40,514 nt of DNA, from positions 1 through 40,514 of IMG/VR virus record IMGVR_UViG_3300046513_000272; one strand, given 5' to 3'. Under the pieces are notes generated by a model. The model saw nothing but the letters and a program-made list of their open reading frames with translations, had not been told where the DNA came from and made no database searches. This document shows, piece after piece, positions 1 to 40,514 of this stretch. Origin of the DNA: a virus. Within the stretch, counting starts at the first letter, position 1. The number at the start of each line of letters is the position of its first letter. The position numbers and the translations under genes are program-made.

Positions 1-74
1 CCAAGGCCCTGCGCAAGCTGCGCCACCCGTCGCGCTCCGACAAGCTGAAGAGCTTTCTCGAAGGAAGCAGCTGA
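1..74 (+). CDS. rpoD: RNA polymerase sigma factor RpoD, C-terminal end (partial)
   Basis: Only the last 24 codons are in the window, read in the frame starting at base 3 and ending in TGA at 72-74. The encoded tail contains ALRKLRHPSRS followed by DKLKSFLEGSS. This matches the conserved C-terminus of the housekeeping sigma-70 factor, at the end of region 4.2, which binds the -35 element. In E. coli RpoD the corresponding stretch is ALRKLRHPSRSEVLRSFLDD. The short extra tail after SFLE is what I would expect in betaproteobacteria. A terminator and then a tRNA gene follow. This gene is host DNA, outside the prophage. Confidence 0.93.
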   Translation, partial: KALRKLRHPSRSDKLKSFLEGSS

Positions 75-107
75 GGCTTGACGGACTGGCGCTAAAGGCA
101 ATATGCT

Positions 108-144
108 CTCGCCACTTCGGGATTCCCCAAGTGGCGAGTTTTTT
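108..144 (+). terminator. rho-independent terminator of rpoD
   Basis: A perfect 10-bp stem (CTCGCCACTT at 108-117, AAGTGGCGAG at 129-138) is followed directly by six T. It sits 34 bases after the rpoD stop codon and before the tRNA gene, so it should end the rpoD transcript. Confidence 0.9.
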
Positions 145-167
145 AGCGTCGTCGATGTACCAGTTTC

Positions 168-247
<80 letters not shown>

Positions 248-285
248 TAAAATCAATAACTTACGCCATTTTTTGCACTTTGAGC

Positions 286-297
286 TTTTCCGCAAAA
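286..297 (+). promoter_or_regulatory. putative integrase arm-type site P1
   Basis: TTTTCCGCAAAA occurs here, again at 305-316, and once near the other end at 38754-38765, each close to an att core. Three exact 12-mers confined to the two att flanks fit arm-type integrase binding sites; the role is inferred. Confidence 0.6.
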
Positions 298-304
298 AAT
301 GGCG

Positions 305-316
305 TTTTCCGCAAAA
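305..316 (+). promoter_or_regulatory. putative integrase arm-type site P2
   Basis: This is a second exact copy of TTTTCCGCAAAA, 19 bp from the first and abutting the integrase stop codon at 317. Spacing near two helical turns would place both copies on the same DNA face. Confidence 0.6.
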
Positions 317-1426
317 TCATTTTGTAGGCGTTACCAGCTTGCCCTTCCGATGGCGCACATAGGTCCGTGTCATCGTCTCGGATGCGTGGCCCAGCTGGTC
401 TTTTGCCGCGCCCATGCCTTCCCGTTCTTCTTTGTCAGTACCAGCTTTCGCGCGCAGATCGCGGAACTGGAACTCACGAACTTCCTTCTCGAGGTCAGGG
501 CGCATTGCGACCGCCTTATCGCGCGCCTGGTCGAATGCATATCGGAACTCGCCTTCGCTCATCGGGACCAGTTTCAGGCTCGTCACCTTCTCGGCTTTGT
601 TCTCCGCCAGGATGCGGTCGATGACGAGCTCGAGCTCGCCCTCAATGGCAATGCGCAGCTTGGCGCCTGTCTTGTTCTGCTGGACCCACACGGCGCCGTC
701 CTTGAGGTCCGTTAGGCTGACCTTGAGCGCGTCGGCTTTGCGTTGCCCCATCAAGTAGGTCAGGTCCATTGCATTCCGAAGCTTCTGGCCGGCGCACGTC
801 CACACCAGGTTGTAAATCTCGTCCTCTACGTACACGCCGCGCGCCACCTCTTCATAGCCTTTGATGCCGGCGCAGGGGTTGGTCAGCCTGGTCAATCCCT
901 TCTCGCGAGCGAAGTTCCAGATGTGTGAGAAGAGGGCCTTTTCCCGATTCGCGCGCACGTGGCCGAGGTTCTTGGGAACGTCCAGAGGCTCCTTGCCCGC
1001 CGCTACTCGCTTCTTGTTTTCTGCCTTCCGTTTTTCGATTGTCCATTGGACACGCCAGTCTAGGAACTGGCGGATGTGGACCGGCTCGATGTCGTCAAGC
1101 ACAGCGGGTGGGTCGTCGAAGAACTTGTAGAGCATTGCAAGCTCGTCGAGGTTGTCCTCCTGGGTGCGCGGGGCCTTGCTCGGGAGTACTTCCCGCATAT
1201 ACCGCTCGGCGGCCTGGCGGAAGTAGACGACCTTGCCGACAGTGGGTGTGCCATTAAGCTTTGCCCACTCGATCACCGCTTGGGTGTAGTCCTTGCCAAC
1301 CGACTTCTCGCTGCGCTTGCCGTCCGGGCCGATCACCTCGACCGTGTAATAGGTGCCGGACTTGCCGCGGTGCCTGGCACGCATACCCTGCGGAAGATTT
1401 AGGTTTCTGGTTGGTTTACGGCCCAT
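317..1426 (-). CDS. int: phage site-specific tyrosine recombinase (integrase)
   Basis: This 369-aa integrase catalyses integration at the tRNA 3' end and, with a directionality factor, excision. The catalytic domain shows the family residues: Arg229 in GQRKADAL, Arg325 in FRDLRA (the usual H-x-x-R box, with the His position not conserved), His347 in LGHAS, and the nucleophile Tyr356 in TRTYVRHRKG. The N-terminal 200 residues hold a GTYYTVEV strand typical of an arm-binding domain and a helical core-binding region. ATG 1424-1426 follows the upstream DUF4224 stop codon by one base. It is the last gene of the leftward operon and stops beside the arm sites. The length is ordinary for the family. 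Confidence 0.95.
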   Translation of the reverse strand: MGRKPTRNLNLPQGMRARHRGKSGTYYTVEVIGPDGKRSEKSVGKDYTQAVIEWAKLNGTPTVGKVVYFRQAAERYMREVLPSKAPRTQEDNLDELAMLYKFFDDPPAVLDDIEPVHIRQFLDWRVQWTIEKRKAENKKRVAAGKEPLDVPKNLGHVRANREKALFSHIWNFAREKGLTRLTNPCAGIKGYEEVARGVYVEDEIYNLVWTCAGQKLRNAMDLTYLMGQRKADALKVSLTDLKDGAVWVQQNKTGAKLRIAIEGELELVIDRILAENKAEKVTSLKLVPMSEGEFRYAFDQARDKAVAMRPDLEKEVREFQFRDLRAKAGTDKEEREGMGAAKDQLGHASETMTRTYVRHRKGKLVTPTK

Positions 1427-1427
1427 C

Positions 1428-1658
1428 TCAAGCTACTTTCAATACTCGGGGAACCCATGGCGTTTTAGGCTCTGGCGTCGAGGCAGCAGCTGGAAGCCGG
1501 CCTTCGACTGCGGTGCGGGCAACTATAGCCCATCCTCTTCCGTTAACGAAGAATGGGATGCCCATACGTTTTAGCGCTGCTATTTGGGGTAGACGATGAG
1601 CGAAGCCGGTGAGCTTGCGCATATCGTCTTTATCTAAAAAGGTATCGGGGATGTCCAC
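1428..1658 (-). CDS. DUF4224 domain protein, likely excisionase-type partner of integrase
   Basis: This 76-aa protein starts at GTG 1656-1658, with GAGG seven bases upstream inside the previous gene. The pattern 'FLDKDDMRKLTG...QIAALKRMGIPFF' followed by a short 'GWAIVAR' strand is the DUF4224 signature, a small phage domain found next to integrases and resembling a winged-helix/MerR-like excisionase fold. It lies one base from the integrase start, so the two are probably co-translated. A directionality-factor role is inferred from position and size. Confidence 0.75.
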   Translation of the reverse strand: MDIPDTFLDKDDMRKLTGFAHRLPQIAALKRMGIPFFVNGRGWAIVARTAVEGRLPAAASTPEPKTPWVPRVLKVA

Positions 1659-1661
1659 AAC

Positions 1662-2018
1662 TTACCTCAATTCAATCCGATTTGTGTCTGTTTGCTTCGA
1701 GCGCAGGTCGGTCGGGCCGCTCGATCCCGTATGGGTTCGCGTCTTTCTTTTCCCCGAGCGCTTTCTCAGCAGCCTGTCACGGAGGATGCGCTCCAGCGCA
1801 TCGCCAAGCGTCATATCCTTGAACTGGATGTATTTCGCGAGCGCCTCAGCCACCTCCAGTGAAACCTTTGCTGCTGGGAGCAGTGTCTTGCCTTCCGCCT
1901 CCAGCTTGGCGCGGCGACGCGCCTGCCTGGCTGATGCGCTCAATGCCTTGCCGGTCGAAGGCCGCCCCCGCTTTCGCGTGGTGTTCTCCGGCGTCGCTGC
2001 ATCGTCAATGGTCTGCAT
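1662..2018 (-). CDS. basic ribbon-helix-helix-like phage protein
   Basis: This 118-aa protein is rich in Arg and Lys. Residues 16-45 are a charged stretch (RKRGRPSTGKALSASARQAR). A likely RHH or short helical dimerisation segment follows at about 50-90, with 'AKVSLEVAEALAKYIQFKDMT' and 'LGDALERILRDRLLRKR'. Such proteins are usually DNA-binding regulators. The stop TAA overlaps the ribosome-binding region of the DUF4224 gene. I do not recognise a named family. It could regulate the leftward operon or assist recombination. Confidence 0.6.
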   Translation of the reverse strand: MQTIDDAATPENTTRKRGRPSTGKALSASARQARRRAKLEAEGKTLLPAAKVSLEVAEALAKYIQFKDMTLGDALERILRDRLLRKRSGKRKTRTHTGSSGPTDLRSKQTDTNRIELR

Positions 2019-2063
2019 GGTCGTTAATCCCGCAAGAAATTAGCGTGAGAAATCACGATATTT

Positions 2064-3011
2064 CTATGCCGCGTTCGGCACGGTTATGTCCCCGCTTGCC
2101 GTCAGCAAGGTCATGCACCGCTCGACAAGCATGCGCACGTGCGGGACGTTCGTTGCCGATACCTGCAGCTCGGGAAATCCATACTTGCTCGGGTAGGTGT
2201 CGATGCCGAGGGAGTGCAGCACGCCTACAATTTGCTCATCGGTCAGAGCGGATCGAGTAGTCCCGGGCTTAAGAATGTTCAGCGCCTTCACGGCTGCCTC
2301 GGCCTGCGTGCGAGCATCGTCAAGCGCATTGTGGTGTGTGCCGTTGGTGCGGTCGACCTTCACGCCAGCCAAGTCGTACAGCGTTCGGGTGTCACGGACG
2401 CTCCAGTATTTCCACGGCGGTGTCATACCGCACGCCTTGTAAGCTGCGTCGAGCAACGGCACATCGAACGTCGCACCATGGCACCAGGGCCGCTGTGCGC
2501 CCTGTGATACGAACCAGTCCGAGAAGTCCTGCAGGACCTGCGGCAACGGTGCTGCGTCGGCGCAGAAGGCTGCCGCACGTGCTTCATCGCTTTGCCTCAT
2601 CCACCAGGTGATGGTATTGGGATCGACAGTCAGGCCGACGTCGGTGCAGGACTGTAGAAATACCGGTGCATAGAACGTTGCGCCGAGGCCGGCCTGGCCG
2701 AACATGACGGCGCCGATGCTCAGGATGACGGACCCGGGCGTCGTACCGAGGGTTTCGGTATCGATCATGGCGTTGTCCAGCTGGTCGACCGCAGAGGTCG
2801 ACATTTGGACGCTGAGCTCACGCGACTGCAGCCATTCTTCGCCGGCGTCAGCGGCTTGCACATAGGCCTCGTCCGCGTCCGTCTCGGGCGTGACCGGGAA
2901 TACGCCGCCGCCGACCTCCTGGCCATCTTCCAGCAGCTTGAGTTGGTACCCGCCGCCGACGTTGTCGCTGCGAGGGTTGATGTGGTACGAAAATTTGCTA
3001 TCGGTCTTCAC
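2064..3011 (-). CDS. 3'-5' exonuclease (RNase T / exoribonuclease-like DEDD fold)
   Basis: The product is 315 aa and starts at GTG 3009-3011 with GGAGAG upstream; it overlaps the previous stop by GTGA. The first ~75 residues form a phage-specific lead domain. The nuclease domain begins with MIDTETLG, the DxE motif that binds catalytic metals. It continues with 'PGSVILSIGAVMF', 'WCHGATFDVPLL' (second acidic motif) and a final 'HHNALDDARTQAEA', the H-x5-D motif of the DEDDh class. This resembles the Rv2179c/PF16473 exoribonuclease-like proteins common in temperate phages. It probably trims 3' ends of DNA or RNA during phage replication or recombination; the substrate is not certain. Confidence 0.85.
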   Translation of the reverse strand: MKTDSKFSYHINPRSDNVGGGYQLKLLEDGQEVGGGVFPVTPETDADEAYVQAADAGEEWLQSRELSVQMSTSAVDQLDNAMIDTETLGTTPGSVILSIGAVMFGQAGLGATFYAPVFLQSCTDVGLTVDPNTITWWMRQSDEARAAAFCADAAPLPQVLQDFSDWFVSQGAQRPWCHGATFDVPLLDAAYKACGMTPPWKYWSVRDTRTLYDLAGVKVDRTNGTHHNALDDARTQAEAAVKALNILKPGTTRSALTDEQIVGVLHSLGIDTYPSKYGFPELQVSATNVPHVRMLVERCMTLLTASGDITVPNAA

Positions 3012-3256
3012 GCGGCTCTCCTTCCAGTTTCTTCAAATACGTCGCGCAGCTGCGGGTGATACTCGAGCCAGAGCGCTACCTCCTGGTTGAGCTCCCGAAG
3101 CGCGGCAGCGTTTGCGTCCAGCTCTTGCTGCAGCGTCGCCTGAAACACCACGTGGCCCATGCGCTTGGCCTCGTCGAGCGATCGCTGGATCTCTGAGCGC
3201 ACCGTGATCAGTGCGCCGACGATCTGGCTCACGGTGTCTTTGCTGAGGTCTTTCAC
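3008..3256 (-). CDS. small helical protein of the leftward operon
   Basis: I place the start at GTG 3254-3256, preceded by GGAGG seven bases away, giving 82 aa. A longer reading frame up to 3412 exists but lies over the parB coding region and lacks a good ribosome site. The protein is helical ('SQIVGALITVRSEIQRSLDEAKRMG', 'ALRELNQEVALWLEYHPQLR') and could form a coiled coil. Start and stop overlap the neighbours by GTGA, so translation is coupled. Function unknown. Confidence 0.7.
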   Translation of the reverse strand: MKDLSKDTVSQIVGALITVRSEIQRSLDEAKRMGHVVFQATLQQELDANAAALRELNQEVALWLEYHPQLRDVFEETGRRAA

Positions 3257-5187
3257 GACGCGACCTCCGCTGCAGCGTGCTGCACCTGGTCGCGCTTGCT
3301 CTCGCTCGAGCTCGGGAAGGGCCACGCGCTGGCGGGTTGGGGCACTGCAGGCGTCGCATCGATCCGCAAGGCATCCAGCGACTTGCCGCTCTGGATCCAT
3401 TCGCTGACCCACTTTGGCTGCTTGCCGCGGCCAGTCCAGGCCTGCCCCGGGTCATTCGGGTTGCGGTACTGGACGGCGGGCGAACCTGCGTCCGCCCTAT
3501 CCTGGTGAGGCGCTGCAGGGACTTCCTGCTTCGGCGGGAAGATCTCGTTGCGAACTGCGTCGACGTCGACGCCTTCATGGCGTGACATCGCGGCGATCGG
3601 TGCAAACTCGGCATCCTGATCGGCGTCGCCGACGTTGTACCAGGTGAGTTCCAGCGTATGACCGAGAATCAGGTCGAGGAGGAGCAGCTGCAGCGCGCTG
3701 GCGTCTGCGGTTTCGATAAACGTTTCGAGGTCGGTCCTGACATCGCATTCGTAGAGGTCGTGCAGGCAATCTGCAAGATGACCTTGTTCGAGAACGGCCT
3801 TTGCATACTCGCGCATCGACTGCAGGCTCAGACCGGCCTGGCCCACCCGTTGGCGGAGCTGCTTGTACAGTGTCAGCCTGTAGGTCGTTTCTTTTTCGGC
3901 GGCAGCCTGTGCGGCCTGGTGCTTCTCTCGTCGCGCTTCTTCTGCAATCTGGTGCTCCGTCTTCGCAGGCGCCAGGCTCGGGTCGGCCTCGATCGCCCGC
4001 ATGCGCTCAGCGTGTCCTTCGACAGTCTCGCAAGCACCGGCAGCCTCAAGTGCGTGTTGCACGTCGGTGCGGCGGTAGTACGCCATAAGGTGGCCGTCGC
4101 CTTTCTTGACGTAGGCGGCGACTGGTGGAAACGTCTCGCTGTTCAGGTGGTCCCTGACGTAGCCGGAGTTTTTCGTCGACGGGGCGTTACGTGCAAAATA
4201 GCTCAGGTGCACGTCGGCATGGACGAATTCCGAGTCGCGGTCCCACGCCTTGCTTGCCATCGCATGGGCTTCGGCTGCCTCATGCACAGGGATGCCCTTC
4301 TTGTTTGCCGCTGTGATAGTGGCGTTGTAGTGCGCAGCCTTCTTTTCGGCAAAGCAGTCGGGATCAGTGCAGAGGTCTGGACTGACTCCCTCGAATACCT
4401 CGGGCTGGTTTCCCGCCCGCTTCGGGCACTTCGTGCACGCGCCAGCCGAGGCCAGAAGCTTTGCGTCAGTCAGCGAAAATACGGCGGTGCCCAAGTCCAG
4501 CATGTAGCGCTGCTGCACGTGATTCACCGCTTGGCGGTACGACATTGGTTCGCTGCTATAGGGCGGATTGAGGATCTCTTGCGCTGCCTTAGCCTGGAGC
4601 TTCCACGCTGGGATGCGAGCGATCAGCAGGGCGGTTGACGCCGACAGTTTGTCGTCCAGAAAGAGTTCGCGAACCTCAAGGCCAAGCGAGCACAGCTTCA
4701 GGCGGCCATAGATATACGACCGGCTCCGGTTGACCTCATAAGCTACCTGGTCGGCCGTGAAGCCGTGCTGCAGCATCAGCAGTTGGTAGCCCTCGGCCTC
4801 TTCCATCGGGTGAGGATCTTCCCGTTGCAGGTTCTCGAGGATGCGGATCTTGGCCGCGTCCAAGTCGCTGAGCTTGCGGCATAGGGCCGGGATATGAGTC
4901 TTGCCGGCGAGCTTGGACGCGCGGAACCGTCGTTCGCCGGCAACGATTTCGTATTCCGCCGGCGACTCCTCGGTCGGCGTCACCGGACGGATCAGGATCG
5001 CTTGTGCGACGCCCATCGCCTTGATGCTTTCGGCCAGCTCGTGCAGGGCCTGCTCATTAAAGCGCTTGCGGTTATCGGGGGATGCGCGCAGCTTGGCGAT
5101 CTCATACAGGCCATAGGTGCCCTGGTCGCTCGCAAGCTCGTCGACGGCGATCGACTGGTCAGTGGTGGCAAGTACGGTCGTGGTCAT
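3253..5187 (-). CDS. ParB/Spo0J-like CTPase-type protein with C-terminal H-NS-like DNA-binding motif
   Basis: This 644-aa protein starts at ATG 5185-5187 (GGAG seven bases upstream); the longer upstream frame is not supported. The ParB N-domain carries AILIRPV, GERRFRA (84-90, the CTP-binding box) and ENLQRED (118-124). A helix-turn-helix follows at about 143-165 (FTADQVAYEVNRSRSYIYG). Cysteine pairs CTKC and CTDPDC near 250-285 look like a zinc-binding element. The middle is a long charged helical linker. Near residues 572-609, 'YRNPNDPGQAWTGRGKQPKW' followed by VSEWIQSGKSLDALRI matches the AT-hook-like DNA-binding motif of H-NS family proteins. No ParA is encoded nearby. It may organise or silence phage DNA, possibly through the six-copy 18-bp palindrome in this prophage. 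Confidence 0.85.
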   Translation of the reverse strand: MTTTVLATTDQSIAVDELASDQGTYGLYEIAKLRASPDNRKRFNEQALHELAESIKAMGVAQAILIRPVTPTEESPAEYEIVAGERRFRASKLAGKTHIPALCRKLSDLDAAKIRILENLQREDPHPMEEAEGYQLLMLQHGFTADQVAYEVNRSRSYIYGRLKLCSLGLEVRELFLDDKLSASTALLIARIPAWKLQAKAAQEILNPPYSSEPMSYRQAVNHVQQRYMLDLGTAVFSLTDAKLLASAGACTKCPKRAGNQPEVFEGVSPDLCTDPDCFAEKKAAHYNATITAANKKGIPVHEAAEAHAMASKAWDRDSEFVHADVHLSYFARNAPSTKNSGYVRDHLNSETFPPVAAYVKKGDGHLMAYYRRTDVQHALEAAGACETVEGHAERMRAIEADPSLAPAKTEHQIAEEARREKHQAAQAAAEKETTYRLTLYKQLRQRVGQAGLSLQSMREYAKAVLEQGHLADCLHDLYECDVRTDLETFIETADASALQLLLLDLILGHTLELTWYNVGDADQDAEFAPIAAMSRHEGVDVDAVRNEIFPPKQEVPAAPHQDRADAGSPAVQYRNPNDPGQAWTGRGKQPKWVSEWIQSGKSLDALRIDATPAVPQPASAWPFPSSSESKRDQVQHAAAEVAS

Positions 5188-5555
5188 GCGTGCTCCAGGT
5201 TGGAAGGTTGAGGTTTCTTGACGGGGCCGGCCTTGCCGGCATCGGGGGTATAGAAGCCGAGGTCGAACTCGGCGCGGGTGACGCGGATGTGGACCATCCA
5301 CGCGGTGAAGCCACGCTTCGGCTGATGAGGTGCGCGGACTGGATCCGATACCTGATAGCCACGCGAACGCATGAGCTGCAGCACGTGCGGCAAGTGAAGG
5401 CGCTTGCCGTCTTCGGATACTTGGTCGACTGTGCAGACGTGTGCACTGCAAAACTTGTGCAGCGAGTCCCGGTCCCGAGCGTCTTCGAGCGCGCGGCTCA
5501 GTTCGCCGGTTCCTGGCACAGTAGTGCGTGCGCGAGAGGTTGGCGTACGGGTCAT
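5184..5555 (-). CDS. unknown phage protein, upstream of parB-like gene
   Basis: This 123-aa protein overlaps both neighbours by ATGA, so it is translated as part of the leftward operon. The central part, 'DGKRLHLPHVLQLMRSRGYQV', could be a helix-turn-helix or winged element, followed by 'GFTAWMVHIRVTRAEFDLGFY', likely beta strands. I do not recognise a named family. An 18-bp palindrome copy (5430-5447) lies within the gene. Confidence 0.65.
   Translation of the reverse strand: MTRTPTSRARTTVPGTGELSRALEDARDRDSLHKFCSAHVCTVDQVSEDGKRLHLPHVLQLMRSRGYQVSDPVRAPHQPKRGFTAWMVHIRVTRAEFDLGFYTPDAGKAGPVKKPQPSNLEHA
5430..5447. repeat. dispersed 18-bp palindrome, copy 1
   Basis: TGTGCAGACGTGTGCACT differs from the consensus TGTGCAGACGTCTGCACA at 2 of 18 positions. 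It lies inside a coding region about 240 bp upstream of the parB-like start. Confidence 0.65.
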
Positions 5556-5695
5556 GCCGGCACCACCGTGATGCCGAAAACGTCGTCACCCTGTTCGGCG
5601 GCAACCAGCTCGTACGCAGATGCCGAGGTAAAGGCGGGGCGGAAAAAATGACGGACTTTGCCGGCTTTCCGCAGGGTTACCAGGTAGTAGTACAT
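5552..5695 (-). CDS. 47-aa small protein, first gene of the leftward operon
   Basis: ATG 5693-5695 is preceded by AAAGGA at good spacing. The frame runs 47 codons, begins MYYYLVTLRKAGKVRHFF, and ends in TGA overlapping the next ATG by ATGA. It is the first gene after the leftward promoter at 5732-5761, a position used in lambdoid phages for small host-takeover proteins. It contains a beta-rich start and a helical 'SASAYELVAAEQGDD'. Function unknown. Confidence 0.65.
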   Translation of the reverse strand: MYYYLVTLRKAGKVRHFFRPAFTSASAYELVAAEQGDDVFGITVVPA

Positions 5696-5730
5696 CGACG
5701 CATCCTTTCAAGAAGAAGTGGAATTGCGTT

Positions 5731-5776
5731 GATATTACTAAACGGTAATGACGGGCGTCAACACCATTTGGTAATA
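5731..5776 (-). promoter_or_regulatory. leftward early promoter PL with two repressor operators
   Basis: On the minus strand, -35 TTGACG (5756-5761) and -10 TAATAT (5732-5737) are 18 bp apart. The operator ATTACTAAACGGTAAT (5734-5749, palindromic ends ATTAC/GTAAT) covers the -10 region. A second operator-like element, read ACCAAATGGT on the minus strand, sits just upstream of the -35. The same arrangement, inverted, occurs at PR (6621-6663). It should drive the operon from 5695 to 317. Confidence 0.85.
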
Positions 5777-5802
5777 ATTACCCTGTGGACATAAAAGAGA
5801 CG

Positions 5803-5827
5803 AAAAAAAACCGGCGATCAACCGGCC
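5803..5827 (-). terminator. possible leftward terminator of the repressor transcript
   Basis: Read leftward, a short CCGG/CCGG stem (5822-5825 and 5811-5814) with flanking G-T pairs is followed by eight T. The stem is short, but the position after the repressor gene and before PL is sensible. Confidence 0.4.
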
Positions 5828-5906
5828 TGAACGTACGTACGTTGCGTATCTGCATCGTGCGCAGCAAAGGGCTCAGCACACGAGAAATCTAAGAAACTGA
5901 AAAAGG

Positions 5907-5922
5907 CTGTATATTTATACAG
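5907..5922. promoter_or_regulatory. LexA (SOS) box
   Basis: CTGTATATTTATACAG fits the CTGT-N8-ACAG LexA consensus with an AT-rich spacer and a following TA, close to the strongest E. coli SOS boxes. It lies 75 bp upstream of the small rightward ORF at 5998 and inside a region otherwise free of genes. A second such box occurs at 38001-38016. The host LexA presumably binds both. Confidence 0.85.
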
Positions 5923-5997
5923 TATTTTTGTGTAGGATATTTCGTACAGAAAAGTTGCGATGCGCAAAGGCCAGCGCGATCGCTTGCGGGGTGAGAA

Positions 5998-6150
5998 GTG
6001 GAACAGTATTTCAGAGAGATGAAGGAGGCTCTCAGGGCGATGAGCCCCGAGGCACGTGCAGAGATGTTGAAGCTAGCGCAGGCGATGGCGAAAAGGCATC
6101 CTGCGCAGGCGCAGCCGTTGCTACGACTGGTGAGCGGAGCCCGCCGGTGA
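5998..6150 (+). CDS. 50-aa SOS-controlled small protein, candidate antirepressor
   Basis: The frame starts at GTG 5998-6000 (weak GGGGTGA upstream) and ends TGA 6148-6150. It encodes an amphipathic, helical, charged peptide beginning VEQYFREMKEALRAMSPEAR and continuing AEMLKLAQAMAKRHP. It runs convergent with, and overlaps by 30 bp, the repressor gene on the other strand. The LexA box at 5907-5922 is the only obvious control element. Because the repressor lacks a self-cleavage domain, a LexA-controlled antirepressor (as with Tum of phage 186 or Ant of Gifsy phages) is the expected missing part. That function is inferred from context; I recognise no family. Confidence 0.6.
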   Translation: MEQYFREMKEALRAMSPEARAEMLKLAQAMAKRHPAQAQPLLRLVSGARR

Positions 6151-6585
6151 TTCTTCGCCAGCTGCCGATTCGGCTGCAGTTTCGACCAGGCTCTTACCCA
6201 TGTCTGAAGCCTTGCGATAGAACGTGAGCAGATCTAACTCCCGCTGCGTCACATACACAAGAGCCATTTTCTGAGGCTCGACGTTTTCCACAACAGTAAG
6301 CTCAGGGCGTAGGGGGCGAAGCGTCGAGAGCGCCGCTGGTTCCTTCTCGGTCCGTAACGCCTGGCGGGCCGCTTCTTCGTCCTCGATGTCGAGCCACCCG
6401 GCCGGCACTTGGCATTTCGCCTCGAGCTTGCGCGCCTTGCGTTCACCGAAAGACTTGGTGCGCAACAGCCCTGAGACCTCACCTTGGTTCTCGCCGGTTT
6501 CATCCACGAACCGCGCTTGAGAGCCGTCATATCGCTCCCGGATTAACTGCGCCAGCCGTGCGCGTCGTATGTCTTGAATTTCCAT
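6121..6585 (-). CDS. phage repressor, HTH only (CI-like without LexA-type peptidase domain)
   Basis: The product is 154 aa. Residues 1-65 form a lambda-repressor-like HTH: 'RRARLAQLIRERYDGSQARF', 'ENQGEVSGLLRTKSFGERKA' and 'LEAKCQVPAGWLD'. This layout is typical of phage XRE repressors in Burkholderiales. The remainder, with VYVTQRELDLLTFYRKASD, is short and helical; no S24 Ala-Gly cleavage site or Ser/Lys dyad is present, and full CI proteins are usually above 200 aa. It lies between two inverted early promoters bearing the same operator, so it is the immunity repressor. Induction therefore needs another factor, probably the small SOS-controlled ORF that overlaps its end. Confidence 0.82.
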   Translation of the reverse strand: MEIQDIRRARLAQLIRERYDGSQARFVDETGENQGEVSGLLRTKSFGERKARKLEAKCQVPAGWLDIEDEEAARQALRTEKEPAALSTLRPLRPELTVVENVEPQKMALVYVTQRELDLLTFYRKASDMGKSLVETAAESAAGEESPAGSAHQS

Positions 6586-6604
6586 AGGCGGATTGTCCTA
6601 GGCG

Positions 6605-6663
6605 ATTACTAAAGAGTAAATCACCAAATGGTATTGACCAACCTCATTACCGTTTAGTAATAT
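6605..6663 (+). promoter_or_regulatory. rightward early promoter PR and three repressor operators
   Basis: TTGACC (6634-6639), an 18-bp spacer and TAATAT (6658-6663) make a strong rightward promoter. Operators: ATTACCGTTTAGTAAT at 6646-6661 is the exact reverse complement of the PL operator. TCACCAAATGGTATT at 6621-6635 abuts the -35. ATTACTAAAGAGTAAA at 6605-6620 lies towards the repressor gene and may control its own promoter. Three sites resemble lambda OR1-3. Confidence 0.87.
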
Positions 6664-6671
6664 GCTTTCCC

Positions 6672-6935
6672 ATGGACAAATTACTCGCATATTTGAACGG
6701 CCTCGATAAGGCAGCGCGCCCTGCGTTCTGCACTGCATGTGGTACGACAGAGCGCTATCTGCGCAAGGCCATCAGCGCCAAGCAGCAGCTCGGCGCCCAC
6801 CTCTGCATCAACATCGACAGGGAGTCGCGCGGTGCTGTTCGCTGCGAGGACTTGCGTCCGGACGTCGACTGGGCCTACCTCCGGGGTACGGCTAAGTTCG
6901 CACCAGGTGAGCCGGAGGGTGCCGCCGATGCGTAG
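6672..6935 (+). CDS. Cro/YdaS-like helix-turn-helix regulator
   Basis: This 87-aa protein resembles the YdaS antitoxin/Cro family: LLAYLNGLDKAARPAFCTACG, then the recognition segment TTERYLRKAISAKQQLGAHL, then CINIDRESRGAVRCEDLRPD, a very typical YdaS ending. It is the first gene after PR, the Cro position. ATG 6672 lies only 8 bases after the -10 hexamer and no Shine-Dalgarno is visible, so the mRNA is probably leaderless. It should antagonise the repressor by binding the same operators. Confidence 0.85.
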   Translation: MDKLLAYLNGLDKAARPAFCTACGTTERYLRKAISAKQQLGAHLCINIDRESRGAVRCEDLRPDVDWAYLRGTAKFAPGEPEGAADA

Positions 6936-7201
6936 GTCACGTGCACTAGCGCCTGTAGGTGGCGGGGTATCGGCCGACATTGTGCAAAGCGCTCGACAGT
7001 ATCAACCGTCAGCGGATCAGTCGCATCGACTACCTTCCAGCACGGCTGCTCGAGCGCCGGCCCACCGGAAATCTGAAACGCAATCAGGACTGATCGCCCT
7101 CCGGCCAGCTGCGCAAAAGAGTGCGGTTCCAACGTCCGGACAAAGCCGTTGTCGAGCCAGTGCACCAGGTGCTTGTTTGCGACCGCCTCCATAAGCGTCA
7201 T
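6875..7201 (-). CDS. unknown protein on the strand opposite the early operon
   Basis: The frame encodes 108 aa from ATG 7199-7201, with GAGAGG five bases upstream. The composition reads like a real protein ('NKHLVHWLDNGFVRTLEPHS', 'VLIAFQISGGPALEQPCWKV'), unlike the Arg/Ser-rich plus-strand shadow. It is convergent with and overlaps the end of the Cro-like gene by 61 bp. An operator-like site at 7240-7255 lies upstream. It may be a lysogen-expressed gene. No family recognised. Confidence 0.55.
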   Translation of the reverse strand: MTLMEAVANKHLVHWLDNGFVRTLEPHSFAQLAGGRSVLIAFQISGGPALEQPCWKVVDATDPLTVDTVERFAQCRPIPRHLQALVHVTYASAAPSGSPGANLAVPRR

Positions 7202-7239
7202 CGGGACCTCTCAATTTCAAATAGGAAAGAGCTTCGCAC

Positions 7240-7255
7240 TTTACTGCTTAGCAAT
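7240..7255. promoter_or_regulatory. operator-like site (weak match)
   Basis: TTTACTGCTTAGCAAT, read on the other strand as ATTGCTAAGCAGTAAA, matches the PL operator at 12 of 16 positions. It lies between the minus-strand gene at 7201 and the YmfL-like gene at 7289 and could control either. Confidence 0.4.
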
Positions 7256-7288
7256 AGTTGGCAAAACCAAAATAAAACAGAGGGATGT

Positions 7289-7756
7289 ATGGAATTGCGT
7301 GAAGCAAAACTCAAGATGATCGCAGCCGTCCGGGGTGGCTGGGAAGTTGCTGCCCCTTACCTCGGCATGTCGGTGAATGCGCTGCGCAACCGGGTCTATG
7401 GCGTGAAAGACCAGAAGCTGTCGGACGAAGATTCCCTTGCCCTGCAGCTACTGTCGGACACCAAGCACTACGCGGAAGCGATCGCTGCGGCGTCGGGCGG
7501 CATCTTCGTCCGGTTGCCGGACGGCGGCGAGCACGAGAACCAGGATCTCATGAAGAAGTTCAACGAGCTGTACACCAAGCTCGGGGACCTCTCGCGGGAC
7601 TTCACCGCGGCCATCGCAAACGATGACGCGATCGACGCGCGCGAGCGGAAGATCCTCGAGGAAGACGCACGCAAGATGCACCAGACGCTGACCGAGCTGC
7701 TGGGCCTGATGTTCCTGGTCTACGGCCAGCCCGGCGACGGAGGCAAAGATGCGTAA
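7289..7756 (+). CDS. YmfL-like phage regulatory protein
   Basis: I start this gene at ATG 7289 (GAGGG upstream), giving 155 aa; the longer frame from 7121 runs over the opposite-strand gene. 'MELREAKLKMIAAVRGGWEV' and 'AAPYLGMSVNALRNRVYGVK' are the recognisable start of the YmfL family (e14-type prophages), where a HTH reads the early region. A long helical tail ('AIDARERKILEEDARKMHQT') follows. Its place, after Cro and before the replication genes, is that of CII-type regulators. The next gene overlaps by 8 bp. Confidence 0.75.
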   Translation: MELREAKLKMIAAVRGGWEVAAPYLGMSVNALRNRVYGVKDQKLSDEDSLALQLLSDTKHYAEAIAAASGGIFVRLPDGGEHENQDLMKKFNELYTKLGDLSRDFTAAIANDDAIDARERKILEEDARKMHQTLTELLGLMFLVYGQPGDGGKDA

Positions 7757-8162
7757 CGGTCCGCGCGCGGGCAGCCGCGCCTACCTGGCTCTCCAGTTCC
7801 TGCTCCAGGTCGGTCCGCTCGATACCAAAGACTGGATGAACCACACGTCCGTCAGCAAGTCGGCCGTGAAGTTCGATCGCGAAGTGACCGGCCCTCTCAC
7901 GCGCTGGAAGCTGGTCGACGTCAACGAGTCTGGCGTCTTCTGCATCGCGCAGGCCGGCCGCGACTTCCTCGACGAGCGCGAGCCTGAGCCGGCCGAGCAG
8001 GAGGCTGTCAGCGGCCGCTACGTTCACCCGATCCAACAGCTGTCGGCACGTCATCGTCCCCAGCGCCCCCTGCGCCCTGGCGCCTTCGACTATCGGGACA
8101 TTCCATCCCGCTGCGCGAACGTCAGCGTGCCGTACAAAAGCAGCATCAAAGCGGAGAACTGA
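7749..8162 (+). CDS. unknown phage protein between YmfL-like gene and primase
   Basis: This 137-aa protein starts at ATG 7749 with GGAGG at good spacing, and its stop overlaps the next ATG as TGATG. The N-terminal 75 residues look like a winged helix: '[20 protein letters not shown]', '[20 protein letters not shown]', then a '[13 protein letters not shown]' wing. A role in replication control or loading is possible given the coupling to the primase-helicase. Not a named family to my knowledge. Confidence 0.65.
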
Positions 8163-11100
8163 TGAGCAGTAAGGAACAAGTCGTCTTGCAAATGCTCGAG
8201 TACGGGCTGCCGACGCTGCCCGCAAACCACCCGATCATGAACGGCAAGTTCCAGCGCTTCGGGCCGCAGAAGAAGTGCTGGTACATCCTGCGCGAGCTGA
8301 CTCTGGCATCGGGCTCCACTGTCGTCACCGGTGCGTTCGGACGCTTCCAGGGCGAGAACCGCAACACGGTGCCGGTGAAGATCGACACCTCGAGCATGAC
8401 CGATGAGGACCGGGCCGAGTACACCCGGAAGCAACGTGCTGCCGAGAAGGCCGAGGAAGAGAAGCGCGAGCAGGCCGCACGCCTGGCAGCAGGCCGCGCC
8501 CGCGACCAGTGGCGCAAGGCCGAGGGCATCCCGCTCGTGCATCCGTACCTCACGCGCAAGCAGGTACCGGCCGAAGGGCTGCGTGTCGGGCTCGACGGTC
8601 GGCTTCTTATTCCCCTGGTGCGCGGCGGCCAGCTGCTCGGCCTGCAGAAGATCGACGCGGCCGGTGAAAAGATGCTCAACAAGGGCATGGACGCGATTGG
8701 CGTCGCGCATGTGCTCGGCAACCTGGCCGGCGCCCCGATCATCGCGGTCGGTGAGGGCTACGCGACCTGCGCCAGCGCCCGCCTGTCCCTCGCCCCTGGC
8801 TACGATCTCCCGGTCGTTGTCGCTCTCAACGCCGGCAACCTGATCCACGTCGCCAAGGCACTGCGTCAGCGTTATCCGCACGCACACCTGCTGCTGCTGG
8901 CCGACGACGACTACCTGCTGGTCGAGCGTTACGTCGAGTGTCTGCTGGAAGAGTTCAAGGTGTCCATCGAGGTGCCGATCGACGGCGCAACCCATCGCGT
9001 CACTGCCGATGATGGTGAGCAGGTTGAGGTGATGGCGCGGTGGCGTGCTGATGCCCAAGGTATTCGGTACATCGAGGCCGACGTCCGCAAGGGCCGCGTC
9101 GTTCGCACGCCCACGTTCACGAATGCCGGCGTCGCCAGCTGCCATGCAGCGGCTGCGGCCGTTGGCAACGCCTCGGTGGCCACGCCGCTGTTCGCGATCG
9201 ACAGGGCAGGGCGCAAGATCACGGATTGGAACGACCTCCACATCGAAGAAGGGCTGGACAAAGTCGCGGCGCAACTGGGGGCGTTCCTCCTCGCTGCGCA
9301 GCAGCGCAATACCGATTCTCCCGTCGAGCCCACGCAAGCGGCCGAGGGCGCCGGCGACGCCGACCCGCTGTACGACCAGGCAGTGACAGTAGTGTTGCAG
9401 CATCGCCGCGCGTCGATCTCCCTGGTGCAGCGTCACCTGCGTGTCGGGTACAACCGCGCCGCTCGCCTGCTCGAGCAGATGGAGCAGGCCGGAGTCGTGT
9501 CCGCGATGCTGTCGAACGGCGACCGTGAGCTCCTGGCGCCGGCGACAGCCGGTGCCTCCCTTTCCCTCGCTGCGCAGCAGCGCAATACCGAGTCCACCGC
9601 ATCCAACCCCGCGCAAGCGGCCGAGGCAGTGCAGCAGCCTGCGAACGTCCTCCCCTTCGCTGCGAAGCAGCGCAATATCGATTCTCCCCCTTCCCCCCAC
9701 GCGGAAGCGGCCGACGTGCAGTCGCCTGCGTCCCCCGCTCCCCCCGCTGCGGAGCAGCCGCGCGCAAGCGCGAATGAGGATGTGCCGCCGAATTTTGACG
9801 AGAGATTTGGTGAGAATGCGCCGCAAGGACGGAGCCCTGCCGGCGGCGCTTCGCGCGCGGGGGCGGGGGACGGTGGCGATGAGGACGACCAGGGCGAGAA
9901 GAAGCAGAAGGAAAAGCCCAAGAAGGTGTACGGGCGCGATCACTGGGACAAGGTCGACGATGTGCTGGAGAACTTCATCCTGGTGTACGGCGAGGACATG
10001 GTCTGGGACTGCCGGCATCGCATGCTGATGCGCCTTGCCGCCATGCGCACGATCGTGGCCAACAGTGACGTGATGAAGTTCTGGAGCGGCGACGCCCGCA
10101 AGTGGGTGCTCAAGAAAAACATCGTGTTCGACCCGAAGGAAACGCCGTCGCCGGCCGAGAGCGGCCCTACCGCCACGGTCAACCTGTTCAACGGCTGGCA
10201 GATGAGGCCCAAGAAGGGCAACTGCCTCCTGATTCGGACGCTGCTCGCGCACCTGTGCAACGGCGACGAGGAGCTGGAGACGTGGATCCTGCGCTGGCTG
10301 GCGTACCCGCTGCGGAACCCGGGCGCCAAGATGCCGACCTCGATCATCATGCACGGCGACGAGGGATCGGGCAAAAACTTCTTCTTCGAGCGCGTGGTGA
10401 AGCCGATCTACGGCGACTACGGCTACGTGATCGGCAACGACCAGCTGGAGTCGAAGTTCAACGACTGGGCCAGCATGAAGCTGTTCATGGTGGCGGACGA
10501 GGTGGTGACCAGGGCGGAACTCAAGCAGATGAAGGGCAAGCTCAAGGGCCTGATCAGTGGCGAGACCGTCATCGTCAATCCGAAGGGCATGCCTGAGCAC
10601 GTCGAGAAGAACCAGATGAATTTTGTGTTCCTCTCCAACGAGCTGCAGCCGCTGGCCCTGGACAAGACCGACCGCCGCTACCTGGTCGTGTGGACGCCGC
10701 CGGCGCTCGGCCGCGAGTTCTATGAAAGCGTCGGCGCCGAGATCGCGCAGGGCGGTATCGAGGCGTTTTACCACTTCCTGATGTACGAGCTGGACATGGG
10801 TGATTTCAACGCCCACACGAAGCCGATCTACAACGACGCCAAGGATAGCCTGATCGAAAAGAGCCTGGCGCCGGCCGAGAGGTTCTATCGCGAGTGGTCG
10901 CGCGGCTTTCTGCCGCTGCCGTTTATCACTGTCAGCGTCAACCAGCTGTACGACGCCTTCAAGGTGTGGTGTGCCCGATCGGGCGAGCCGATGTACACGT
11001 CCATGACTGCCTTCAGCCCGATGGTCGCGCGCTACGCCGGCGACGCCATGCGCAAGCACCTCATCAAGTATGACCTGGGCAGCAAGGTGAAGCAGCGCAT

Positions 11101-11233
11101 GGTGTTCCTCGTCGGCGACCAGCCGCCGGGCAAGTCCCTGGCCGAATGGGCCGAAGGATCGAGCGCCCTTTTCGAGTCAGAGCTGCGGGCTTATCGCAGC
11201 CGATATGGAGCCAATGTGGATGGTGAGCATTAA
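8162..11233 (+). CDS. primase-helicase: Toprim domain, inserted FtsK-gamma-like winged helix, SF3/D5-like helicase
   Basis: This 1023-aa replication protein has several modules. Residues 1-190 include a charged helix ([20 protein letters not shown]). The Toprim primase core shows [10 protein letters not shown] (~196), LLADDDY (~245) and DWNDLH (~354). Residues ~400-460 form a winged helix with '[20 protein letters not shown]', '[20 protein letters not shown]' and a trailing NGDRELL, matching the FtsK gamma domain that reads KOPS sites. A Pro/Ala-rich linker with repeats follows. The C-terminal helicase has Walker A GDEGSGKN (~731-738) and Walker B LFMVADEV (~775), as in DUF5906/P4 alpha-like proteins. 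It would prime and unwind phage DNA, probably at the iterons just downstream. Confidence 0.88.
9291..9714 (+). repeat. three ~58-nt imperfect coding repeats flanking the FtsK-gamma-like domain
   Basis: Copies at 9291-9347, 9567-9626 and 9657-9714 share the start TCGCTGCGCAGCAGCGCAAT and the end CGCAAGCGGCCGAGG, and encode '[10 protein letters not shown]...QAAE' units. A decayed fourth copy spans about 9738-9777. Copy 1 precedes and copies 2-3 follow the winged-helix segment, as if the domain had been inserted into, or flanked by, a duplicated linker. Confidence 0.75.
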
Positions 11234-11281
11234 CACAGCGACAAAGCCTTCATATGCAGGAAGCCCGTAGATAAAGGGTTT

Positions 11282-11487
11282 GTGAACGGTGTGAATGGTG
11301 TGAACGGTGTTCCCTCATGTGCGTGTGCGCGTGAAAAGCTGGGCAAAACAGAGGGAATAAAGGAAACGATTAGGCCGCTCTCTGCCAATTAACTATTCAT
11401 ACCCTTCACATCATTAACAAAGGTAAAAAAAACAAAGAGATAGAGATGTTAAGGGTAGGTGAACGATGTGAACGGTATGTGAACAGG
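11282..11487. repeat. iteron cluster, candidate phage replication origin
   Basis: The 278-bp gap after the helicase gene holds tandem 9-mers: GTGAACGGT at 11282-11290, GTGAATGGT at 11291-11299 and GTGAACGGT at 11300-11308. A second cluster has GTGAACGAT (11459-11467), GTGAACGGT (11468-11476) and GTGAACAGG (11479-11487). One inverted copy, ACCCTTCAC, lies at 11401-11409. An A-rich stretch at 11420-11446 lies between the clusters. Iterons plus an AT-rich tract next to a primase-helicase are typical of an origin. No DnaA box was seen. Confidence 0.6.
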
Positions 11488-11511
11488 CAATTTTTCGATG
11501 GGAGACGGTAG

Positions 11512-11763
11512 ATGGCGAAAGGTGGGATGAGGGAAAAGATGCCGACAGTCGCTGCGTGGATCGACAAGCTGCGCGACGCCTTCGGTGCCGAAGAGATTGA
11601 TGCGCAGATCAGGAAGGGCATGCGCGGCGAGCCAGTGTTTTTCGCAAGCGAGAACGGGTTCACAGTCGGCACCCCGAGCCCCCCTCGAGTCAGGGTGCAG
11701 TGGGACGAGCGAGGCCTGCCTTACGTCATCGAGCCGGGCCAGCAGCAAAGCACGAAGGGATGA
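11512..11763 (+). CDS. unknown small phage protein
   Basis: This 83-aa protein starts at ATG 11512 with GGGAGA about nine bases upstream. It begins MAKGGMREKMPTVAAWIDKL, followed by RDAFGAEEIDAQIRKGMRGE and a short beta segment (VFFASENGFTVG). Its stop overlaps the next start by ATGA. The first gene after the iterons; no recognised family. Confidence 0.65.
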   Translation: MAKGGMREKMPTVAAWIDKLRDAFGAEEIDAQIRKGMRGEPVFFASENGFTVGTPSPPRVRVQWDERGLPYVIEPGQQQSTKG

Positions 11764-12776
11764 GCGCCATAGAGCGCTGGGAAAACTGGAAGGGTGAAAG
11801 GGGTTTAACGATGGGAGCAGGGTTGGAAATGGAAGCGATTTTTGGAAGTACTGGCCAGGCCGTGCACGTGGCCTTCGTGGTGATGAGCCAGCCGGCGATG
11901 CAGGACGCGCCGATGCGCAAGGCGCTGATCCGCGTGCTGGAATCGATCAGGCTTGAGGACAAGCAGCGCGCCTGGCTCGACCAGCTGCGCGGCCAGCCGT
12001 CCGAGTCGGTCAACTTCGGTGGCCTGAGCGGTGACGAGGTGCGCGCGCAGTGCGCGATGATCACCCAAGCCGTCAAGCACCTGCCGAAGCCGGAGATGTG
12101 GACGCTGCAGGCGAAGTACGGCCACGTCGAGTTCGAGGACATCGCACCGGCGGATCTCACGGGCGAGCAGCTGGCCGACGCCTTCGACCGCGCGACCAAG
12201 CAGGTCGAGGCGGCGACGGCAAAGATGCGCCAGGCGCGGGTTGCGCTCGAGGCGTCGCGGGAGCAGTATCTGGCAAGCCAGGGCCGCATCACCAGTGCAG
12301 ACGTGGAGGCTACGATCCGCAACCAGTACGAGGCCGCGCGCGACGATGTGCGCGATGCTGGTGGCGAACTGGCGCGAGCCGAGGCGGCAGCCCGAACCGT
12401 GCAGATCGCGATCGACCGCGCCAAGGGCGGAGTGACGGACAGCGGCCGACCTACCGGTGGGCAGTCCCGTCGCTTCGCTTTCTCGGCCGAACGAATCGAG
12501 GCCATCAAGGGCCTGTCCGATTGGCTCCGGCCGCAGTTCCCGCGCATCAAGCCTCTCGCCCTGGATTGCATGCTGGGCCGGCTGTTCGCCAACCATGCAA
12601 AGGTCGGCGTCACGTTCCGCGACCTAGCCAATTCGTTCGGCGGCAACCCGATGCTCTACCAGCGCGCGTCGTTTAAGATGAGCAACAAGCTGCGCGAGCT
12701 CGAGGACATGGCGATCAAGCGTCTGGAAGAGCGGCTCGTCAATGATGGTGTTGCATTGCCGACAGAAATTGATTGA
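11760..12776 (+). CDS. candidate Q-like late gene regulator (antiterminator)
   Basis: I place the start at ATG 11760, overlapping the previous TGA, giving 338 aa. Residues ~75-125 contain 'DEVRAQCAMITQAVKHLPKP' then EMWTLQAKYGH, the kind of segment seen in phage Q-like late regulators. A coiled-coil insert follows (ATKQVEAATAKMRQARVALE). The C-terminal 100 residues carry a HTH-like stretch ('VTFRDLANSFGGNPMLYQRA', 'SNKLRELEDMAIKRLEERL'). The gene ends exactly on a strong promoter followed by terminators, the lambda Q/pR'/tR' layout. The family match is loose; position is the stronger argument. Confidence 0.5.
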   Translation: MSAIERWENWKGERGLTMGAGLEMEAIFGSTGQAVHVAFVVMSQPAMQDAPMRKALIRVLESIRLEDKQRAWLDQLRGQPSESVNFGGLSGDEVRAQCAMITQAVKHLPKPEMWTLQAKYGHVEFEDIAPADLTGEQLADAFDRATKQVEAATAKMRQARVALEASREQYLASQGRITSADVEATIRNQYEAARDDVRDAGGELARAEAAARTVQIAIDRAKGGVTDSGRPTGGQSRRFAFSAERIEAIKGLSDWLRPQFPRIKPLALDCMLGRLFANHAKVGVTFRDLANSFGGNPMLYQRASFKMSNKLRELEDMAIKRLEERLVNDGVALPTEID

Positions 12777-12802
12777 CGGCATTGTTACAGCACATGTATA
12801 TT
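12773..12802 (+). promoter_or_regulatory. late promoter (pR'-like)
   Basis: TTGACG (12773-12778), an 18-bp spacer and TATATT (12797-12802) form a strong sigma-70 promoter overlapping the stop codon of the Q-like gene. The first terminator begins about 40 bp beyond. It is the only good promoter seen ahead of the 22-kb late operon. Confidence 0.75.
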
Positions 12803-12843
12803 TTCGCCATTCTCGAAGCAATTACGCCTTGAGCCCGAATTCA

Positions 12844-12888
12844 AGCAAAAGCCCTGTCCGGTGAACGCCCGACAGGGCTTTTGCTTTC
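12844..12888 (+). terminator. terminator after the late promoter (tR'-like)
   Basis: A perfect 15-bp inverted repeat (AGCAAAAGCCCTGTC at 12844-12858, GACAGGGCTTTTGCT at 12871-12885) has a 12-base loop, with T-rich sequence at the end of the stem. It would end late transcription unless antiterminated. Confidence 0.8.
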
Positions 12889-13017
12889 CAGCGTCTCCTC
12901 GGCGCCACCCCTGGCGCCTTTGCCGGTCCGTGCCGGTGCTTTTTATTCTCAACGACGAAAGGTGGTGATCCTGTCTCGATCCGCTACAAAGCGGGGGATA
13001 CAACGCATCGTTCGTTT

Positions 13018-13039
13018 GCCTGGTTCGCCAGGCTTTTTT
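13018..13039 (+). terminator. second terminator before the late operon
   Basis: GCCTGG-TTCG-CCAGGC followed by six T (13034-13039). Two weaker GC hairpins (GGCGCC repeats at 12901-12918 and a CCGG hairpin near 12925-12940) lie between this and the first terminator. Confidence 0.8.
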
Positions 13040-13042
13040 ATT

Positions 13043-13060
13043 CGTGTAGACGTCTGCACA
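13043..13060. repeat. dispersed 18-bp palindrome, copy 2
   Basis: CGTGTAGACGTCTGCACA differs from the consensus at 2 of 18 positions. It is non-coding, between the terminator and the first late gene. Confidence 0.65.
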
Positions 13061-13071
13061 AGGGTGAGGTG

Positions 13072-13827
13072 ATGGCGAAGGTACACGTTCAGGGCTTGCC
13101 GGAGCTGCTCCGCAACATGAGCGACGTGCAGCGCAAGCATGCCCCGTTCGCAGTCGCGATGGCCCTGACGAAAACAGCGCAGAGGGCGCAAGCAGGTGTG
13201 CTGGACGTGATGCGCCAACGGTTCGACCGGCCCACTCCGTACACGCTCAACAGCCTGCGCGTCGTGCCTGCGAAGAAGTCCGACACGCAGCCCTTTGCGA
13301 AGGTGTACTTCAAGGACGATGCTTTCAAGGGGACACCTGCGAGCAAGTTTCTCACGCCTGAGGTCTACGGCGGCGCCCGGGGTGCAAAGCGCTTCGAGAG
13401 GGCGCTCATCGGCAAAGGGCTCATGCGTAGTGGTCAGTTCGCGGTCCCGGCCTCGGGTGCGCAGCTCGATGCGTACGGTAACGTCAGGCGTGCACAGATC
13501 GTCCAGATCCTATCGGCGCTGCGTGCGTTCGGCGAGCAGGGCTACATGGCCAACCGCACGAACAGCAAGCGCAGCCAACGCAAGGGCAGGGCGGCGCAAT
13601 ACTTCGTCGCCACGATGGACGGTGTCGAAGGCATTTGGCAGCGCAAACAGTTCGGGCATGGCGAGGGCATCCGGCCCGTCTTCGTGTTCACTGGCGGCGC
13701 ACCGCACTATCGTGTGCGCGTGCCCTTCGACAAGATCGTCGAGAACGTCGCCCGCGCTCGATTCGTCGGCGAGTTCAAGTCCGCGATGGACTATGCGCTG
13801 CAGAGAGCAGCGACCCCGCGGAAGTAG
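13072..13827 (+). CDS. phage structural protein, possibly minor tail protein Z-like
   Basis: This 251-aa protein starts at ATG 13072 with AGGG seven bases upstream. It is basic, begins MAKVHVQGLPELLRNMSDVQ, and continues with AMALTKTAQRAQAGVLDVMR, like the N-terminal helices of minor tail protein Z or neck-type proteins that coat DNA or join head and tail. First gene of the late operon, before the terminase, an unusual place for a tail gene. The assignment is tentative. Confidence 0.5.
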   Translation: MAKVHVQGLPELLRNMSDVQRKHAPFAVAMALTKTAQRAQAGVLDVMRQRFDRPTPYTLNSLRVVPAKKSDTQPFAKVYFKDDAFKGTPASKFLTPEVYGGARGAKRFERALIGKGLMRSGQFAVPASGAQLDAYGNVRRAQIVQILSALRAFGEQGYMANRTNSKRSQRKGRAAQYFVATMDGVEGIWQRKQFGHGEGIRPVFVFTGGAPHYRVRVPFDKIVENVARARFVGEFKSAMDYALQRAATPRK

Positions 13828-13901
13828 CGATTCCTCGGGCTCGGCCGATTGTCCTTCCGCGCGAAAGCGCATAACAGCAAGACCAACCAGAAAGTTGAGC
13901 C

Positions 13902-14333
13902 ATGAGCACGACAACCATCAAGTACTTCGCCTTCGCCCATCTGCCGGCGCACCTGCAGCTTGTCAGCAAGCCGATTGGCGAGCTGGCCCACCAGTTCGAG
14001 CAGCAGCTGCCTGACGGTCCCGAGAAATCGACCGGCATGCGCAAGCTGCTGGAGGCGAAGGACTGCTTTGTGCGCGCTGCCCTCGAGGCGCCGAAGCAGG
14101 CTGCAGCCGGTGCCCTGCAGCCGCATCAGCAGCGCGTCGTCGACGAGAAGCGCGACCTGGACGAGAAGCTGGAGAAGCTCGTCGCCTTCACGCGCTCCCC
14201 GACTTTCGCCGACCTCGACAGTGGCGAGCGCAACCGCCTCGACCAGCAGGCCGCCACGATGGCGATGTACTCCGACATCCTCGGTGATCGCATCGCCGCC
14301 TTCTCGCCGGCCGGCGAGGGCACCGCAGCCTGA
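13902..14333 (+). CDS. putative anti-CBASS cyclic-nucleotide sponge: Acb2/Tad1-like hairpin plus crAss001_48-like half
   Basis: This 143-aa protein looks bipartite. Residues ~7-60 (KYFAFAHLPAHLQLVSKPIG ... 'QQLPDGPEKSTGMRKLLEAK' then DCFVRAAL) match the pattern of the Acb2/Tad1 helical-hairpin family, small phage proteins that sequester CBASS cyclic dinucleotides and trinucleotides. Residues ~72-135 ('QPHQQRVVDEKRDLDEKLEK' ... 'ATMAMYSDILGDRIAAF') resemble the crAss001_48-related family. Both halves are helical. It sits between structural genes ahead of the terminase, a common place for anti-defence genes. Recognition is from memory of sequence patterns, so moderate confidence. Confidence 0.58.
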   Translation: MSTTTIKYFAFAHLPAHLQLVSKPIGELAHQFEQQLPDGPEKSTGMRKLLEAKDCFVRAALEAPKQAAAGALQPHQQRVVDEKRDLDEKLEKLVAFTRSPTFADLDSGERNRLDQQAATMAMYSDILGDRIAAFSPAGEGTAA

Positions 14334-14487
14334 CGGTCCACAGCCCGGCCGTCTAGGCCAGCCCCGCCCCGCCTGCGGTCCTCGCCAGCCCGGGCAGCCT
14401 CCCGAATTTCCAGGGTCCTTCCCGGGGGTGTCGGTTGACGGGTAATTCGAGCCACGACATTCGTGTCGTCACAAACTTTTAAAGGGG

Positions 14488-14533
14488 TAGTCACCCGGTA
14501 GTCAGTAGTCAGTAGTCAGCATAAGGGTAGTCA
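14488..14533 (+). repeat. five TAGTCA repeats upstream of terminase small subunit, candidate cos/TerS-binding region
   Basis: TAGTCA begins at 14488, 14499, 14506, 14513 and 14528, spaced 11, 7, 7 and 15 bp. The repeats fill the end of a 200-bp non-coding gap directly before the terminase small-subunit start at 14535. In lambdoid phages, terminase-binding repeats of the cos site lie next to this gene. Cleavage position not identifiable. Confidence 0.5.
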
Positions 14534-14534
14534 C

Positions 14535-15116
14535 ATGGCTTTGATGGGATACCGCGAATACTCGCGGCACGCGGGCGTCACGCTGCGCGCAGTGCAAAAG
14601 GCGATCGAGGCCGGCCACATCAAAGTCCAGGAAGGCAAGAAGATCGACTCCGACCAGGCGGACCGCGACTGGCGCAACAGCGGCGAGATCCAGCGCAGCA
14701 TCGTCAGCATCACGGAGACGGAGAGGCGCCCCGCGCCCTCGGCTGCTGTTCGCAACGGTGGTGCCCGGGGCGACGGGGACCTGGTCGATGATGACCCCGC
14801 CGAGGGGGAGGGAGATGCTACGACTCGCGAATACCGCGCGCACCGCGCCGATCGCGAGAAGTACAGCGCGCTGAAGCAGAAGCTCGAATACGAGCAGCTG
14901 GCCGGCGAGCTGATCCCTGTCGAGGACGCCAAGCGCATTGCGTCGACCACCTTCCGCGGCATCCGCGATTCGGTCCTCAACGTGCCGGCGCGCTTGAAGG
15001 ACCAGCTGGCGGCGCTCGACGATCCGCACGCGTGCGAGCGCCTGGTGGAGTCGGCCCTCGCGGCGGCGCTGGCCAGCATCGACATCGGCAAACTGCTGCA
15101 GGAACAGGACGACTAG
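14535..15116 (+). CDS. terminase small subunit (gpNu1-like)
   Basis: This 193-aa protein starts at ATG 14535 (AAGGG eight bases upstream). The N-terminal winged-helix DNA-binding region reads 'GYREYSRHAGVTLRAVQKAI' then EAGHIKVQEGKKIDSDQADR, typical of gpNu1-type terminase small subunits that recognise cos. An acidic linker is followed by a long helix 'REYRAHRADREKYSALKQKL' and the dimerisation part with GELIPVEDAKRIASTTFRGI. It abuts the large-subunit gene (TAG then ATG). Confidence 0.85.
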   Translation: MALMGYREYSRHAGVTLRAVQKAIEAGHIKVQEGKKIDSDQADRDWRNSGEIQRSIVSITETERRPAPSAAVRNGGARGDGDLVDDDPAEGEGDATTREYRAHRADREKYSALKQKLEYEQLAGELIPVEDAKRIASTTFRGIRDSVLNVPARLKDQLAALDDPHACERLVESALAAALASIDIGKLLQEQDD

Positions 15117-17105
15117 ATGGGTGCCGTCGACGAATTCATCCGCTCGATCACGGAAGCGATCCGGCCCGACAGCCGGATACCGATCGCGGAGTGGGCGGAA
15201 ACCTACCGCGTGCTGCCGCCGGACACGCCGGAGCCGGGACCGTGGCGCAACAGCCGGACCCCGTACCTCATCGGCATCATGGACGCGCTGTCGCCCGACA
15301 GCCCGTATCGCGAGGTCTACCTGAAGAAGGGCCACCAGCTCGGCGGCTCTGCCCTGGGCGAGAACTTCATCGGCCACGCGATCACCTCGGCGGCCGGCAA
15401 CATCCTGGCCGTGTTCGCGACCCTTGAGGACGCCGAGAAGTGGGAGCTCTCTCGCTTCGAGCCCATGCGGCTCTCGACGGGAGAACTGAAGAAGCGGATC
15501 CGCGACGCGAACGTCAAGGGGTCCGACAACACGAAGCGCCGCAAGAAGTTCCCCGGCGGCTTCATGCAGCTGATCGGTGCGAACCGGCCTGGAGGCCTGA
15601 AGTCCTCGACGATGCGCTACGTGTTGCTCGAGGAGATGGACGAGTACGCCGGCGACATCGGCAACCAGGGCAGCCCGGAGACCCTGGCAAAAAAGCGGAC
15701 GTCGAACTTTGGCCGCAAGGCGCGGATCTTCGGCAACAGCACGCCGACGATCGTCGGCGCCTCGCCGATCGACCGCAACTACCTCCGGGGCGACCAGCAG
15801 AAGTACATGGTCGCCTGCCCGTGCTGCGGCACGCGTCAGTTCTTCAAGTGGTCGCAGATGAAGTGGCCGGAGGGCGAGCCTGAGAAGGTCCGCTACCTCT
15901 GCAACGACTGCGGCGTGCTCAGCACCGAAGCCGAATGGAAGACGCGTGGCTACGAGGGCGCGTACTGGCAGCCGACCGCCAAGGGCGAGCCTGGCGTGGC
16001 CAGCTTCCACTTGCCGTCATTGTATGCGCCGCTCGGATGGCGCCCGTGGGCCGAGCTGGCAGGCGACTGGATCGCTGCGCAGAAGGACCCTGTATTACTG
16101 AAGGCCTTCATCAACAATGAACTGGCCGAATGCTGGGAGGACTTGAGCGGCCAGGTGAAGGGTGCTGAGATCGCGAAGCGCCGCGAGACCTTCCAGCTGC
16201 GCACGATCCCGCAGGGGTGTCTTGCCCTGGTCATGTCGGTCGACGTTCAGGGCAACCGCCTGGAGTACCAGATCCTGGGCTGCGGCCGCAACAAGAAGCA
16301 CTGGGTCATCGACTACGGGATCATCGACGGTGACCCGGCCAAGGATGATGTGTGGGCCCGCCTGACGACACTGCGCGAGCGTCCGCTGGTGAACAGCTTC
16401 GGCGTCCCGATGCGTGTGCAGACGTGTGCAATCGACTCCGGTGGCCACCATACGCACGAGGTGTACCTGTACGCTAGGCTGTACCGGCATGCAGGCGTGT
16501 TTGCCATCAAGGGCCAAGGCGCCGCCAGCAAGCCGATCATCGGCCGGCCGGTGACGATGGATGTGAACCACAAGGGGCGGACGATTAAGGGCGGCGTGCA
16601 GCTCTGGCATGTGGGCACGCACACGGCGAAGCAGCTGCTGTTCGGCTACATCGCCTCCGACGAAGAGGCAGTGCCGGCGGACCGCTTCATCCGCTTCCCT
16701 GCAGGCCTCGCCGACGACTACTTCGAGCAGCTGACCGCCGAGGTGTATGACGCCGGAAAGAACGACTACCGCAAGCTGCCCGGCCGCCGCAATGAAGTCA
16801 TCGACCTGTTCGTGTACGGCTTCGCGGCAGCGTATCACCCACTGCTGCGCCTGGACACAATGCGGGATTCCGACTGGGCCCAGCTGGAGAGCGTGGTCGA
16901 GCCGGTCAACGGTGACCTGTTCAGGCAACCGCTGCCAAGCCCGGATGGGCCGGCACCTGCGACTGAGGCGGAAGCGTCGCCAGTAGCGGACGCGGAACTG
17001 CTACCGGCGACCGTAGCTCCACCACCGCCGAGCGTACCGCCGACGCAACCTCAACAACCGCCCGAAGACGACTGGCTCTCGGGCACTGATAATTGGCTGG
17101 ATTGA
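15117..17105 (+). CDS. terminase large subunit (GpA family ATPase-nuclease)
   Basis: This 662-aa packaging motor protein cuts the genome and drives it into the procapsid. The GpA-family start 'VLPPDTPEPGPWRNSRTPYL' is followed by a deviant Walker A KKGHQLGGSALGEN (~64-77), like lambda gpA, and the Walker B region VLLEEMDEY (~170). Two CxxC pairs (CPCCG ~234 and CNDCG ~261) suggest a zinc knuckle. The C-terminal nuclease half has YQILGCGRNKKHWVIDYGII and CAIDSGGHHTHEVY. The tail is Pro/Ala-rich. Length fits the family. An 18-bp palindrome copy (16415-16432) lies within. Confidence 0.95.
   Translation: MGAVDEFIRSITEAIRPDSRIPIAEWAETYRVLPPDTPEPGPWRNSRTPYLIGIMDALSPDSPYREVYLKKGHQLGGSALGENFIGHAITSAAGNILAVFATLEDAEKWELSRFEPMRLSTGELKKRIRDANVKGSDNTKRRKKFPGGFMQLIGANRPGGLKSSTMRYVLLEEMDEYAGDIGNQGSPETLAKKRTSNFGRKARIFGNSTPTIVGASPIDRNYLRGDQQKYMVACPCCGTRQFFKWSQMKWPEGEPEKVRYLCNDCGVLSTEAEWKTRGYEGAYWQPTAKGEPGVASFHLPSLYAPLGWRPWAELAGDWIAAQKDPVLLKAFINNELAECWEDLSGQVKGAEIAKRRETFQLRTIPQGCLALVMSVDVQGNRLEYQILGCGRNKKHWVIDYGIIDGDPAKDDVWARLTTLRERPLVNSFGVPMRVQTCAIDSGGHHTHEVYLYARLYRHAGVFAIKGQGAASKPIIGRPVTMDVNHKGRTIKGGVQLWHVGTHTAKQLLFGYIASDEEAVPADRFIRFPAGLADDYFEQLTAEVYDAGKNDYRKLPGRRNEVIDLFVYGFAAAYHPLLRLDTMRDSDWAQLESVVEPVNGDLFRQPLPSPDGPAPATEAEASPVADAELLPATVAPPPPSVPPTQPQQPPEDDWLSGTDNWLD
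16415..16432. repeat. dispersed 18-bp palindrome, copy 3
   Basis: TGTGCAGACGTGTGCAAT differs from the consensus at 3 of 18 positions, within terL coding sequence. Confidence 0.5.
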
Positions 17106-17107
17106 CC

Positions 17108-17329
17108 ATGGCATTTTCACTCACTCAACTTAACGCGCTCGAGGCCGCGATGGCATCCGGCCAGCTGTCGGTCAACTACGACGGCAAGAGCATCACCTAC
17201 CGCAGCGTGGGCGAGCTGGTCCAGGCGCGCAATATCGTGCGCTCCGAACTGATCGCGGCCGGCCAGCTCCGCGAGGCGCCGCGGTCTAACCGTGGCCCAG
17301 CGTCGCTGGCCACCTTCAGCCGAGACTGA
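17108..17329 (+). CDS. gpW-like head-tail joining protein
   Basis: This 73-aa protein from ATG 17108 begins MAFSLTQLNALEAAMASGQL and continues 'SVNYDGKSITYRSVGELVQA', the gpW fold of helix, beta hairpin and helix. gpW plugs the portal after packaging and lets tails attach. Its place between terL and the portal is that of lambda W. Confidence 0.88.
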   Translation: MAFSLTQLNALEAAMASGQLSVNYDGKSITYRSVGELVQARNIVRSELIAAGQLREAPRSNRGPASLATFSRD

Positions 17330-17330
17330 C

Positions 17331-18782
17331 ATGAACCTTATCGATGAACTGGTCAGTTTCTTCGACCCGCTAGCCGGCGTCCGGCGTGCGCAGGCACGGA
17401 TGGCGCTCGAGCACGTGCGCGGTTACGACGCCGCCAAGGTCGGGCGCCGCACGAGCGGCTGGGTTGCGGGCAGCGGTAGTGCCAACGTCGAGATCGGGCC
17501 GGCGTTGACGCGAGTGCGGAATCGCTGCCGCGACGTGGTCCGTAATAACGAGTACGCGACCCGTGCCCTTGATAGCCTGGTGAGCAATACGGTTGGCGAC
17601 GGCATCACAGCGAAAGCGGCCGACCAGGTGCTGTGGAACGACTGGTGCGAGTATTGCGATGCGGATGGGCAGCTCGACTTCGCCGGCCTGATCGAGCTTG
17701 CTGTTCGCACCCGACGCGAGAGCGGCGAGGTGCTGATTCGCTTCCGGCAGCGCATGCCCGAGGATGGGCTGGCTGTCCCCCTGCAGCTGCAGGTGCTGGA
17801 GCCGGACCATATCGACAACACGAAGAACGGCCCGCTCGGTAACGGCAACTTCGCGATCACCGGAGTCGAGTACAACCTGATCGGCCAGCGGGTCGCCTAC
17901 TGGCTCTACCCGGTACACCCGGGTGAGGTGGCGACCTTCCGGCTGAATTCGTTGGAGAGCAAGCGCGTGCCGGCCTCCGAGGTGCTGCACTACTACCGCA
18001 AGCGCAGGCCCACTCAGGTGCGCGGCATGCCCGAGCTCGCGGTGTCGCTGCTGCGCATGCGGGACCTGGCCGACTATGAGCAGGCGGAGCTGGTGCGCAA
18101 GAAGATCGAGGCCTGCTTCGTCGCCTTCGTTCGCACGGACAACGCGACCGCACGCCTGGGGGCAACCAGCGAGGAGCCGAAGGCACAAGTGCAAGAGAAG
18201 GTTGCGCCCGGGATGATCAAGTATCTGTCGAACGCCGAGAGCGTGGACTTCGGCAACCCGTCTTCGAGCGGAGGCTTCGGCGAATACACCAGGACGCAGC
18301 TGCAAGCCATTGCCGCCGGCGCCGGCGTCATGTATTCGCAGATGACCGGCGACCTCTCCAGCTTCAACTACAGCAGCTACAGGGCCGGCCTGGTGGAGTT
18401 TCGCCAGATGGTCAAGGCCGAGCAATGGCTCGCGCTGAAGCCGATGGTGCTGGCACCGATCGCGCGCCGCTTCCAGCAGGTGGCCCTGCTAGCCGGGCAG
18501 ACGAAGAAGCCGGTCCAGCCCTTCATCTGGAACATGCCGAAGCTGCAGTGGGTCGATCCGCTCAAGGATGTGATGGCCGAGAAGGAAGCGATCCGCGGCG
18601 GCCTGAAGTCATTGTCAGCCTCGATCAGGGAAGGCGGCGACGATCCCGACCAGGTGCGGGCAGAGATCGCCGCTGAGCGCGAACAACTCAAGAAACTGGG
18701 CATTGTCGTGGACTCGGATGCCGCGGTTTCCGGCAAGCTCATCGATGCCGCGACCACGGCAAAGATCATCGGCGCCGACTGA
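17331..18782 (+). CDS. portal protein (lambda gpB family)
   Basis: The product is 483 aa from ATG 17331, one base after the gpW-like stop. 'NEYATRALDSLVSNTVGDGI', 'ARRESGEVLIRF'-type segments, LQVLEPDHIDN and 'YSQMTGDLSSFNYSSYRAGL' are the conserved landmarks of lambda-type portals (PF05136). It forms the dodecameric DNA gate of the capsid. A terminator follows the gene. Confidence 0.93.
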   Translation: MNLIDELVSFFDPLAGVRRAQARMALEHVRGYDAAKVGRRTSGWVAGSGSANVEIGPALTRVRNRCRDVVRNNEYATRALDSLVSNTVGDGITAKAADQVLWNDWCEYCDADGQLDFAGLIELAVRTRRESGEVLIRFRQRMPEDGLAVPLQLQVLEPDHIDNTKNGPLGNGNFAITGVEYNLIGQRVAYWLYPVHPGEVATFRLNSLESKRVPASEVLHYYRKRRPTQVRGMPELAVSLLRMRDLADYEQAELVRKKIEACFVAFVRTDNATARLGATSEEPKAQVQEKVAPGMIKYLSNAESVDFGNPSSSGGFGEYTRTQLQAIAAGAGVMYSQMTGDLSSFNYSSYRAGLVEFRQMVKAEQWLALKPMVLAPIARRFQQVALLAGQTKKPVQPFIWNMPKLQWVDPLKDVMAEKEAIRGGLKSLSASIREGGDDPDQVRAEIAAEREQLKKLGIVVDSDAAVSGKLIDAATTAKIIGAD

Positions 18783-18800
18783 AGCCGCTTTCATCCACCA

Positions 18801-18835
18801 GCCCCGCAGGCTCACGCCTAGCGGGGCATTTTTTT
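18801..18835 (+). terminator. intra-operon terminator after portal gene
   Basis: GCCCCGC (18801-18807) pairs with GCGGGGC (18821-18827) across a 13-base loop, and seven T follow. The next structural gene starts 11 bp later, so late transcription must read through it. Confidence 0.8.
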
Positions 18836-18845
18836 GAGGTAAGCA

Positions 18846-20900
18846 ATGCCGCAACCTAACGAACAGCAGCAGATCCAGCAGCTGCCGATGATGTCGCGCG
18901 AGGCGCCGGTGACGGCGGTGAACGCCGATACCCGCACGGTCGACCTGGTGTGGAGTACCGGCGCCGGCGTCCTGCGCTACGACTGGTACGCCGAACGCTA
19001 CTACAACGAAGTGCTGAGCATGGACCCGGCTCACGTGCGCATGGGCCGCATGGCGTCGGGCCGCGCACCGCTGCTCAACACGCACAGCCGCTGGGATCTC
19101 AGCAGCGTCCTGGGCGTGATCCGCACGGCCGAGCTGCAGGATGGCCAGGGCGTCGCCTCGGCGGAGTTCTCCAAGCGCGCGGACGTCGAGCCGTACTACC
19201 AGGACGTGGTCGACAAGATCATCGGCAACGTCTCGGTCGGTTACACCGTGCATGCCTTCGAGCGCATCCCGCCGACCAACCCGGGCGACCTCTGGACCTA
19301 TATGGCCGTCGACTGGGAGCCGACCGAGGCATCGCTCGTGCCGATCGGCGCTGACGCCGATGCCGGCGTGCGCAGCATCGACCAGCCGCCGCCGAAGATG
19401 CCCGAAGGGCGTCTCAGCCCGTGCAAATTCACCACCCGCAGTATCGATTCCAACCACCCGCCGGCAGCCGCCGGCACCACATCCCGAAAGGAAAACACCA
19501 TGCCCGGTGAAACCACCACCACGGCGGCGCCGAATCCGGCCGCTCCGCAGATCGACCAGCGCGCGCTCGACCAGGCGCGTGCCGAAGGCGCCCGCGCCGA
19601 ATCCGAACGTCAGGCCGGCATCCGCGAAGCCGTCCGCCTGGGCGGTCTGGACGCGGCCTACGCCGACCAGCTGATCGCCCGCTCGGACATGACCCCGGCG
19701 GACGCAGGCCTGGCCGTGCTGCGCGAGAAGGCCAAGCGCGACGCCGCAAACCCGACCCGCAGCGCCGCCGACATCCGCACCGTCTCGGACGAGACCGACA
19801 TGCGCCGCACCGCGATCAGCGATGCGATCTCGCTGCGCTGCAACCCGAACGGCGAAGTGCGCAAGCACGCAGCCCGCGTCGAGGCAGCGCGCCAGTACCG
19901 CGGCTTCAACCTGATCGACATGGCGCGTGCCAGCATCGAAGCAGCTGGCGGCAGCACGCGCGGCCTGAATCGCCGCGAGATCGCGGTCCTGGCCCTGAAC
20001 CTGGACCACGATATGCGTGGCCGTGCGGGCATGTCGTCCACCTCGGATTTCCCGGAGATCCTGGCCGGCACTGTGAATCGCACCCTGCGCGCGGCCTACC
20101 TGCAGCAGTCCCGCACCTTCACGGCCTGGGCCCGCCAGACCACGGCGCCGGACTTCCGCCAGGTGGCGCGCACCCAGCTGTCGGAATCGTCCGCCTTCAA
20201 GAAGATCGGTGAAGGTGGCGAGTACAAGGCGCTGACCTTCGGTGACGGTGCTGAGAAATATGCGCTGTCGAAGTTCGGCGGCATCGTGTCGATCACCTGG
20301 GAGTCGATCGTCAACGACGACCTGGGCGCGTTCGACCGCATCCCGTTCGCGCTGGCAGCTGAAGCCGCCGCGCTGGAAGGTGACATCGTGTACGGTCTGC
20401 TGACCGGTGCGCACAAGATGTCGGACGGAAAGGAGCTGTTCCACGCTGCGCACGCCAACCTGGCTCCGGCGGGCGCCGCGATCGACGAGATCGCTCTGGG
20501 CGAGGCACGTGCGGCGATGCGTAAGCAGAAGGGCATGAAGAATCGCGTGCTCAACCTGACCCCTTCGTTCCTGATCGTCGGCCCGGACAACGAGACTGCG
20601 GCGAACAAGTACACCTCGGCGTCGTTCGTCGCAGCCAAGGCCGGGGACGTGAACCCGAACTACAACACCTCCCTCGAGGTGGTCACCGAGGCGCGCATCG
20701 AAGGCAAGCAGTGGTTCATGTCCGCCGCGCCCGACATGGTCGACACGATCGAATACGCCTACCTGGAAGGCGAGGACGGCCTGTACACCGAACAGCGTCA
20801 GGGCTTCGAGGTCGACGGCCTGCAGATCAAGGCACGTCACGCCTTCGCCGCGGCGCCGATCGACTGGCGCGGCCTGTGGAAGAACCCGGGCGCGGCATAA
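18846..20900 (+). CDS. prohead protease / major capsid protein fusion
   Basis: This 684-aa fusion has two parts. Residues ~1-200 form an HK97-type prohead protease: SREAPVTAVNADTRTVDLVW, LLNTHSRWDLSSVLGVI (catalytic His in NTHS) and 'IIGNVSVGYTVH' (Ser in the family's xSxG-like site). Residues ~210-310 are a charged helical scaffold-like delta region ('RALDQARAEGARAESERQAG'). The rest is the HK97-fold capsid: 'SDFPEILAGTVNRTLRAAYL', 'YALSKFGGIVSITWESIVND' and 'HAANLAPA'-type loop. Fusions of this kind are known in some siphophages. An internal ATG at 19501 with GAAAGG upstream could give free capsid subunits. Confidence 0.92.
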   Translation: MPQPNEQQQIQQLPMMSREAPVTAVNADTRTVDLVWSTGAGVLRYDWYAERYYNEVLSMDPAHVRMGRMASGRAPLLNTHSRWDLSSVLGVIRTAELQDGQGVASAEFSKRADVEPYYQDVVDKIIGNVSVGYTVHAFERIPPTNPGDLWTYMAVDWEPTEASLVPIGADADAGVRSIDQPPPKMPEGRLSPCKFTTRSIDSNHPPAAAGTTSRKENTMPGETTTTAAPNPAAPQIDQRALDQARAEGARAESERQAGIREAVRLGGLDAAYADQLIARSDMTPADAGLAVLREKAKRDAANPTRSAADIRTVSDETDMRRTAISDAISLRCNPNGEVRKHAARVEAARQYRGFNLIDMARASIEAAGGSTRGLNRREIAVLALNLDHDMRGRAGMSSTSDFPEILAGTVNRTLRAAYLQQSRTFTAWARQTTAPDFRQVARTQLSESSAFKKIGEGGEYKALTFGDGAEKYALSKFGGIVSITWESIVNDDLGAFDRIPFALAAEAAALEGDIVYGLLTGAHKMSDGKELFHAAHANLAPAGAAIDEIALGEARAAMRKQKGMKNRVLNLTPSFLIVGPDNETAANKYTSASFVAAKAGDVNPNYNTSLEVVTEARIEGKQWFMSAAPDMVDTIEYAYLEGEDGLYTEQRQGFEVDGLQIKARHAFAAAPIDWRGLWKNPGAA

Positions 20901-20926
20901 GCCCTGGCTTCTTCAAGGTAACACCG

Positions 20927-20946
20927 GCGCCGCCTGCGGGCGGCGC
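20927..20946 (+). terminator. GC-rich hairpin after capsid gene
   Basis: GCGCCGCC-TGCG-GGCGGCGC is an 8-bp perfect stem in the 82-bp gap between capsid and decoration genes. There is no T-run, so it may be a processing or stability hairpin, not a terminator. Confidence 0.5.
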
Positions 20947-20982
20947 TTCCATTTCAACTCTCTCTCCTGAAAGGGGTATCGC

Positions 20983-21315
20983 ATGCAAAACTTCATCCAG
21001 AAAGGCCACACGCTGACGCTCGTGGCCGCCGCCGCACTGCTGGCCGGCCAGGCACAGCTGACGGGCAAGATTTTCGGCGTGGCGGTCAACGACGTCGCTG
21101 CCGGCGACTCCGGCGAATTCGAGACGGCTGGCGTGTTCGAGCTGCCGGCGCTGGCGACCGATGTCGCCGCCCAAGGCGCAATCCTGTACTGGGATGCGGC
21201 AAACCACCGCCTCACCACTACGGCTGCCGGCAACACCCGGGTGGGCGTCGCCACCGAGGCCAAAGCCAACGGCGCGGCCACGGCGATGATCAAGATCGAC
21301 GCCGTCATCGCCTAA
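20983..21315 (+). CDS. DUF2190 capsid decoration protein
   Basis: This 110-aa protein starts at ATG 20983 with AAGGGG upstream. 'FIQKGHTLTLVAAAALLAGQ' and 'GKIFGVAVNDVAAGDSGEFE' are typical of the DUF2190 family: small beta-rich proteins that sit on the capsid surface downstream of the capsid gene and stabilise it. Confidence 0.9.
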   Translation: MQNFIQKGHTLTLVAAAALLAGQAQLTGKIFGVAVNDVAAGDSGEFETAGVFELPALATDVAAQGAILYWDAANHRLTTTAAGNTRVGVATEAKANGAATAMIKIDAVIA

Positions 21316-21323
21316 GCGCGCAT

Positions 21324-21632
21324 ATGGGATTCGATGCTTCTGTGTTCTGGCCGGCCTTCAAGGCGGCCGGCATGGTGGACGTAGCGGTCCACCAGCCACC
21401 CAACGGCGTCGCCGTGGCGTTCGATGTCGGCTTCAAACGTCCTGACCAGGTGGTGCTCGACGGGATGGTGCACAGCACCGACTACAGCATCGAGTACCAG
21501 GCCACTGACGTCACCCTGCAGCGCGGCGACGTTGTGCGGATCGACGGCGTCGACTACAAGGTCCGGCTGAAACCGGAGGCGAAGGGCGACGGTACGTTTT
21601 ACGTCGCCTCGCTCGAGGTGATGAAGCCATGA
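21324..21632 (+). CDS. head-tail joining protein (gpFII-like)
   Basis: This 102-aa protein is mostly beta strands ('YQATDVTLQRGDVVRIDGVD' then YKVRLKP), in line with the head-tail connector FII-like fold. It overlaps the next gene by ATGA and sits between decoration and tail-terminator genes, as in lambda. Confidence 0.75.
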   Translation: MGFDASVFWPAFKAAGMVDVAVHQPPNGVAVAFDVGFKRPDQVVLDGMVHSTDYSIEYQATDVTLQRGDVVRIDGVDYKVRLKPEAKGDGTFYVASLEVMKP

Positions 21633-22045
21633 CCCTGCGCGAGAGTTACATCCAAGGGCTGATGGCCCTGCTCGCGGCCACGCCGGCGTTTCCGGCCGGC
21701 GTGACCCGTTCGATGTCCGTGGCGTTCGGCCTGGACGAAAGCCCGATGGTGATCGTCCACCGCGGCGCCGAGGACCTCGAGAACAGCCTGGGCGACGACA
21801 CCGAGCGACACTGCGAGATCCTGATCAGCGTCGTCTCGCGGGGCGATGAACCCGATCGGGAGGCGGACGAGGTCATGGAGGTAGCACACCCGGTAATCAT
21901 GGGCTTCAGCGCACCAGGCCTCTACCTGGTCGAGGAGGCCGGGACGAACGCCCCGGCGTTCGCCGGCGCAGACGGCAACGCCTGCATGGTCACTACCCGC
22001 TACAGGCTTCACTACACCACATCCCGGCTCAGTCTCAGCGCCTGA
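21629..22045 (+). CDS. tail terminator / minor tail protein U-like
   Basis: The product is 138 aa. The layout 'MTLRESYIQGLMALLAATPA', then strands MVIVHRGAED and CEILISVVSRG, ending 'CMVTTRYRLHYTT', is that of gpU-like tail terminators, which cap the tail tube and bind the head connector. Overlaps the preceding gene by ATGA. Confidence 0.7.
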   Translation: MTLRESYIQGLMALLAATPAFPAGVTRSMSVAFGLDESPMVIVHRGAEDLENSLGDDTERHCEILISVVSRGDEPDREADEVMEVAHPVIMGFSAPGLYLVEEAGTNAPAFAGADGNACMVTTRYRLHYTTSRLSLSA

Positions 22046-22099
22046 GCCCTGCAGCTTCACTCATACCGCGCAAGCGGCTTCAATTTTTGGAGGAATTAC

Positions 22100-22732
22100 A
22101 TGTCCGGAATTTCCGCACAAGGCAGCACGCTGGAGATCGGCACCGGCAACGGCGCGGCGAAGAACATCACCGCCATCACCGTTGGCTTCCCGGCCGTCTT
22201 CACCAGTGCAGCCCACGGCTTCACCAATGGCACCGTCCTCAAGCTCGCTGGCATTGGCGGCACGATGGCAGCGCTGAATGGCAGCGAGCATGTCGTCGCG
22301 AATGCGACGGCCGACACCTTTGCCCTCCTGGACGTCAACACGCTCGGCCTCGTGTTCGGTGCGGGCGGCACGGCAACGCCGAAGGCCTACACCAAGATCA
22401 ACGGCCTGCTGTCGTTTGACGGCTTCGATGGCGCAGCATCCGACATCGACTCGACGGACCTGGACAGCCAGGCGATGGAGTACATCAGCGGCCTGCGCGA
22501 CGAAGGTAAGTTCGGCTTCGAGACCAAGGTGCTGGCGGCCGATAACGGGCAGATTGCCCTGCGTGCAGCGCGTACCAGCGGCGCCGTGGTCGACATGAAG
22601 CTGTCGCTGCCGGACGGCACTGTCGCCAGCTTCAAGGCCTTGGTCAAGTCGATTCCTAGCTCGGGCGGCGTGAATGCCCTGTTGAAGGGCAAGGTCGACA
22701 CCAAGATCAGCGGTCCTGTGGTGTGGAGCTGA
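22100..22732 (+). CDS. major tail (tube) protein
   Basis: This 210-aa protein starts at ATG 22100 after GGAGG. Its N-terminus, 'MSGISAQGSTLEIGTGNGAA', precedes a small domain that may be an inserted Ig-like or binding fold. The C-terminal half, 'SDIDSTDLDSQAMEYISGLR' then DEGKFGFETKV and 'DTKISGPVVW', is the gpV-type tube fold. It stacks as rings to form the tail tube. Confidence 0.85.
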   Translation: MSGISAQGSTLEIGTGNGAAKNITAITVGFPAVFTSAAHGFTNGTVLKLAGIGGTMAALNGSEHVVANATADTFALLDVNTLGLVFGAGGTATPKAYTKINGLLSFDGFDGAASDIDSTDLDSQAMEYISGLRDEGKFGFETKVLAADNGQIALRAARTSGAVVDMKLSLPDGTVASFKALVKSIPSSGGVNALLKGKVDTKISGPVVWS

Positions 22733-22734
22733 CC

Positions 22735-23121
22735 ATGCGCCTGCTCTCGAAATCGGCCATCCTCGGCGCCGAAGACCTGAAGCACGAGGACGTTCCGGTG
22801 CCGCAGTGGGGCGGCACCGTGCGCGTGCGCGTCATGAATGGCATCGAGCGCGACGAGTTCCGTGCAGCGCTTGCAGCTGCAGGCGATACGGTCCCGGTCG
22901 GCAAGTTCTCGGCGGCCCTGCTCGCGGCCACCTGCATCGACGAGAGCGGCGCCCGGCTGTTCACGATGGAAGACGTCGAGGCCCTGCAGGCCAAGAGCGC
23001 TGCCTCGCTGGATGCGCCGGCCGCCGTTGCCATGCGTCTGAACGGCCTTGGTGGGACCGCGGTCGAGGACGCCGCAAAAAACTCCGCGAGCGGCCAGAGC
23101 GGAGATTCTGGTTCCGCCTAG
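22735..23121 (+). CDS. tail assembly chaperone, gpG-like
   Basis: This 128-aa protein from ATG 22735 begins MRLLSKSAILGAEDLKHEDV. It is the short product of a G/GT pair: a slippery A AAA AAC heptamer at 23076-23082 lies 40 bp before the stop, and the -1 frame stays open into the next gene. Such chaperones coat the tape measure protein during tail assembly. Confidence 0.85.
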   Translation: MRLLSKSAILGAEDLKHEDVPVPQWGGTVRVRVMNGIERDEFRAALAAAGDTVPVGKFSAALLAATCIDESGARLFTMEDVEALQAKSAASLDAPAAVAMRLNGLGGTAVEDAAKNSASGQSGDSGSA

Positions 23122-23438
23122 CGAAGGAGCTGGGCATGAGCGTCCGCCAGGCGCAGCTGCAGATCAGCTCGACCGAGTTCACCGAATGGATGGCGTTCTA
23201 CGAGCTCGAGCCGTTCGGCGACATCATCGCCGACCTGCGGCACGGGACTGCGGCTGCGCTCCTGGCGAACATCAACCGCGACAGCAAGGCGCGGCCGGAG
23301 CAGTACACGGCCGAGGACTTCATCTTCTGGCGCCGCGAGGACCAGGTGCAAGAAGATGCGGCACCCGTCCTGCTGGACGATCCTGTCGCCCAGTCGAACC
23401 TCCTGCGCGCTGCGCTGTTTGGGCTGCCTCCAAAATAG
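22735..23438 (+). CDS. tail assembly chaperone fusion (gpGT-like, made by -1 frameshift)
   Basis: This is the extended product of the gpG-like start joined by -1 shift at 23076-23082 to the downstream frame, about 234 aa. At the junction the sequence goes VEDAAK then KLRERPERRFWFRLAKELG, then the T domain. GT-type fusions bind both tape measure and tube proteins and are needed in a fixed low ratio to G. Confidence 0.82.
23076..23082 (+). promoter_or_regulatory. programmed -1 ribosomal frameshift site
   Basis: A AAA AAC is in the exact register for -1 slippage: zero-frame codons GCA AAA AAC. The shifted frame is open from before this site to 23438, giving a ~234-aa gpG-gpT fusion. Confidence 0.88.
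23136..23438 (+). CDS. gpT-like tail chaperone domain (possible independent start)
   Basis: ATG 23136 has AAGGAG at proper spacing, so a free 100-aa T product is possible besides the frameshift fusion. Sequence: MSVRQAQLQISSTEFTEWMA, then 'FYELEPFGDIIADLRHGTAA' and 'YTAEDFIFWR', typical of the gpT-like domain (DUF4035-type). Confidence 0.7.
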   Translation: MSVRQAQLQISSTEFTEWMAFYELEPFGDIIADLRHGTAAALLANINRDSKARPEQYTAEDFIFWRREDQVQEDAAPVLLDDPVAQSNLLRAALFGLPPK

Positions 23439-23445
23439 TTGTGGC

Positions 23446-23481
23446 ATCATTCCTCCCGTCAACATTTAAGGGAGGAATGAT
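23446..23481 (+). promoter_or_regulatory. RNA hairpin hiding the ribosome site and start of the lipoprotein gene
   Basis: ATCATTCCTCCC (23446-23457) and GGGAGGAATGAT (23470-23481) are perfect 12-bp complements around a 12-base loop. The 3' arm contains the GGAGG and the ATG(s) of the next gene. No T-run follows, so it is not a terminator. Read-through late mRNA would keep the start closed. Confidence 0.75.
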
Positions 23482-23830
23482 GAAGGCAGCGATTCTAGCG
23501 TGCGTTCTGGCGATAGCGGCTGTTGGCTGCACGACAACAAGCGGCGTGCAGGTCCAACAGTCACAGCTGTCGAGTTTCCAGAAGGGCGTCACGACCGACG
23601 AGGATGTCATCAGGGCGCTTGGAGCGCCGACCATGTCTAGTGCGACATCAGAAGGTGAGCGGACGCTGGTTTACTCGTTCGCGCAATATAAGGCGTTCGC
23701 CGCTAGCGGGAACATGAAAGCCAATTCGGTGGTCCTGACCTTCGACAAAAACCGGAAGCTGGTGTCGTACAGCGCGTCCGACATGAACTTTAACAGCGGA
23801 GCCGTGACAGTAGGACAGCCTCGGCAGTAA
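23480..23830 (+). CDS. BamE/SmpA-like lipoprotein moron
   Basis: This 116-aa protein is read from ATG 23480 (an ATG at 23477 is too close to GGAGG). It has a lipoprotein signal MKAAILACVLAIAAVGC with the lipobox AVGC at Cys17. The mature part, 'SFQKGVTTDEDVIRALGAPT' ... 'VLTFDKNRKLVSYS', follows the SmpA/OmlA fold pattern of BamE. It interrupts the tail operon between chaperones and tape measure, has its own terminator (23873-23901), and its start is hidden in a hairpin. These are signs of a moron expressed in the lysogen. It may change the envelope or block superinfection (inferred). Confidence 0.8.
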   Translation: MKAAILACVLAIAAVGCTTTSGVQVQQSQLSSFQKGVTTDEDVIRALGAPTMSSATSEGERTLVYSFAQYKAFAASGNMKANSVVLTFDKNRKLVSYSASDMNFNSGAVTVGQPRQ

Positions 23831-23872
23831 TACAGCACAGCGCGCAGGACGCGCGCCACCGTGAACAACAGA

Positions 23873-23901
23873 GAGCTCGCCCCTGGCGGGCTCTTTTTTT
23901 T
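23873..23901 (+). terminator. terminator after lipoprotein gene
   Basis: GAGCTCGCC (23873-23881) pairs with GGCGGGCTC (23885-23893) with two G-T pairs, and eight T follow. It ends 11 bp before the tape measure start, so the late transcript must pass through it. Confidence 0.85.
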
Positions 23902-23911
23902 GGATAACAGA

Positions 23912-26476
23912 ATGGCAAATCTCGGCTCGCTCATCGTTACGCTGGAAGCGAACGTCTCGAAGTTCGTCGGCGACATGAAAAAGTCCAGTGAGGACACTGA
24001 GAAGGCGATGAAGCGCATCGAGGGTGCGGTCGAGCTGGGCAAGACCGCGCTCGAGGCGTTGGGCGTCGGGTTGACGATCGGCGCTTTTGCCGAGCTGATC
24101 AAGGGCACGATCGATGCGGCCGACGAGCTGCGCGACATGTCGCAGAAGACTGGCGTCGCCGTCGAGACGTTGAACGGGCTCGGCTCCGCAGCTGGCCAGG
24201 CTGGCGGCAACCTGGAAAAGATCGCTGCCGGCGCTACCAAGCTGAACAAGACGGTTGCGGAAGCATCGCGTGGCAACCGCGACCTGATGGAACCGTTCTC
24301 CAAACTCGGCATTTCCGTTAAGGATGCAACAGGCCAGCTCAAGACGGCCGACGTCCTGATTGCCGAACTGGCGGACAGGTTCAGCCAGTACGCGGACGGG
24401 CCTGAGAAGACCGCGATCGCGCTACGCATCTTCGAGGACGCCGGCGCCGACATGATCCCGCTGCTGAATGACGGCGGGAAGGCGCTGCGCGAGAACATCG
24501 AATACGCGAAGCAATACAGCGGCACGACGGAGGAGCTGGCCAACGCGGCCGACAACTTCAACGATACGATGGGCAAGCTGACCGTCCAGCAGAAGGGGTT
24601 CTACAACGCGATTGCATCCGCCGTGCTGCCGGTTCTTCAGACCGTGGCCGATGAGATGCTGGATGCCGCCGAGAATTCGGACAAGTTCTCCCTGGCGGGC
24701 GAGGTGGTCCGCACCATCCTCGAGACGTTCGTTGTGGTCGGCTCGGAGGTGGGCTTCACCTTCAAGGCCGTCGGTACCGAGATTGGCGGCATCGCCGCCC
24801 AGCTGGCCGCGCTTGCACACGCCGACTTCAAAGGCTTCAATGCGATTAGCGAGGCGATGAAGGCCGACGCCGAGAAGGCGCGCAAGGAACACGACGAATT
24901 CATCAAGAAGGTGCTGGACCGGACGCCCAAGCCGGCGGAGAAGCCGGCAGAGGACCCGGGCGCCAACAAGCCGAAGCCGCGTGCGCCGAAGATCCGCGGC
25001 AGCGGCGACGACCCGACGAAGACGCTGCTGGACGGCCGGCTCAAGGCGATCGAGGCGGCCTACGCGAAGGAGCGGGATACCGCGTCGTACCAGGACCAGT
25101 TCATGCAGGAGCTGCGCAGCCAGGAAATCGTGGATGTGCAGACGTATGCACAGTACAAGATCGCTGCGATCGAGCAGGCGCGGGACGCCGCTGTGCGTGC
25201 CTACGACGCCGAGATTGCCGCCCTGCAGAAGGCGAAAGCAGCAGCCAGCAAGGAATCCGAGAAGGCCGAGCTGGCGAACCAGATCAACGAAAAGGTCGCG
25301 CTGCGCGACAAGGCCCGGACCGACGCATCCCGGGCGCTGGAGATGCAGACGCTGAGCATGGGCGCTGCCCAGTCCGGTCTCAACAAGACCATGCGCGACT
25401 GGAACCGCGAACAGGGCCTAGCGGAGGACCAGCTCAAGTTCAACAACGACCTGTACGGGAAGTCGGCGCTCGAGGTCGCGAAGCTGACCGAGGCGCGGCG
25501 CCTCGAGCTGGACATCGAGGAGAAGATCCGGCAGGCCAAGGAAAAAGGGACGATCACCGAAGAGTCGATCGTGCAGTACCGCAAGGACGCCGCCGACCAC
25601 GCCGAGCGCGTCAACAAGCTGCAGACGCAGGGCATCGGCAATCAGGTCGCCCAGCAGCTGCAGACGCCGGCCGAGGCCGAACGGCAGCTGCACGAGAACC
25701 GGCTGAAGGACCTGAAGTCCTTCCAGGAGCTGTCCCTCGAAAACACCATCGAAGGCAACCGGCTGATTGAGGAAGAAAATCGCCGGCACAACGAGACGAT
25801 GGCGAACATGCAGCTGTCGGCAGCACAGAACATCCTCGGCATCGCCGAGTCGTCGGCCAGTCAGCTGTACGACGCGCTGCAGGCCGCAGGTCTGGAGCAG
25901 ACGGCACTGGGCAAGGCGATGTTCTACGCACAGAAGGCGATCCAGGTCGCGACGATCATCGTGAACACCGAGGTGGCGGCAGCGGCGGCCCAAGCGGGCA
26001 TGATTGCCGCTGCAGGCGCCACGGCCGCGGTGTCTGGCCCGGCCGGTCCCGCCGTCCTTGCTGCCGGCATCGCAGCGGGCGCCACCTATGCTGCAATCAC
26101 GCGCGGGCTCGGTTATGCGGCTGCCGGCCTGGTCGCCGGCACCGCCATCGCAGGCGCGCGTGAGAAGGGCGGTCCGGTTTGGGACGGCGGCGCGTTCCTG
26201 GTGGGCGAAAAGGGTCCCGAAATATTCCGGCCGCCCACGCACGGCACGATCATCCCGAACAACAAGATCGGCGGCGCCGGCGGCGACATGAAGCTGACGA
26301 TCGTGAACAACACCAGGTCACCCATCGGTACCGTTACCGAGCAGCGCATATCGGCGACGGAGCGCGCGCTCATCATCGAGGAGGCCGTGAACACCGTGGC
26401 ATCCTCACTGGCTGACCCTAACAGCCGCACGTCGCGCGCAATGAATCGTAACTACTCCGTGCCGAGGTCCCGCTGA
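23912..26476 (+). CDS. tape measure protein
   Basis: I start this 854-aa protein at ATG 23912, beginning MANLGSLIVTLEANVSKFVG, the usual opening of tape measure proteins. The region up to ~350 has the repeated helical 'AADELRDMSQKTGVAVETLN' type pattern. The middle (~370-640) is a long coiled coil (EIAALQKAKAAASKESEKAE). Residues ~680-770 hold hydrophobic segments (AAAAQAGMIAAAGATAAVSG), possible membrane-spanning parts for DNA entry. The C-terminus has GGAFLVGEKGPEIFRPPTHG, a typical tail-end motif. A 25135-25152 palindrome copy lies within. The product sets tail length. Confidence 0.93.
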   Translation: MANLGSLIVTLEANVSKFVGDMKKSSEDTEKAMKRIEGAVELGKTALEALGVGLTIGAFAELIKGTIDAADELRDMSQKTGVAVETLNGLGSAAGQAGGNLEKIAAGATKLNKTVAEASRGNRDLMEPFSKLGISVKDATGQLKTADVLIAELADRFSQYADGPEKTAIALRIFEDAGADMIPLLNDGGKALRENIEYAKQYSGTTEELANAADNFNDTMGKLTVQQKGFYNAIASAVLPVLQTVADEMLDAAENSDKFSLAGEVVRTILETFVVVGSEVGFTFKAVGTEIGGIAAQLAALAHADFKGFNAISEAMKADAEKARKEHDEFIKKVLDRTPKPAEKPAEDPGANKPKPRAPKIRGSGDDPTKTLLDGRLKAIEAAYAKERDTASYQDQFMQELRSQEIVDVQTYAQYKIAAIEQARDAAVRAYDAEIAALQKAKAAASKESEKAELANQINEKVALRDKARTDASRALEMQTLSMGAAQSGLNKTMRDWNREQGLAEDQLKFNNDLYGKSALEVAKLTEARRLELDIEEKIRQAKEKGTITEESIVQYRKDAADHAERVNKLQTQGIGNQVAQQLQTPAEAERQLHENRLKDLKSFQELSLENTIEGNRLIEEENRRHNETMANMQLSAAQNILGIAESSASQLYDALQAAGLEQTALGKAMFYAQKAIQVATIIVNTEVAAAAAQAGMIAAAGATAAVSGPAGPAVLAAGIAAGATYAAITRGLGYAAAGLVAGTAIAGAREKGGPVWDGGAFLVGEKGPEIFRPPTHGTIIPNNKIGGAGGDMKLTIVNNTRSPIGTVTEQRISATERALIIEEAVNTVASSLADPNSRTSRAMNRNYSVPRSR
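25135..25152. repeat. dispersed 18-bp palindrome, copy 4
   Basis: TGTGCAGACGTATGCACA differs from the consensus at one position, within the tape measure gene. Confidence 0.7.
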
Positions 26477-26967
26477 TGACGAACCCTGTAATGCCGAACG
26501 GCTTCACGCCGACTGTTGCCGCCTACTCGATGGACGACCCGGGCGGCGTACTCCGCACCGAGGTCGCGGGCGGCGCTGCGCGCTTTGGCCTGGACTGGGA
26601 TCGCGGCCCGCAGCGTTACCAGGTCACGCTGGTCCTGGACGCACTCAAGTTCTCGGTGTGGACAGCTTTCTACCACCACATCATCAAGAAGGGTGCGATC
26701 ACCTTCGACATGCGGCTCGACTCAGGCTTCGGCCCCGAGCTGCACCCGGTGAACATCATGCCGGGGTCTTACTCCGCCGCGCGTACGGGCGGCGCAGCTG
26801 TCGTGGTGTCGTTCATCGTGGAGGCCGAGAGCAAGGTGTATGAGATGTCGGCTGTCGACGCTGGTGCGATGGTCGAGCTCTACAACGCCTACGGGGGTGA
26901 TTCGACGGCACTGCTCCAGCGCCTGGCCATGTTCGCCCTGTCCGACGTGAATGTACTGGAGCCCTGA
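26476..26967 (+). CDS. minor tail protein, distal-tail type
   Basis: This 163-aa protein overlaps the tape measure stop (TGATG). 'ALKFSVWTAFYHHIIKKGAI' and 'TFDMRLDSGFGPELHPVNIM' are typical of small minor tail proteins next to the tape measure gene (lambda M position). Family not named with confidence. Confidence 0.65.
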   Translation: MTNPVMPNGFTPTVAAYSMDDPGGVLRTEVAGGAARFGLDWDRGPQRYQVTLVLDALKFSVWTAFYHHIIKKGAITFDMRLDSGFGPELHPVNIMPGSYSAARTGGAAVVVSFIVEAESKVYEMSAVDAGAMVELYNAYGGDSTALLQRLAMFALSDVNVLEP

Positions 26968-27473
26968 TGAGCCTCGACCTAGAAACCAGGCTCCGGCGCT
27001 TCCTGGCGTCGGCACCGCAGACCGTCTGGTCTATCGCCACGCTGCAGATCAGCCACTCGGCAATGAGCAAAACCTACCACCTGTGGCGCGAGCCGTACGC
27101 GGGGCAGACCTTGGTCGACGGCGTGCTGGTCGACATGGAGTCGTGCAACATCGAGATCAAGCTCGCCGGGAGCGAAGGCCATCTTGACCAGCAGTTCGAC
27201 ATCCGTCTCGGGCTGGTCGACATCGAGGACGAGTTCCGCGAACAGCTGGACCGGATCCCGATCGACACCACCGAAAAAATCAAGATCGTCTATCGCGAGT
27301 TCCTGAGCGATGACCTGACCGTGGCTCAGGCGACAGCGGTGCTGCAGGCCGAGAGCATCTCGTATGCAATCGGCGCCGCAAGTATCAGCGCGGTGTCGCC
27401 GCGCCTGAACATGACACGCACCGGCGAGCTCTACGCGCCGAAAGAAATTCCTATGTTGAGAGGATTCCTGTAA
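26967..27473 (+). CDS. DUF1833 family minor tail protein
   Basis: This 168-aa protein overlaps its neighbours by 1 bp on each side. 'TVWSIATLQISHSAMSKTYH', 'LVDMESCNIEIKLAGSEGHL' and 'QQFDIRLGLVDIEDEFREQL' match the DUF1833 family, placed where lambda L is. Likely part of the tail tip. Confidence 0.8.
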   Translation: MSLDLETRLRRFLASAPQTVWSIATLQISHSAMSKTYHLWREPYAGQTLVDGVLVDMESCNIEIKLAGSEGHLDQQFDIRLGLVDIEDEFREQLDRIPIDTTEKIKIVYREFLSDDLTVAQATAVLQAESISYAIGAASISAVSPRLNMTRTGELYAPKEIPMLRGFL

Positions 27474-27844
27474 TGGATGTCAATGCCTACCTGGCCAAGC
27501 AGTACGACAACCCGCCGTGCTGGCAACTCGTTGCAGACGTCTACACTGCCGAGCTGGCCTTGCCGGTGACGGACTACAAGACCGTCAACGCTTCGATCCG
27601 GGCGATCGCGAGCGCCTTCCGCATCGCCTTGCACAAGTCGCCCGATGGCTTCGTCCAGGTCGCAGAGCCGGTCGACTTTTGTATTGTTCTCATGGGTAAA
27701 ACGGCCGCCATGGGGCTGCACCACTGTGGGGTGTTCTACCAGGGCAGCGTCCTGCATGGTCTCACCACCGGCAATCGCTTTGAGGAAATGTCGGTGATCC
27801 GCGATGCCTATGCGGTGATCGAGTACTGGGCCCGTGCAGCATGA
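27473..27844 (+). CDS. NlpC/P60-like tail tip peptidase (gpK-like)
   Basis: This 123-aa protein has the catalytic Cys16 in NPPCWQLVADVY and a His in GLHHCGVFY, as in NlpC/P60 cysteine peptidases of the phage gpK type. It would cut peptidoglycan locally during DNA entry. Overlaps the gpJ-like gene by ATGA. An 18-bp palindrome copy lies within. Confidence 0.85.
   Translation: MDVNAYLAKQYDNPPCWQLVADVYTAELALPVTDYKTVNASIRAIASAFRIALHKSPDGFVQVAEPVDFCIVLMGKTAAMGLHHCGVFYQGSVLHGLTTGNRFEEMSVIRDAYAVIEYWARAA
27530..27547. repeat. dispersed 18-bp palindrome, copy 5
   Basis: GTTGCAGACGTCTACACT matches the consensus at 14 of 18; the core GCAGACGTCT is exact. It lies in the NlpC/P60 gene. Confidence 0.45.
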
Positions 27845-30417
27845 CCCGCATCCGCTTATACGATTCCCCGTTCGCGGCAGCGGCGCCGCAGGTATTCGAG
27901 GCGCCGAGTCTGGCCCAATGGCTCCTGGATCACTATGGCGCCGCGCCGGCCGTCACCGTGCAGATTTTCAAGGGTGAGCCCTGCGCAGCCAATGAGATCA
28001 GCCGTGATGCCGAGGCGATCCTGGCGGGTGACTGCCCCGAATACGTGATACTCCAGAGCCCTGGCGGGCCGTATTACGCGGTGATCGCCATCGTCATGGC
28101 GGTGATCGCGGTGGCGGCCGTTGTGCTGATGCCGAAGCCGGTCATGCCCAGCAATGTGAACCGGACGCAGCAGAGTCCGAACAACGCCCTGGCAAGCCGC
28201 GAAAACAAGGTCCGGCTGCTCGAGCGGGTCGAGGACATCTACGGTACGGTCAAGTCGGTTCCATCCCTGATGATGCCGACCTATAACAAGTACATCGCCC
28301 ACCAGAAGTTCGAGTATGGCTATTACTGCGTGGGCCGGGGCTATTACGACATCGCCGAGGTCCGTGATGGTGACACGCTCATCGAGGACATCGATGGGGC
28401 TAGCGCGGCCTTCTACGACCCATTCACGTCGCCGAACAATGGTGCGCCGGTGCTGCAGGTAGGGGAGCCTATCGTGGATGCGGTGGTGACGGCGAAGCGC
28501 GCGATCGAGGTCGACGGCATCACGCTCAAGGCCGCGAACCAGGTACAGCTGCCGGCGAACGCGAAGTACAAGTTCACGCCGGCGGCCGGCGGCGACAAGA
28601 TATCGCAGGACGAGAAGAAGCCGAATTTCAACTCGGTGATCGAGCCGGGCGATCAGATCACCGTGGTGACGAACGGCTTCAACCAGACCAGCTTTCTAGG
28701 GCTCGACTTCGATGGATCGAAGGTCGGAGAGGCCTTCGTTTCAGGTCCGTATAACTACTCGGGAACCTACACGGTGGCGGCCGTTGGCGACGGCGAGATC
28801 ACGCTGAGCACGGCCAGCTGGCCGGTAGCGATCGAGCTGAACAGCACGATCACCGTCGTCGGCGTGACCCATGTAACCGATTGGGTAACGATGCCGGCAG
28901 CGGACAGGACCGAGGTCTGGTGCAACGTGGTCGCGCAGAACGGTATGTTCAAGGACGACAATGGCAAGCTGCTGACCTCCGTGGACTTCACGATCGAGAT
29001 CGAACAGTTGAGTGCAGCGCTGAAGCCCACCGGCACGGTCGAGACCATCACTGGCTCGCTGTCGGGGGCGGTACAGGACGAACGGGCCGAGACGGTCGAG
29101 CACGTCACCGGATGGGTAGGACCGGCGCGAGTGCGCATGTTCCGGACCACGCCCTTCGATTTCGACTTCAAGGGCACCGTGGTCGACGAGATCAAATGGG
29201 TCGACCTGTACAGCGTCTCGCCGGTGACGAGGGCTGAGTTCGGCAACAAGACTACCGTGCATACGGTGACGCAGGCGACAACGCGCGCGACGGCCGTGAA
29301 GTCGCGGCAGCTCAACTGCCTTGCATCGCGCAGGCTGCCGGTCTATGACGGAACGGCATTTTCTGGTGCGTTTGACGATGAGGGCCGGCACGTGCTGGGC
29401 TCGATCGCGGCGACGTCGAAACTTGTCGACATCATCGCAGCGGTCTCGGTGGATCCCAAGATCGGCCGGCGCGACCTGGCGTCGGAGGTCGACATGCAGC
29501 AGATCTGGGGCGTGCAGCAGGCTCTCGATGCTTGGAATCCCGAGTGCGGGCAGTTCAACTACACCTTCGATTCCGACAACACCAGCTTTGAAGAGACCCT
29601 GGTCATGATCGCGAACGCAGGCTTTTGCATCGCGTACCGACAGAACGGGAAGATTCGTCTGGCCTTCGACCGCGCGCAGGCGAATAGCACGGCGCTGTTC
29701 ACGCACAGGAATAAGAAGCCCAAGTCGGAAACGGTGACGCGCAAGTTTGCCTCGGACTCGGAATACGACGGCGTGGAGTTCGTCTATTCGGATCCCGACA
29801 GCGGCCAGTCGGAGACGATTACGCTTCCTCTGGACGGGTCGCACACGAAAGCCAAAAAGTTCGAGATCGCCGGCATTCGCTCCTTCACGCAGGCCTGGCT
29901 CCGCGCCAACCGGGAGTATCGGAAGCTGCTCGGGCAGCGGATCACGATCGAGACGACGACCACCGCCGATGGCAGGTCGCTGCTCCCGAACGCGCGGATC
30001 GACATCGTCGACAACACGCGGTTCCGCTCTTGGGATGGGGACGTGGTCCGGCAGGCTGGCTTGACGCTGACGCTTTGCCGCGACGTCGAGTTCTCGCCGG
30101 GTGAGCCGCACAGCCTTGTGCTGATGCGGCGCGACGGGTCCTTGCAGAGCATCCCATGCCAGCCTGGCGATGCGCCGAACCAGGTCGTGCTGCAGGCGAT
30201 CCCGGACGAGGAAGTTGTTACGCACCAAGGGCCGGATGGGATCCGCACGATCTTCAGCTTTGCTTCTGACAGCGGGCGTGCCTTGCAGGCCTACCTCGTG
30301 CAAGAGGTCGACCTTTCTGACCCGCCGTACGTCACCGTCCGGGCAATCAATTATTCGGCCGACTACTACGCGGCGGACTACCAGGCGGTGCCGGACAAGT
30401 CCGAGATCATCAACTAA
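27841..30417 (+). CDS. host specificity / central tail hub protein (gpJ/TipJ-like)
   Basis: The product is 858 aa. The N-terminal 75 residues are a domain like lambda I, followed by a hydrophobic helix (YAVIAIVMAVIAVAAVVLM, ~80-98). The rest contains 'ENKVRLLERVEDIYGTVKSV', 'YGYYCVGRGYYDIAEVRDGD' and 'RRDLASEVDMQQIWGVQQAL', the tail hub pattern of TipJ-type host specificity factors. It forms the tail tip baseplate and sets adsorption. Confidence 0.88.
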   Translation: MTRIRLYDSPFAAAAPQVFEAPSLAQWLLDHYGAAPAVTVQIFKGEPCAANEISRDAEAILAGDCPEYVILQSPGGPYYAVIAIVMAVIAVAAVVLMPKPVMPSNVNRTQQSPNNALASRENKVRLLERVEDIYGTVKSVPSLMMPTYNKYIAHQKFEYGYYCVGRGYYDIAEVRDGDTLIEDIDGASAAFYDPFTSPNNGAPVLQVGEPIVDAVVTAKRAIEVDGITLKAANQVQLPANAKYKFTPAAGGDKISQDEKKPNFNSVIEPGDQITVVTNGFNQTSFLGLDFDGSKVGEAFVSGPYNYSGTYTVAAVGDGEITLSTASWPVAIELNSTITVVGVTHVTDWVTMPAADRTEVWCNVVAQNGMFKDDNGKLLTSVDFTIEIEQLSAALKPTGTVETITGSLSGAVQDERAETVEHVTGWVGPARVRMFRTTPFDFDFKGTVVDEIKWVDLYSVSPVTRAEFGNKTTVHTVTQATTRATAVKSRQLNCLASRRLPVYDGTAFSGAFDDEGRHVLGSIAATSKLVDIIAAVSVDPKIGRRDLASEVDMQQIWGVQQALDAWNPECGQFNYTFDSDNTSFEETLVMIANAGFCIAYRQNGKIRLAFDRAQANSTALFTHRNKKPKSETVTRKFASDSEYDGVEFVYSDPDSGQSETITLPLDGSHTKAKKFEIAGIRSFTQAWLRANREYRKLLGQRITIETTTTADGRSLLPNARIDIVDNTRFRSWDGDVVRQAGLTLTLCRDVEFSPGEPHSLVLMRRDGSLQSIPCQPGDAPNQVVLQAIPDEEVVTHQGPDGIRTIFSFASDSGRALQAYLVQEVDLSDPPYVTVRAINYSADYYAADYQAVPDKSEIIN

Positions 30418-30426
30418 GGAGGCATT

Positions 30427-30729
30427 ATGTTTGAGCAGGTTCTCCTGCCGCACAGCGTGGTCGCGGGGCGCGTGCCTACGCCTGACGAGCTCGGCGTGGG
30501 CTGTCTCGCGATCAATCTGAAGGACAGGGTGCTCTACACGAAGGGATATGACGGCATCGTCATCCGCCTCGACGTTATGACGGGAGAGGCGATCATTCAG
30601 GCGCTGGGCTATACGCCGGTAAAAGGGAAGGGAACAGCTCTTCCGCAACCGGCCACTGATCAGGCATCGGCCATCGACCTGGTGAACAAGATCAGGACCG
30701 TGTTGATCGACTGCGGTATCGCTTCGTAA
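30427..30729 (+). CDS. small tail-fibre associated protein
   Basis: This 100-aa protein starts at ATG 30427 with GGAGG at ideal spacing. It has the fibre motif EAIIQALGYTPVKGKG, common at fibre repeats. N-terminal 'HSVVAGRVPTPDELGVGCLA' resembles the start of short fibre proteins. It may be a fibre base or a remnant of a longer one. A terminator follows. Confidence 0.7.
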   Translation: MFEQVLLPHSVVAGRVPTPDELGVGCLAINLKDRVLYTKGYDGIVIRLDVMTGEAIIQALGYTPVKGKGTALPQPATDQASAIDLVNKIRTVLIDCGIAS

Positions 30730-30749
30730 CTCTCAAGAATTCCCAACCA

Positions 30750-30772
30750 GGCGCCTTCGGGCGCTTTTTTTT
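30750..30772 (+). terminator. terminator between tail hub region and tailspike
   Basis: GCGCC-TTCG-GGCGC with an extra G-T pair, followed by eight T (30765-30772), 22 bp before the tailspike ATG. Confidence 0.88.
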
Positions 30773-30793
30773 GCCCAGCTAAAAAGGAAATAC

Positions 30794-32737
30794 ATGCCGG
30801 CCATTACCCTCAACGACCTGAACAATGGTAAGCAGGACCTGGACCACATAGCAGAGCTCGCGACGTCGGCGGCGCCGACAGCAATGGATCGCCTCGGAAA
30901 CGTGAAGCCAACTGTCAGAGGTGCGCTTGCGTCGCTCAAGGCGTTCAACCTGCGCGGCCAGTTCGCCGCCGGGGCCAACTACGCAGTGAAGGATGTCTAC
31001 CTGTCCGGGAACGTCGCCTATGTCGCCCTCGTCGACCACGTGGCAACCACGGTCGCTGCTGACCTGGCTGCAGGAAAGGTTTCTGTGCACCAGGGGGCAA
31101 CCCGGGAGGAACTCACTGCGTCGGACGGGGCAAGTAACGTAATGTTCTCGCAGGCCGGCGCCGGCGCCGTCCCGCGCTCGGTCCTCTCCAAGCTGCGCGA
31201 GATCAGCATCAGCATTACGGACTATCCGAGCCTACGTGCCGCGATCGACGCATTGCCAGCGCAGGGCGGCGTGATCGATATTCCGGTCGGCCGCTTCCCG
31301 GCTGGTGTCTGGACCTACGACACCAACTACATGGCGAAGGACAACGTCTTGCTGCGCGGCGCCAAGATGCCCTCGTTCTCGGCGGACGGCAAGAAGCTGG
31401 AAGGCGGATCCATCATCGAGGGCAAGTTCAACGTCTTCGCCAACAATTTTGGCCATGAGAATCTCGGCTACGACAGCGGCCAGGACGTGGTGGACCGGCT
31501 GTTCGGCGGCCTCGACACGCACGCTGCGAACCACCCGAATGGCGGGACGTGGGATGCCTTTGCATTCGGCCAGCCGAGCCAGGGCAATCCGCTGCCGCCG
31601 CGGCGTGGCTTCTACGCGCGCAACGTGGTGGCACTCTTGAAGGATCCCGGCAGCTACGGTCACGCGATGCTGATGGAGGGCTTCGACGGCGGCTTCATCG
31701 ATAACGTGGTGGGCATGTGCGGGATCCACGCGCTGGTCATCAAGGCAAAGAACGTGACTGTCGGATCGATCGCAGGCTATAGCGCCTCCACCGACCACGT
31801 CATCCTTAAATCGGACAGCTACGCGAACGGCAACAACATCAAGATCGACACCGTCGAGTGTGGCAAGGCGCCGCCAGGTGTGACGCCCTGGTTCGTGCCG
31901 GTGCAGGCCACTTACGGGCTGTACCTGAACCCGGCCACGGCCAGTATGGATACGGTCAAGATTAGCAAGGCGCGGCTGTTCGGCGCGACGACGCTCCTGC
32001 GCGCGACCGGGCCGGCCGGGAACAACCTGGACAACCTGATGATCGGCCAGCTCGAGATCGAGGGCTACGGCCTGGCCAATCCGGTTGCCGTCAACTTCGA
32101 TGGGCTCAACTTCTACCGTTGCAAGCTGGGGCAGGTGACAATCAACAACGTGGCCGATGGTCTTGCCTACACCCAGACAGCTGCGGCAGGCGGCTATGGA
32201 GCCGACCCGCTCGTTATCGACTCGGTGTCATTCGGCGGAACGATCTCGATGCGCGCGCTGCAGGCGATCGGGTATGGCCGTTTCGTCATCCATCACATGC
32301 GTGCTGCCGGCACTATTGCGACCCTGTATTCCATTGGTGATACAGCCCGCGTTCACGTCGGCCGGGAAGAGATCACCGGGAATGCAGTAACCACGAAATT
32401 CGGTGGCGCCAACGCGCCGGCCCTGACGGCTGGGTGGAAGCAGTTCGCCGGCAACCAGGCGTTCAACGTGAAGCTGGAAAACTACGGGGTGGTCTTCCAA
32501 GGGCTGCTGCAGCCGGTGAATGGCGGAACGCCGGCCGTGGTGTCGCTCCCGGTCTACCTGCGCTCCGCCGCTCCCACCCGCATGACCGCAGCCGGCCGCA
32601 ACGCCGGCGGGCAGTACGCTCCTGTGCTGATCAGCTCGGCCCCCGACGTGACAAGCCTGCTGCTGAATGAGGGGCAGAACGTTGCCGGGGCTGAAACCTG
32701 GTTGTCGCTGCAGGGCGTTCGCTACGGGTTCGACTGA
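30794..32737 (+). CDS. tailspike / receptor-binding protein with beta-helix fold
   Basis: The product is 647 aa. The N-terminal ~130 residues (TLNDLNNGKQDLDHIAELAT ... 'RGALASLKAFNLRGQFAAGA') form a particle-binding head, followed by YPSLRAAIDALPAQGGVIDI, the usual entry into a right-handed beta-helix (pectate-lyase-like) as in capsule depolymerases. The middle is rich in short Gly/Val/Ile strands (~190-520). A C-terminal beta domain follows. Likely recognises or cleaves a surface polysaccharide; catalytic residues are not obvious. Confidence 0.8.
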   Translation: MPAITLNDLNNGKQDLDHIAELATSAAPTAMDRLGNVKPTVRGALASLKAFNLRGQFAAGANYAVKDVYLSGNVAYVALVDHVATTVAADLAAGKVSVHQGATREELTASDGASNVMFSQAGAGAVPRSVLSKLREISISITDYPSLRAAIDALPAQGGVIDIPVGRFPAGVWTYDTNYMAKDNVLLRGAKMPSFSADGKKLEGGSIIEGKFNVFANNFGHENLGYDSGQDVVDRLFGGLDTHAANHPNGGTWDAFAFGQPSQGNPLPPRRGFYARNVVALLKDPGSYGHAMLMEGFDGGFIDNVVGMCGIHALVIKAKNVTVGSIAGYSASTDHVILKSDSYANGNNIKIDTVECGKAPPGVTPWFVPVQATYGLYLNPATASMDTVKISKARLFGATTLLRATGPAGNNLDNLMIGQLEIEGYGLANPVAVNFDGLNFYRCKLGQVTINNVADGLAYTQTAAAGGYGADPLVIDSVSFGGTISMRALQAIGYGRFVIHHMRAAGTIATLYSIGDTARVHVGREEITGNAVTTKFGGANAPALTAGWKQFAGNQAFNVKLENYGVVFQGLLQPVNGGTPAVVSLPVYLRSAAPTRMTAAGRNAGGQYAPVLISSAPDVTSLLLNEGQNVAGAETWLSLQGVRYGFD

Positions 32738-32739
32738 TC

Positions 32740-33153
32740 ATGACGCGCATCTTCGAATGCGGCGTCCTGCTACGCCTCTACATCCTCCTGCAGGCGGGGC
32801 TCTACGCCTTCACGGCCCTGCTGCAGGAGGAGACGCAAGCCTATCTGGTCGCGCACGCCGATCGCTTCACCCTGATGACGATGTTTGGGCTGAGTGCCTT
32901 CACGATGCTGGGCTTCGTCGACCTGGTCGTGAACGATCTGCTGCCGGACAGGTTTGTCCTTTCCCGGGCGCTACGGGATCGGCACCTGGTGAACATGGCG
33001 ATCGCCGTCTGCTTTGCTGTGCAAATGTGGACGTGTGTCCGTTATGAGTTGCCTGGTGCCGTTCTGCCTTTCTATGCACTTCAAGTCCTCGCTGTCCCGG
33101 TGTCGGCTTTCGCCGACGTGCGCAAACGCTATAAGAAGAAGGCAACTCCATGA
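32740..33153 (+). CDS. small membrane protein of the lysis region
   Basis: This 137-aa protein shows three to four likely membrane helices (LLRLYILLQAGLYAFTALL, LMTMFGLSAFTMLGFVDLVV, LVNMAIAVCFAVQMWTCV, VLPFYALQVLAVPVSAFA) and a basic tail. It overlaps the holin-like gene by ATGA. It could be an antiholin or second holin. Family not recognised. Confidence 0.65.
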   Translation: MTRIFECGVLLRLYILLQAGLYAFTALLQEETQAYLVAHADRFTLMTMFGLSAFTMLGFVDLVVNDLLPDRFVLSRALRDRHLVNMAIAVCFAVQMWTCVRYELPGAVLPFYALQVLAVPVSAFADVRKRYKKKATP

Positions 33154-33569
33154 AGAAAGAACTGAAGCAGCTCCTGCTGGCTTGCAAGGTAACGCTGGCC
33201 GTGCTGTGGCCCGCATCAGCCTGGGCCGCCAGCATCGCTTTCGGTGAGGACCTGGCCAGGATCCCGATGCTGTCGATCCTGGCCACCGTGATCCTGTCGA
33301 CCGTGCTGGGCGCCACGGCGCTCCTGCACTGGATGATCGACCAGTACGACGAGCACGAAAGAATCCCGCGCCTCGGCCTGCAGGTCACCAGTCGCATGTT
33401 GTCGTCCAACGCGGCCGGCCTGCTGGCGTTCGCCATTATGGAATCGTGGGATTGGCCGACCGGCTACAAGGCCGGCGCAATCATGCTTGCCGCTTTCGGT
33501 GGTGCATGGACGATCCAGCGCGCGCTTCAGTTTTTCGCCAACAAATACGTCCCGGAGCCCCAAAAGTGA
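33150..33569 (+). CDS. putative holin
   Basis: This 139-aa protein has hydrophobic segments 'LLLACKVTLAVLWPASAWAA', 'LSILATVILSTVLGATALL', 'LLAFAIMESW' and 'GAIMLAAFGGAWTIQRALQF'. It precedes the endolysin and overlaps it by GTGA. Position and topology fit a holin that opens the inner membrane at lysis time. Confidence 0.7.
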   Translation: MKKELKQLLLACKVTLAVLWPASAWAASIAFGEDLARIPMLSILATVILSTVLGATALLHWMIDQYDEHERIPRLGLQVTSRMLSSNAAGLLAFAIMESWDWPTGYKAGAIMLAAFGGAWTIQRALQFFANKYVPEPQK

Positions 33570-34252
33570 ACATCACCCTGCAGCAGTTGAAATGCATTAT
33601 GCCGCGTGCCGGCGTCCTGGCCCTGGCGTACCTGCCTTGGCTCAACAGTGCAATGGCGGAGTTCGGCATCGATACGAAGGTGCGTCAGGCCGCTTTCCTC
33701 GCCCAGCTCGCGCACGAAACCGGCGACTTGACTTCCGTAGTCGAGAACCTGAATTACTCGGCCGATGGCTTGGCCAACACCTGGCCGTCGCGCTTCGCTC
33801 GCAAGGACGCTGCCGGCGCCTACGTGCTGGCCGGCGGCCGCAAGGTGCCGAATGAGCTGGCCTGGACGCTGCAACGACAGCCCGAAAAGATCGCGAACAC
33901 GGTCTACGCGAACCGGATGGGGAACGGCAGCCCGGCATCGGGTGACGGTTGGCGCCACCGCGGCGCCGGCGGCTTCCAGCTAACCGGCAAGGACAACCAG
34001 CTGGCGTGCGCAGCATATTTCCGCATCCCGTTCGACAGGATCGGTGACTGGTTGCGCACGCCCGAAGGCGTGTCCCGATCGGCCGCCTGGTGTTGGTGGA
34101 AAGCCGGCTGCAACAAGCTCGCCGATGCCGGCGACGTCGACGGCATTTCCGACCTGGTGAACCTCGGCCATCGTACGGCCGAGGTGGGCGACGCCATCGG
34201 CTTTGCCGATCGCCAGTCCCGTACTGGCCTGGCCGACAAGGTGCTCGCGTGA
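33566..34252 (+). CDS. endolysin, glycoside hydrolase family 19
   Basis: This 228-aa protein from GTG 33566 has GGAG upstream. LAQLAHETGDLTSVVENLNY holds the catalytic Glu51 of GH19 (AHETG), and GWRHRGAGGFQLTGKDNQ is the second conserved loop. There is no signal peptide, so release needs the holin. It degrades host peptidoglycan. Overlaps Rz by GTGA. Confidence 0.93.
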   Translation: MNITLQQLKCIMPRAGVLALAYLPWLNSAMAEFGIDTKVRQAAFLAQLAHETGDLTSVVENLNYSADGLANTWPSRFARKDAAGAYVLAGGRKVPNELAWTLQRQPEKIANTVYANRMGNGSPASGDGWRHRGAGGFQLTGKDNQLACAAYFRIPFDRIGDWLRTPEGVSRSAAWCWWKAGCNKLADAGDVDGISDLVNLGHRTAEVGDAIGFADRQSRTGLADKVLA

Positions 34253-34785
34253 GCCGCCTCGAGCAGCTGCTGGCCGGCGTCCTGGTGGCGATCGGCCTGC
34301 TGATACTGGCGGCAGCGGGCGGCCACCACTTCGGCGCTGCCGCCGTCCAGGCCGACTGGGACCGCGACAAGCTAAAGCGCACGGAAGACCAGAAGGCGGC
34401 GGTCTTGGCCGCCGTCGCCAAAAACGAAGCGGACCGCCAGCGCGACTTGGCTGCCACCCGTGAAACCCTCACCAAGTACGAAAGGAAACTCCATGAAGCC
34501 GATGACCGTATTGCTGCTGAGCGTGCTGCTGCTGACCGCCAACGGCTGCGCATCACAGTCCCAGTCGCCCAGCGTGATTGCCCTGCCGCAGCAGGAGAAG
34601 CCGCAGGCGCCGGCCGAGTTGATGCAGCCGGAGCCGTCGAAACCATCGAGCTACCAGAAGCAATTGAGCGGGGTCTTCGAGACCTCGCAGAAGGCGCCGA
34701 CCGGGAAACCGAGCGGCTCCGCGTCAAAGTAGGCGCGCTGCAGGACTGGATCCGGACCCATGGCTTCTACGACCCGGCGCCCTGA
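34249..34785 (+). CDS. Rz-like i-spanin
   Basis: This 178-aa protein from GTG 34249 has an N-terminal signal anchor LLAGVLVAIGLLILAAAGG and a long periplasmic coiled coil ('QRDLAATRETLTKYERKLHE', 'AERAAADRQRLRITVPVAQR'). It works with the nested Rz1 to fuse inner and outer membranes in the last step of lysis. Confidence 0.88.
   Translation: MSRLEQLLAGVLVAIGLLILAAAGGHHFGAAAVQADWDRDKLKRTEDQKAAVLAAVAKNEADRQRDLAATRETLTKYERKLHEADDRIAAERAAADRQRLRITVPVAQRDCPAAAGEAAGAGRVDAAGAVETIELPEAIERGLRDLAEGADRETERLRVKVGALQDWIRTHGFYDPAP
34493..34732 (+). CDS. Rz1-like o-spanin lipoprotein, nested in Rz
   Basis: This 79-aa protein in another frame wholly inside Rz has ATG 34493 with AAGGA eight bases upstream. 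The signal MKPMTVLLLSVLLLTANGC has lipobox ANGC, and the mature part is Pro/Gln-rich, as in known Rz1. The nested arrangement is a hallmark of spanin pairs. Confidence 0.9.
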   Translation: MKPMTVLLLSVLLLTANGCASQSQSPSVIALPQQEKPQAPAELMQPEPSKPSSYQKQLSGVFETSQKAPTGKPSGSASK

Positions 34786-34853
34786 TCTGGAGTTCCATGT
34801 GCTCACGCCGGCTGGGCCGGAGCATATCTGCAGCCTGGTTGCCGGCAAATGCG

Positions 34854-35045
34854 TCATCGCGCCGCGATCAGCGCCTCCACCGGTAACCGCCGCGCACCAG
34901 GCAGGGCCAGCACCCGAGCCGCCACCTCCACCGGCACCCCGCTAAGCGCAAGCATCACGGACGCGTCGAGCCAAGTAATGGCCGGTAGCAGGATGAGGGT
35001 GAGGTCAACGCGGCTGGCGGTAATGAGATCGGTACGAGGCTTCAT
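34854..35045 (-). CDS. unknown 63-aa protein on the minus strand
   Basis: I start at ATG 35043-35045, beginning MKPRTDLITASRVDLTLILL and continuing 'PAITWLDASVMLALSGVPVE'. The composition is protein-like with hydrophobic helices. The ribosome site is poor (AGCGG). It may be a lysogenic gene between the lysis cassette and the methylase. Unrecognised. Confidence 0.5.
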   Translation of the reverse strand: MKPRTDLITASRVDLTLILLPAITWLDASVMLALSGVPVEVAARVLALPGARRLPVEALIAAR

Positions 35046-35111
35046 GCCGCTACCGTATCGCCGGGCTGATGCAAATGGGGTGACGCCCCTCAATTGAGAG
35101 TAAGACAGAGC

Positions 35112-35145
35112 GCCGGTCGCGGTTGCGCGAACAACCGCGGCCGGC
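35112..35145 (+). terminator. strong hairpin ending the lysis region
   Basis: GCCGGTCGCGGTTG (35112-35125) and CAACCGCGGCCGGC (35132-35145) pair over 14 bp with one G-T, loop of six bases. No T-run follows. It may block read-through or stabilise the late mRNA 3' end. The rest of the gap 35046-35221 shows nothing else. Confidence 0.6.
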
Positions 35146-35221
35146 CTCAATCCACTGACGCAGCCAGTGAACCGAGCTAGGCACTGCCACCTTCCGGAAG
35201 GCGCCGGCAGTCTAGCACATC

Positions 35222-35237
35222 ATTACTAAAAGGTAAA
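35222..35237 (+). promoter_or_regulatory. phage-repressor operator upstream of dam
   Basis: ATTACTAAAAGGTAAA matches the PL operator ATTACTAAACGGTAAT at 14 of 16, and lies 13 bp upstream of the methylase ATG. No clear -35/-10 is seen with it. Suggests repressor or Cro control of the methylase. Confidence 0.7.
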
Positions 35238-35249
35238 AAGGTTCAGTTT

Positions 35250-36038
35250 ATGGCAAACCCTATCATTCCGTGGATCGGCGGCAAGCGTCGCTTGGCAGGG
35301 CATATCATCCCCCAGTTCCCCTCCCACAAGTGCTATGTGGAAGTGTTCGCTGGCGGCGCCGCCTTGTATTTCATGCGTCCGCCGGCGGACGTCGAGGTGA
35401 TCAACGACATCAACGGCGAGCTGGTCCGGCTCTACCGCGTCGTGCAGAACCACCTCGAGGAGTTCGTGCGACATTTCAAATACGCGCTCTCGAGCCGCGA
35501 GGTGTTCAAGTGGCACCAGGAGACGCCGCCGGAAACGCTGACGGACATCCAGCGCGCCGTTCGGTTCTTCTACCTGCAGCAGCACGCATTCGGCGGCAAG
35601 GTCGACGGCCAGACCTGGGGCACCGCAACGACGGCGCCGCCGGTCAACCTGCTGCGGATCGAGGAGAACCTTTCGGCCGCGCATTTGCGGCTGTCCGGCG
35701 CCTTCATCGAGAACATGGATTGGTTCAAGCTGATGGAGCGCTACGACCGGCCGCATACGCTGTTTTACCTCGATCCACCGTACTGGGAGACTGAGGGCTA
35801 TGGCGTCGACTTCCCGCTGCAGGAGTACGAGAAAATGGCCGAGCTGCTCGGCCGGATCAAGGGCAAGGCGATCATCAGCCTGAACGACCACCCGGAGATC
35901 CGGCGCATTTTCGCGGCCTTCCAGATGGACACGGTGCCGATCGCTTACAACGTCGGCGGGGGCGGTCGATCGGTCGATCGGTCGGAGGTGATCATTTACA
36001 GCTGGGATCGCGCCGCGGAGCCTGCCAGCCTGTTTTAG
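35250..36038 (+). CDS. orphan DNA adenine methyltransferase (Dam-like, D12 class)
   Basis: This 262-aa protein has the class markers PWIGGKRRLAGHII (SAM binding, ~7-20), VEVFAGGAALYF, NDINGELVRLYRVV, and catalytic DPPYWETEGYG (~175). It transfers a methyl group to adenine N6, probably in a short site such as GATC (inferred). No restriction gene is present. It can protect phage DNA or alter host gene control. An operator like PL/PR lies just upstream. Confidence 0.93.
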   Translation: MANPIIPWIGGKRRLAGHIIPQFPSHKCYVEVFAGGAALYFMRPPADVEVINDINGELVRLYRVVQNHLEEFVRHFKYALSSREVFKWHQETPPETLTDIQRAVRFFYLQQHAFGGKVDGQTWGTATTAPPVNLLRIEENLSAAHLRLSGAFIENMDWFKLMERYDRPHTLFYLDPPYWETEGYGVDFPLQEYEKMAELLGRIKGKAIISLNDHPEIRRIFAAFQMDTVPIAYNVGGGGRSVDRSEVIIYSWDRAAEPASLF

Positions 36039-36048
36039 CGCGAGAGAG

Positions 36049-36073
36049 GGCTGTGTAGACGTCTGCACAGCCT
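36049..36073. terminator. bidirectional terminator-like palindrome between dam and tae4
   Basis: GGCTGTGTAGACGTCTGCAC is the start of a 24-bp near-perfect palindrome ending CAGCC between two convergent genes, 11 bp after dam and 12 bp before the tae4 stop. It contains copy 6 of the dispersed motif at its core. Confidence 0.6.
36052..36069. repeat. dispersed 18-bp palindrome, copy 6
   Basis: TGTGTAGACGTCTGCACA differs from the consensus TGTGCAGACGTCTGCACA at one position. Non-coding. Confidence 0.7.
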
Positions 36074-36084
36074 TCCTCGGCTAT

Positions 36085-36561
36085 TCAGGGGCATTCCCAG
36101 AACCAGCACTCGACCGCGTGCCAGTAGACGTGGCCACCTTCGCAGACCAGACGATGATGCTCGTCGTGGCACATCAGGTCGATATGTCCCTGCGGGTCAT
36201 ACGGTCCCCATAGACCGACGAAGCGGATCACGCCACGTCGGTCGCCGATTCGCTCTCGTAGCAGCGCTGCGCCGAACTTCTCCGGCTCGCCCCAAACCGT
36301 GCACAAGTGGTTCGCCAGAATCTCCTGCTTGATCTCGACGCGGCGCCCTTTGTACTTCCCGGCTGCCACCACCAGGTAGGCGTTCGGTACGAATACTCCG
36401 ACACTGGCCAGTGCGAGGCTCATGCGTATCGCGCAGGTGTTGGCCCAATGCGGATTCTTCGCGTTCTCCGGATGGCCAACCCACTGCCAGAGTTCCTCGG
36501 CTGGGACGTTGTATGGGTCGGGGTAATGGGCACGCAGCACAATGTAGGGTGGTCGGTCCAT
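36085..36561 (-). CDS. tae4: type VI secretion amidase effector Tae4
   Basis: This 158-aa protein from ATG 36559-36561 overlaps the immunity stop as TAATG and has GGGGGA upstream. The Tae4 hallmarks are clear: Cys43 in NTCAIRMSLAL and His126 in QGHIDLMCHD, with an acidic residue nearby. Tae4 enzymes cut the gamma-D-Glu to mDAP bond of peptidoglycan in rival cells after T6SS delivery. No signal peptide is present, so it is not for phage lysis. The operon with Hcp and an immunity protein supports this role. Confidence 0.92.
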   Translation of the reverse strand: MDRPPYIVLRAHYPDPYNVPAEELWQWVGHPENAKNPHWANTCAIRMSLALASVGVFVPNAYLVVAAGKYKGRRVEIKQEILANHLCTVWGEPEKFGAALLRERIGDRRGVIRFVGLWGPYDPQGHIDLMCHDEHHRLVCEGGHVYWHAVECWFWECP

Positions 36562-37004
36562 TACATCCCCCTCAACCCGGGGCAGCAGCCGTCCGGCGGA
36601 CAGGGCCATTTGGTCTGCCACATTTCAATCACCAGCGCAGCGCCCCGTTCCTTGAGACGTGCACGTGGCAGCCGGCGCAAGAATTCGACAGCTTGCTCTC
36701 GCATGGCCTCGGGCGGCTGCTTCGGCGTCGGGCGGGGCTTATAGTCCGTGTAGCACCACAGCCCGCTCTCGGTGGCGTCGAACACCCCTTTGAGGTATTC
36801 GACGGTGCCGACGTCGCGACGCTCGAGCTGCTGCAGGAGCTGCGCACCGGTGAGCCAGGGGGCCGGCGCGGGGACAGTCTTGGCCGGCGTCCCGGGCATG
36901 ATGAAGGGGTGCTCGTCTTGGGCCTGCGATGCTGGCACGGAGGCCGCTGCCAGTGCCAGGGCCGCTACGGCGGCGACTCGGCGTACATTCAACGAGGATG
37001 CCAT
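36561..37004 (-). CDS. periplasmic immunity protein, Rap1a/Tai type
   Basis: This 147-aa protein has a signal peptide MASSLNVRRVAAVAALALAA ending near SQA. The mature part has 'WLTGAQLLQQLERRDVGTVE' then YLKGVFDATESGLWCY, and ends with EFLRRLPRARLKERGAALVI plus WPC, the pattern of Rap1a/Tai immunity proteins with paired cysteines. It would bind Tae4 in the periplasm of its own cell. Gene spacing to Hcp is one base. Confidence 0.82.
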   Translation of the reverse strand: MASSLNVRRVAAVAALALAAASVPASQAQDEHPFIMPGTPAKTVPAPAPWLTGAQLLQQLERRDVGTVEYLKGVFDATESGLWCYTDYKPRPTPKQPPEAMREQAVEFLRRLPRARLKERGAALVIEMWQTKWPCPPDGCCPGLRGM

Positions 37005-37005
37005 G

Positions 37006-37497
37006 TCATGCCACCCGGTTAGTGGCGAGGTCCCAGCCGCCAGCGGTATTGCCGCCGGCGCCGCCCGCGATCTTCTGCTGGGTGTACTTCCATTTCACCT
37101 TGGAGAACTTCAGACCGATGTGGTCCACCATCCCGACCCCGGCGGCCACCGACTGCGCCACCTCGCCCACGACGACGTTGTCCAGCTCGACCTCGTAATA
37201 CTTGACGCGGGTGCCCTGGCCATCCGCCCGGAAGAACTCGAACTTCGCCTTCGGGATCGTCTTGCCCATCGCGCAGTGCTGGGCAAGGATCGGTGAGGCC
37301 ATATCGGCCACCTTTGTAAATGCCACGTCTGACAGCTCGGCGCGTTCCGCGGTGTGCCCGCCGGCTGTCGATGACGTCGCGCTTCTAGGCTGGTGGAGCT
37401 TCCAGTGTACCGACGAGCACTCGATCCAGCCCACGTGCTGGCTGTCAGCTGACTCGCCCTTGATGCCGTCGATCTGCAGATAAACGTCGATCGCCAT
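37006..37497 (-). CDS. hcp: Hcp-family type VI secretion tube protein
   Basis: This 163-aa protein from ATG 37495-37497 has a strong AAAGGAGG site. It begins MAIDVYLQIDGIKGESADSQ and includes HVGWIECSSVHWKLHQPRSA and 'HCAMGKTIPKAKFEFFRADG', classic Hcp family sequence. Hcp hexamers stack as the T6SS inner tube and carry small effectors such as Tae4. No other T6SS genes are nearby, so this orphan Hcp must rely on a host-encoded machine. Confidence 0.95.
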   Translation of the reverse strand: MAIDVYLQIDGIKGESADSQHVGWIECSSVHWKLHQPRSATSSTAGGHTAERAELSDVAFTKVADMASPILAQHCAMGKTIPKAKFEFFRADGQGTRVKYYEVELDNVVVGEVAQSVAAGVGMVDHIGLKFSKVKWKYTQQKIAGGAGGNTAGGWDLATNRVA

Positions 37498-37633
37498 GAT
37501 GCCTCCTTTGTTGGTGTTGGGGCATCGTCGCAGTATTGGGTTTACAGCAAGTTATCGGCGGTCAACGGAAACGGGGTGGCAGATCAAGAGCATGCGCACG
37601 CCGGCACTCCGGCTCGGCCAGCACGCGGTCGCT

Positions 37634-37942
37634 TCAATGCACCAGGTTCCAAGCATCTTCGATCTGACCGAAGATGATGGGCACGATCGAGGCGCCTGAA
37701 AACGATACTGGTCGGTCATCGTTAGGGTAGCCAAGCACCGGCGCCGACCGGATCATGTTAAGCGTCCATGCCGAGTGTTCTCCGCCTGCTTCCAGCTCGG
37801 CCAGCACCTCGCCTTCCATTCGGTGCAGCAGCGACCAGGTCAAAACACCTGAACACCTATGACGCATGACAACCTCGCGCACTGCACGGCTTGCTGCCTC
37901 ACTCGCTTCCGTCACCTCATCCCAGTCATACGGGGCCATCAT
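37634..37942 (-). CDS. unknown protein divergent from imuA
   Basis: I choose ATG 37940-37942 (AAGGA upstream) over a frame extending to 38008, which would start inside the LexA box. The product is 102 aa, beginning MMAPYDWDEVTEASEAASRA, with helical VREVVMRHRCSGVLTWSLLH. The SOS box at 38001-38016 lies 58 bp upstream, so it may be SOS-regulated as well. No known family. Confidence 0.65.
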   Translation of the reverse strand: MMAPYDWDEVTEASEAASRAVREVVMRHRCSGVLTWSLLHRMEGEVLAELEAGGEHSAWTLNMIRSAPVLGYPNDDRPVSFSGASIVPIIFGQIEDAWNLVH

Positions 37943-37973
37943 CGTCCTTTCCAATGCTTTGTTCTGTTGATTT

Positions 37974-38016
37974 TCGACAAGGTAATCCTGCCGCGATATA
38001 CTGTACAAATATACAG
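37974..38016 (+). promoter_or_regulatory. SOS promoter of imuA with LexA box
   Basis: -35 TCGACA (37974-37979), 17-bp spacer, -10 TATACT (37997-38002). The LexA box CTGTACAAATATACAG (38001-38016) overlaps the -10 end and likely start site, so LexA binding would block RNA polymerase. Confidence 0.85.
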
Positions 38017-38032
38017 TATTTGAGAATTCAAC

Positions 38033-38746
38033 ATGAATACAGCGACTGCCGCGGCCGAGCTAGAGGCGCTTCATCCTTCACTCTGGAGAGCATCGCAGCT
38101 GGGGCGCAGCCGTACCCGATGCGTCGACACTGGCCATCCGAGTTTGTCGAACCTGTTACCTGGTGGCGGCTGGCCAACTGGAGCGCTGGTTGACTTGCTC
38201 GTCCAGCAGCCGGGGATTGGCGAGGTGCGCTTCCTGGCGCCCGCGCTGGCGAAGGCGTCGAGCCGTAAGGTCGCGCTGCTGCAGCCGCCTCATTCGCCCC
38301 AGGCAATAGCACTTGCCGCAATGGGCGTGCCGCCGGCGTCGGTGCTTTGGCTGCGTGCCGATCGCACGGCCGATGCACTATGGGCGGCGGAGCAGGTGCT
38401 GCGCAGCGGAAGCTGCGGTGCGCTTCTCTTCTGGCAGTCCCAGATTCGGAGCGACAGTCTCAGGCGCCTGCACCTGGCGTCCCAAGCTGGTGAAACCCTG
38501 TTCTTCATGATGCGCCCGATCGCGGCCGCGCAGGACCCTTCGCCGGCGCCGCTGCGCTTGGGCCTGCGTCCTAAAGCTGGCGGTCTGGAGATCGAGTTCG
38601 TGAAGCGCCAGGGCCCTCGGCGTGACGAGCCGCTGTTCTTGCCGATGCAGGTCGGAAATGCAATCCGTCCTCGCCCGCAAGAGCACAGGGCGCCGGAGGT
38701 GGCGCGGGTATGGTCTGGCGAAGGTTCGCTAGCCGAGCAAACCTGA
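38033..38746 (+). CDS. imuA: ImuA-like translesion-synthesis accessory protein
   Basis: This 237-aa protein contains 'HPSLWRASQLGRSRTRCVDT' then GHPSLSNLLPGGGWPTGALV and the RecA/SulA-like core 'FLAPALAKASSRKVALLQPP' ... 'ASVLWLRADRTADALWAAEQ', and ends with LEIEFVKRQGPRR, the typical ImuA pattern. In many bacteria ImuA works with ImuB and DnaE2 in SOS mutagenesis. Here imuB and dnaE2 are missing: the gene is the last one before attR. It is under a LexA box. It may support the host's mutasome or act otherwise. Confidence 0.9.
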   Translation: MNTATAAAELEALHPSLWRASQLGRSRTRCVDTGHPSLSNLLPGGGWPTGALVDLLVQQPGIGEVRFLAPALAKASSRKVALLQPPHSPQAIALAAMGVPPASVLWLRADRTADALWAAEQVLRSGSCGALLFWQSQIRSDSLRRLHLASQAGETLFFMMRPIAAAQDPSPAPLRLGLRPKAGGLEIEFVKRQGPRRDEPLFLPMQVGNAIRPRPQEHRAPEVARVWSGEGSLAEQT

Positions 38747-38753
38747 TAAAATC

Positions 38754-38765
38754 TTTTCCGCAAAA
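38754..38765 (+). promoter_or_regulatory. putative integrase arm-type site at the right end
   Basis: TTTTCCGCAAAA is identical to the two copies beside attL. A degenerate inverted copy (ATTTGCGGAAC) lies at 38815-38825. The 121-bp stretch from the imuA stop to attR shows nothing else. Confidence 0.6.
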
Positions 38766-38867
38766 CGGGTCAGAAAAGTTTGCAAGCCCGGAGAAATCTG
38801 CTGAAAAATCGAGAATTTGCGGAACGAAAAATAGGGTAAGTTGTTGATTCTTAAGGATTTGTCAGCA

Positions 38868-38915
38868 GACTCATAATCCGTTGGTGCCGTGTTCGACTCA
38901 CGGGAGGCCTACCAA
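38868..38915 (+). repeat. attR core
   Basis: This is the second copy of the 48-bp attachment repeat, with T at 38910 in place of C at 242. Here it is only the 3' part of the tRNA; the D arm and acceptor 5' strand are absent, so it is not a second tRNA. Confidence 0.95.
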
Positions 38916-38934
38916 CATTTGTATTGCACGATCA

Positions 38935-38965
38935 AGGGGTTACGGTGTTCCGTAGCCCCTTTTTT
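38935..38965 (+). terminator. original host tRNA terminator, displaced by the prophage
   Basis: AGGGGTTACGG (38935-38945) pairs with CCGTAGCCCCT (38950-38960) with one G-T, then a run of T. It lies 20 bp beyond attR, where the terminator of the uninterrupted tRNA gene would have been. Confidence 0.88.
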
Positions 38966-38989
38966 GTCAGCCCTGCAATGGCACTGTGT

Positions 38990-40160
38990 TCATCCAGCGC
39001 GCGCGCGCCCGCCCGCCGCCCCCATCTTCCCGAACGCCGGCATGCACGGATGCGGCTCGAACACTACGCGGCAATCCAGCACTGCTGGCAGACCTGAGGA
39101 CAGCGCGCGTTCCAGCGCGGGCTTCACCTGCTCGCGCTCGGTCACGCGTTCGCCGTAGCAGCCGAATCCGCGCGCGATCCCGGCATAGTCGGTGCCCGCC
39201 AGGTCGACGCCGAATTCGAACGATTTGTTGCGTCGTTGCCCGGCGCGGATGACGCCCCACGCCTCATTGTTATGGATGATGTTCACCACCGGCAGCTGGT
39301 AGCGCCGGGCCGTGTCCATTTCCTGCAGCATGAATCCGAACGCGCCGTCACCCGTGATGTTGAATACCGGTTGGTCCGGGTGGACCAGCTTGAGCGCAAG
39401 GGCATAGGGCAAGCCGAAGCCGAGCTGCGCCATGCCCGGATCATGGAAGCGGGTGCGCAGCGCCAGGGCGGGTGTCAGTTCGTTGCTCCAGAAGCTAGTG
39501 TGTCCTCCGTCATAGGTCACCGAGGCATCAGGAGGCAGTTGCGCGGCGATGGACACCGCCAGCGCCGCCGGATGCATGGGCGTACCCGATGCGGTACTCA
39601 AGCGGGCCACCTGCTGATGATAATGCCGGTATTCCGCGACGAGTCCGGCTAGCCATTCGCTGCTGCCCTGCGCGCGATCCGGCCGCAGCAGTTTCAGCAA
39701 TTCGGTGAGGGCAACCGCGGCATCCGCACAGATGCCAACCGCGGCATCCGCACAGATGCCAACCGAGACGGGTGCATTGGCGCCGATCGTGGCGGGATTG
39801 ACGTCGATATGGATCAGCTTCTGCGAACGCTTGACCATGGCACCGTGCTCGTTCCAGAGCCAGGACGAGAAACGGCAACCGACCGCCAGGATGACATCGG
39901 CTTCATCGAAGGCGCGCATCAGTGCTGGGCCGCCGATCACGCCGCCGTGGCCGACGAAATTCGGATGCGTGGTTGGATGGCGCCGATGCCCATCTGCGTG
40001 GAGGTCGCCGCGCCGTTGATGGCGGACGCAATCGCCTGCGCCTGTGGCGCCGCCTGCGCCGCGACCACCCCGTCGCCGGCGATGATCAGCGGCCGTTTCG
40101 CATTTTCCAGGAGCGCGGCGGCGGCCTCCAGCGCGTGGCGGGCCGCCGGCATCATGGAGC
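38990..40160 (-). pseudogene. TPP-dependent enzyme pseudogene (acetolactate synthase-like), truncated and frameshifted
   Basis: The C-terminal TPP-binding domain is intact, with GDGAFGFMLQEMDTARRYQL and NIIHNNEAWGVI, as in acetolactate synthase or benzoylformate decarboxylase-type enzymes. The central domain reads 'RHALEAAAALLENAKRPLII' then AGDG in one frame down to about 39976, and resumes THPNFVGHGGVIGGPALMRA in another, so one base is missing near 39975. The N-terminal domain (about 180 residues) is absent beyond about 40160. This is a decayed host gene. Confidence 0.82.
39712..39759. repeat. 24-bp tandem duplication in the TPP pseudogene
   Basis: Two exact 24-bp units (39712-39735 and 39736-39759) encode a doubled VGICADAA. 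It is in frame, probably a recent slippage event in a gene no longer under selection. Confidence 0.85.
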
Positions 40161-40395
40161 TTGATCGTGTGTGAACCAAATGTTGGCAATTGCATCAAAA
40201 GGTGCGTCCGGGGAGCTTCGTCGCTATAGGTTGATTGACCAAACTGCCGAGCAACGGGGAAATGGTTGTTACCGCGAAAACCAAACGGTAATGAATCAAG
40301 ACTCAAGCTTGGACGGTGAACGGCGTCATTGATCCCCGGCGCGCAGCATGGCCGCGTGAGCGTACATGTGCACACATTTTCGATAGCAGGGGATC
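40161..40395. other. non-coding host DNA between pseudogene and NTF2-like gene
   Basis: No convincing gene is seen. An operator-like stretch, AAAACCAAACGGTAAT (40277-40292), matches the prophage operator at 13 of 16 positions but lies outside attR. The junction near 40160, where the pseudogene similarity stops, may mark a deletion or old insertion; no IS ends recognised. Confidence 0.5.
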
Positions 40396-40514
40396 ATGAA
40401 CGAGCAAGCAAATATCGAACTGCTCAAACAGGGGTATGACGCGTACGGCAAAGGCGACATCCAGCGTCTGCTCGGCATGTTTGCGCAAGACATCGATTGG
40501 GATCTACCGGAGGT
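40396..40514 (+). CDS. NTF2/SnoaL-like protein, N-terminal part (runs off window)
   Basis: ATG 40396 follows AGGGG. The first 39 codons begin MNEQANIELLKQGYDAYGKG, then DIQRLLGMFAQDIDWDLPE, the standard start of SnoaL-like/NTF2-fold proteins related to ketosteroid isomerase. Function cannot be told from this fragment. Host gene. Confidence 0.8.
   Translation, partial: MNEQANIELLKQGYDAYGKGDIQRLLGMFAQDIDWDLPE

Follow-up and report, generated by a model that had tools for sequence, protein, structure and literature searches.

The immunity region of the prophage described here encodes a short repressor without a self-cleavage domain and, tail to tail with it, a 50-aa protein whose gene is preceded by a perfect LexA box. 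We consider it likely (a probability of roughly 0.75) that this small protein is an SOS-induced antirepressor that acts on the C-terminal domain of the repressor and turns on the lytic genes without repressor cleavage; the protein-protein binding, its target and the contribution of antisense transcription are parts of this scheme that we infer. The analysed window is the whole 40,514-nucleotide stretch of IMG/VR virus record IMGVR_UViG_3300046513_000272.

The prophage and its immunity region

The window holds a whole prophage, flanked by 42-bp direct repeats (attL and attR, 200–241 and 38868–38909), with the left repeat lying inside the tRNA-Met gene that serves as the integration site and an integrase gene (317–1426; PF00589) close to it. 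The closest cellular match is Massilia sp. IC2-278, so the host is probably a member of the Oxalobacteraceae, and soil bacteria related to Massilia seem to be the hosts of this dormant virus. The immunity region begins at the left with leftwards-transcribed genes, followed by operator-like repeats (ATTACTAAACGGTAA and ACCATTTGGTAA; 5734–5774), a leftward terminator, the LexA box and the rightwards-transcribed small gene; to its right are the leftwards-transcribed repressor gene, a second set of operator-like repeats (TTACTAAAGAGTAA and TTACCGTTTAGTAAT; 6606–6661) between the repressor and Cro-like genes, a YdaS-type Cro-like regulator that is the first rightward gene beyond the repressor (6672–6935, plus strand; PF15943, E=7.5e-10), and a CII-like regulator (7289–7756, plus strand; PF06892, E=1.9e-13; phrog_101, E=3.4e-27). 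The presence of matching repeats on both flanks suggests that they act as repressor operators.

The repressor (6121–6585, minus strand) is 154 aa long, with a helix-turn-helix at approximately residues 1–66 and a C-terminal domain at approximately residues 95–154. It has no Pfam match whatsoever and no S24 peptidase, in agreement with a sequence-only reading of this DNA that had described it as a 154-aa repressor lacking the S24 part and had placed the box, the small ORF and the repressor at the correct coordinates. Matches to PHROG repressors are weak and confined to residues 1–74. A structure prediction for the whole repressor (pLDDT 50) was set aside as too poor for use; the C-terminal domain is predicted, at low confidence, to comprise two strands and two helices.

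Some relatives that share this DNA-binding domain carry a different tail. In locus L020 the first 66 residues of the repressor are 74% identical to those of the window, but are followed by a Peptidase_S24 domain (231 aa in all; E=1.9e-19), and neither a LexA box nor a small ORF is present at the locus. Both are likewise absent from L050, whose repressor has an S24 domain (E=5.7e-11), and from L051, which is S24-type by motif only. Self-cleavage and the LexA-controlled small gene therefore replace each other within one DNA-binding lineage, which supports the earlier proposal that the small gene operates in place of self-cleavage.

The small gene, its LexA box and the antisense arrangement

The small gene (5998–6150, plus strand) starts with GTG and encodes a 50-aa protein predicted to form three helices (mean pLDDT 85). 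It was previously uncalled and, as first pointed out in the sequence-only reading, ends within the repressor gene on the other strand; the tail-to-tail coding overlap is 30 nt (6121–6150), with the LRLV of the small protein antisense to the HQS-stop of the repressor. That reading recognised no family for the ORF, and we found no match above noise in Pfam, NCBIfam, PHROGs, PDB sequences or fold libraries, and none by tblastn against 50,697 phage records. Scans of IMG/VR and GTDB genomes identified twelve relatives, on IMG/VR contigs and in a Massilia genome, with 72–98% identity to the small protein, giving 13 loci together with the window. Conservation in related phages had been set beforehand as a test on which the proposal could fail; the ORF, its GTG start and the LexA box are kept in all 13.

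Across the non-overlapping part of the gene in these 13 loci the median dN is 0.12 and the median dS 1.34, a ratio of about 0.085 that is rough because dS is near saturation for the distant pairs. Diversity outside the overlap is 0.13, 0.12 and 0.37 at codon positions one, two and three, respectively. By these measures of coding constraint the small ORF is evolving as a protein, which argues that the protein itself probably matters.

The LexA box CTGTATATTTATACAG (5907–5922, plus strand) is one of two perfect CTGT-N8-ACAG sites in the 40.5 kb, and a search with the 20-nt LexA consensus allowing up to three mismatches returned only these two sites in the window and none in 100 shuffles. A perfect box lies upstream of the start codon in 13/13 phage and prophage loci, at a distance that varies from 59 to 75 nt. 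When the loci are aligned on the box, identity is 100% over its eight arm bases and 87% over its AT-rich core, and the flanks are much less alike (37% identity upstream and 36% further downstream). The box overlaps the -35 region of the putative small-gene promoter, and a TAGGAT-like -10 hexamer follows at a fixed distance of 10 nt in all 13 loci (probably TAGGAT at 5933–5938, plus strand, in the window, from the box-based alignment); beyond the -10 the leader to the start codon is only ~36% identical. The small gene is thus, as far as sequence can show, under LexA-type control, and LexA would be expected to bind at the box and DNA damage to induce the gene. The earlier identification of a LexA box upstream of the small ORF is borne out by its perfect match and by its invariant arms.

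An intrinsic-terminator-like hairpin followed by U8 (5808–5828, minus strand) is situated beyond the small gene, 79–99 nt to the left of the LexA box, where it would end the leftward repressor transcript; similar hairpins are present in 7/13 loci. This position places the entire small ORF within the probable transcription unit of the repressor, so that an added antisense effect is plausible: the repressor transcript, if it ends at 5808–5828, probably runs antisense across both the small gene and its promoter. No rightward terminator is present between the small ORF and the repressor. Antisense cover could plausibly damp leaky expression of the antirepressor during lysogeny, and convergent transcription could plausibly interfere with that of the repressor after SOS induction.

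Pairing and inputs in the wider family

We searched 394 genomes of Oxalobacteraceae by profile for the small protein and, separately, for the repressor, and both searches land on adjacent convergent loci. The repressors at these loci have only the C-terminal domain in common (consensus L-V-Y-V-T-x-x-E-L-x-L-L-T-x-Y-R-x-A-x-x-x-G-K), with a different DNA-binding domain in several. In the repressor-only search a tail-to-tail small ORF accompanies 24/26 loci with the C-terminal domain and 1/14 without it (Fisher p about 1e-7), the lone exception being the small ORF of L052, which is below the score cut and was spotted by eye. For loci outside the training of the small-protein profile the corresponding numbers are 4/6 and 1/14 (p=0.014). 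The domain is rare in the order at large, occurring in five of 399 genomes. Because the pairing outlives replacement of the DNA-binding domain (e.g. L036, L042, L078 and L102), it is the C-terminal domain that is pointed to as the partner.

There are variations on this arrangement. In L053, L054, L076 and L077 a tandem pair of C-terminal-domain proteins precedes one convergent small ORF. Other Oxalobacteraceae genomes (L107, L108, L100, L106, L112, L117 and L040) carry orphan homologues of the small protein that have no adjacent repressor of this type, are often two or three in tandem and end in LRLV-x-G-G; some members of the family may therefore do something else. It is doubtful that the LRLV ending arises simply from lying antisense to the repressor stop, as orphan copies without an overlap keep it, with the caveat that the search profile itself favours matches ending in LRLV.

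The inputs to the small gene differ between loci. In two distant pairs, at L102 and L113, the small ORF is preceded by a perfect LexA box, where ~0.06 would be expected (P=0.0016), but the majority of the distant homologues of the pair lack a perfect box within 500 nt. SOS control is therefore not a common property of the family, and we reject a universal LexA rule; judged from the distribution of boxes, LexA control is a recurrent but non-universal input. In L037, L038 and L044 there is no LexA box, and the small gene has an Arc-like ribbon-helix-helix gene (PF03869) upstream in divergent orientation, with a palindrome visible between the two. L052 also has a PF03869 gene divergent from its small ORF; the LexA box at that locus sits downstream of the Arc-like gene, and we have not assigned it to control of the small ORF.

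A proposed switch and its known relatives

In the lysogen, the short repressor would occupy the operators on both flanks and host LexA would be bound at the small-gene promoter, with the leftward transcript of the repressor running antisense over the small gene up to the terminator at 5808. Upon DNA damage LexA would be cleaved, the promoter at ~5907–5938 would fire, and the 50-aa helical protein would be made; its binding to the C-terminal, presumed oligomerisation domain would remove the repressor from its operators and turn the lytic genes on. Convergent transcription into the repressor gene would probably strengthen the switch.

The same arrangement could be read as mainly an RNA-level switch, in which the repressor transcript is blocked or silenced by SOS-induced convergent transcription and the ORF plays a secondary part. 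The genes are indeed tail to tail with no rightward terminator separating them, and the leftward terminator past the small gene would make the transcripts fully overlapping; but the low dN/dS, third-position bias and kept start codon, set beside a leader that has drifted beyond the -10, are those of a protein under constraint, and distant relatives conserve the protein pair and not the promoter, so we regard this as quite improbable. It is also unlikely that the small protein instead assists or modulates the repressor (as a co-repressor or an antitoxin-like stabiliser) or has another SOS function, such as host takeover. The orphan and tandem copies apart from such repressors, and the Arc-like inputs in L037, L038 and L044, favour a role of this kind, whereas a LexA-induced co-repressor would boost immunity at the time of SOS, and a repressor that cannot be cleaved would then have no damage input; moreover, the small protein is absent from the S24-type relatives. 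That a random LexA-like site happens to precede a random ORF has a negligible probability: a perfect site does turn up roughly every 30 kb in these genomes, but conservation of both box and ORF in 13/13 loci despite diverged flanks leads us to reject a chance origin.

Beyond the antirepressor reading we offer, tentatively, a broader one that we consider possible but doubtful: the C-terminal domain and a mini-antirepressor derived from, or mimicking, its helical hairpin could form a plug-in module that poisons oligomerisation, with swapped DNA-binding domains, various inputs (LexA, Arc-like repressors and others), and antisense transcription as a second lock. The small-protein profile gives C-terminal domains higher scores than any composition shuffle, and in hhalign comparisons it scores 15.2 against them, exceeding all 150 column-shuffled controls (maximum 12.9). 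The C-terminal domain of the window alone is not significant against the profile (p=0.71), and the similarity may reflect generic helix patterns. Slight as it is, this similarity to the C-terminal helical hairpin suggests, rather than proves, competition for the oligomerisation surface.

Repressors that are short and non-cleavable are common, often with no recognised damage input. In this prophage the input lies in a place that annotators overlook, an uncalled GTG-started 50-aa gene at the repressor stop codon, within the probable repressor transcript. Tail-to-tail position together with the common C-terminal domain provides a simple route to finding such antirepressors, and the natural swaps (an S24 tail or a short tail plus antirepressor; LexA or Arc-like control) make the evolution of induction signals directly testable.

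The Gifsy phages of Salmonella have small GUG-started antirepressors, encoded in a LexA-controlled unit, that inactivate non-cleaved repressors (GfoA, GftA and GfhA with GfoR, GftR and GfhR in Gifsy-1, -2 and -3, respectively; PMC3121763). They have in common with the window a short non-cleaved repressor, a small GUG-started LexA-controlled gene, and Cro- and CII-like neighbours, but the Gifsy antirepressor genes are found next to dinI, several kb away from the repressor and not in the immunity region, whereas the small gene of the window abuts the repressor gene tail to tail and is preceded by a LexA box of its own. The small protein has no similarity to the annotated 73-aa ORF beside dinI in Gifsy-1, a candidate for the antirepressor gene, and the C-terminal domain of the window repressor aligns by hhalign to GfoR in the corresponding place but not significantly (P=0.06). 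The TF-smORF modules of linear plasmid-like vibriophages (Qtip and others) also use small antirepressors with an input that varies by phage, as in the family described here, but their repressors are autoproteolytic and the smORF is activated by a divergent transcription factor, independently of SOS (PMC10432266). The anti-immunity antirepressor of phage N15, to judge by the titles of references cited in PMC10432266, belongs to the SOS regulon and acts on a non-proteolytic repressor, and to that extent resembles the window.

Phage 186 Tum is likewise a LexA-controlled antirepressor that inactivates a non-cleavable CI, and the sequence-only reading was right to name Gifsy Ant and Tum as precedents for this logic. 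Tum is a 146-aa protein annotated as DinI-like and encoded some 6 kb away from cI in an SOS operon of its own, and as no local alignment with the 50-aa protein was found at E<=100 we reject membership of the Tum family; 186 CI has no similarity to the window repressor. Lambda CI-type SOS switches differ in their Peptidase_S24, which is absent from the window repressor and present in L020 and L050. The immI region of P22 comprises Arc and Ant, and is similar in having an Arc-type gene to the distant L037, L038 and L044, where Arc-like genes are divergently upstream of the small gene, but in the window and its close relatives a LexA box is used instead, and no family match links the small protein to P22 Ant. 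The logic of the switch is thus already known from Gifsy and 186, whereas the protein family, its tail-to-tail position inside the repressor transcription unit and its exchangeable inputs appear to be new, as far as the open-access literature shows.

Follow-up and report, generated by a model that had tools for sequence, protein, structure and literature searches.

The gene at positions 13902-14333 of the window, the whole 40,514-nucleotide stretch analysed here, probably codes for a phage counter-defence protein of modular build, whose role would be to sequester nucleotide immune signals. Its first half, called the N module, is distantly homologous to the Acb2/Tad1 hairpin; it belongs to a sister family (PHROG 1761/5120) and is not an accepted member of the Pfam family PF24729. 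Its second half is a crAss001_48 domain (PF21825). The idea of a two-domain sponge, put forward in a first-pass annotation of the DNA, stands as the best explanation of this arrangement, with ligand binding as a prediction. Of main interest are the finding that PF21825 is common to three sponge-type families and the unannotated domains tied to these families.

A two-domain gene upstream of the terminase genes

The gene lies exactly where the first-pass annotation had placed it and consists of a single plus-strand reading frame whose product is predicted to fold into two helical hairpins. The features of the gene and its surroundings are as follows.

13902-14333, plus strand: whole gene, an ORF with an ATG start encoding a 143-residue protein (N module and PF21825), the same architecture being found in 16 distinct ORFs
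13902-14087, plus strand: residues 1-62, forming the N module, a hairpin distantly related to that of Acb2/Tad1 (PHROG 1761/5120, profiles, structural model)
14088-14120, plus strand: linker, residues 63-73, of low model confidence (AlphaFold2; linker lengths in homologs)
14121-14297, plus strand: crAss001_48 domain PF21825, residues 74-132, with helices at residues 74-97, 100-103 and 107-132 (Pfam)
13069-13827: upstream ORF with no Pfam match
14535-15116, plus strand: downstream ORF in the position of a small terminase subunit, with no firm Pfam match
15117-17105, plus strand: large terminase GpA with ATPase and nuclease domains (PF05876, E 9.6e-70; PF20454, E 3.2e-79)

The gene is under purifying selection, as dN falls well below dS in comparisons with full-length homologs (dN/dS pairs of 0.13/0.49, 0.18/0.93 and 0.21/0.67). 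This result, along with G+C fractions of 0.70, 0.43 and 0.87 at codon positions 1, 2 and 3 of the reading frame, establishes that 13902-14333 is a real, selected gene. Furthermore, the fusion is not an artefact, because both domains are carried by 16 distinct ORFs from IMG/VR and one bacterial metagenome-assembled genome, with linkers of 7-35 residues, although this count is inflated by the way in which loci were fetched.

The phage represented by the window looks temperate and tailed, has a lambda-type portal, and carries its terminase genes directly downstream of 13902-14333. The earlier description of the gene as lying between structural genes holds loosely: the terminase side (14535-15116 and 15117-17105) follows it, and on the upstream side the ORF at 13069-13827 lacks a Pfam match. 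Neither a sigma-70 promoter nor a terminator was recognised near the gene, no other known sponge module was found elsewhere in the window, and a defence-system scan with PADLOC gave only a chance match (E 0.02). Short GTAGTCA repeats occupy positions 14484-14534, just before the ORF that begins at 14535. At the left end of the window, a plus-strand tRNA-Met gene (168-246) possibly marks an integration site, and the plus-strand ORF at 8162-11233 encodes a 1023-residue protein with an FtsK gamma (DNA-recognition) domain and a DUF5906/VapE-like helicase domain.

The location directly upstream of the terminase genes is what would be expected of an ordinary packaging or head-module gene, encoding a scaffolding protein, for instance, or a small terminase-associated one. 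However, homologs occur in varied places, often adjoining Tad2 or Acb4 genes, and the N module is found alone in phages of very different types. We regard a packaging function as highly improbable.

Relation of the N module to the Acb2 hairpin

Residues 1-63 match PHROG 1761 (E 2.8e-32) and PHROG 5120 (E 1.3e-23), both of which lack an assigned function, and match no Pfam family, PF24729 included, at an E-value of 10. In most cases the N module makes up an entire protein of 62-68 residues. It occurs in phages that infect Acinetobacter, Vibrio, Erwinia, Mycobacterium, Gordonia, Brevibacterium and other hosts, and it is also present in bacterial genomes of many phyla. The view that both halves are usually found alone is accurate for the N module but overlooks how often crAss001_48 forms the C-terminus of other proteins, among them members of proven sponge families. 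A helix with the sequence RKLLEAKDCFVR (residues 47-58) is nearly invariant across N modules, in part through search bias, because LEAKDCFV served as a search pattern; R47, K48 and R58 lie outside that pattern. Position 11 is usually aromatic, with Y in 55% of members and F in 28%. The motif quoted in the first-pass annotation is indeed present in residues 1-63, but it is a signature of the sister family and not of Acb2. A weak match to Gp22 (8jaj) among PDB sequences (E 0.039) was taken as chance.

The existing Pfam model for Acb2, PF24729 (Acb2_Tad1_hairpin), accepts no N-module protein at its gathering cut-off of 27 bits. The best-scoring relative reaches 14.6 bits, and divergent N-module members match PF24729 directly but weakly (E 0.039 and 0.13) in the expected columns. 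True members over the cut-off include T4 Vs.4 (that is, Acb2; 71.5 bits) and prophage proteins. A PF24729-type family of 87 proteins was built from one of these prophage proteins (L179), with all N modules left out. Its profile matches 121 of 137 N-module proteins and, among the decoys, none of 137 reversed sequences and one of 137 shuffled ones; in the reverse search the N-module profile matches 82 of the 87 PF24729-type proteins. The individual scores are modest (medians of 7.8 and 11 bits), and the weight of the reciprocal result comes from its consistency and controls rather than from these scores. A less clean control is that the N-module profile scored 42 reversed sequences weakly, the best at 13.7 bits, whereas the best true relative reached 20.2 bits.

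Profile-profile comparison with hhalign gives a similar result. The N module and the PF24729-type family align with probabilities of 86.7% and 83.7% in the two directions, over 38 of 56 columns and with the last helix turns left out. The PF24729-type family in turn aligns with T4 Acb2 (Vs.4) at 96%, and reversed controls do not exceed 2.4% in either case. Set directly against T4 Acb2, the N module reaches 0.2%, which amounts to no detectable similarity. The link between the two is therefore transitive, with PF24729-type proteins as the connecting intermediates.

Co-occurrence with true Acb2 is unusable as evidence, because searches of the 28 phage records and 18 bacterial genomes that carry N modules recovered no PF24729 gene over the cut-off, T4 as the positive control aside; one genome (G016) holds a sub-threshold match of 16.7 bits. 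Taken together, profiles, hhalign and the structural searches described below, each with decoys where applicable, detect homology of the N module to PF24729 members at the level of sister families. The first-pass annotation had named the joint absence of profile support for Acb2/Tad1 and of nucleotide binding as what would count against it; profile support was found with family-built profiles and hhalign, controlled by decoys. Its assignment of the first half to the Acb2/Tad1 type is upheld as relatedness and fails as membership, since the PF24729 model itself rejects the domain.

Also consistent with this relationship is the predicted structure. AlphaFold2, supplied with 57 aligned homologs, models the whole protein as a pair of helical hairpins with a low-confidence linker between them (mean pLDDT 89.3), and the relative placement of the hairpins is not fixed, given a pTM of 0.49. 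Modelled alone (pLDDT 93.8), the N module has a short helix at residues 4-9 and long antiparallel helices at 16-35 and 40-62. This prediction fits the published layout of the Acb2 protomer, a short helix followed by two long antiparallel helices (PMC12043709). The model is all-helical, and the N-terminal beta-sheet that precedes the two long helices in Tad1 is absent. Past the family's own members, a Foldseek search of viral models returns named matches that are largely ‘Acb2/Tad1 hairpin domain-containing protein’, many of them below rank 10; such proteins stand at rank 7 (E 0.09, probability 1.00, TM 0.71/0.64) and rank 10 (probability 0.99, TM 0.73/0.71). Foldseek also uses sequence, and thus this result cannot count as wholly independent of the profiles. 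Fold searches of the PDB recovered mostly generic helical bundles and no Acb2 chain, and are uninformative because the query is a small helical hairpin.

The alignment further points to a candidate nucleotide pocket. In T4 Acb2, the binding of cyclic dinucleotides is disrupted in the Y8A mutant, and F82 makes stacking contacts with the bases (PMC12657218). An F-x-Y-x-x-P motif aligns T4 Acb2 Y8 with N-module position 11, which is aromatic in more than 80% of members, and by analogy this position and the RKLLEAKDCFVR helix may form the pocket. Like the N module, Acb2 (T4 Vs.4, PaMx33/PaMx41; PF24729) is a domain of roughly 60 residues with one short and two long antiparallel helices; the two share an aromatic residue at the column of the nucleotide-contacting tyrosine and a remote homology that runs through PF24729-type proteins. 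Unlike Acb2, the N module fails PF24729, has a different invariant core (RKLLEAKDCFVR) and has a second domain fused behind it, and its binding of a ligand is predicted.

These differences could instead mean that the N module is kin to the Acb2 hairpin but no longer sequesters nucleotides. The invariant RKLLEAKDCFVR helix would then recognise a protein of the host or phage, or a nucleic acid, and the gene product would be an accessory regulator that is among counter-defence genes by chance. Constraint on the helix is much stronger than in PF24729 proteins, the core differs, PF24729 rejects the domain and many bacterial genomes contain it, all of which would suit a regulator. However, the conservation of the helix is partly the product of selecting sequences by the LEAKDCFV pattern, and a fusion to an RyR domain and the adjacency to Tad2 and Acb4, or the fusion partners shared with them, are hard to explain for an unrelated regulator. 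We consider this reading unlikely, and favour sequestration.

Fusion partners of the crAss001_48 domain

The second half had been described as crAss001_48-related, and the Pfam profile check proposed for it bears this out. Residues 74-132 score 62.5 bits against PF21825 (E 3.5e-17), far enough above the gathering cut-off of 24.8 bits to make the domain a clear member of a family with no recorded function. A search of PDB sequences with the PF21825 profile gave no credible match. The possibility that the protein comprises two Acb2-type hairpins was rejected at the sequence level, because PF21825 is unrelated to either the Acb2 hairpin or the N module (0.9% or less in profile-profile comparisons).

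The loci fetched contain 88 distinct PF21825 proteins, 35 without a partner domain and 53 with one. When the 53 two-domain proteins were compared with Pfam, the only other families found were PF13876 (12 proteins), which is the Acb4 sponge family (PMC11722364), and PF11195 (3 proteins), which is Tad2-like (PMC13299392). As a control, 138 neighbouring ORFs from the same loci represent 28 Pfam families, among which, in those listed, PF13876 appears twice and PF11195 does not appear. Sponge families thus account for 15 of 15 fused matches and 2 of about 33 neighbouring ones (Fisher p ~1e-10), counts that are not independent, as the phages are related: the 12 Acb4 fusions collapse to 8 groups at 70% identity, and 4 of the 12 were fetched through the window protein itself.

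A different reading of these data is that PF21825 is a general tail, serving stability, virion packaging or localisation on any small accessory protein, and that its link to sponges reflects how common Acb4 and Tad2 are. This reading concerns the second half, and the first half could be a sponge either way. It is in keeping with the 35 of 88 PF21825 proteins that lack a partner and the roughly 20 fusions whose partners have no Pfam family. Nearly identical PF21825 copies also lie behind three different N-terminal domains, and shuffling of domains at the DNA level is evidently frequent, as a general tail would allow. However, every fused partner with a Pfam name is a sponge, whereas the neighbours span 28 families with one sponge family among them, and fusions to Tad2, Acb4 or RyR exist for several of the unnamed partners as well. 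A general tail is the less probable reading, and we prefer an association of PF21825 with sponges. No report of PF21825 paired with sponges was found in the literature searched, which covered few subscription papers, and the novelty of the fusion network is not certain.

A fusion network of possibly exchangeable modules

The association extends to neighbouring genes and to further fusions. In 12 of 16 distinct loci, the N-PF21825 gene has a Tad2 or Acb4 gene as its adjoining module-bearing gene, at a distance of about 60 bases or less. The N module is also fused to an RyR domain (PF02026) in one locus (L021) and, elsewhere, to an unannotated ‘VDRFLWKLP’ domain. RyR proteins of phages sequester Thoeris signals or break them down (PMC13232231). 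Single proteins can combine several sponges: Pfam confirms Tad2, Acb4 (PF13876) and PF21825 in one 428-residue phage protein (L360:2471-3757), Tad2-like and Acb4 domains in another (L012:4429-5421), and RyR in L432. In Acinetobacter higginsii (L136:6001-7610), an N-module gene is followed by a gene with two PF13876 stretches, and an RyR-type gene lies about 4 kb further on.

Several unannotated domains, for which we coined the names FIGTK, RGRIVWY, VDRFLWKLP, KFRKKP and WDFEAF after their motifs, take part in the same fusions. FIGTK (RFIGTKxxxAxxMTRxxYNxxRGW...GYLVEY...GYVSWSP) lies N-terminal of Tad2 or PF21825 (for example, L304:2509-2715, L342:373-573 and L012:4474-4677). It is fused to Tad2 in 62 of 80 loci (L347-L426) and to PF21825 alone in 13 more. 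In two FIGTK proteins (L376:308-820 and L389:2489-2938), a different, helical-looking C-terminal tail replaces PF21825 or Tad2. RGRIVWY (PTxGRIVWY...WMPYQKxQA; L269:2323-2574, L432:2498-3136 and L007:4453-4749) stands alone in most loci; in others its fusion partner is Tad2, Acb4, RyR, PF21825 or the N module. The searches for FIGTK and RGRIVWY were seeded with unannotated partners, and their loci overlap earlier ones. A phage protein of the form KFRKKPVVIEA...ITGVKGEHYPCKPDIF carries PF21825 at its C-terminus and has a weak PGDYG match (L039:3722-4213, L311:2674-3213 and L316:2698-3201). The unannotated modules have no match in NCBIfam. They are candidate anti-signalling modules because they are part of the same fusion network, which suggests that phages build signal counter-defences from interchangeable parts.

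The known families in this network differ in fold from the N module. Acb4 (PF13876, Phage_gp49_66) can carry the same C-terminal PF21825 and is often encoded by the next gene, but its domain is a tetramer with a beta core (PMC11722364). Tad2-like proteins (PF11195) likewise share the C-terminal PF21825 and are encoded by a neighbouring gene in some loci, but the Tad2 domain has a different fold and binds gcADPR-type signals (PMC12043709). RyDEP (RyR, PF02026), which is connected to the N module only as its fusion partner in L021, also has an unrelated fold and is a cADPR-signal enzyme or sponge (PMC13232231).

If the favoured explanation is correct, the N module would oligomerise head to head, by analogy with Acb2, and its pockets, lined by aromatic residue 11 together with the invariant RKLLEAKDCFVR helix, would hold a cyclic di- or trinucleotide or else a related signal of the ADP-ribose type. 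In turn, PF21825 would join these units into larger, more avid assemblies or add a second ligand site, and the phage would thereby blunt CBASS-like or Thoeris-like signalling during infection. A broader proposal, which we hold tentatively and with less than even confidence, is that the modules form a combinatorial closed set of the Acb2-like N module, Acb4, Tad2, RyR, PF21825 and at least five unannotated domains (FIGTK, RGRIVWY, VDRFLWKLP, KFRKKP and WDFEAF). Under this proposal, PF21825 would be sponge-associated, the unannotated members would be new nucleotide-signal sponges or signal-degrading enzymes, and the window protein would be a bivalent sponge.

Should these readings be true, a widespread unannotated phage family (PHROG 1761/5120) would become a candidate Acb2-type sponge, PF21825 would become a marker for finding more counter-defence genes, and the fusion network would name specific unannotated domains as candidates. 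Multi-sponge proteins such as that of L360 (Tad2, Acb4 and PF21825) would mean that several signalling systems are countered by one gene, and it would become directly testable how phages broaden or shift the set of signals that they neutralise.

Follow-up and report, generated by a model that had tools for sequence, protein, structure and literature searches.

Phage P1 encodes HumD, a lone UmuD′ homologue that serves as an accessory subunit for Pol V. Regulation of HumD by LexA has been described (PMC9603915). Mobile elements with the full imuABC cassette are known, e.g. ICEPni2 (PMC7466150), and a full cassette is also present on the mobile element pBMUL01 of B. multivorans. These elements resemble the phages addressed here in carrying mobile SOS mutagenesis genes, although they hold all three genes and the phages imuA only. 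Compared with the imuA-imuB-(dnaE2) SOS cassettes of chromosomes and plasmids, the imuA gene studied here agrees in family, in its core, in a LexA box shortly 5′ of the start and in its ATPase-dead character. It differs in standing alone, in belonging to a separate mobile clade, and in having no 68–80 nt overlap with imuB and therefore a free C-terminal tail. By analogy, phage ImuA may be likened to HumD as a LexA-controlled accessory subunit supplied singly by a phage to an SOS polymerase of the host, although HumD is an unrelated protein and its polymerase is Pol V, not ImuB-DnaE2. No description of a phage-borne lone imuA was found in literature naming both ImuA and a prophage (mostly outside subscription papers), and its novelty is unproven.

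The window, i.e. the whole 40.5-kb stretch of DNA analysed, carries a temperate-phage gene set comprised of integrase, primase, terminase, portal, tape measure, tail and endolysin genes. Residues 16–194 of the product of its last phage ORF match the NCBIfam model ImuA_translesion (NF033429) with 225 bits (5.5e-67). This is a curated equivalog model with a cut-off of 150 bits, and the match assigns the product to ImuA. Neither imuB nor dnaE2 was found anywhere in the window; the gene has no cassette neighbourhood and is alone, as stated in the earlier note. The same note described a promoter of its own overlapped by a LexA box, and both elements were recovered. The hexamers TCGACA (37974–37979) and TATACT (37997–38002), separated by a 17-nt spacer, form the sole sigma-70-like match in 37800–38960, with 0.2 expected from shuffles. 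The perfect 20-nt LexA box is the single match in the 40.5 kb (0 in 100 shuffles; chance 0.00), and with this box in its promoter imuA is a predicted gene of the SOS regulon. Of the extent proposed earlier for the feature, 38001–38746, the end stands while the start does not, as 38001 falls inside the LexA box and coding begins at 38033. Coordinates of all features are listed in Table 1.

Table 1. Features of the window related to imuA, the prophage borders and the second LexA box.
Feature	Position	Strand	Evidence or remark
attL core, 3′ end of tRNA gene (CAT anticodon, 168–246)	195..247	+	repeat match
Tyrosine integrase	317..1426	-	PF00589 3e-10; phrog_1 4e-31
Second LexA box GGCTGTATATTTATACAGTA	5905..5924	+	kept in L082 plus eight other phage contigs
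50-aa ORF behind second LexA box	5998..6150	+	faces repressor gene
DUF2471 protein	37634..37942	-	PF10616 5e-10; divergent neighbour of imuA
Sigma-70-like promoter TCGACA-N17-TATACT	37974..38002	+	promoter scan
LexA box TACTGTACAAATATACAGTA	37999..38018	+	overlaps -10 of imuA promoter
imuA	38033..38746	+	237 aa; stand-alone ImuA of the ATPase-dead kind; NF033429, RecA-like model, dN/dS
attR core repeat (3′ part of tRNA gene)	38863..38915	+	51/53 identical to 195–247

The TATACT hexamer with the overlapping LexA box is kept in most phage copies of imuA, and TCGACA with the 17-nt spacer in a subset of them. The divergent DUF2471 neighbour recurs in contigs L082, L087, L092, L094 and L096. In L002, L091, L099, L100 and L102, an FNR/Anr-like dyad (TTTGAGCTAGATCAAA and variants) lies just 5′ of the imuA -10; it is not present at the promoter in the window.

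The position of imuA as the last gene before attR, claimed previously, was confirmed, its stop codon being ~117 nt 5′ of the attR repeat. The IMG/VR contig L082 represents a sister phage, with ~90% identity over several stretches. In this contig, the match to 37636–38915 is joined directly to the match to 195–2064, with a shared 53-nt core at the junction. Judged by its arrangement, in which imuA and int flank it on opposite sides, this junction is attP. Because L082 carries imuA, attP and int contiguously, imuA is phage DNA and not host DNA past the border, and a host origin of the border region was ruled out. The suggestion that the gene is captured host DNA in the sense of border DNA thus fails, as imuA lies inside the att sites and the phage lineage is separate from present host genes. 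In the host flank, a gene for a TPP-dependent enzyme (38990–40375, minus strand) has an apparently shortened N-terminus, and the final 127 bases of the window show 78–87% identity to genomes of the Massilia-type genus.

Some further features of the window were also noted. Downstream of the second LexA box, the 50-aa ORF recurs in nine viral contigs at 71–98% identity, and a LexA box lies 77–93 nt upstream of it in every one. It converges on a repressor-like gene (6121–6585, minus strand) without a recognised peptidase domain, and possibly encodes a small SOS-induced antirepressor; if so, the phage would be inducible through LexA. At 36561–37497 (minus strand), a lone T6SS Hcp-like protein (PF05638, 1e-37) adjoins a Rap1a-type immunity-like protein (PF18602, 2.5e-7), with dN/dS against L082 of 0.04 and 0.10, respectively, indicating purifying selection. 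The protein encoded at 3253–5604 (minus strand) has an unusual domain composition: ParB-N, HTH and, at the C-terminus, an H-NS DNA-binding domain. Its true start may be 3′ of the listed TTG.

The lone imuA of the window, a prophage in a soil bacterium, is not peculiar to one prophage. A first scan disclosed 28 viral contigs with ImuA relatives, and neither imuB nor dnaE2 was found near imuA within flanks of up to 10 kb in any of them. The wider scan extended the set to 51 distinct viral contigs, all of the first 28 included. In flanks of up to 6 kb, imuB was found in 0/51 and dnaE2 beside imuA in one (L194). There, dnaE2 follows directly 3′ of imuA, and the start of imuB is retained while the remainder is deleted, as in a deletion remnant. 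A LexA box precedes imuA in all 51 contigs; one of these boxes deviates at one core position. The 51 contigs give a positive answer to the earlier question of whether imuA is found at this end in other prophages. In 26 of them no more than 1.5 kb separates imuA from the contig end, against three or four expected by chance, as estimated from the lengths of the viral contigs, and in nine further ones an integrase gene comes directly after imuA. Lysozyme and other late genes are located 5′ of imuA in many viral contigs, and related elements occupy other tRNA sites, namely His (L099, L145) and Leu (L152).

Among 62 genomes of the host genus, including Massilia sp. YIM B02443, eight contain nine copies of lone imuA alongside the host copies; one of the nine is on a plasmid, NZ_CP019036. 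At locus L150 of genome G027 (~10043–10426), a phage imuA beside the att core is reduced to its last third; this remnant is 85% identical to imuA of the window and constitutes the scar of a prophage at a site of this kind. A tblastn search of INPHARED phages with ImuA gave no match, nor did a search of PHROGs. Absence of imuA from phage G066 was rejected as evidence, since this record is without the right prophage end.

For the phylogeny we used only the core (RecA-like) columns of ImuA, with the overlap-affected tail excluded. A single clade (support 93/88; 91% of bootstrap trees) unites 58 lone ImuAs encoded by phages, prophages and one plasmid. Separate as it is from present host genes, this mobile lineage nonetheless branches beside the chromosomal ImuAs of Oxalobacteraceae. 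A second, small clade (L107, L108 and L081) is placed among Burkholderiaceae, and a second capture is therefore likely; two of its members, contigs with lengths of 80 and 279 kb, are possibly not ordinary phages. Comparison of core imuA between the window and L082 gave dN 0.034 and dS 0.369 (dN/dS 0.09), and the median pairwise dN/dS was 0.19 among mobile copies, compared with 0.25 among chromosomal ones. Values of about 0.1–0.2 indicate that phage imuA is maintained by purifying selection. They also bear on the proposal that imuA was captured once and has been carried as passive cargo without benefit, for which its location at the attP end, a site where cargo genes accumulate, could be taken as an argument. 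Purifying selection (dN/dS 0.09–0.19) already largely refutes it, and the deep single clade of 58 mobile copies and the retention of the LexA box in all viral copies also speak against it, making passive carriage very improbable.

A conserved C-terminal tail is common to chromosomal ImuAs and missing in phage ImuAs. This tail is encoded where imuA overlaps imuB. In four chromosomal cassettes without the overlap (L071, L073, L075 and L077) the tail is missing, and L194, from which imuB is deleted, retains it. Because the tail tracks the 68–80 nt overlap, its loss is no sign of altered function and was set aside as an imuB-overlap artefact.

The AlphaFold2 model of ImuA from the window has a mean pLDDT of 83.5, exceeding 90 in the core. 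The predicted structure aligns with RecA over 176 residues (Z 19.1, rmsd 2.4), which supports the RecA-like core fold. The RecA/SulA-like fold named in the earlier note thus agrees with the model, with weak matches on the SulA side. These matches (30.7 bits; PDB SulA matches at E 0.001) would be what suggests a SulA-like division inhibitor that blocks FtsZ upon SOS induction. However, scores of 30.7 against a cut-off of 150 bits and 30.3 against 162 lie far below SulA family membership and the ImuA model is ahead by ~195 bits, so that we regard division inhibition as highly unlikely. In place of the Walker A lysine stands an invariant E64, and W134 occupies the position of the Walker B aspartate. 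With these residues lost, the protein is predicted to be ATPase-dead, like the ImuA1 group, in which Walker A and B are lost (PMC12926913).

Conservation of the putative partner surface is uneven. In RecA, residues 112–117 form the surface contacting UmuC in Pol V (PMC6511836), and the RecA surface for the N-terminal motif of its neighbour aligns with ImuA from residue 102 onward. The ImuA helix/strand 114–130 (RecA 124–140) is the least divergent part of the protein, the phage consensus agreeing with the host consensus at 17/17 positions. Phage and host ImuAs differ most in the loop 102–113 (RecA 112–123), the acceptor-site rim; Q103-L104 are fixed in host ImuAs, and S and A/V take their place in most phage ImuAs. 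Clustering of divergence in 102–113 is borderline (267/5000 shuffles, 5%). On the partner side, the segment R..ELL.ARLG..NVL is conserved in host ImuBs at the expected place of the RecA-NT motif, and in mycobacteria this motif of ImuB is needed for ImuA′ binding (PMC11791113).

An acceptor helix retained next to a changed rim, together with the constant lack of imuB beside phage imuA, would suit an antagonist of the mutasome: lone ImuA would occupy ImuB without productive DnaE2 engagement, damping host SOS mutagenesis and protecting the phage genome or the host. Yet phage ImuA has the host consensus at 47/55 positions in 152–206 and 35/40 in 11–50, with no obvious lost surface in this remaining core, and its C-terminal difference is the overlap artefact. 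We consider antagonism improbable.

The altered rim and the predicted fold could also point to a modulator of RecA, in which phage ImuA caps or disturbs the RecA filament, limits recombination or co-protease activity and thereby shapes prophage induction. The phage repressor is without a recognised S24 peptidase domain, and RecA would therefore act on the phage through LexA. Myxococcus xanthus ImuA, a member of the wider ImuA family, inhibits RecA according to Sheng 2021, as that work is cited in PMC9578287 and PMC11791113. However, it is placed in ImuA3, an ATPase-active group (PMC12926913), whereas ImuA of the window is without the Walker residues, and the activity of Caulobacter ImuABC is RecA-independent (PMC9578287). 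Modulation of RecA is on balance unlikely. Antagonism, as competition with host ImuA, and RecA action fit the sequence equally and are ranked as less likely than a mutasome subunit.

Action on the host mutasome, as put forward previously, is likely in view of the intact ImuA core, the LexA box and the presence of ImuB and DnaE2 in the host genus. The imuA-imuB-dnaE2 cassette whose presence was to be checked was found at the level of the host genus, with imuA in 60, imuB in 61 and dnaE2 in 62 of the 62 genomes. We give about an even chance to the reading that imuA of the window is a phage-borne spare subunit of the host ImuA-ImuB-DnaE2 translesion mutasome, acting in trans. Family and fold, the conserved LexA box, the acceptor helix, host imuB and dnaE2, and purifying selection are all consistent with it. 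Since the LexA box covers the -10, host LexA and not the phage repressor should govern imuA expression in the lysogen. Upon DNA damage, LexA cleavage would turn on phage imuA and its product would build up, bind the RecA-NT motif of host ImuB via the conserved acceptor helix (residues 114–130), and form or extend mutasomes with host ImuB and DnaE2. Both damaged host DNA and a damaged phage genome, induced or incoming, would then be tolerated better and mutated more. Phage ImuA would then act as HumD does for Pol V, i.e. as one accessory subunit in trans with no polymerase of its own.

The host's own ImuA and the divergent acceptor rim speak against the spare-subunit reading. Because the host already makes ImuA from a gene overlapping imuB, the need for extra ImuA alone is unexplained. 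A conserved acceptor surface would also be expected under a dominant-negative or RecA-binding role. As a tentative possibility, phage ImuA might be a regulator: with the helix kept and the rim 102–113 remodelled, it would capture host ImuB or RecA selectively and so steer the lysogen's SOS response in another direction. Mutasome activity could then, for example, be switched to phage DNA, or blocked.

The existence of about fifty related viruses with lone imuA suggests that phages tune how the host copies damaged DNA. These many natural ImuAs, without linked imuB, under selection and preceded by LexA boxes, offer a direct test bed for the role of ImuA in the mutasome, and make it testable whether ImuA alone in trans raises, blocks or redirects mutagenesis. 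They also raise the possibility that damage-induced mutation rates in Oxalobacteraceae are changed by lysogeny.
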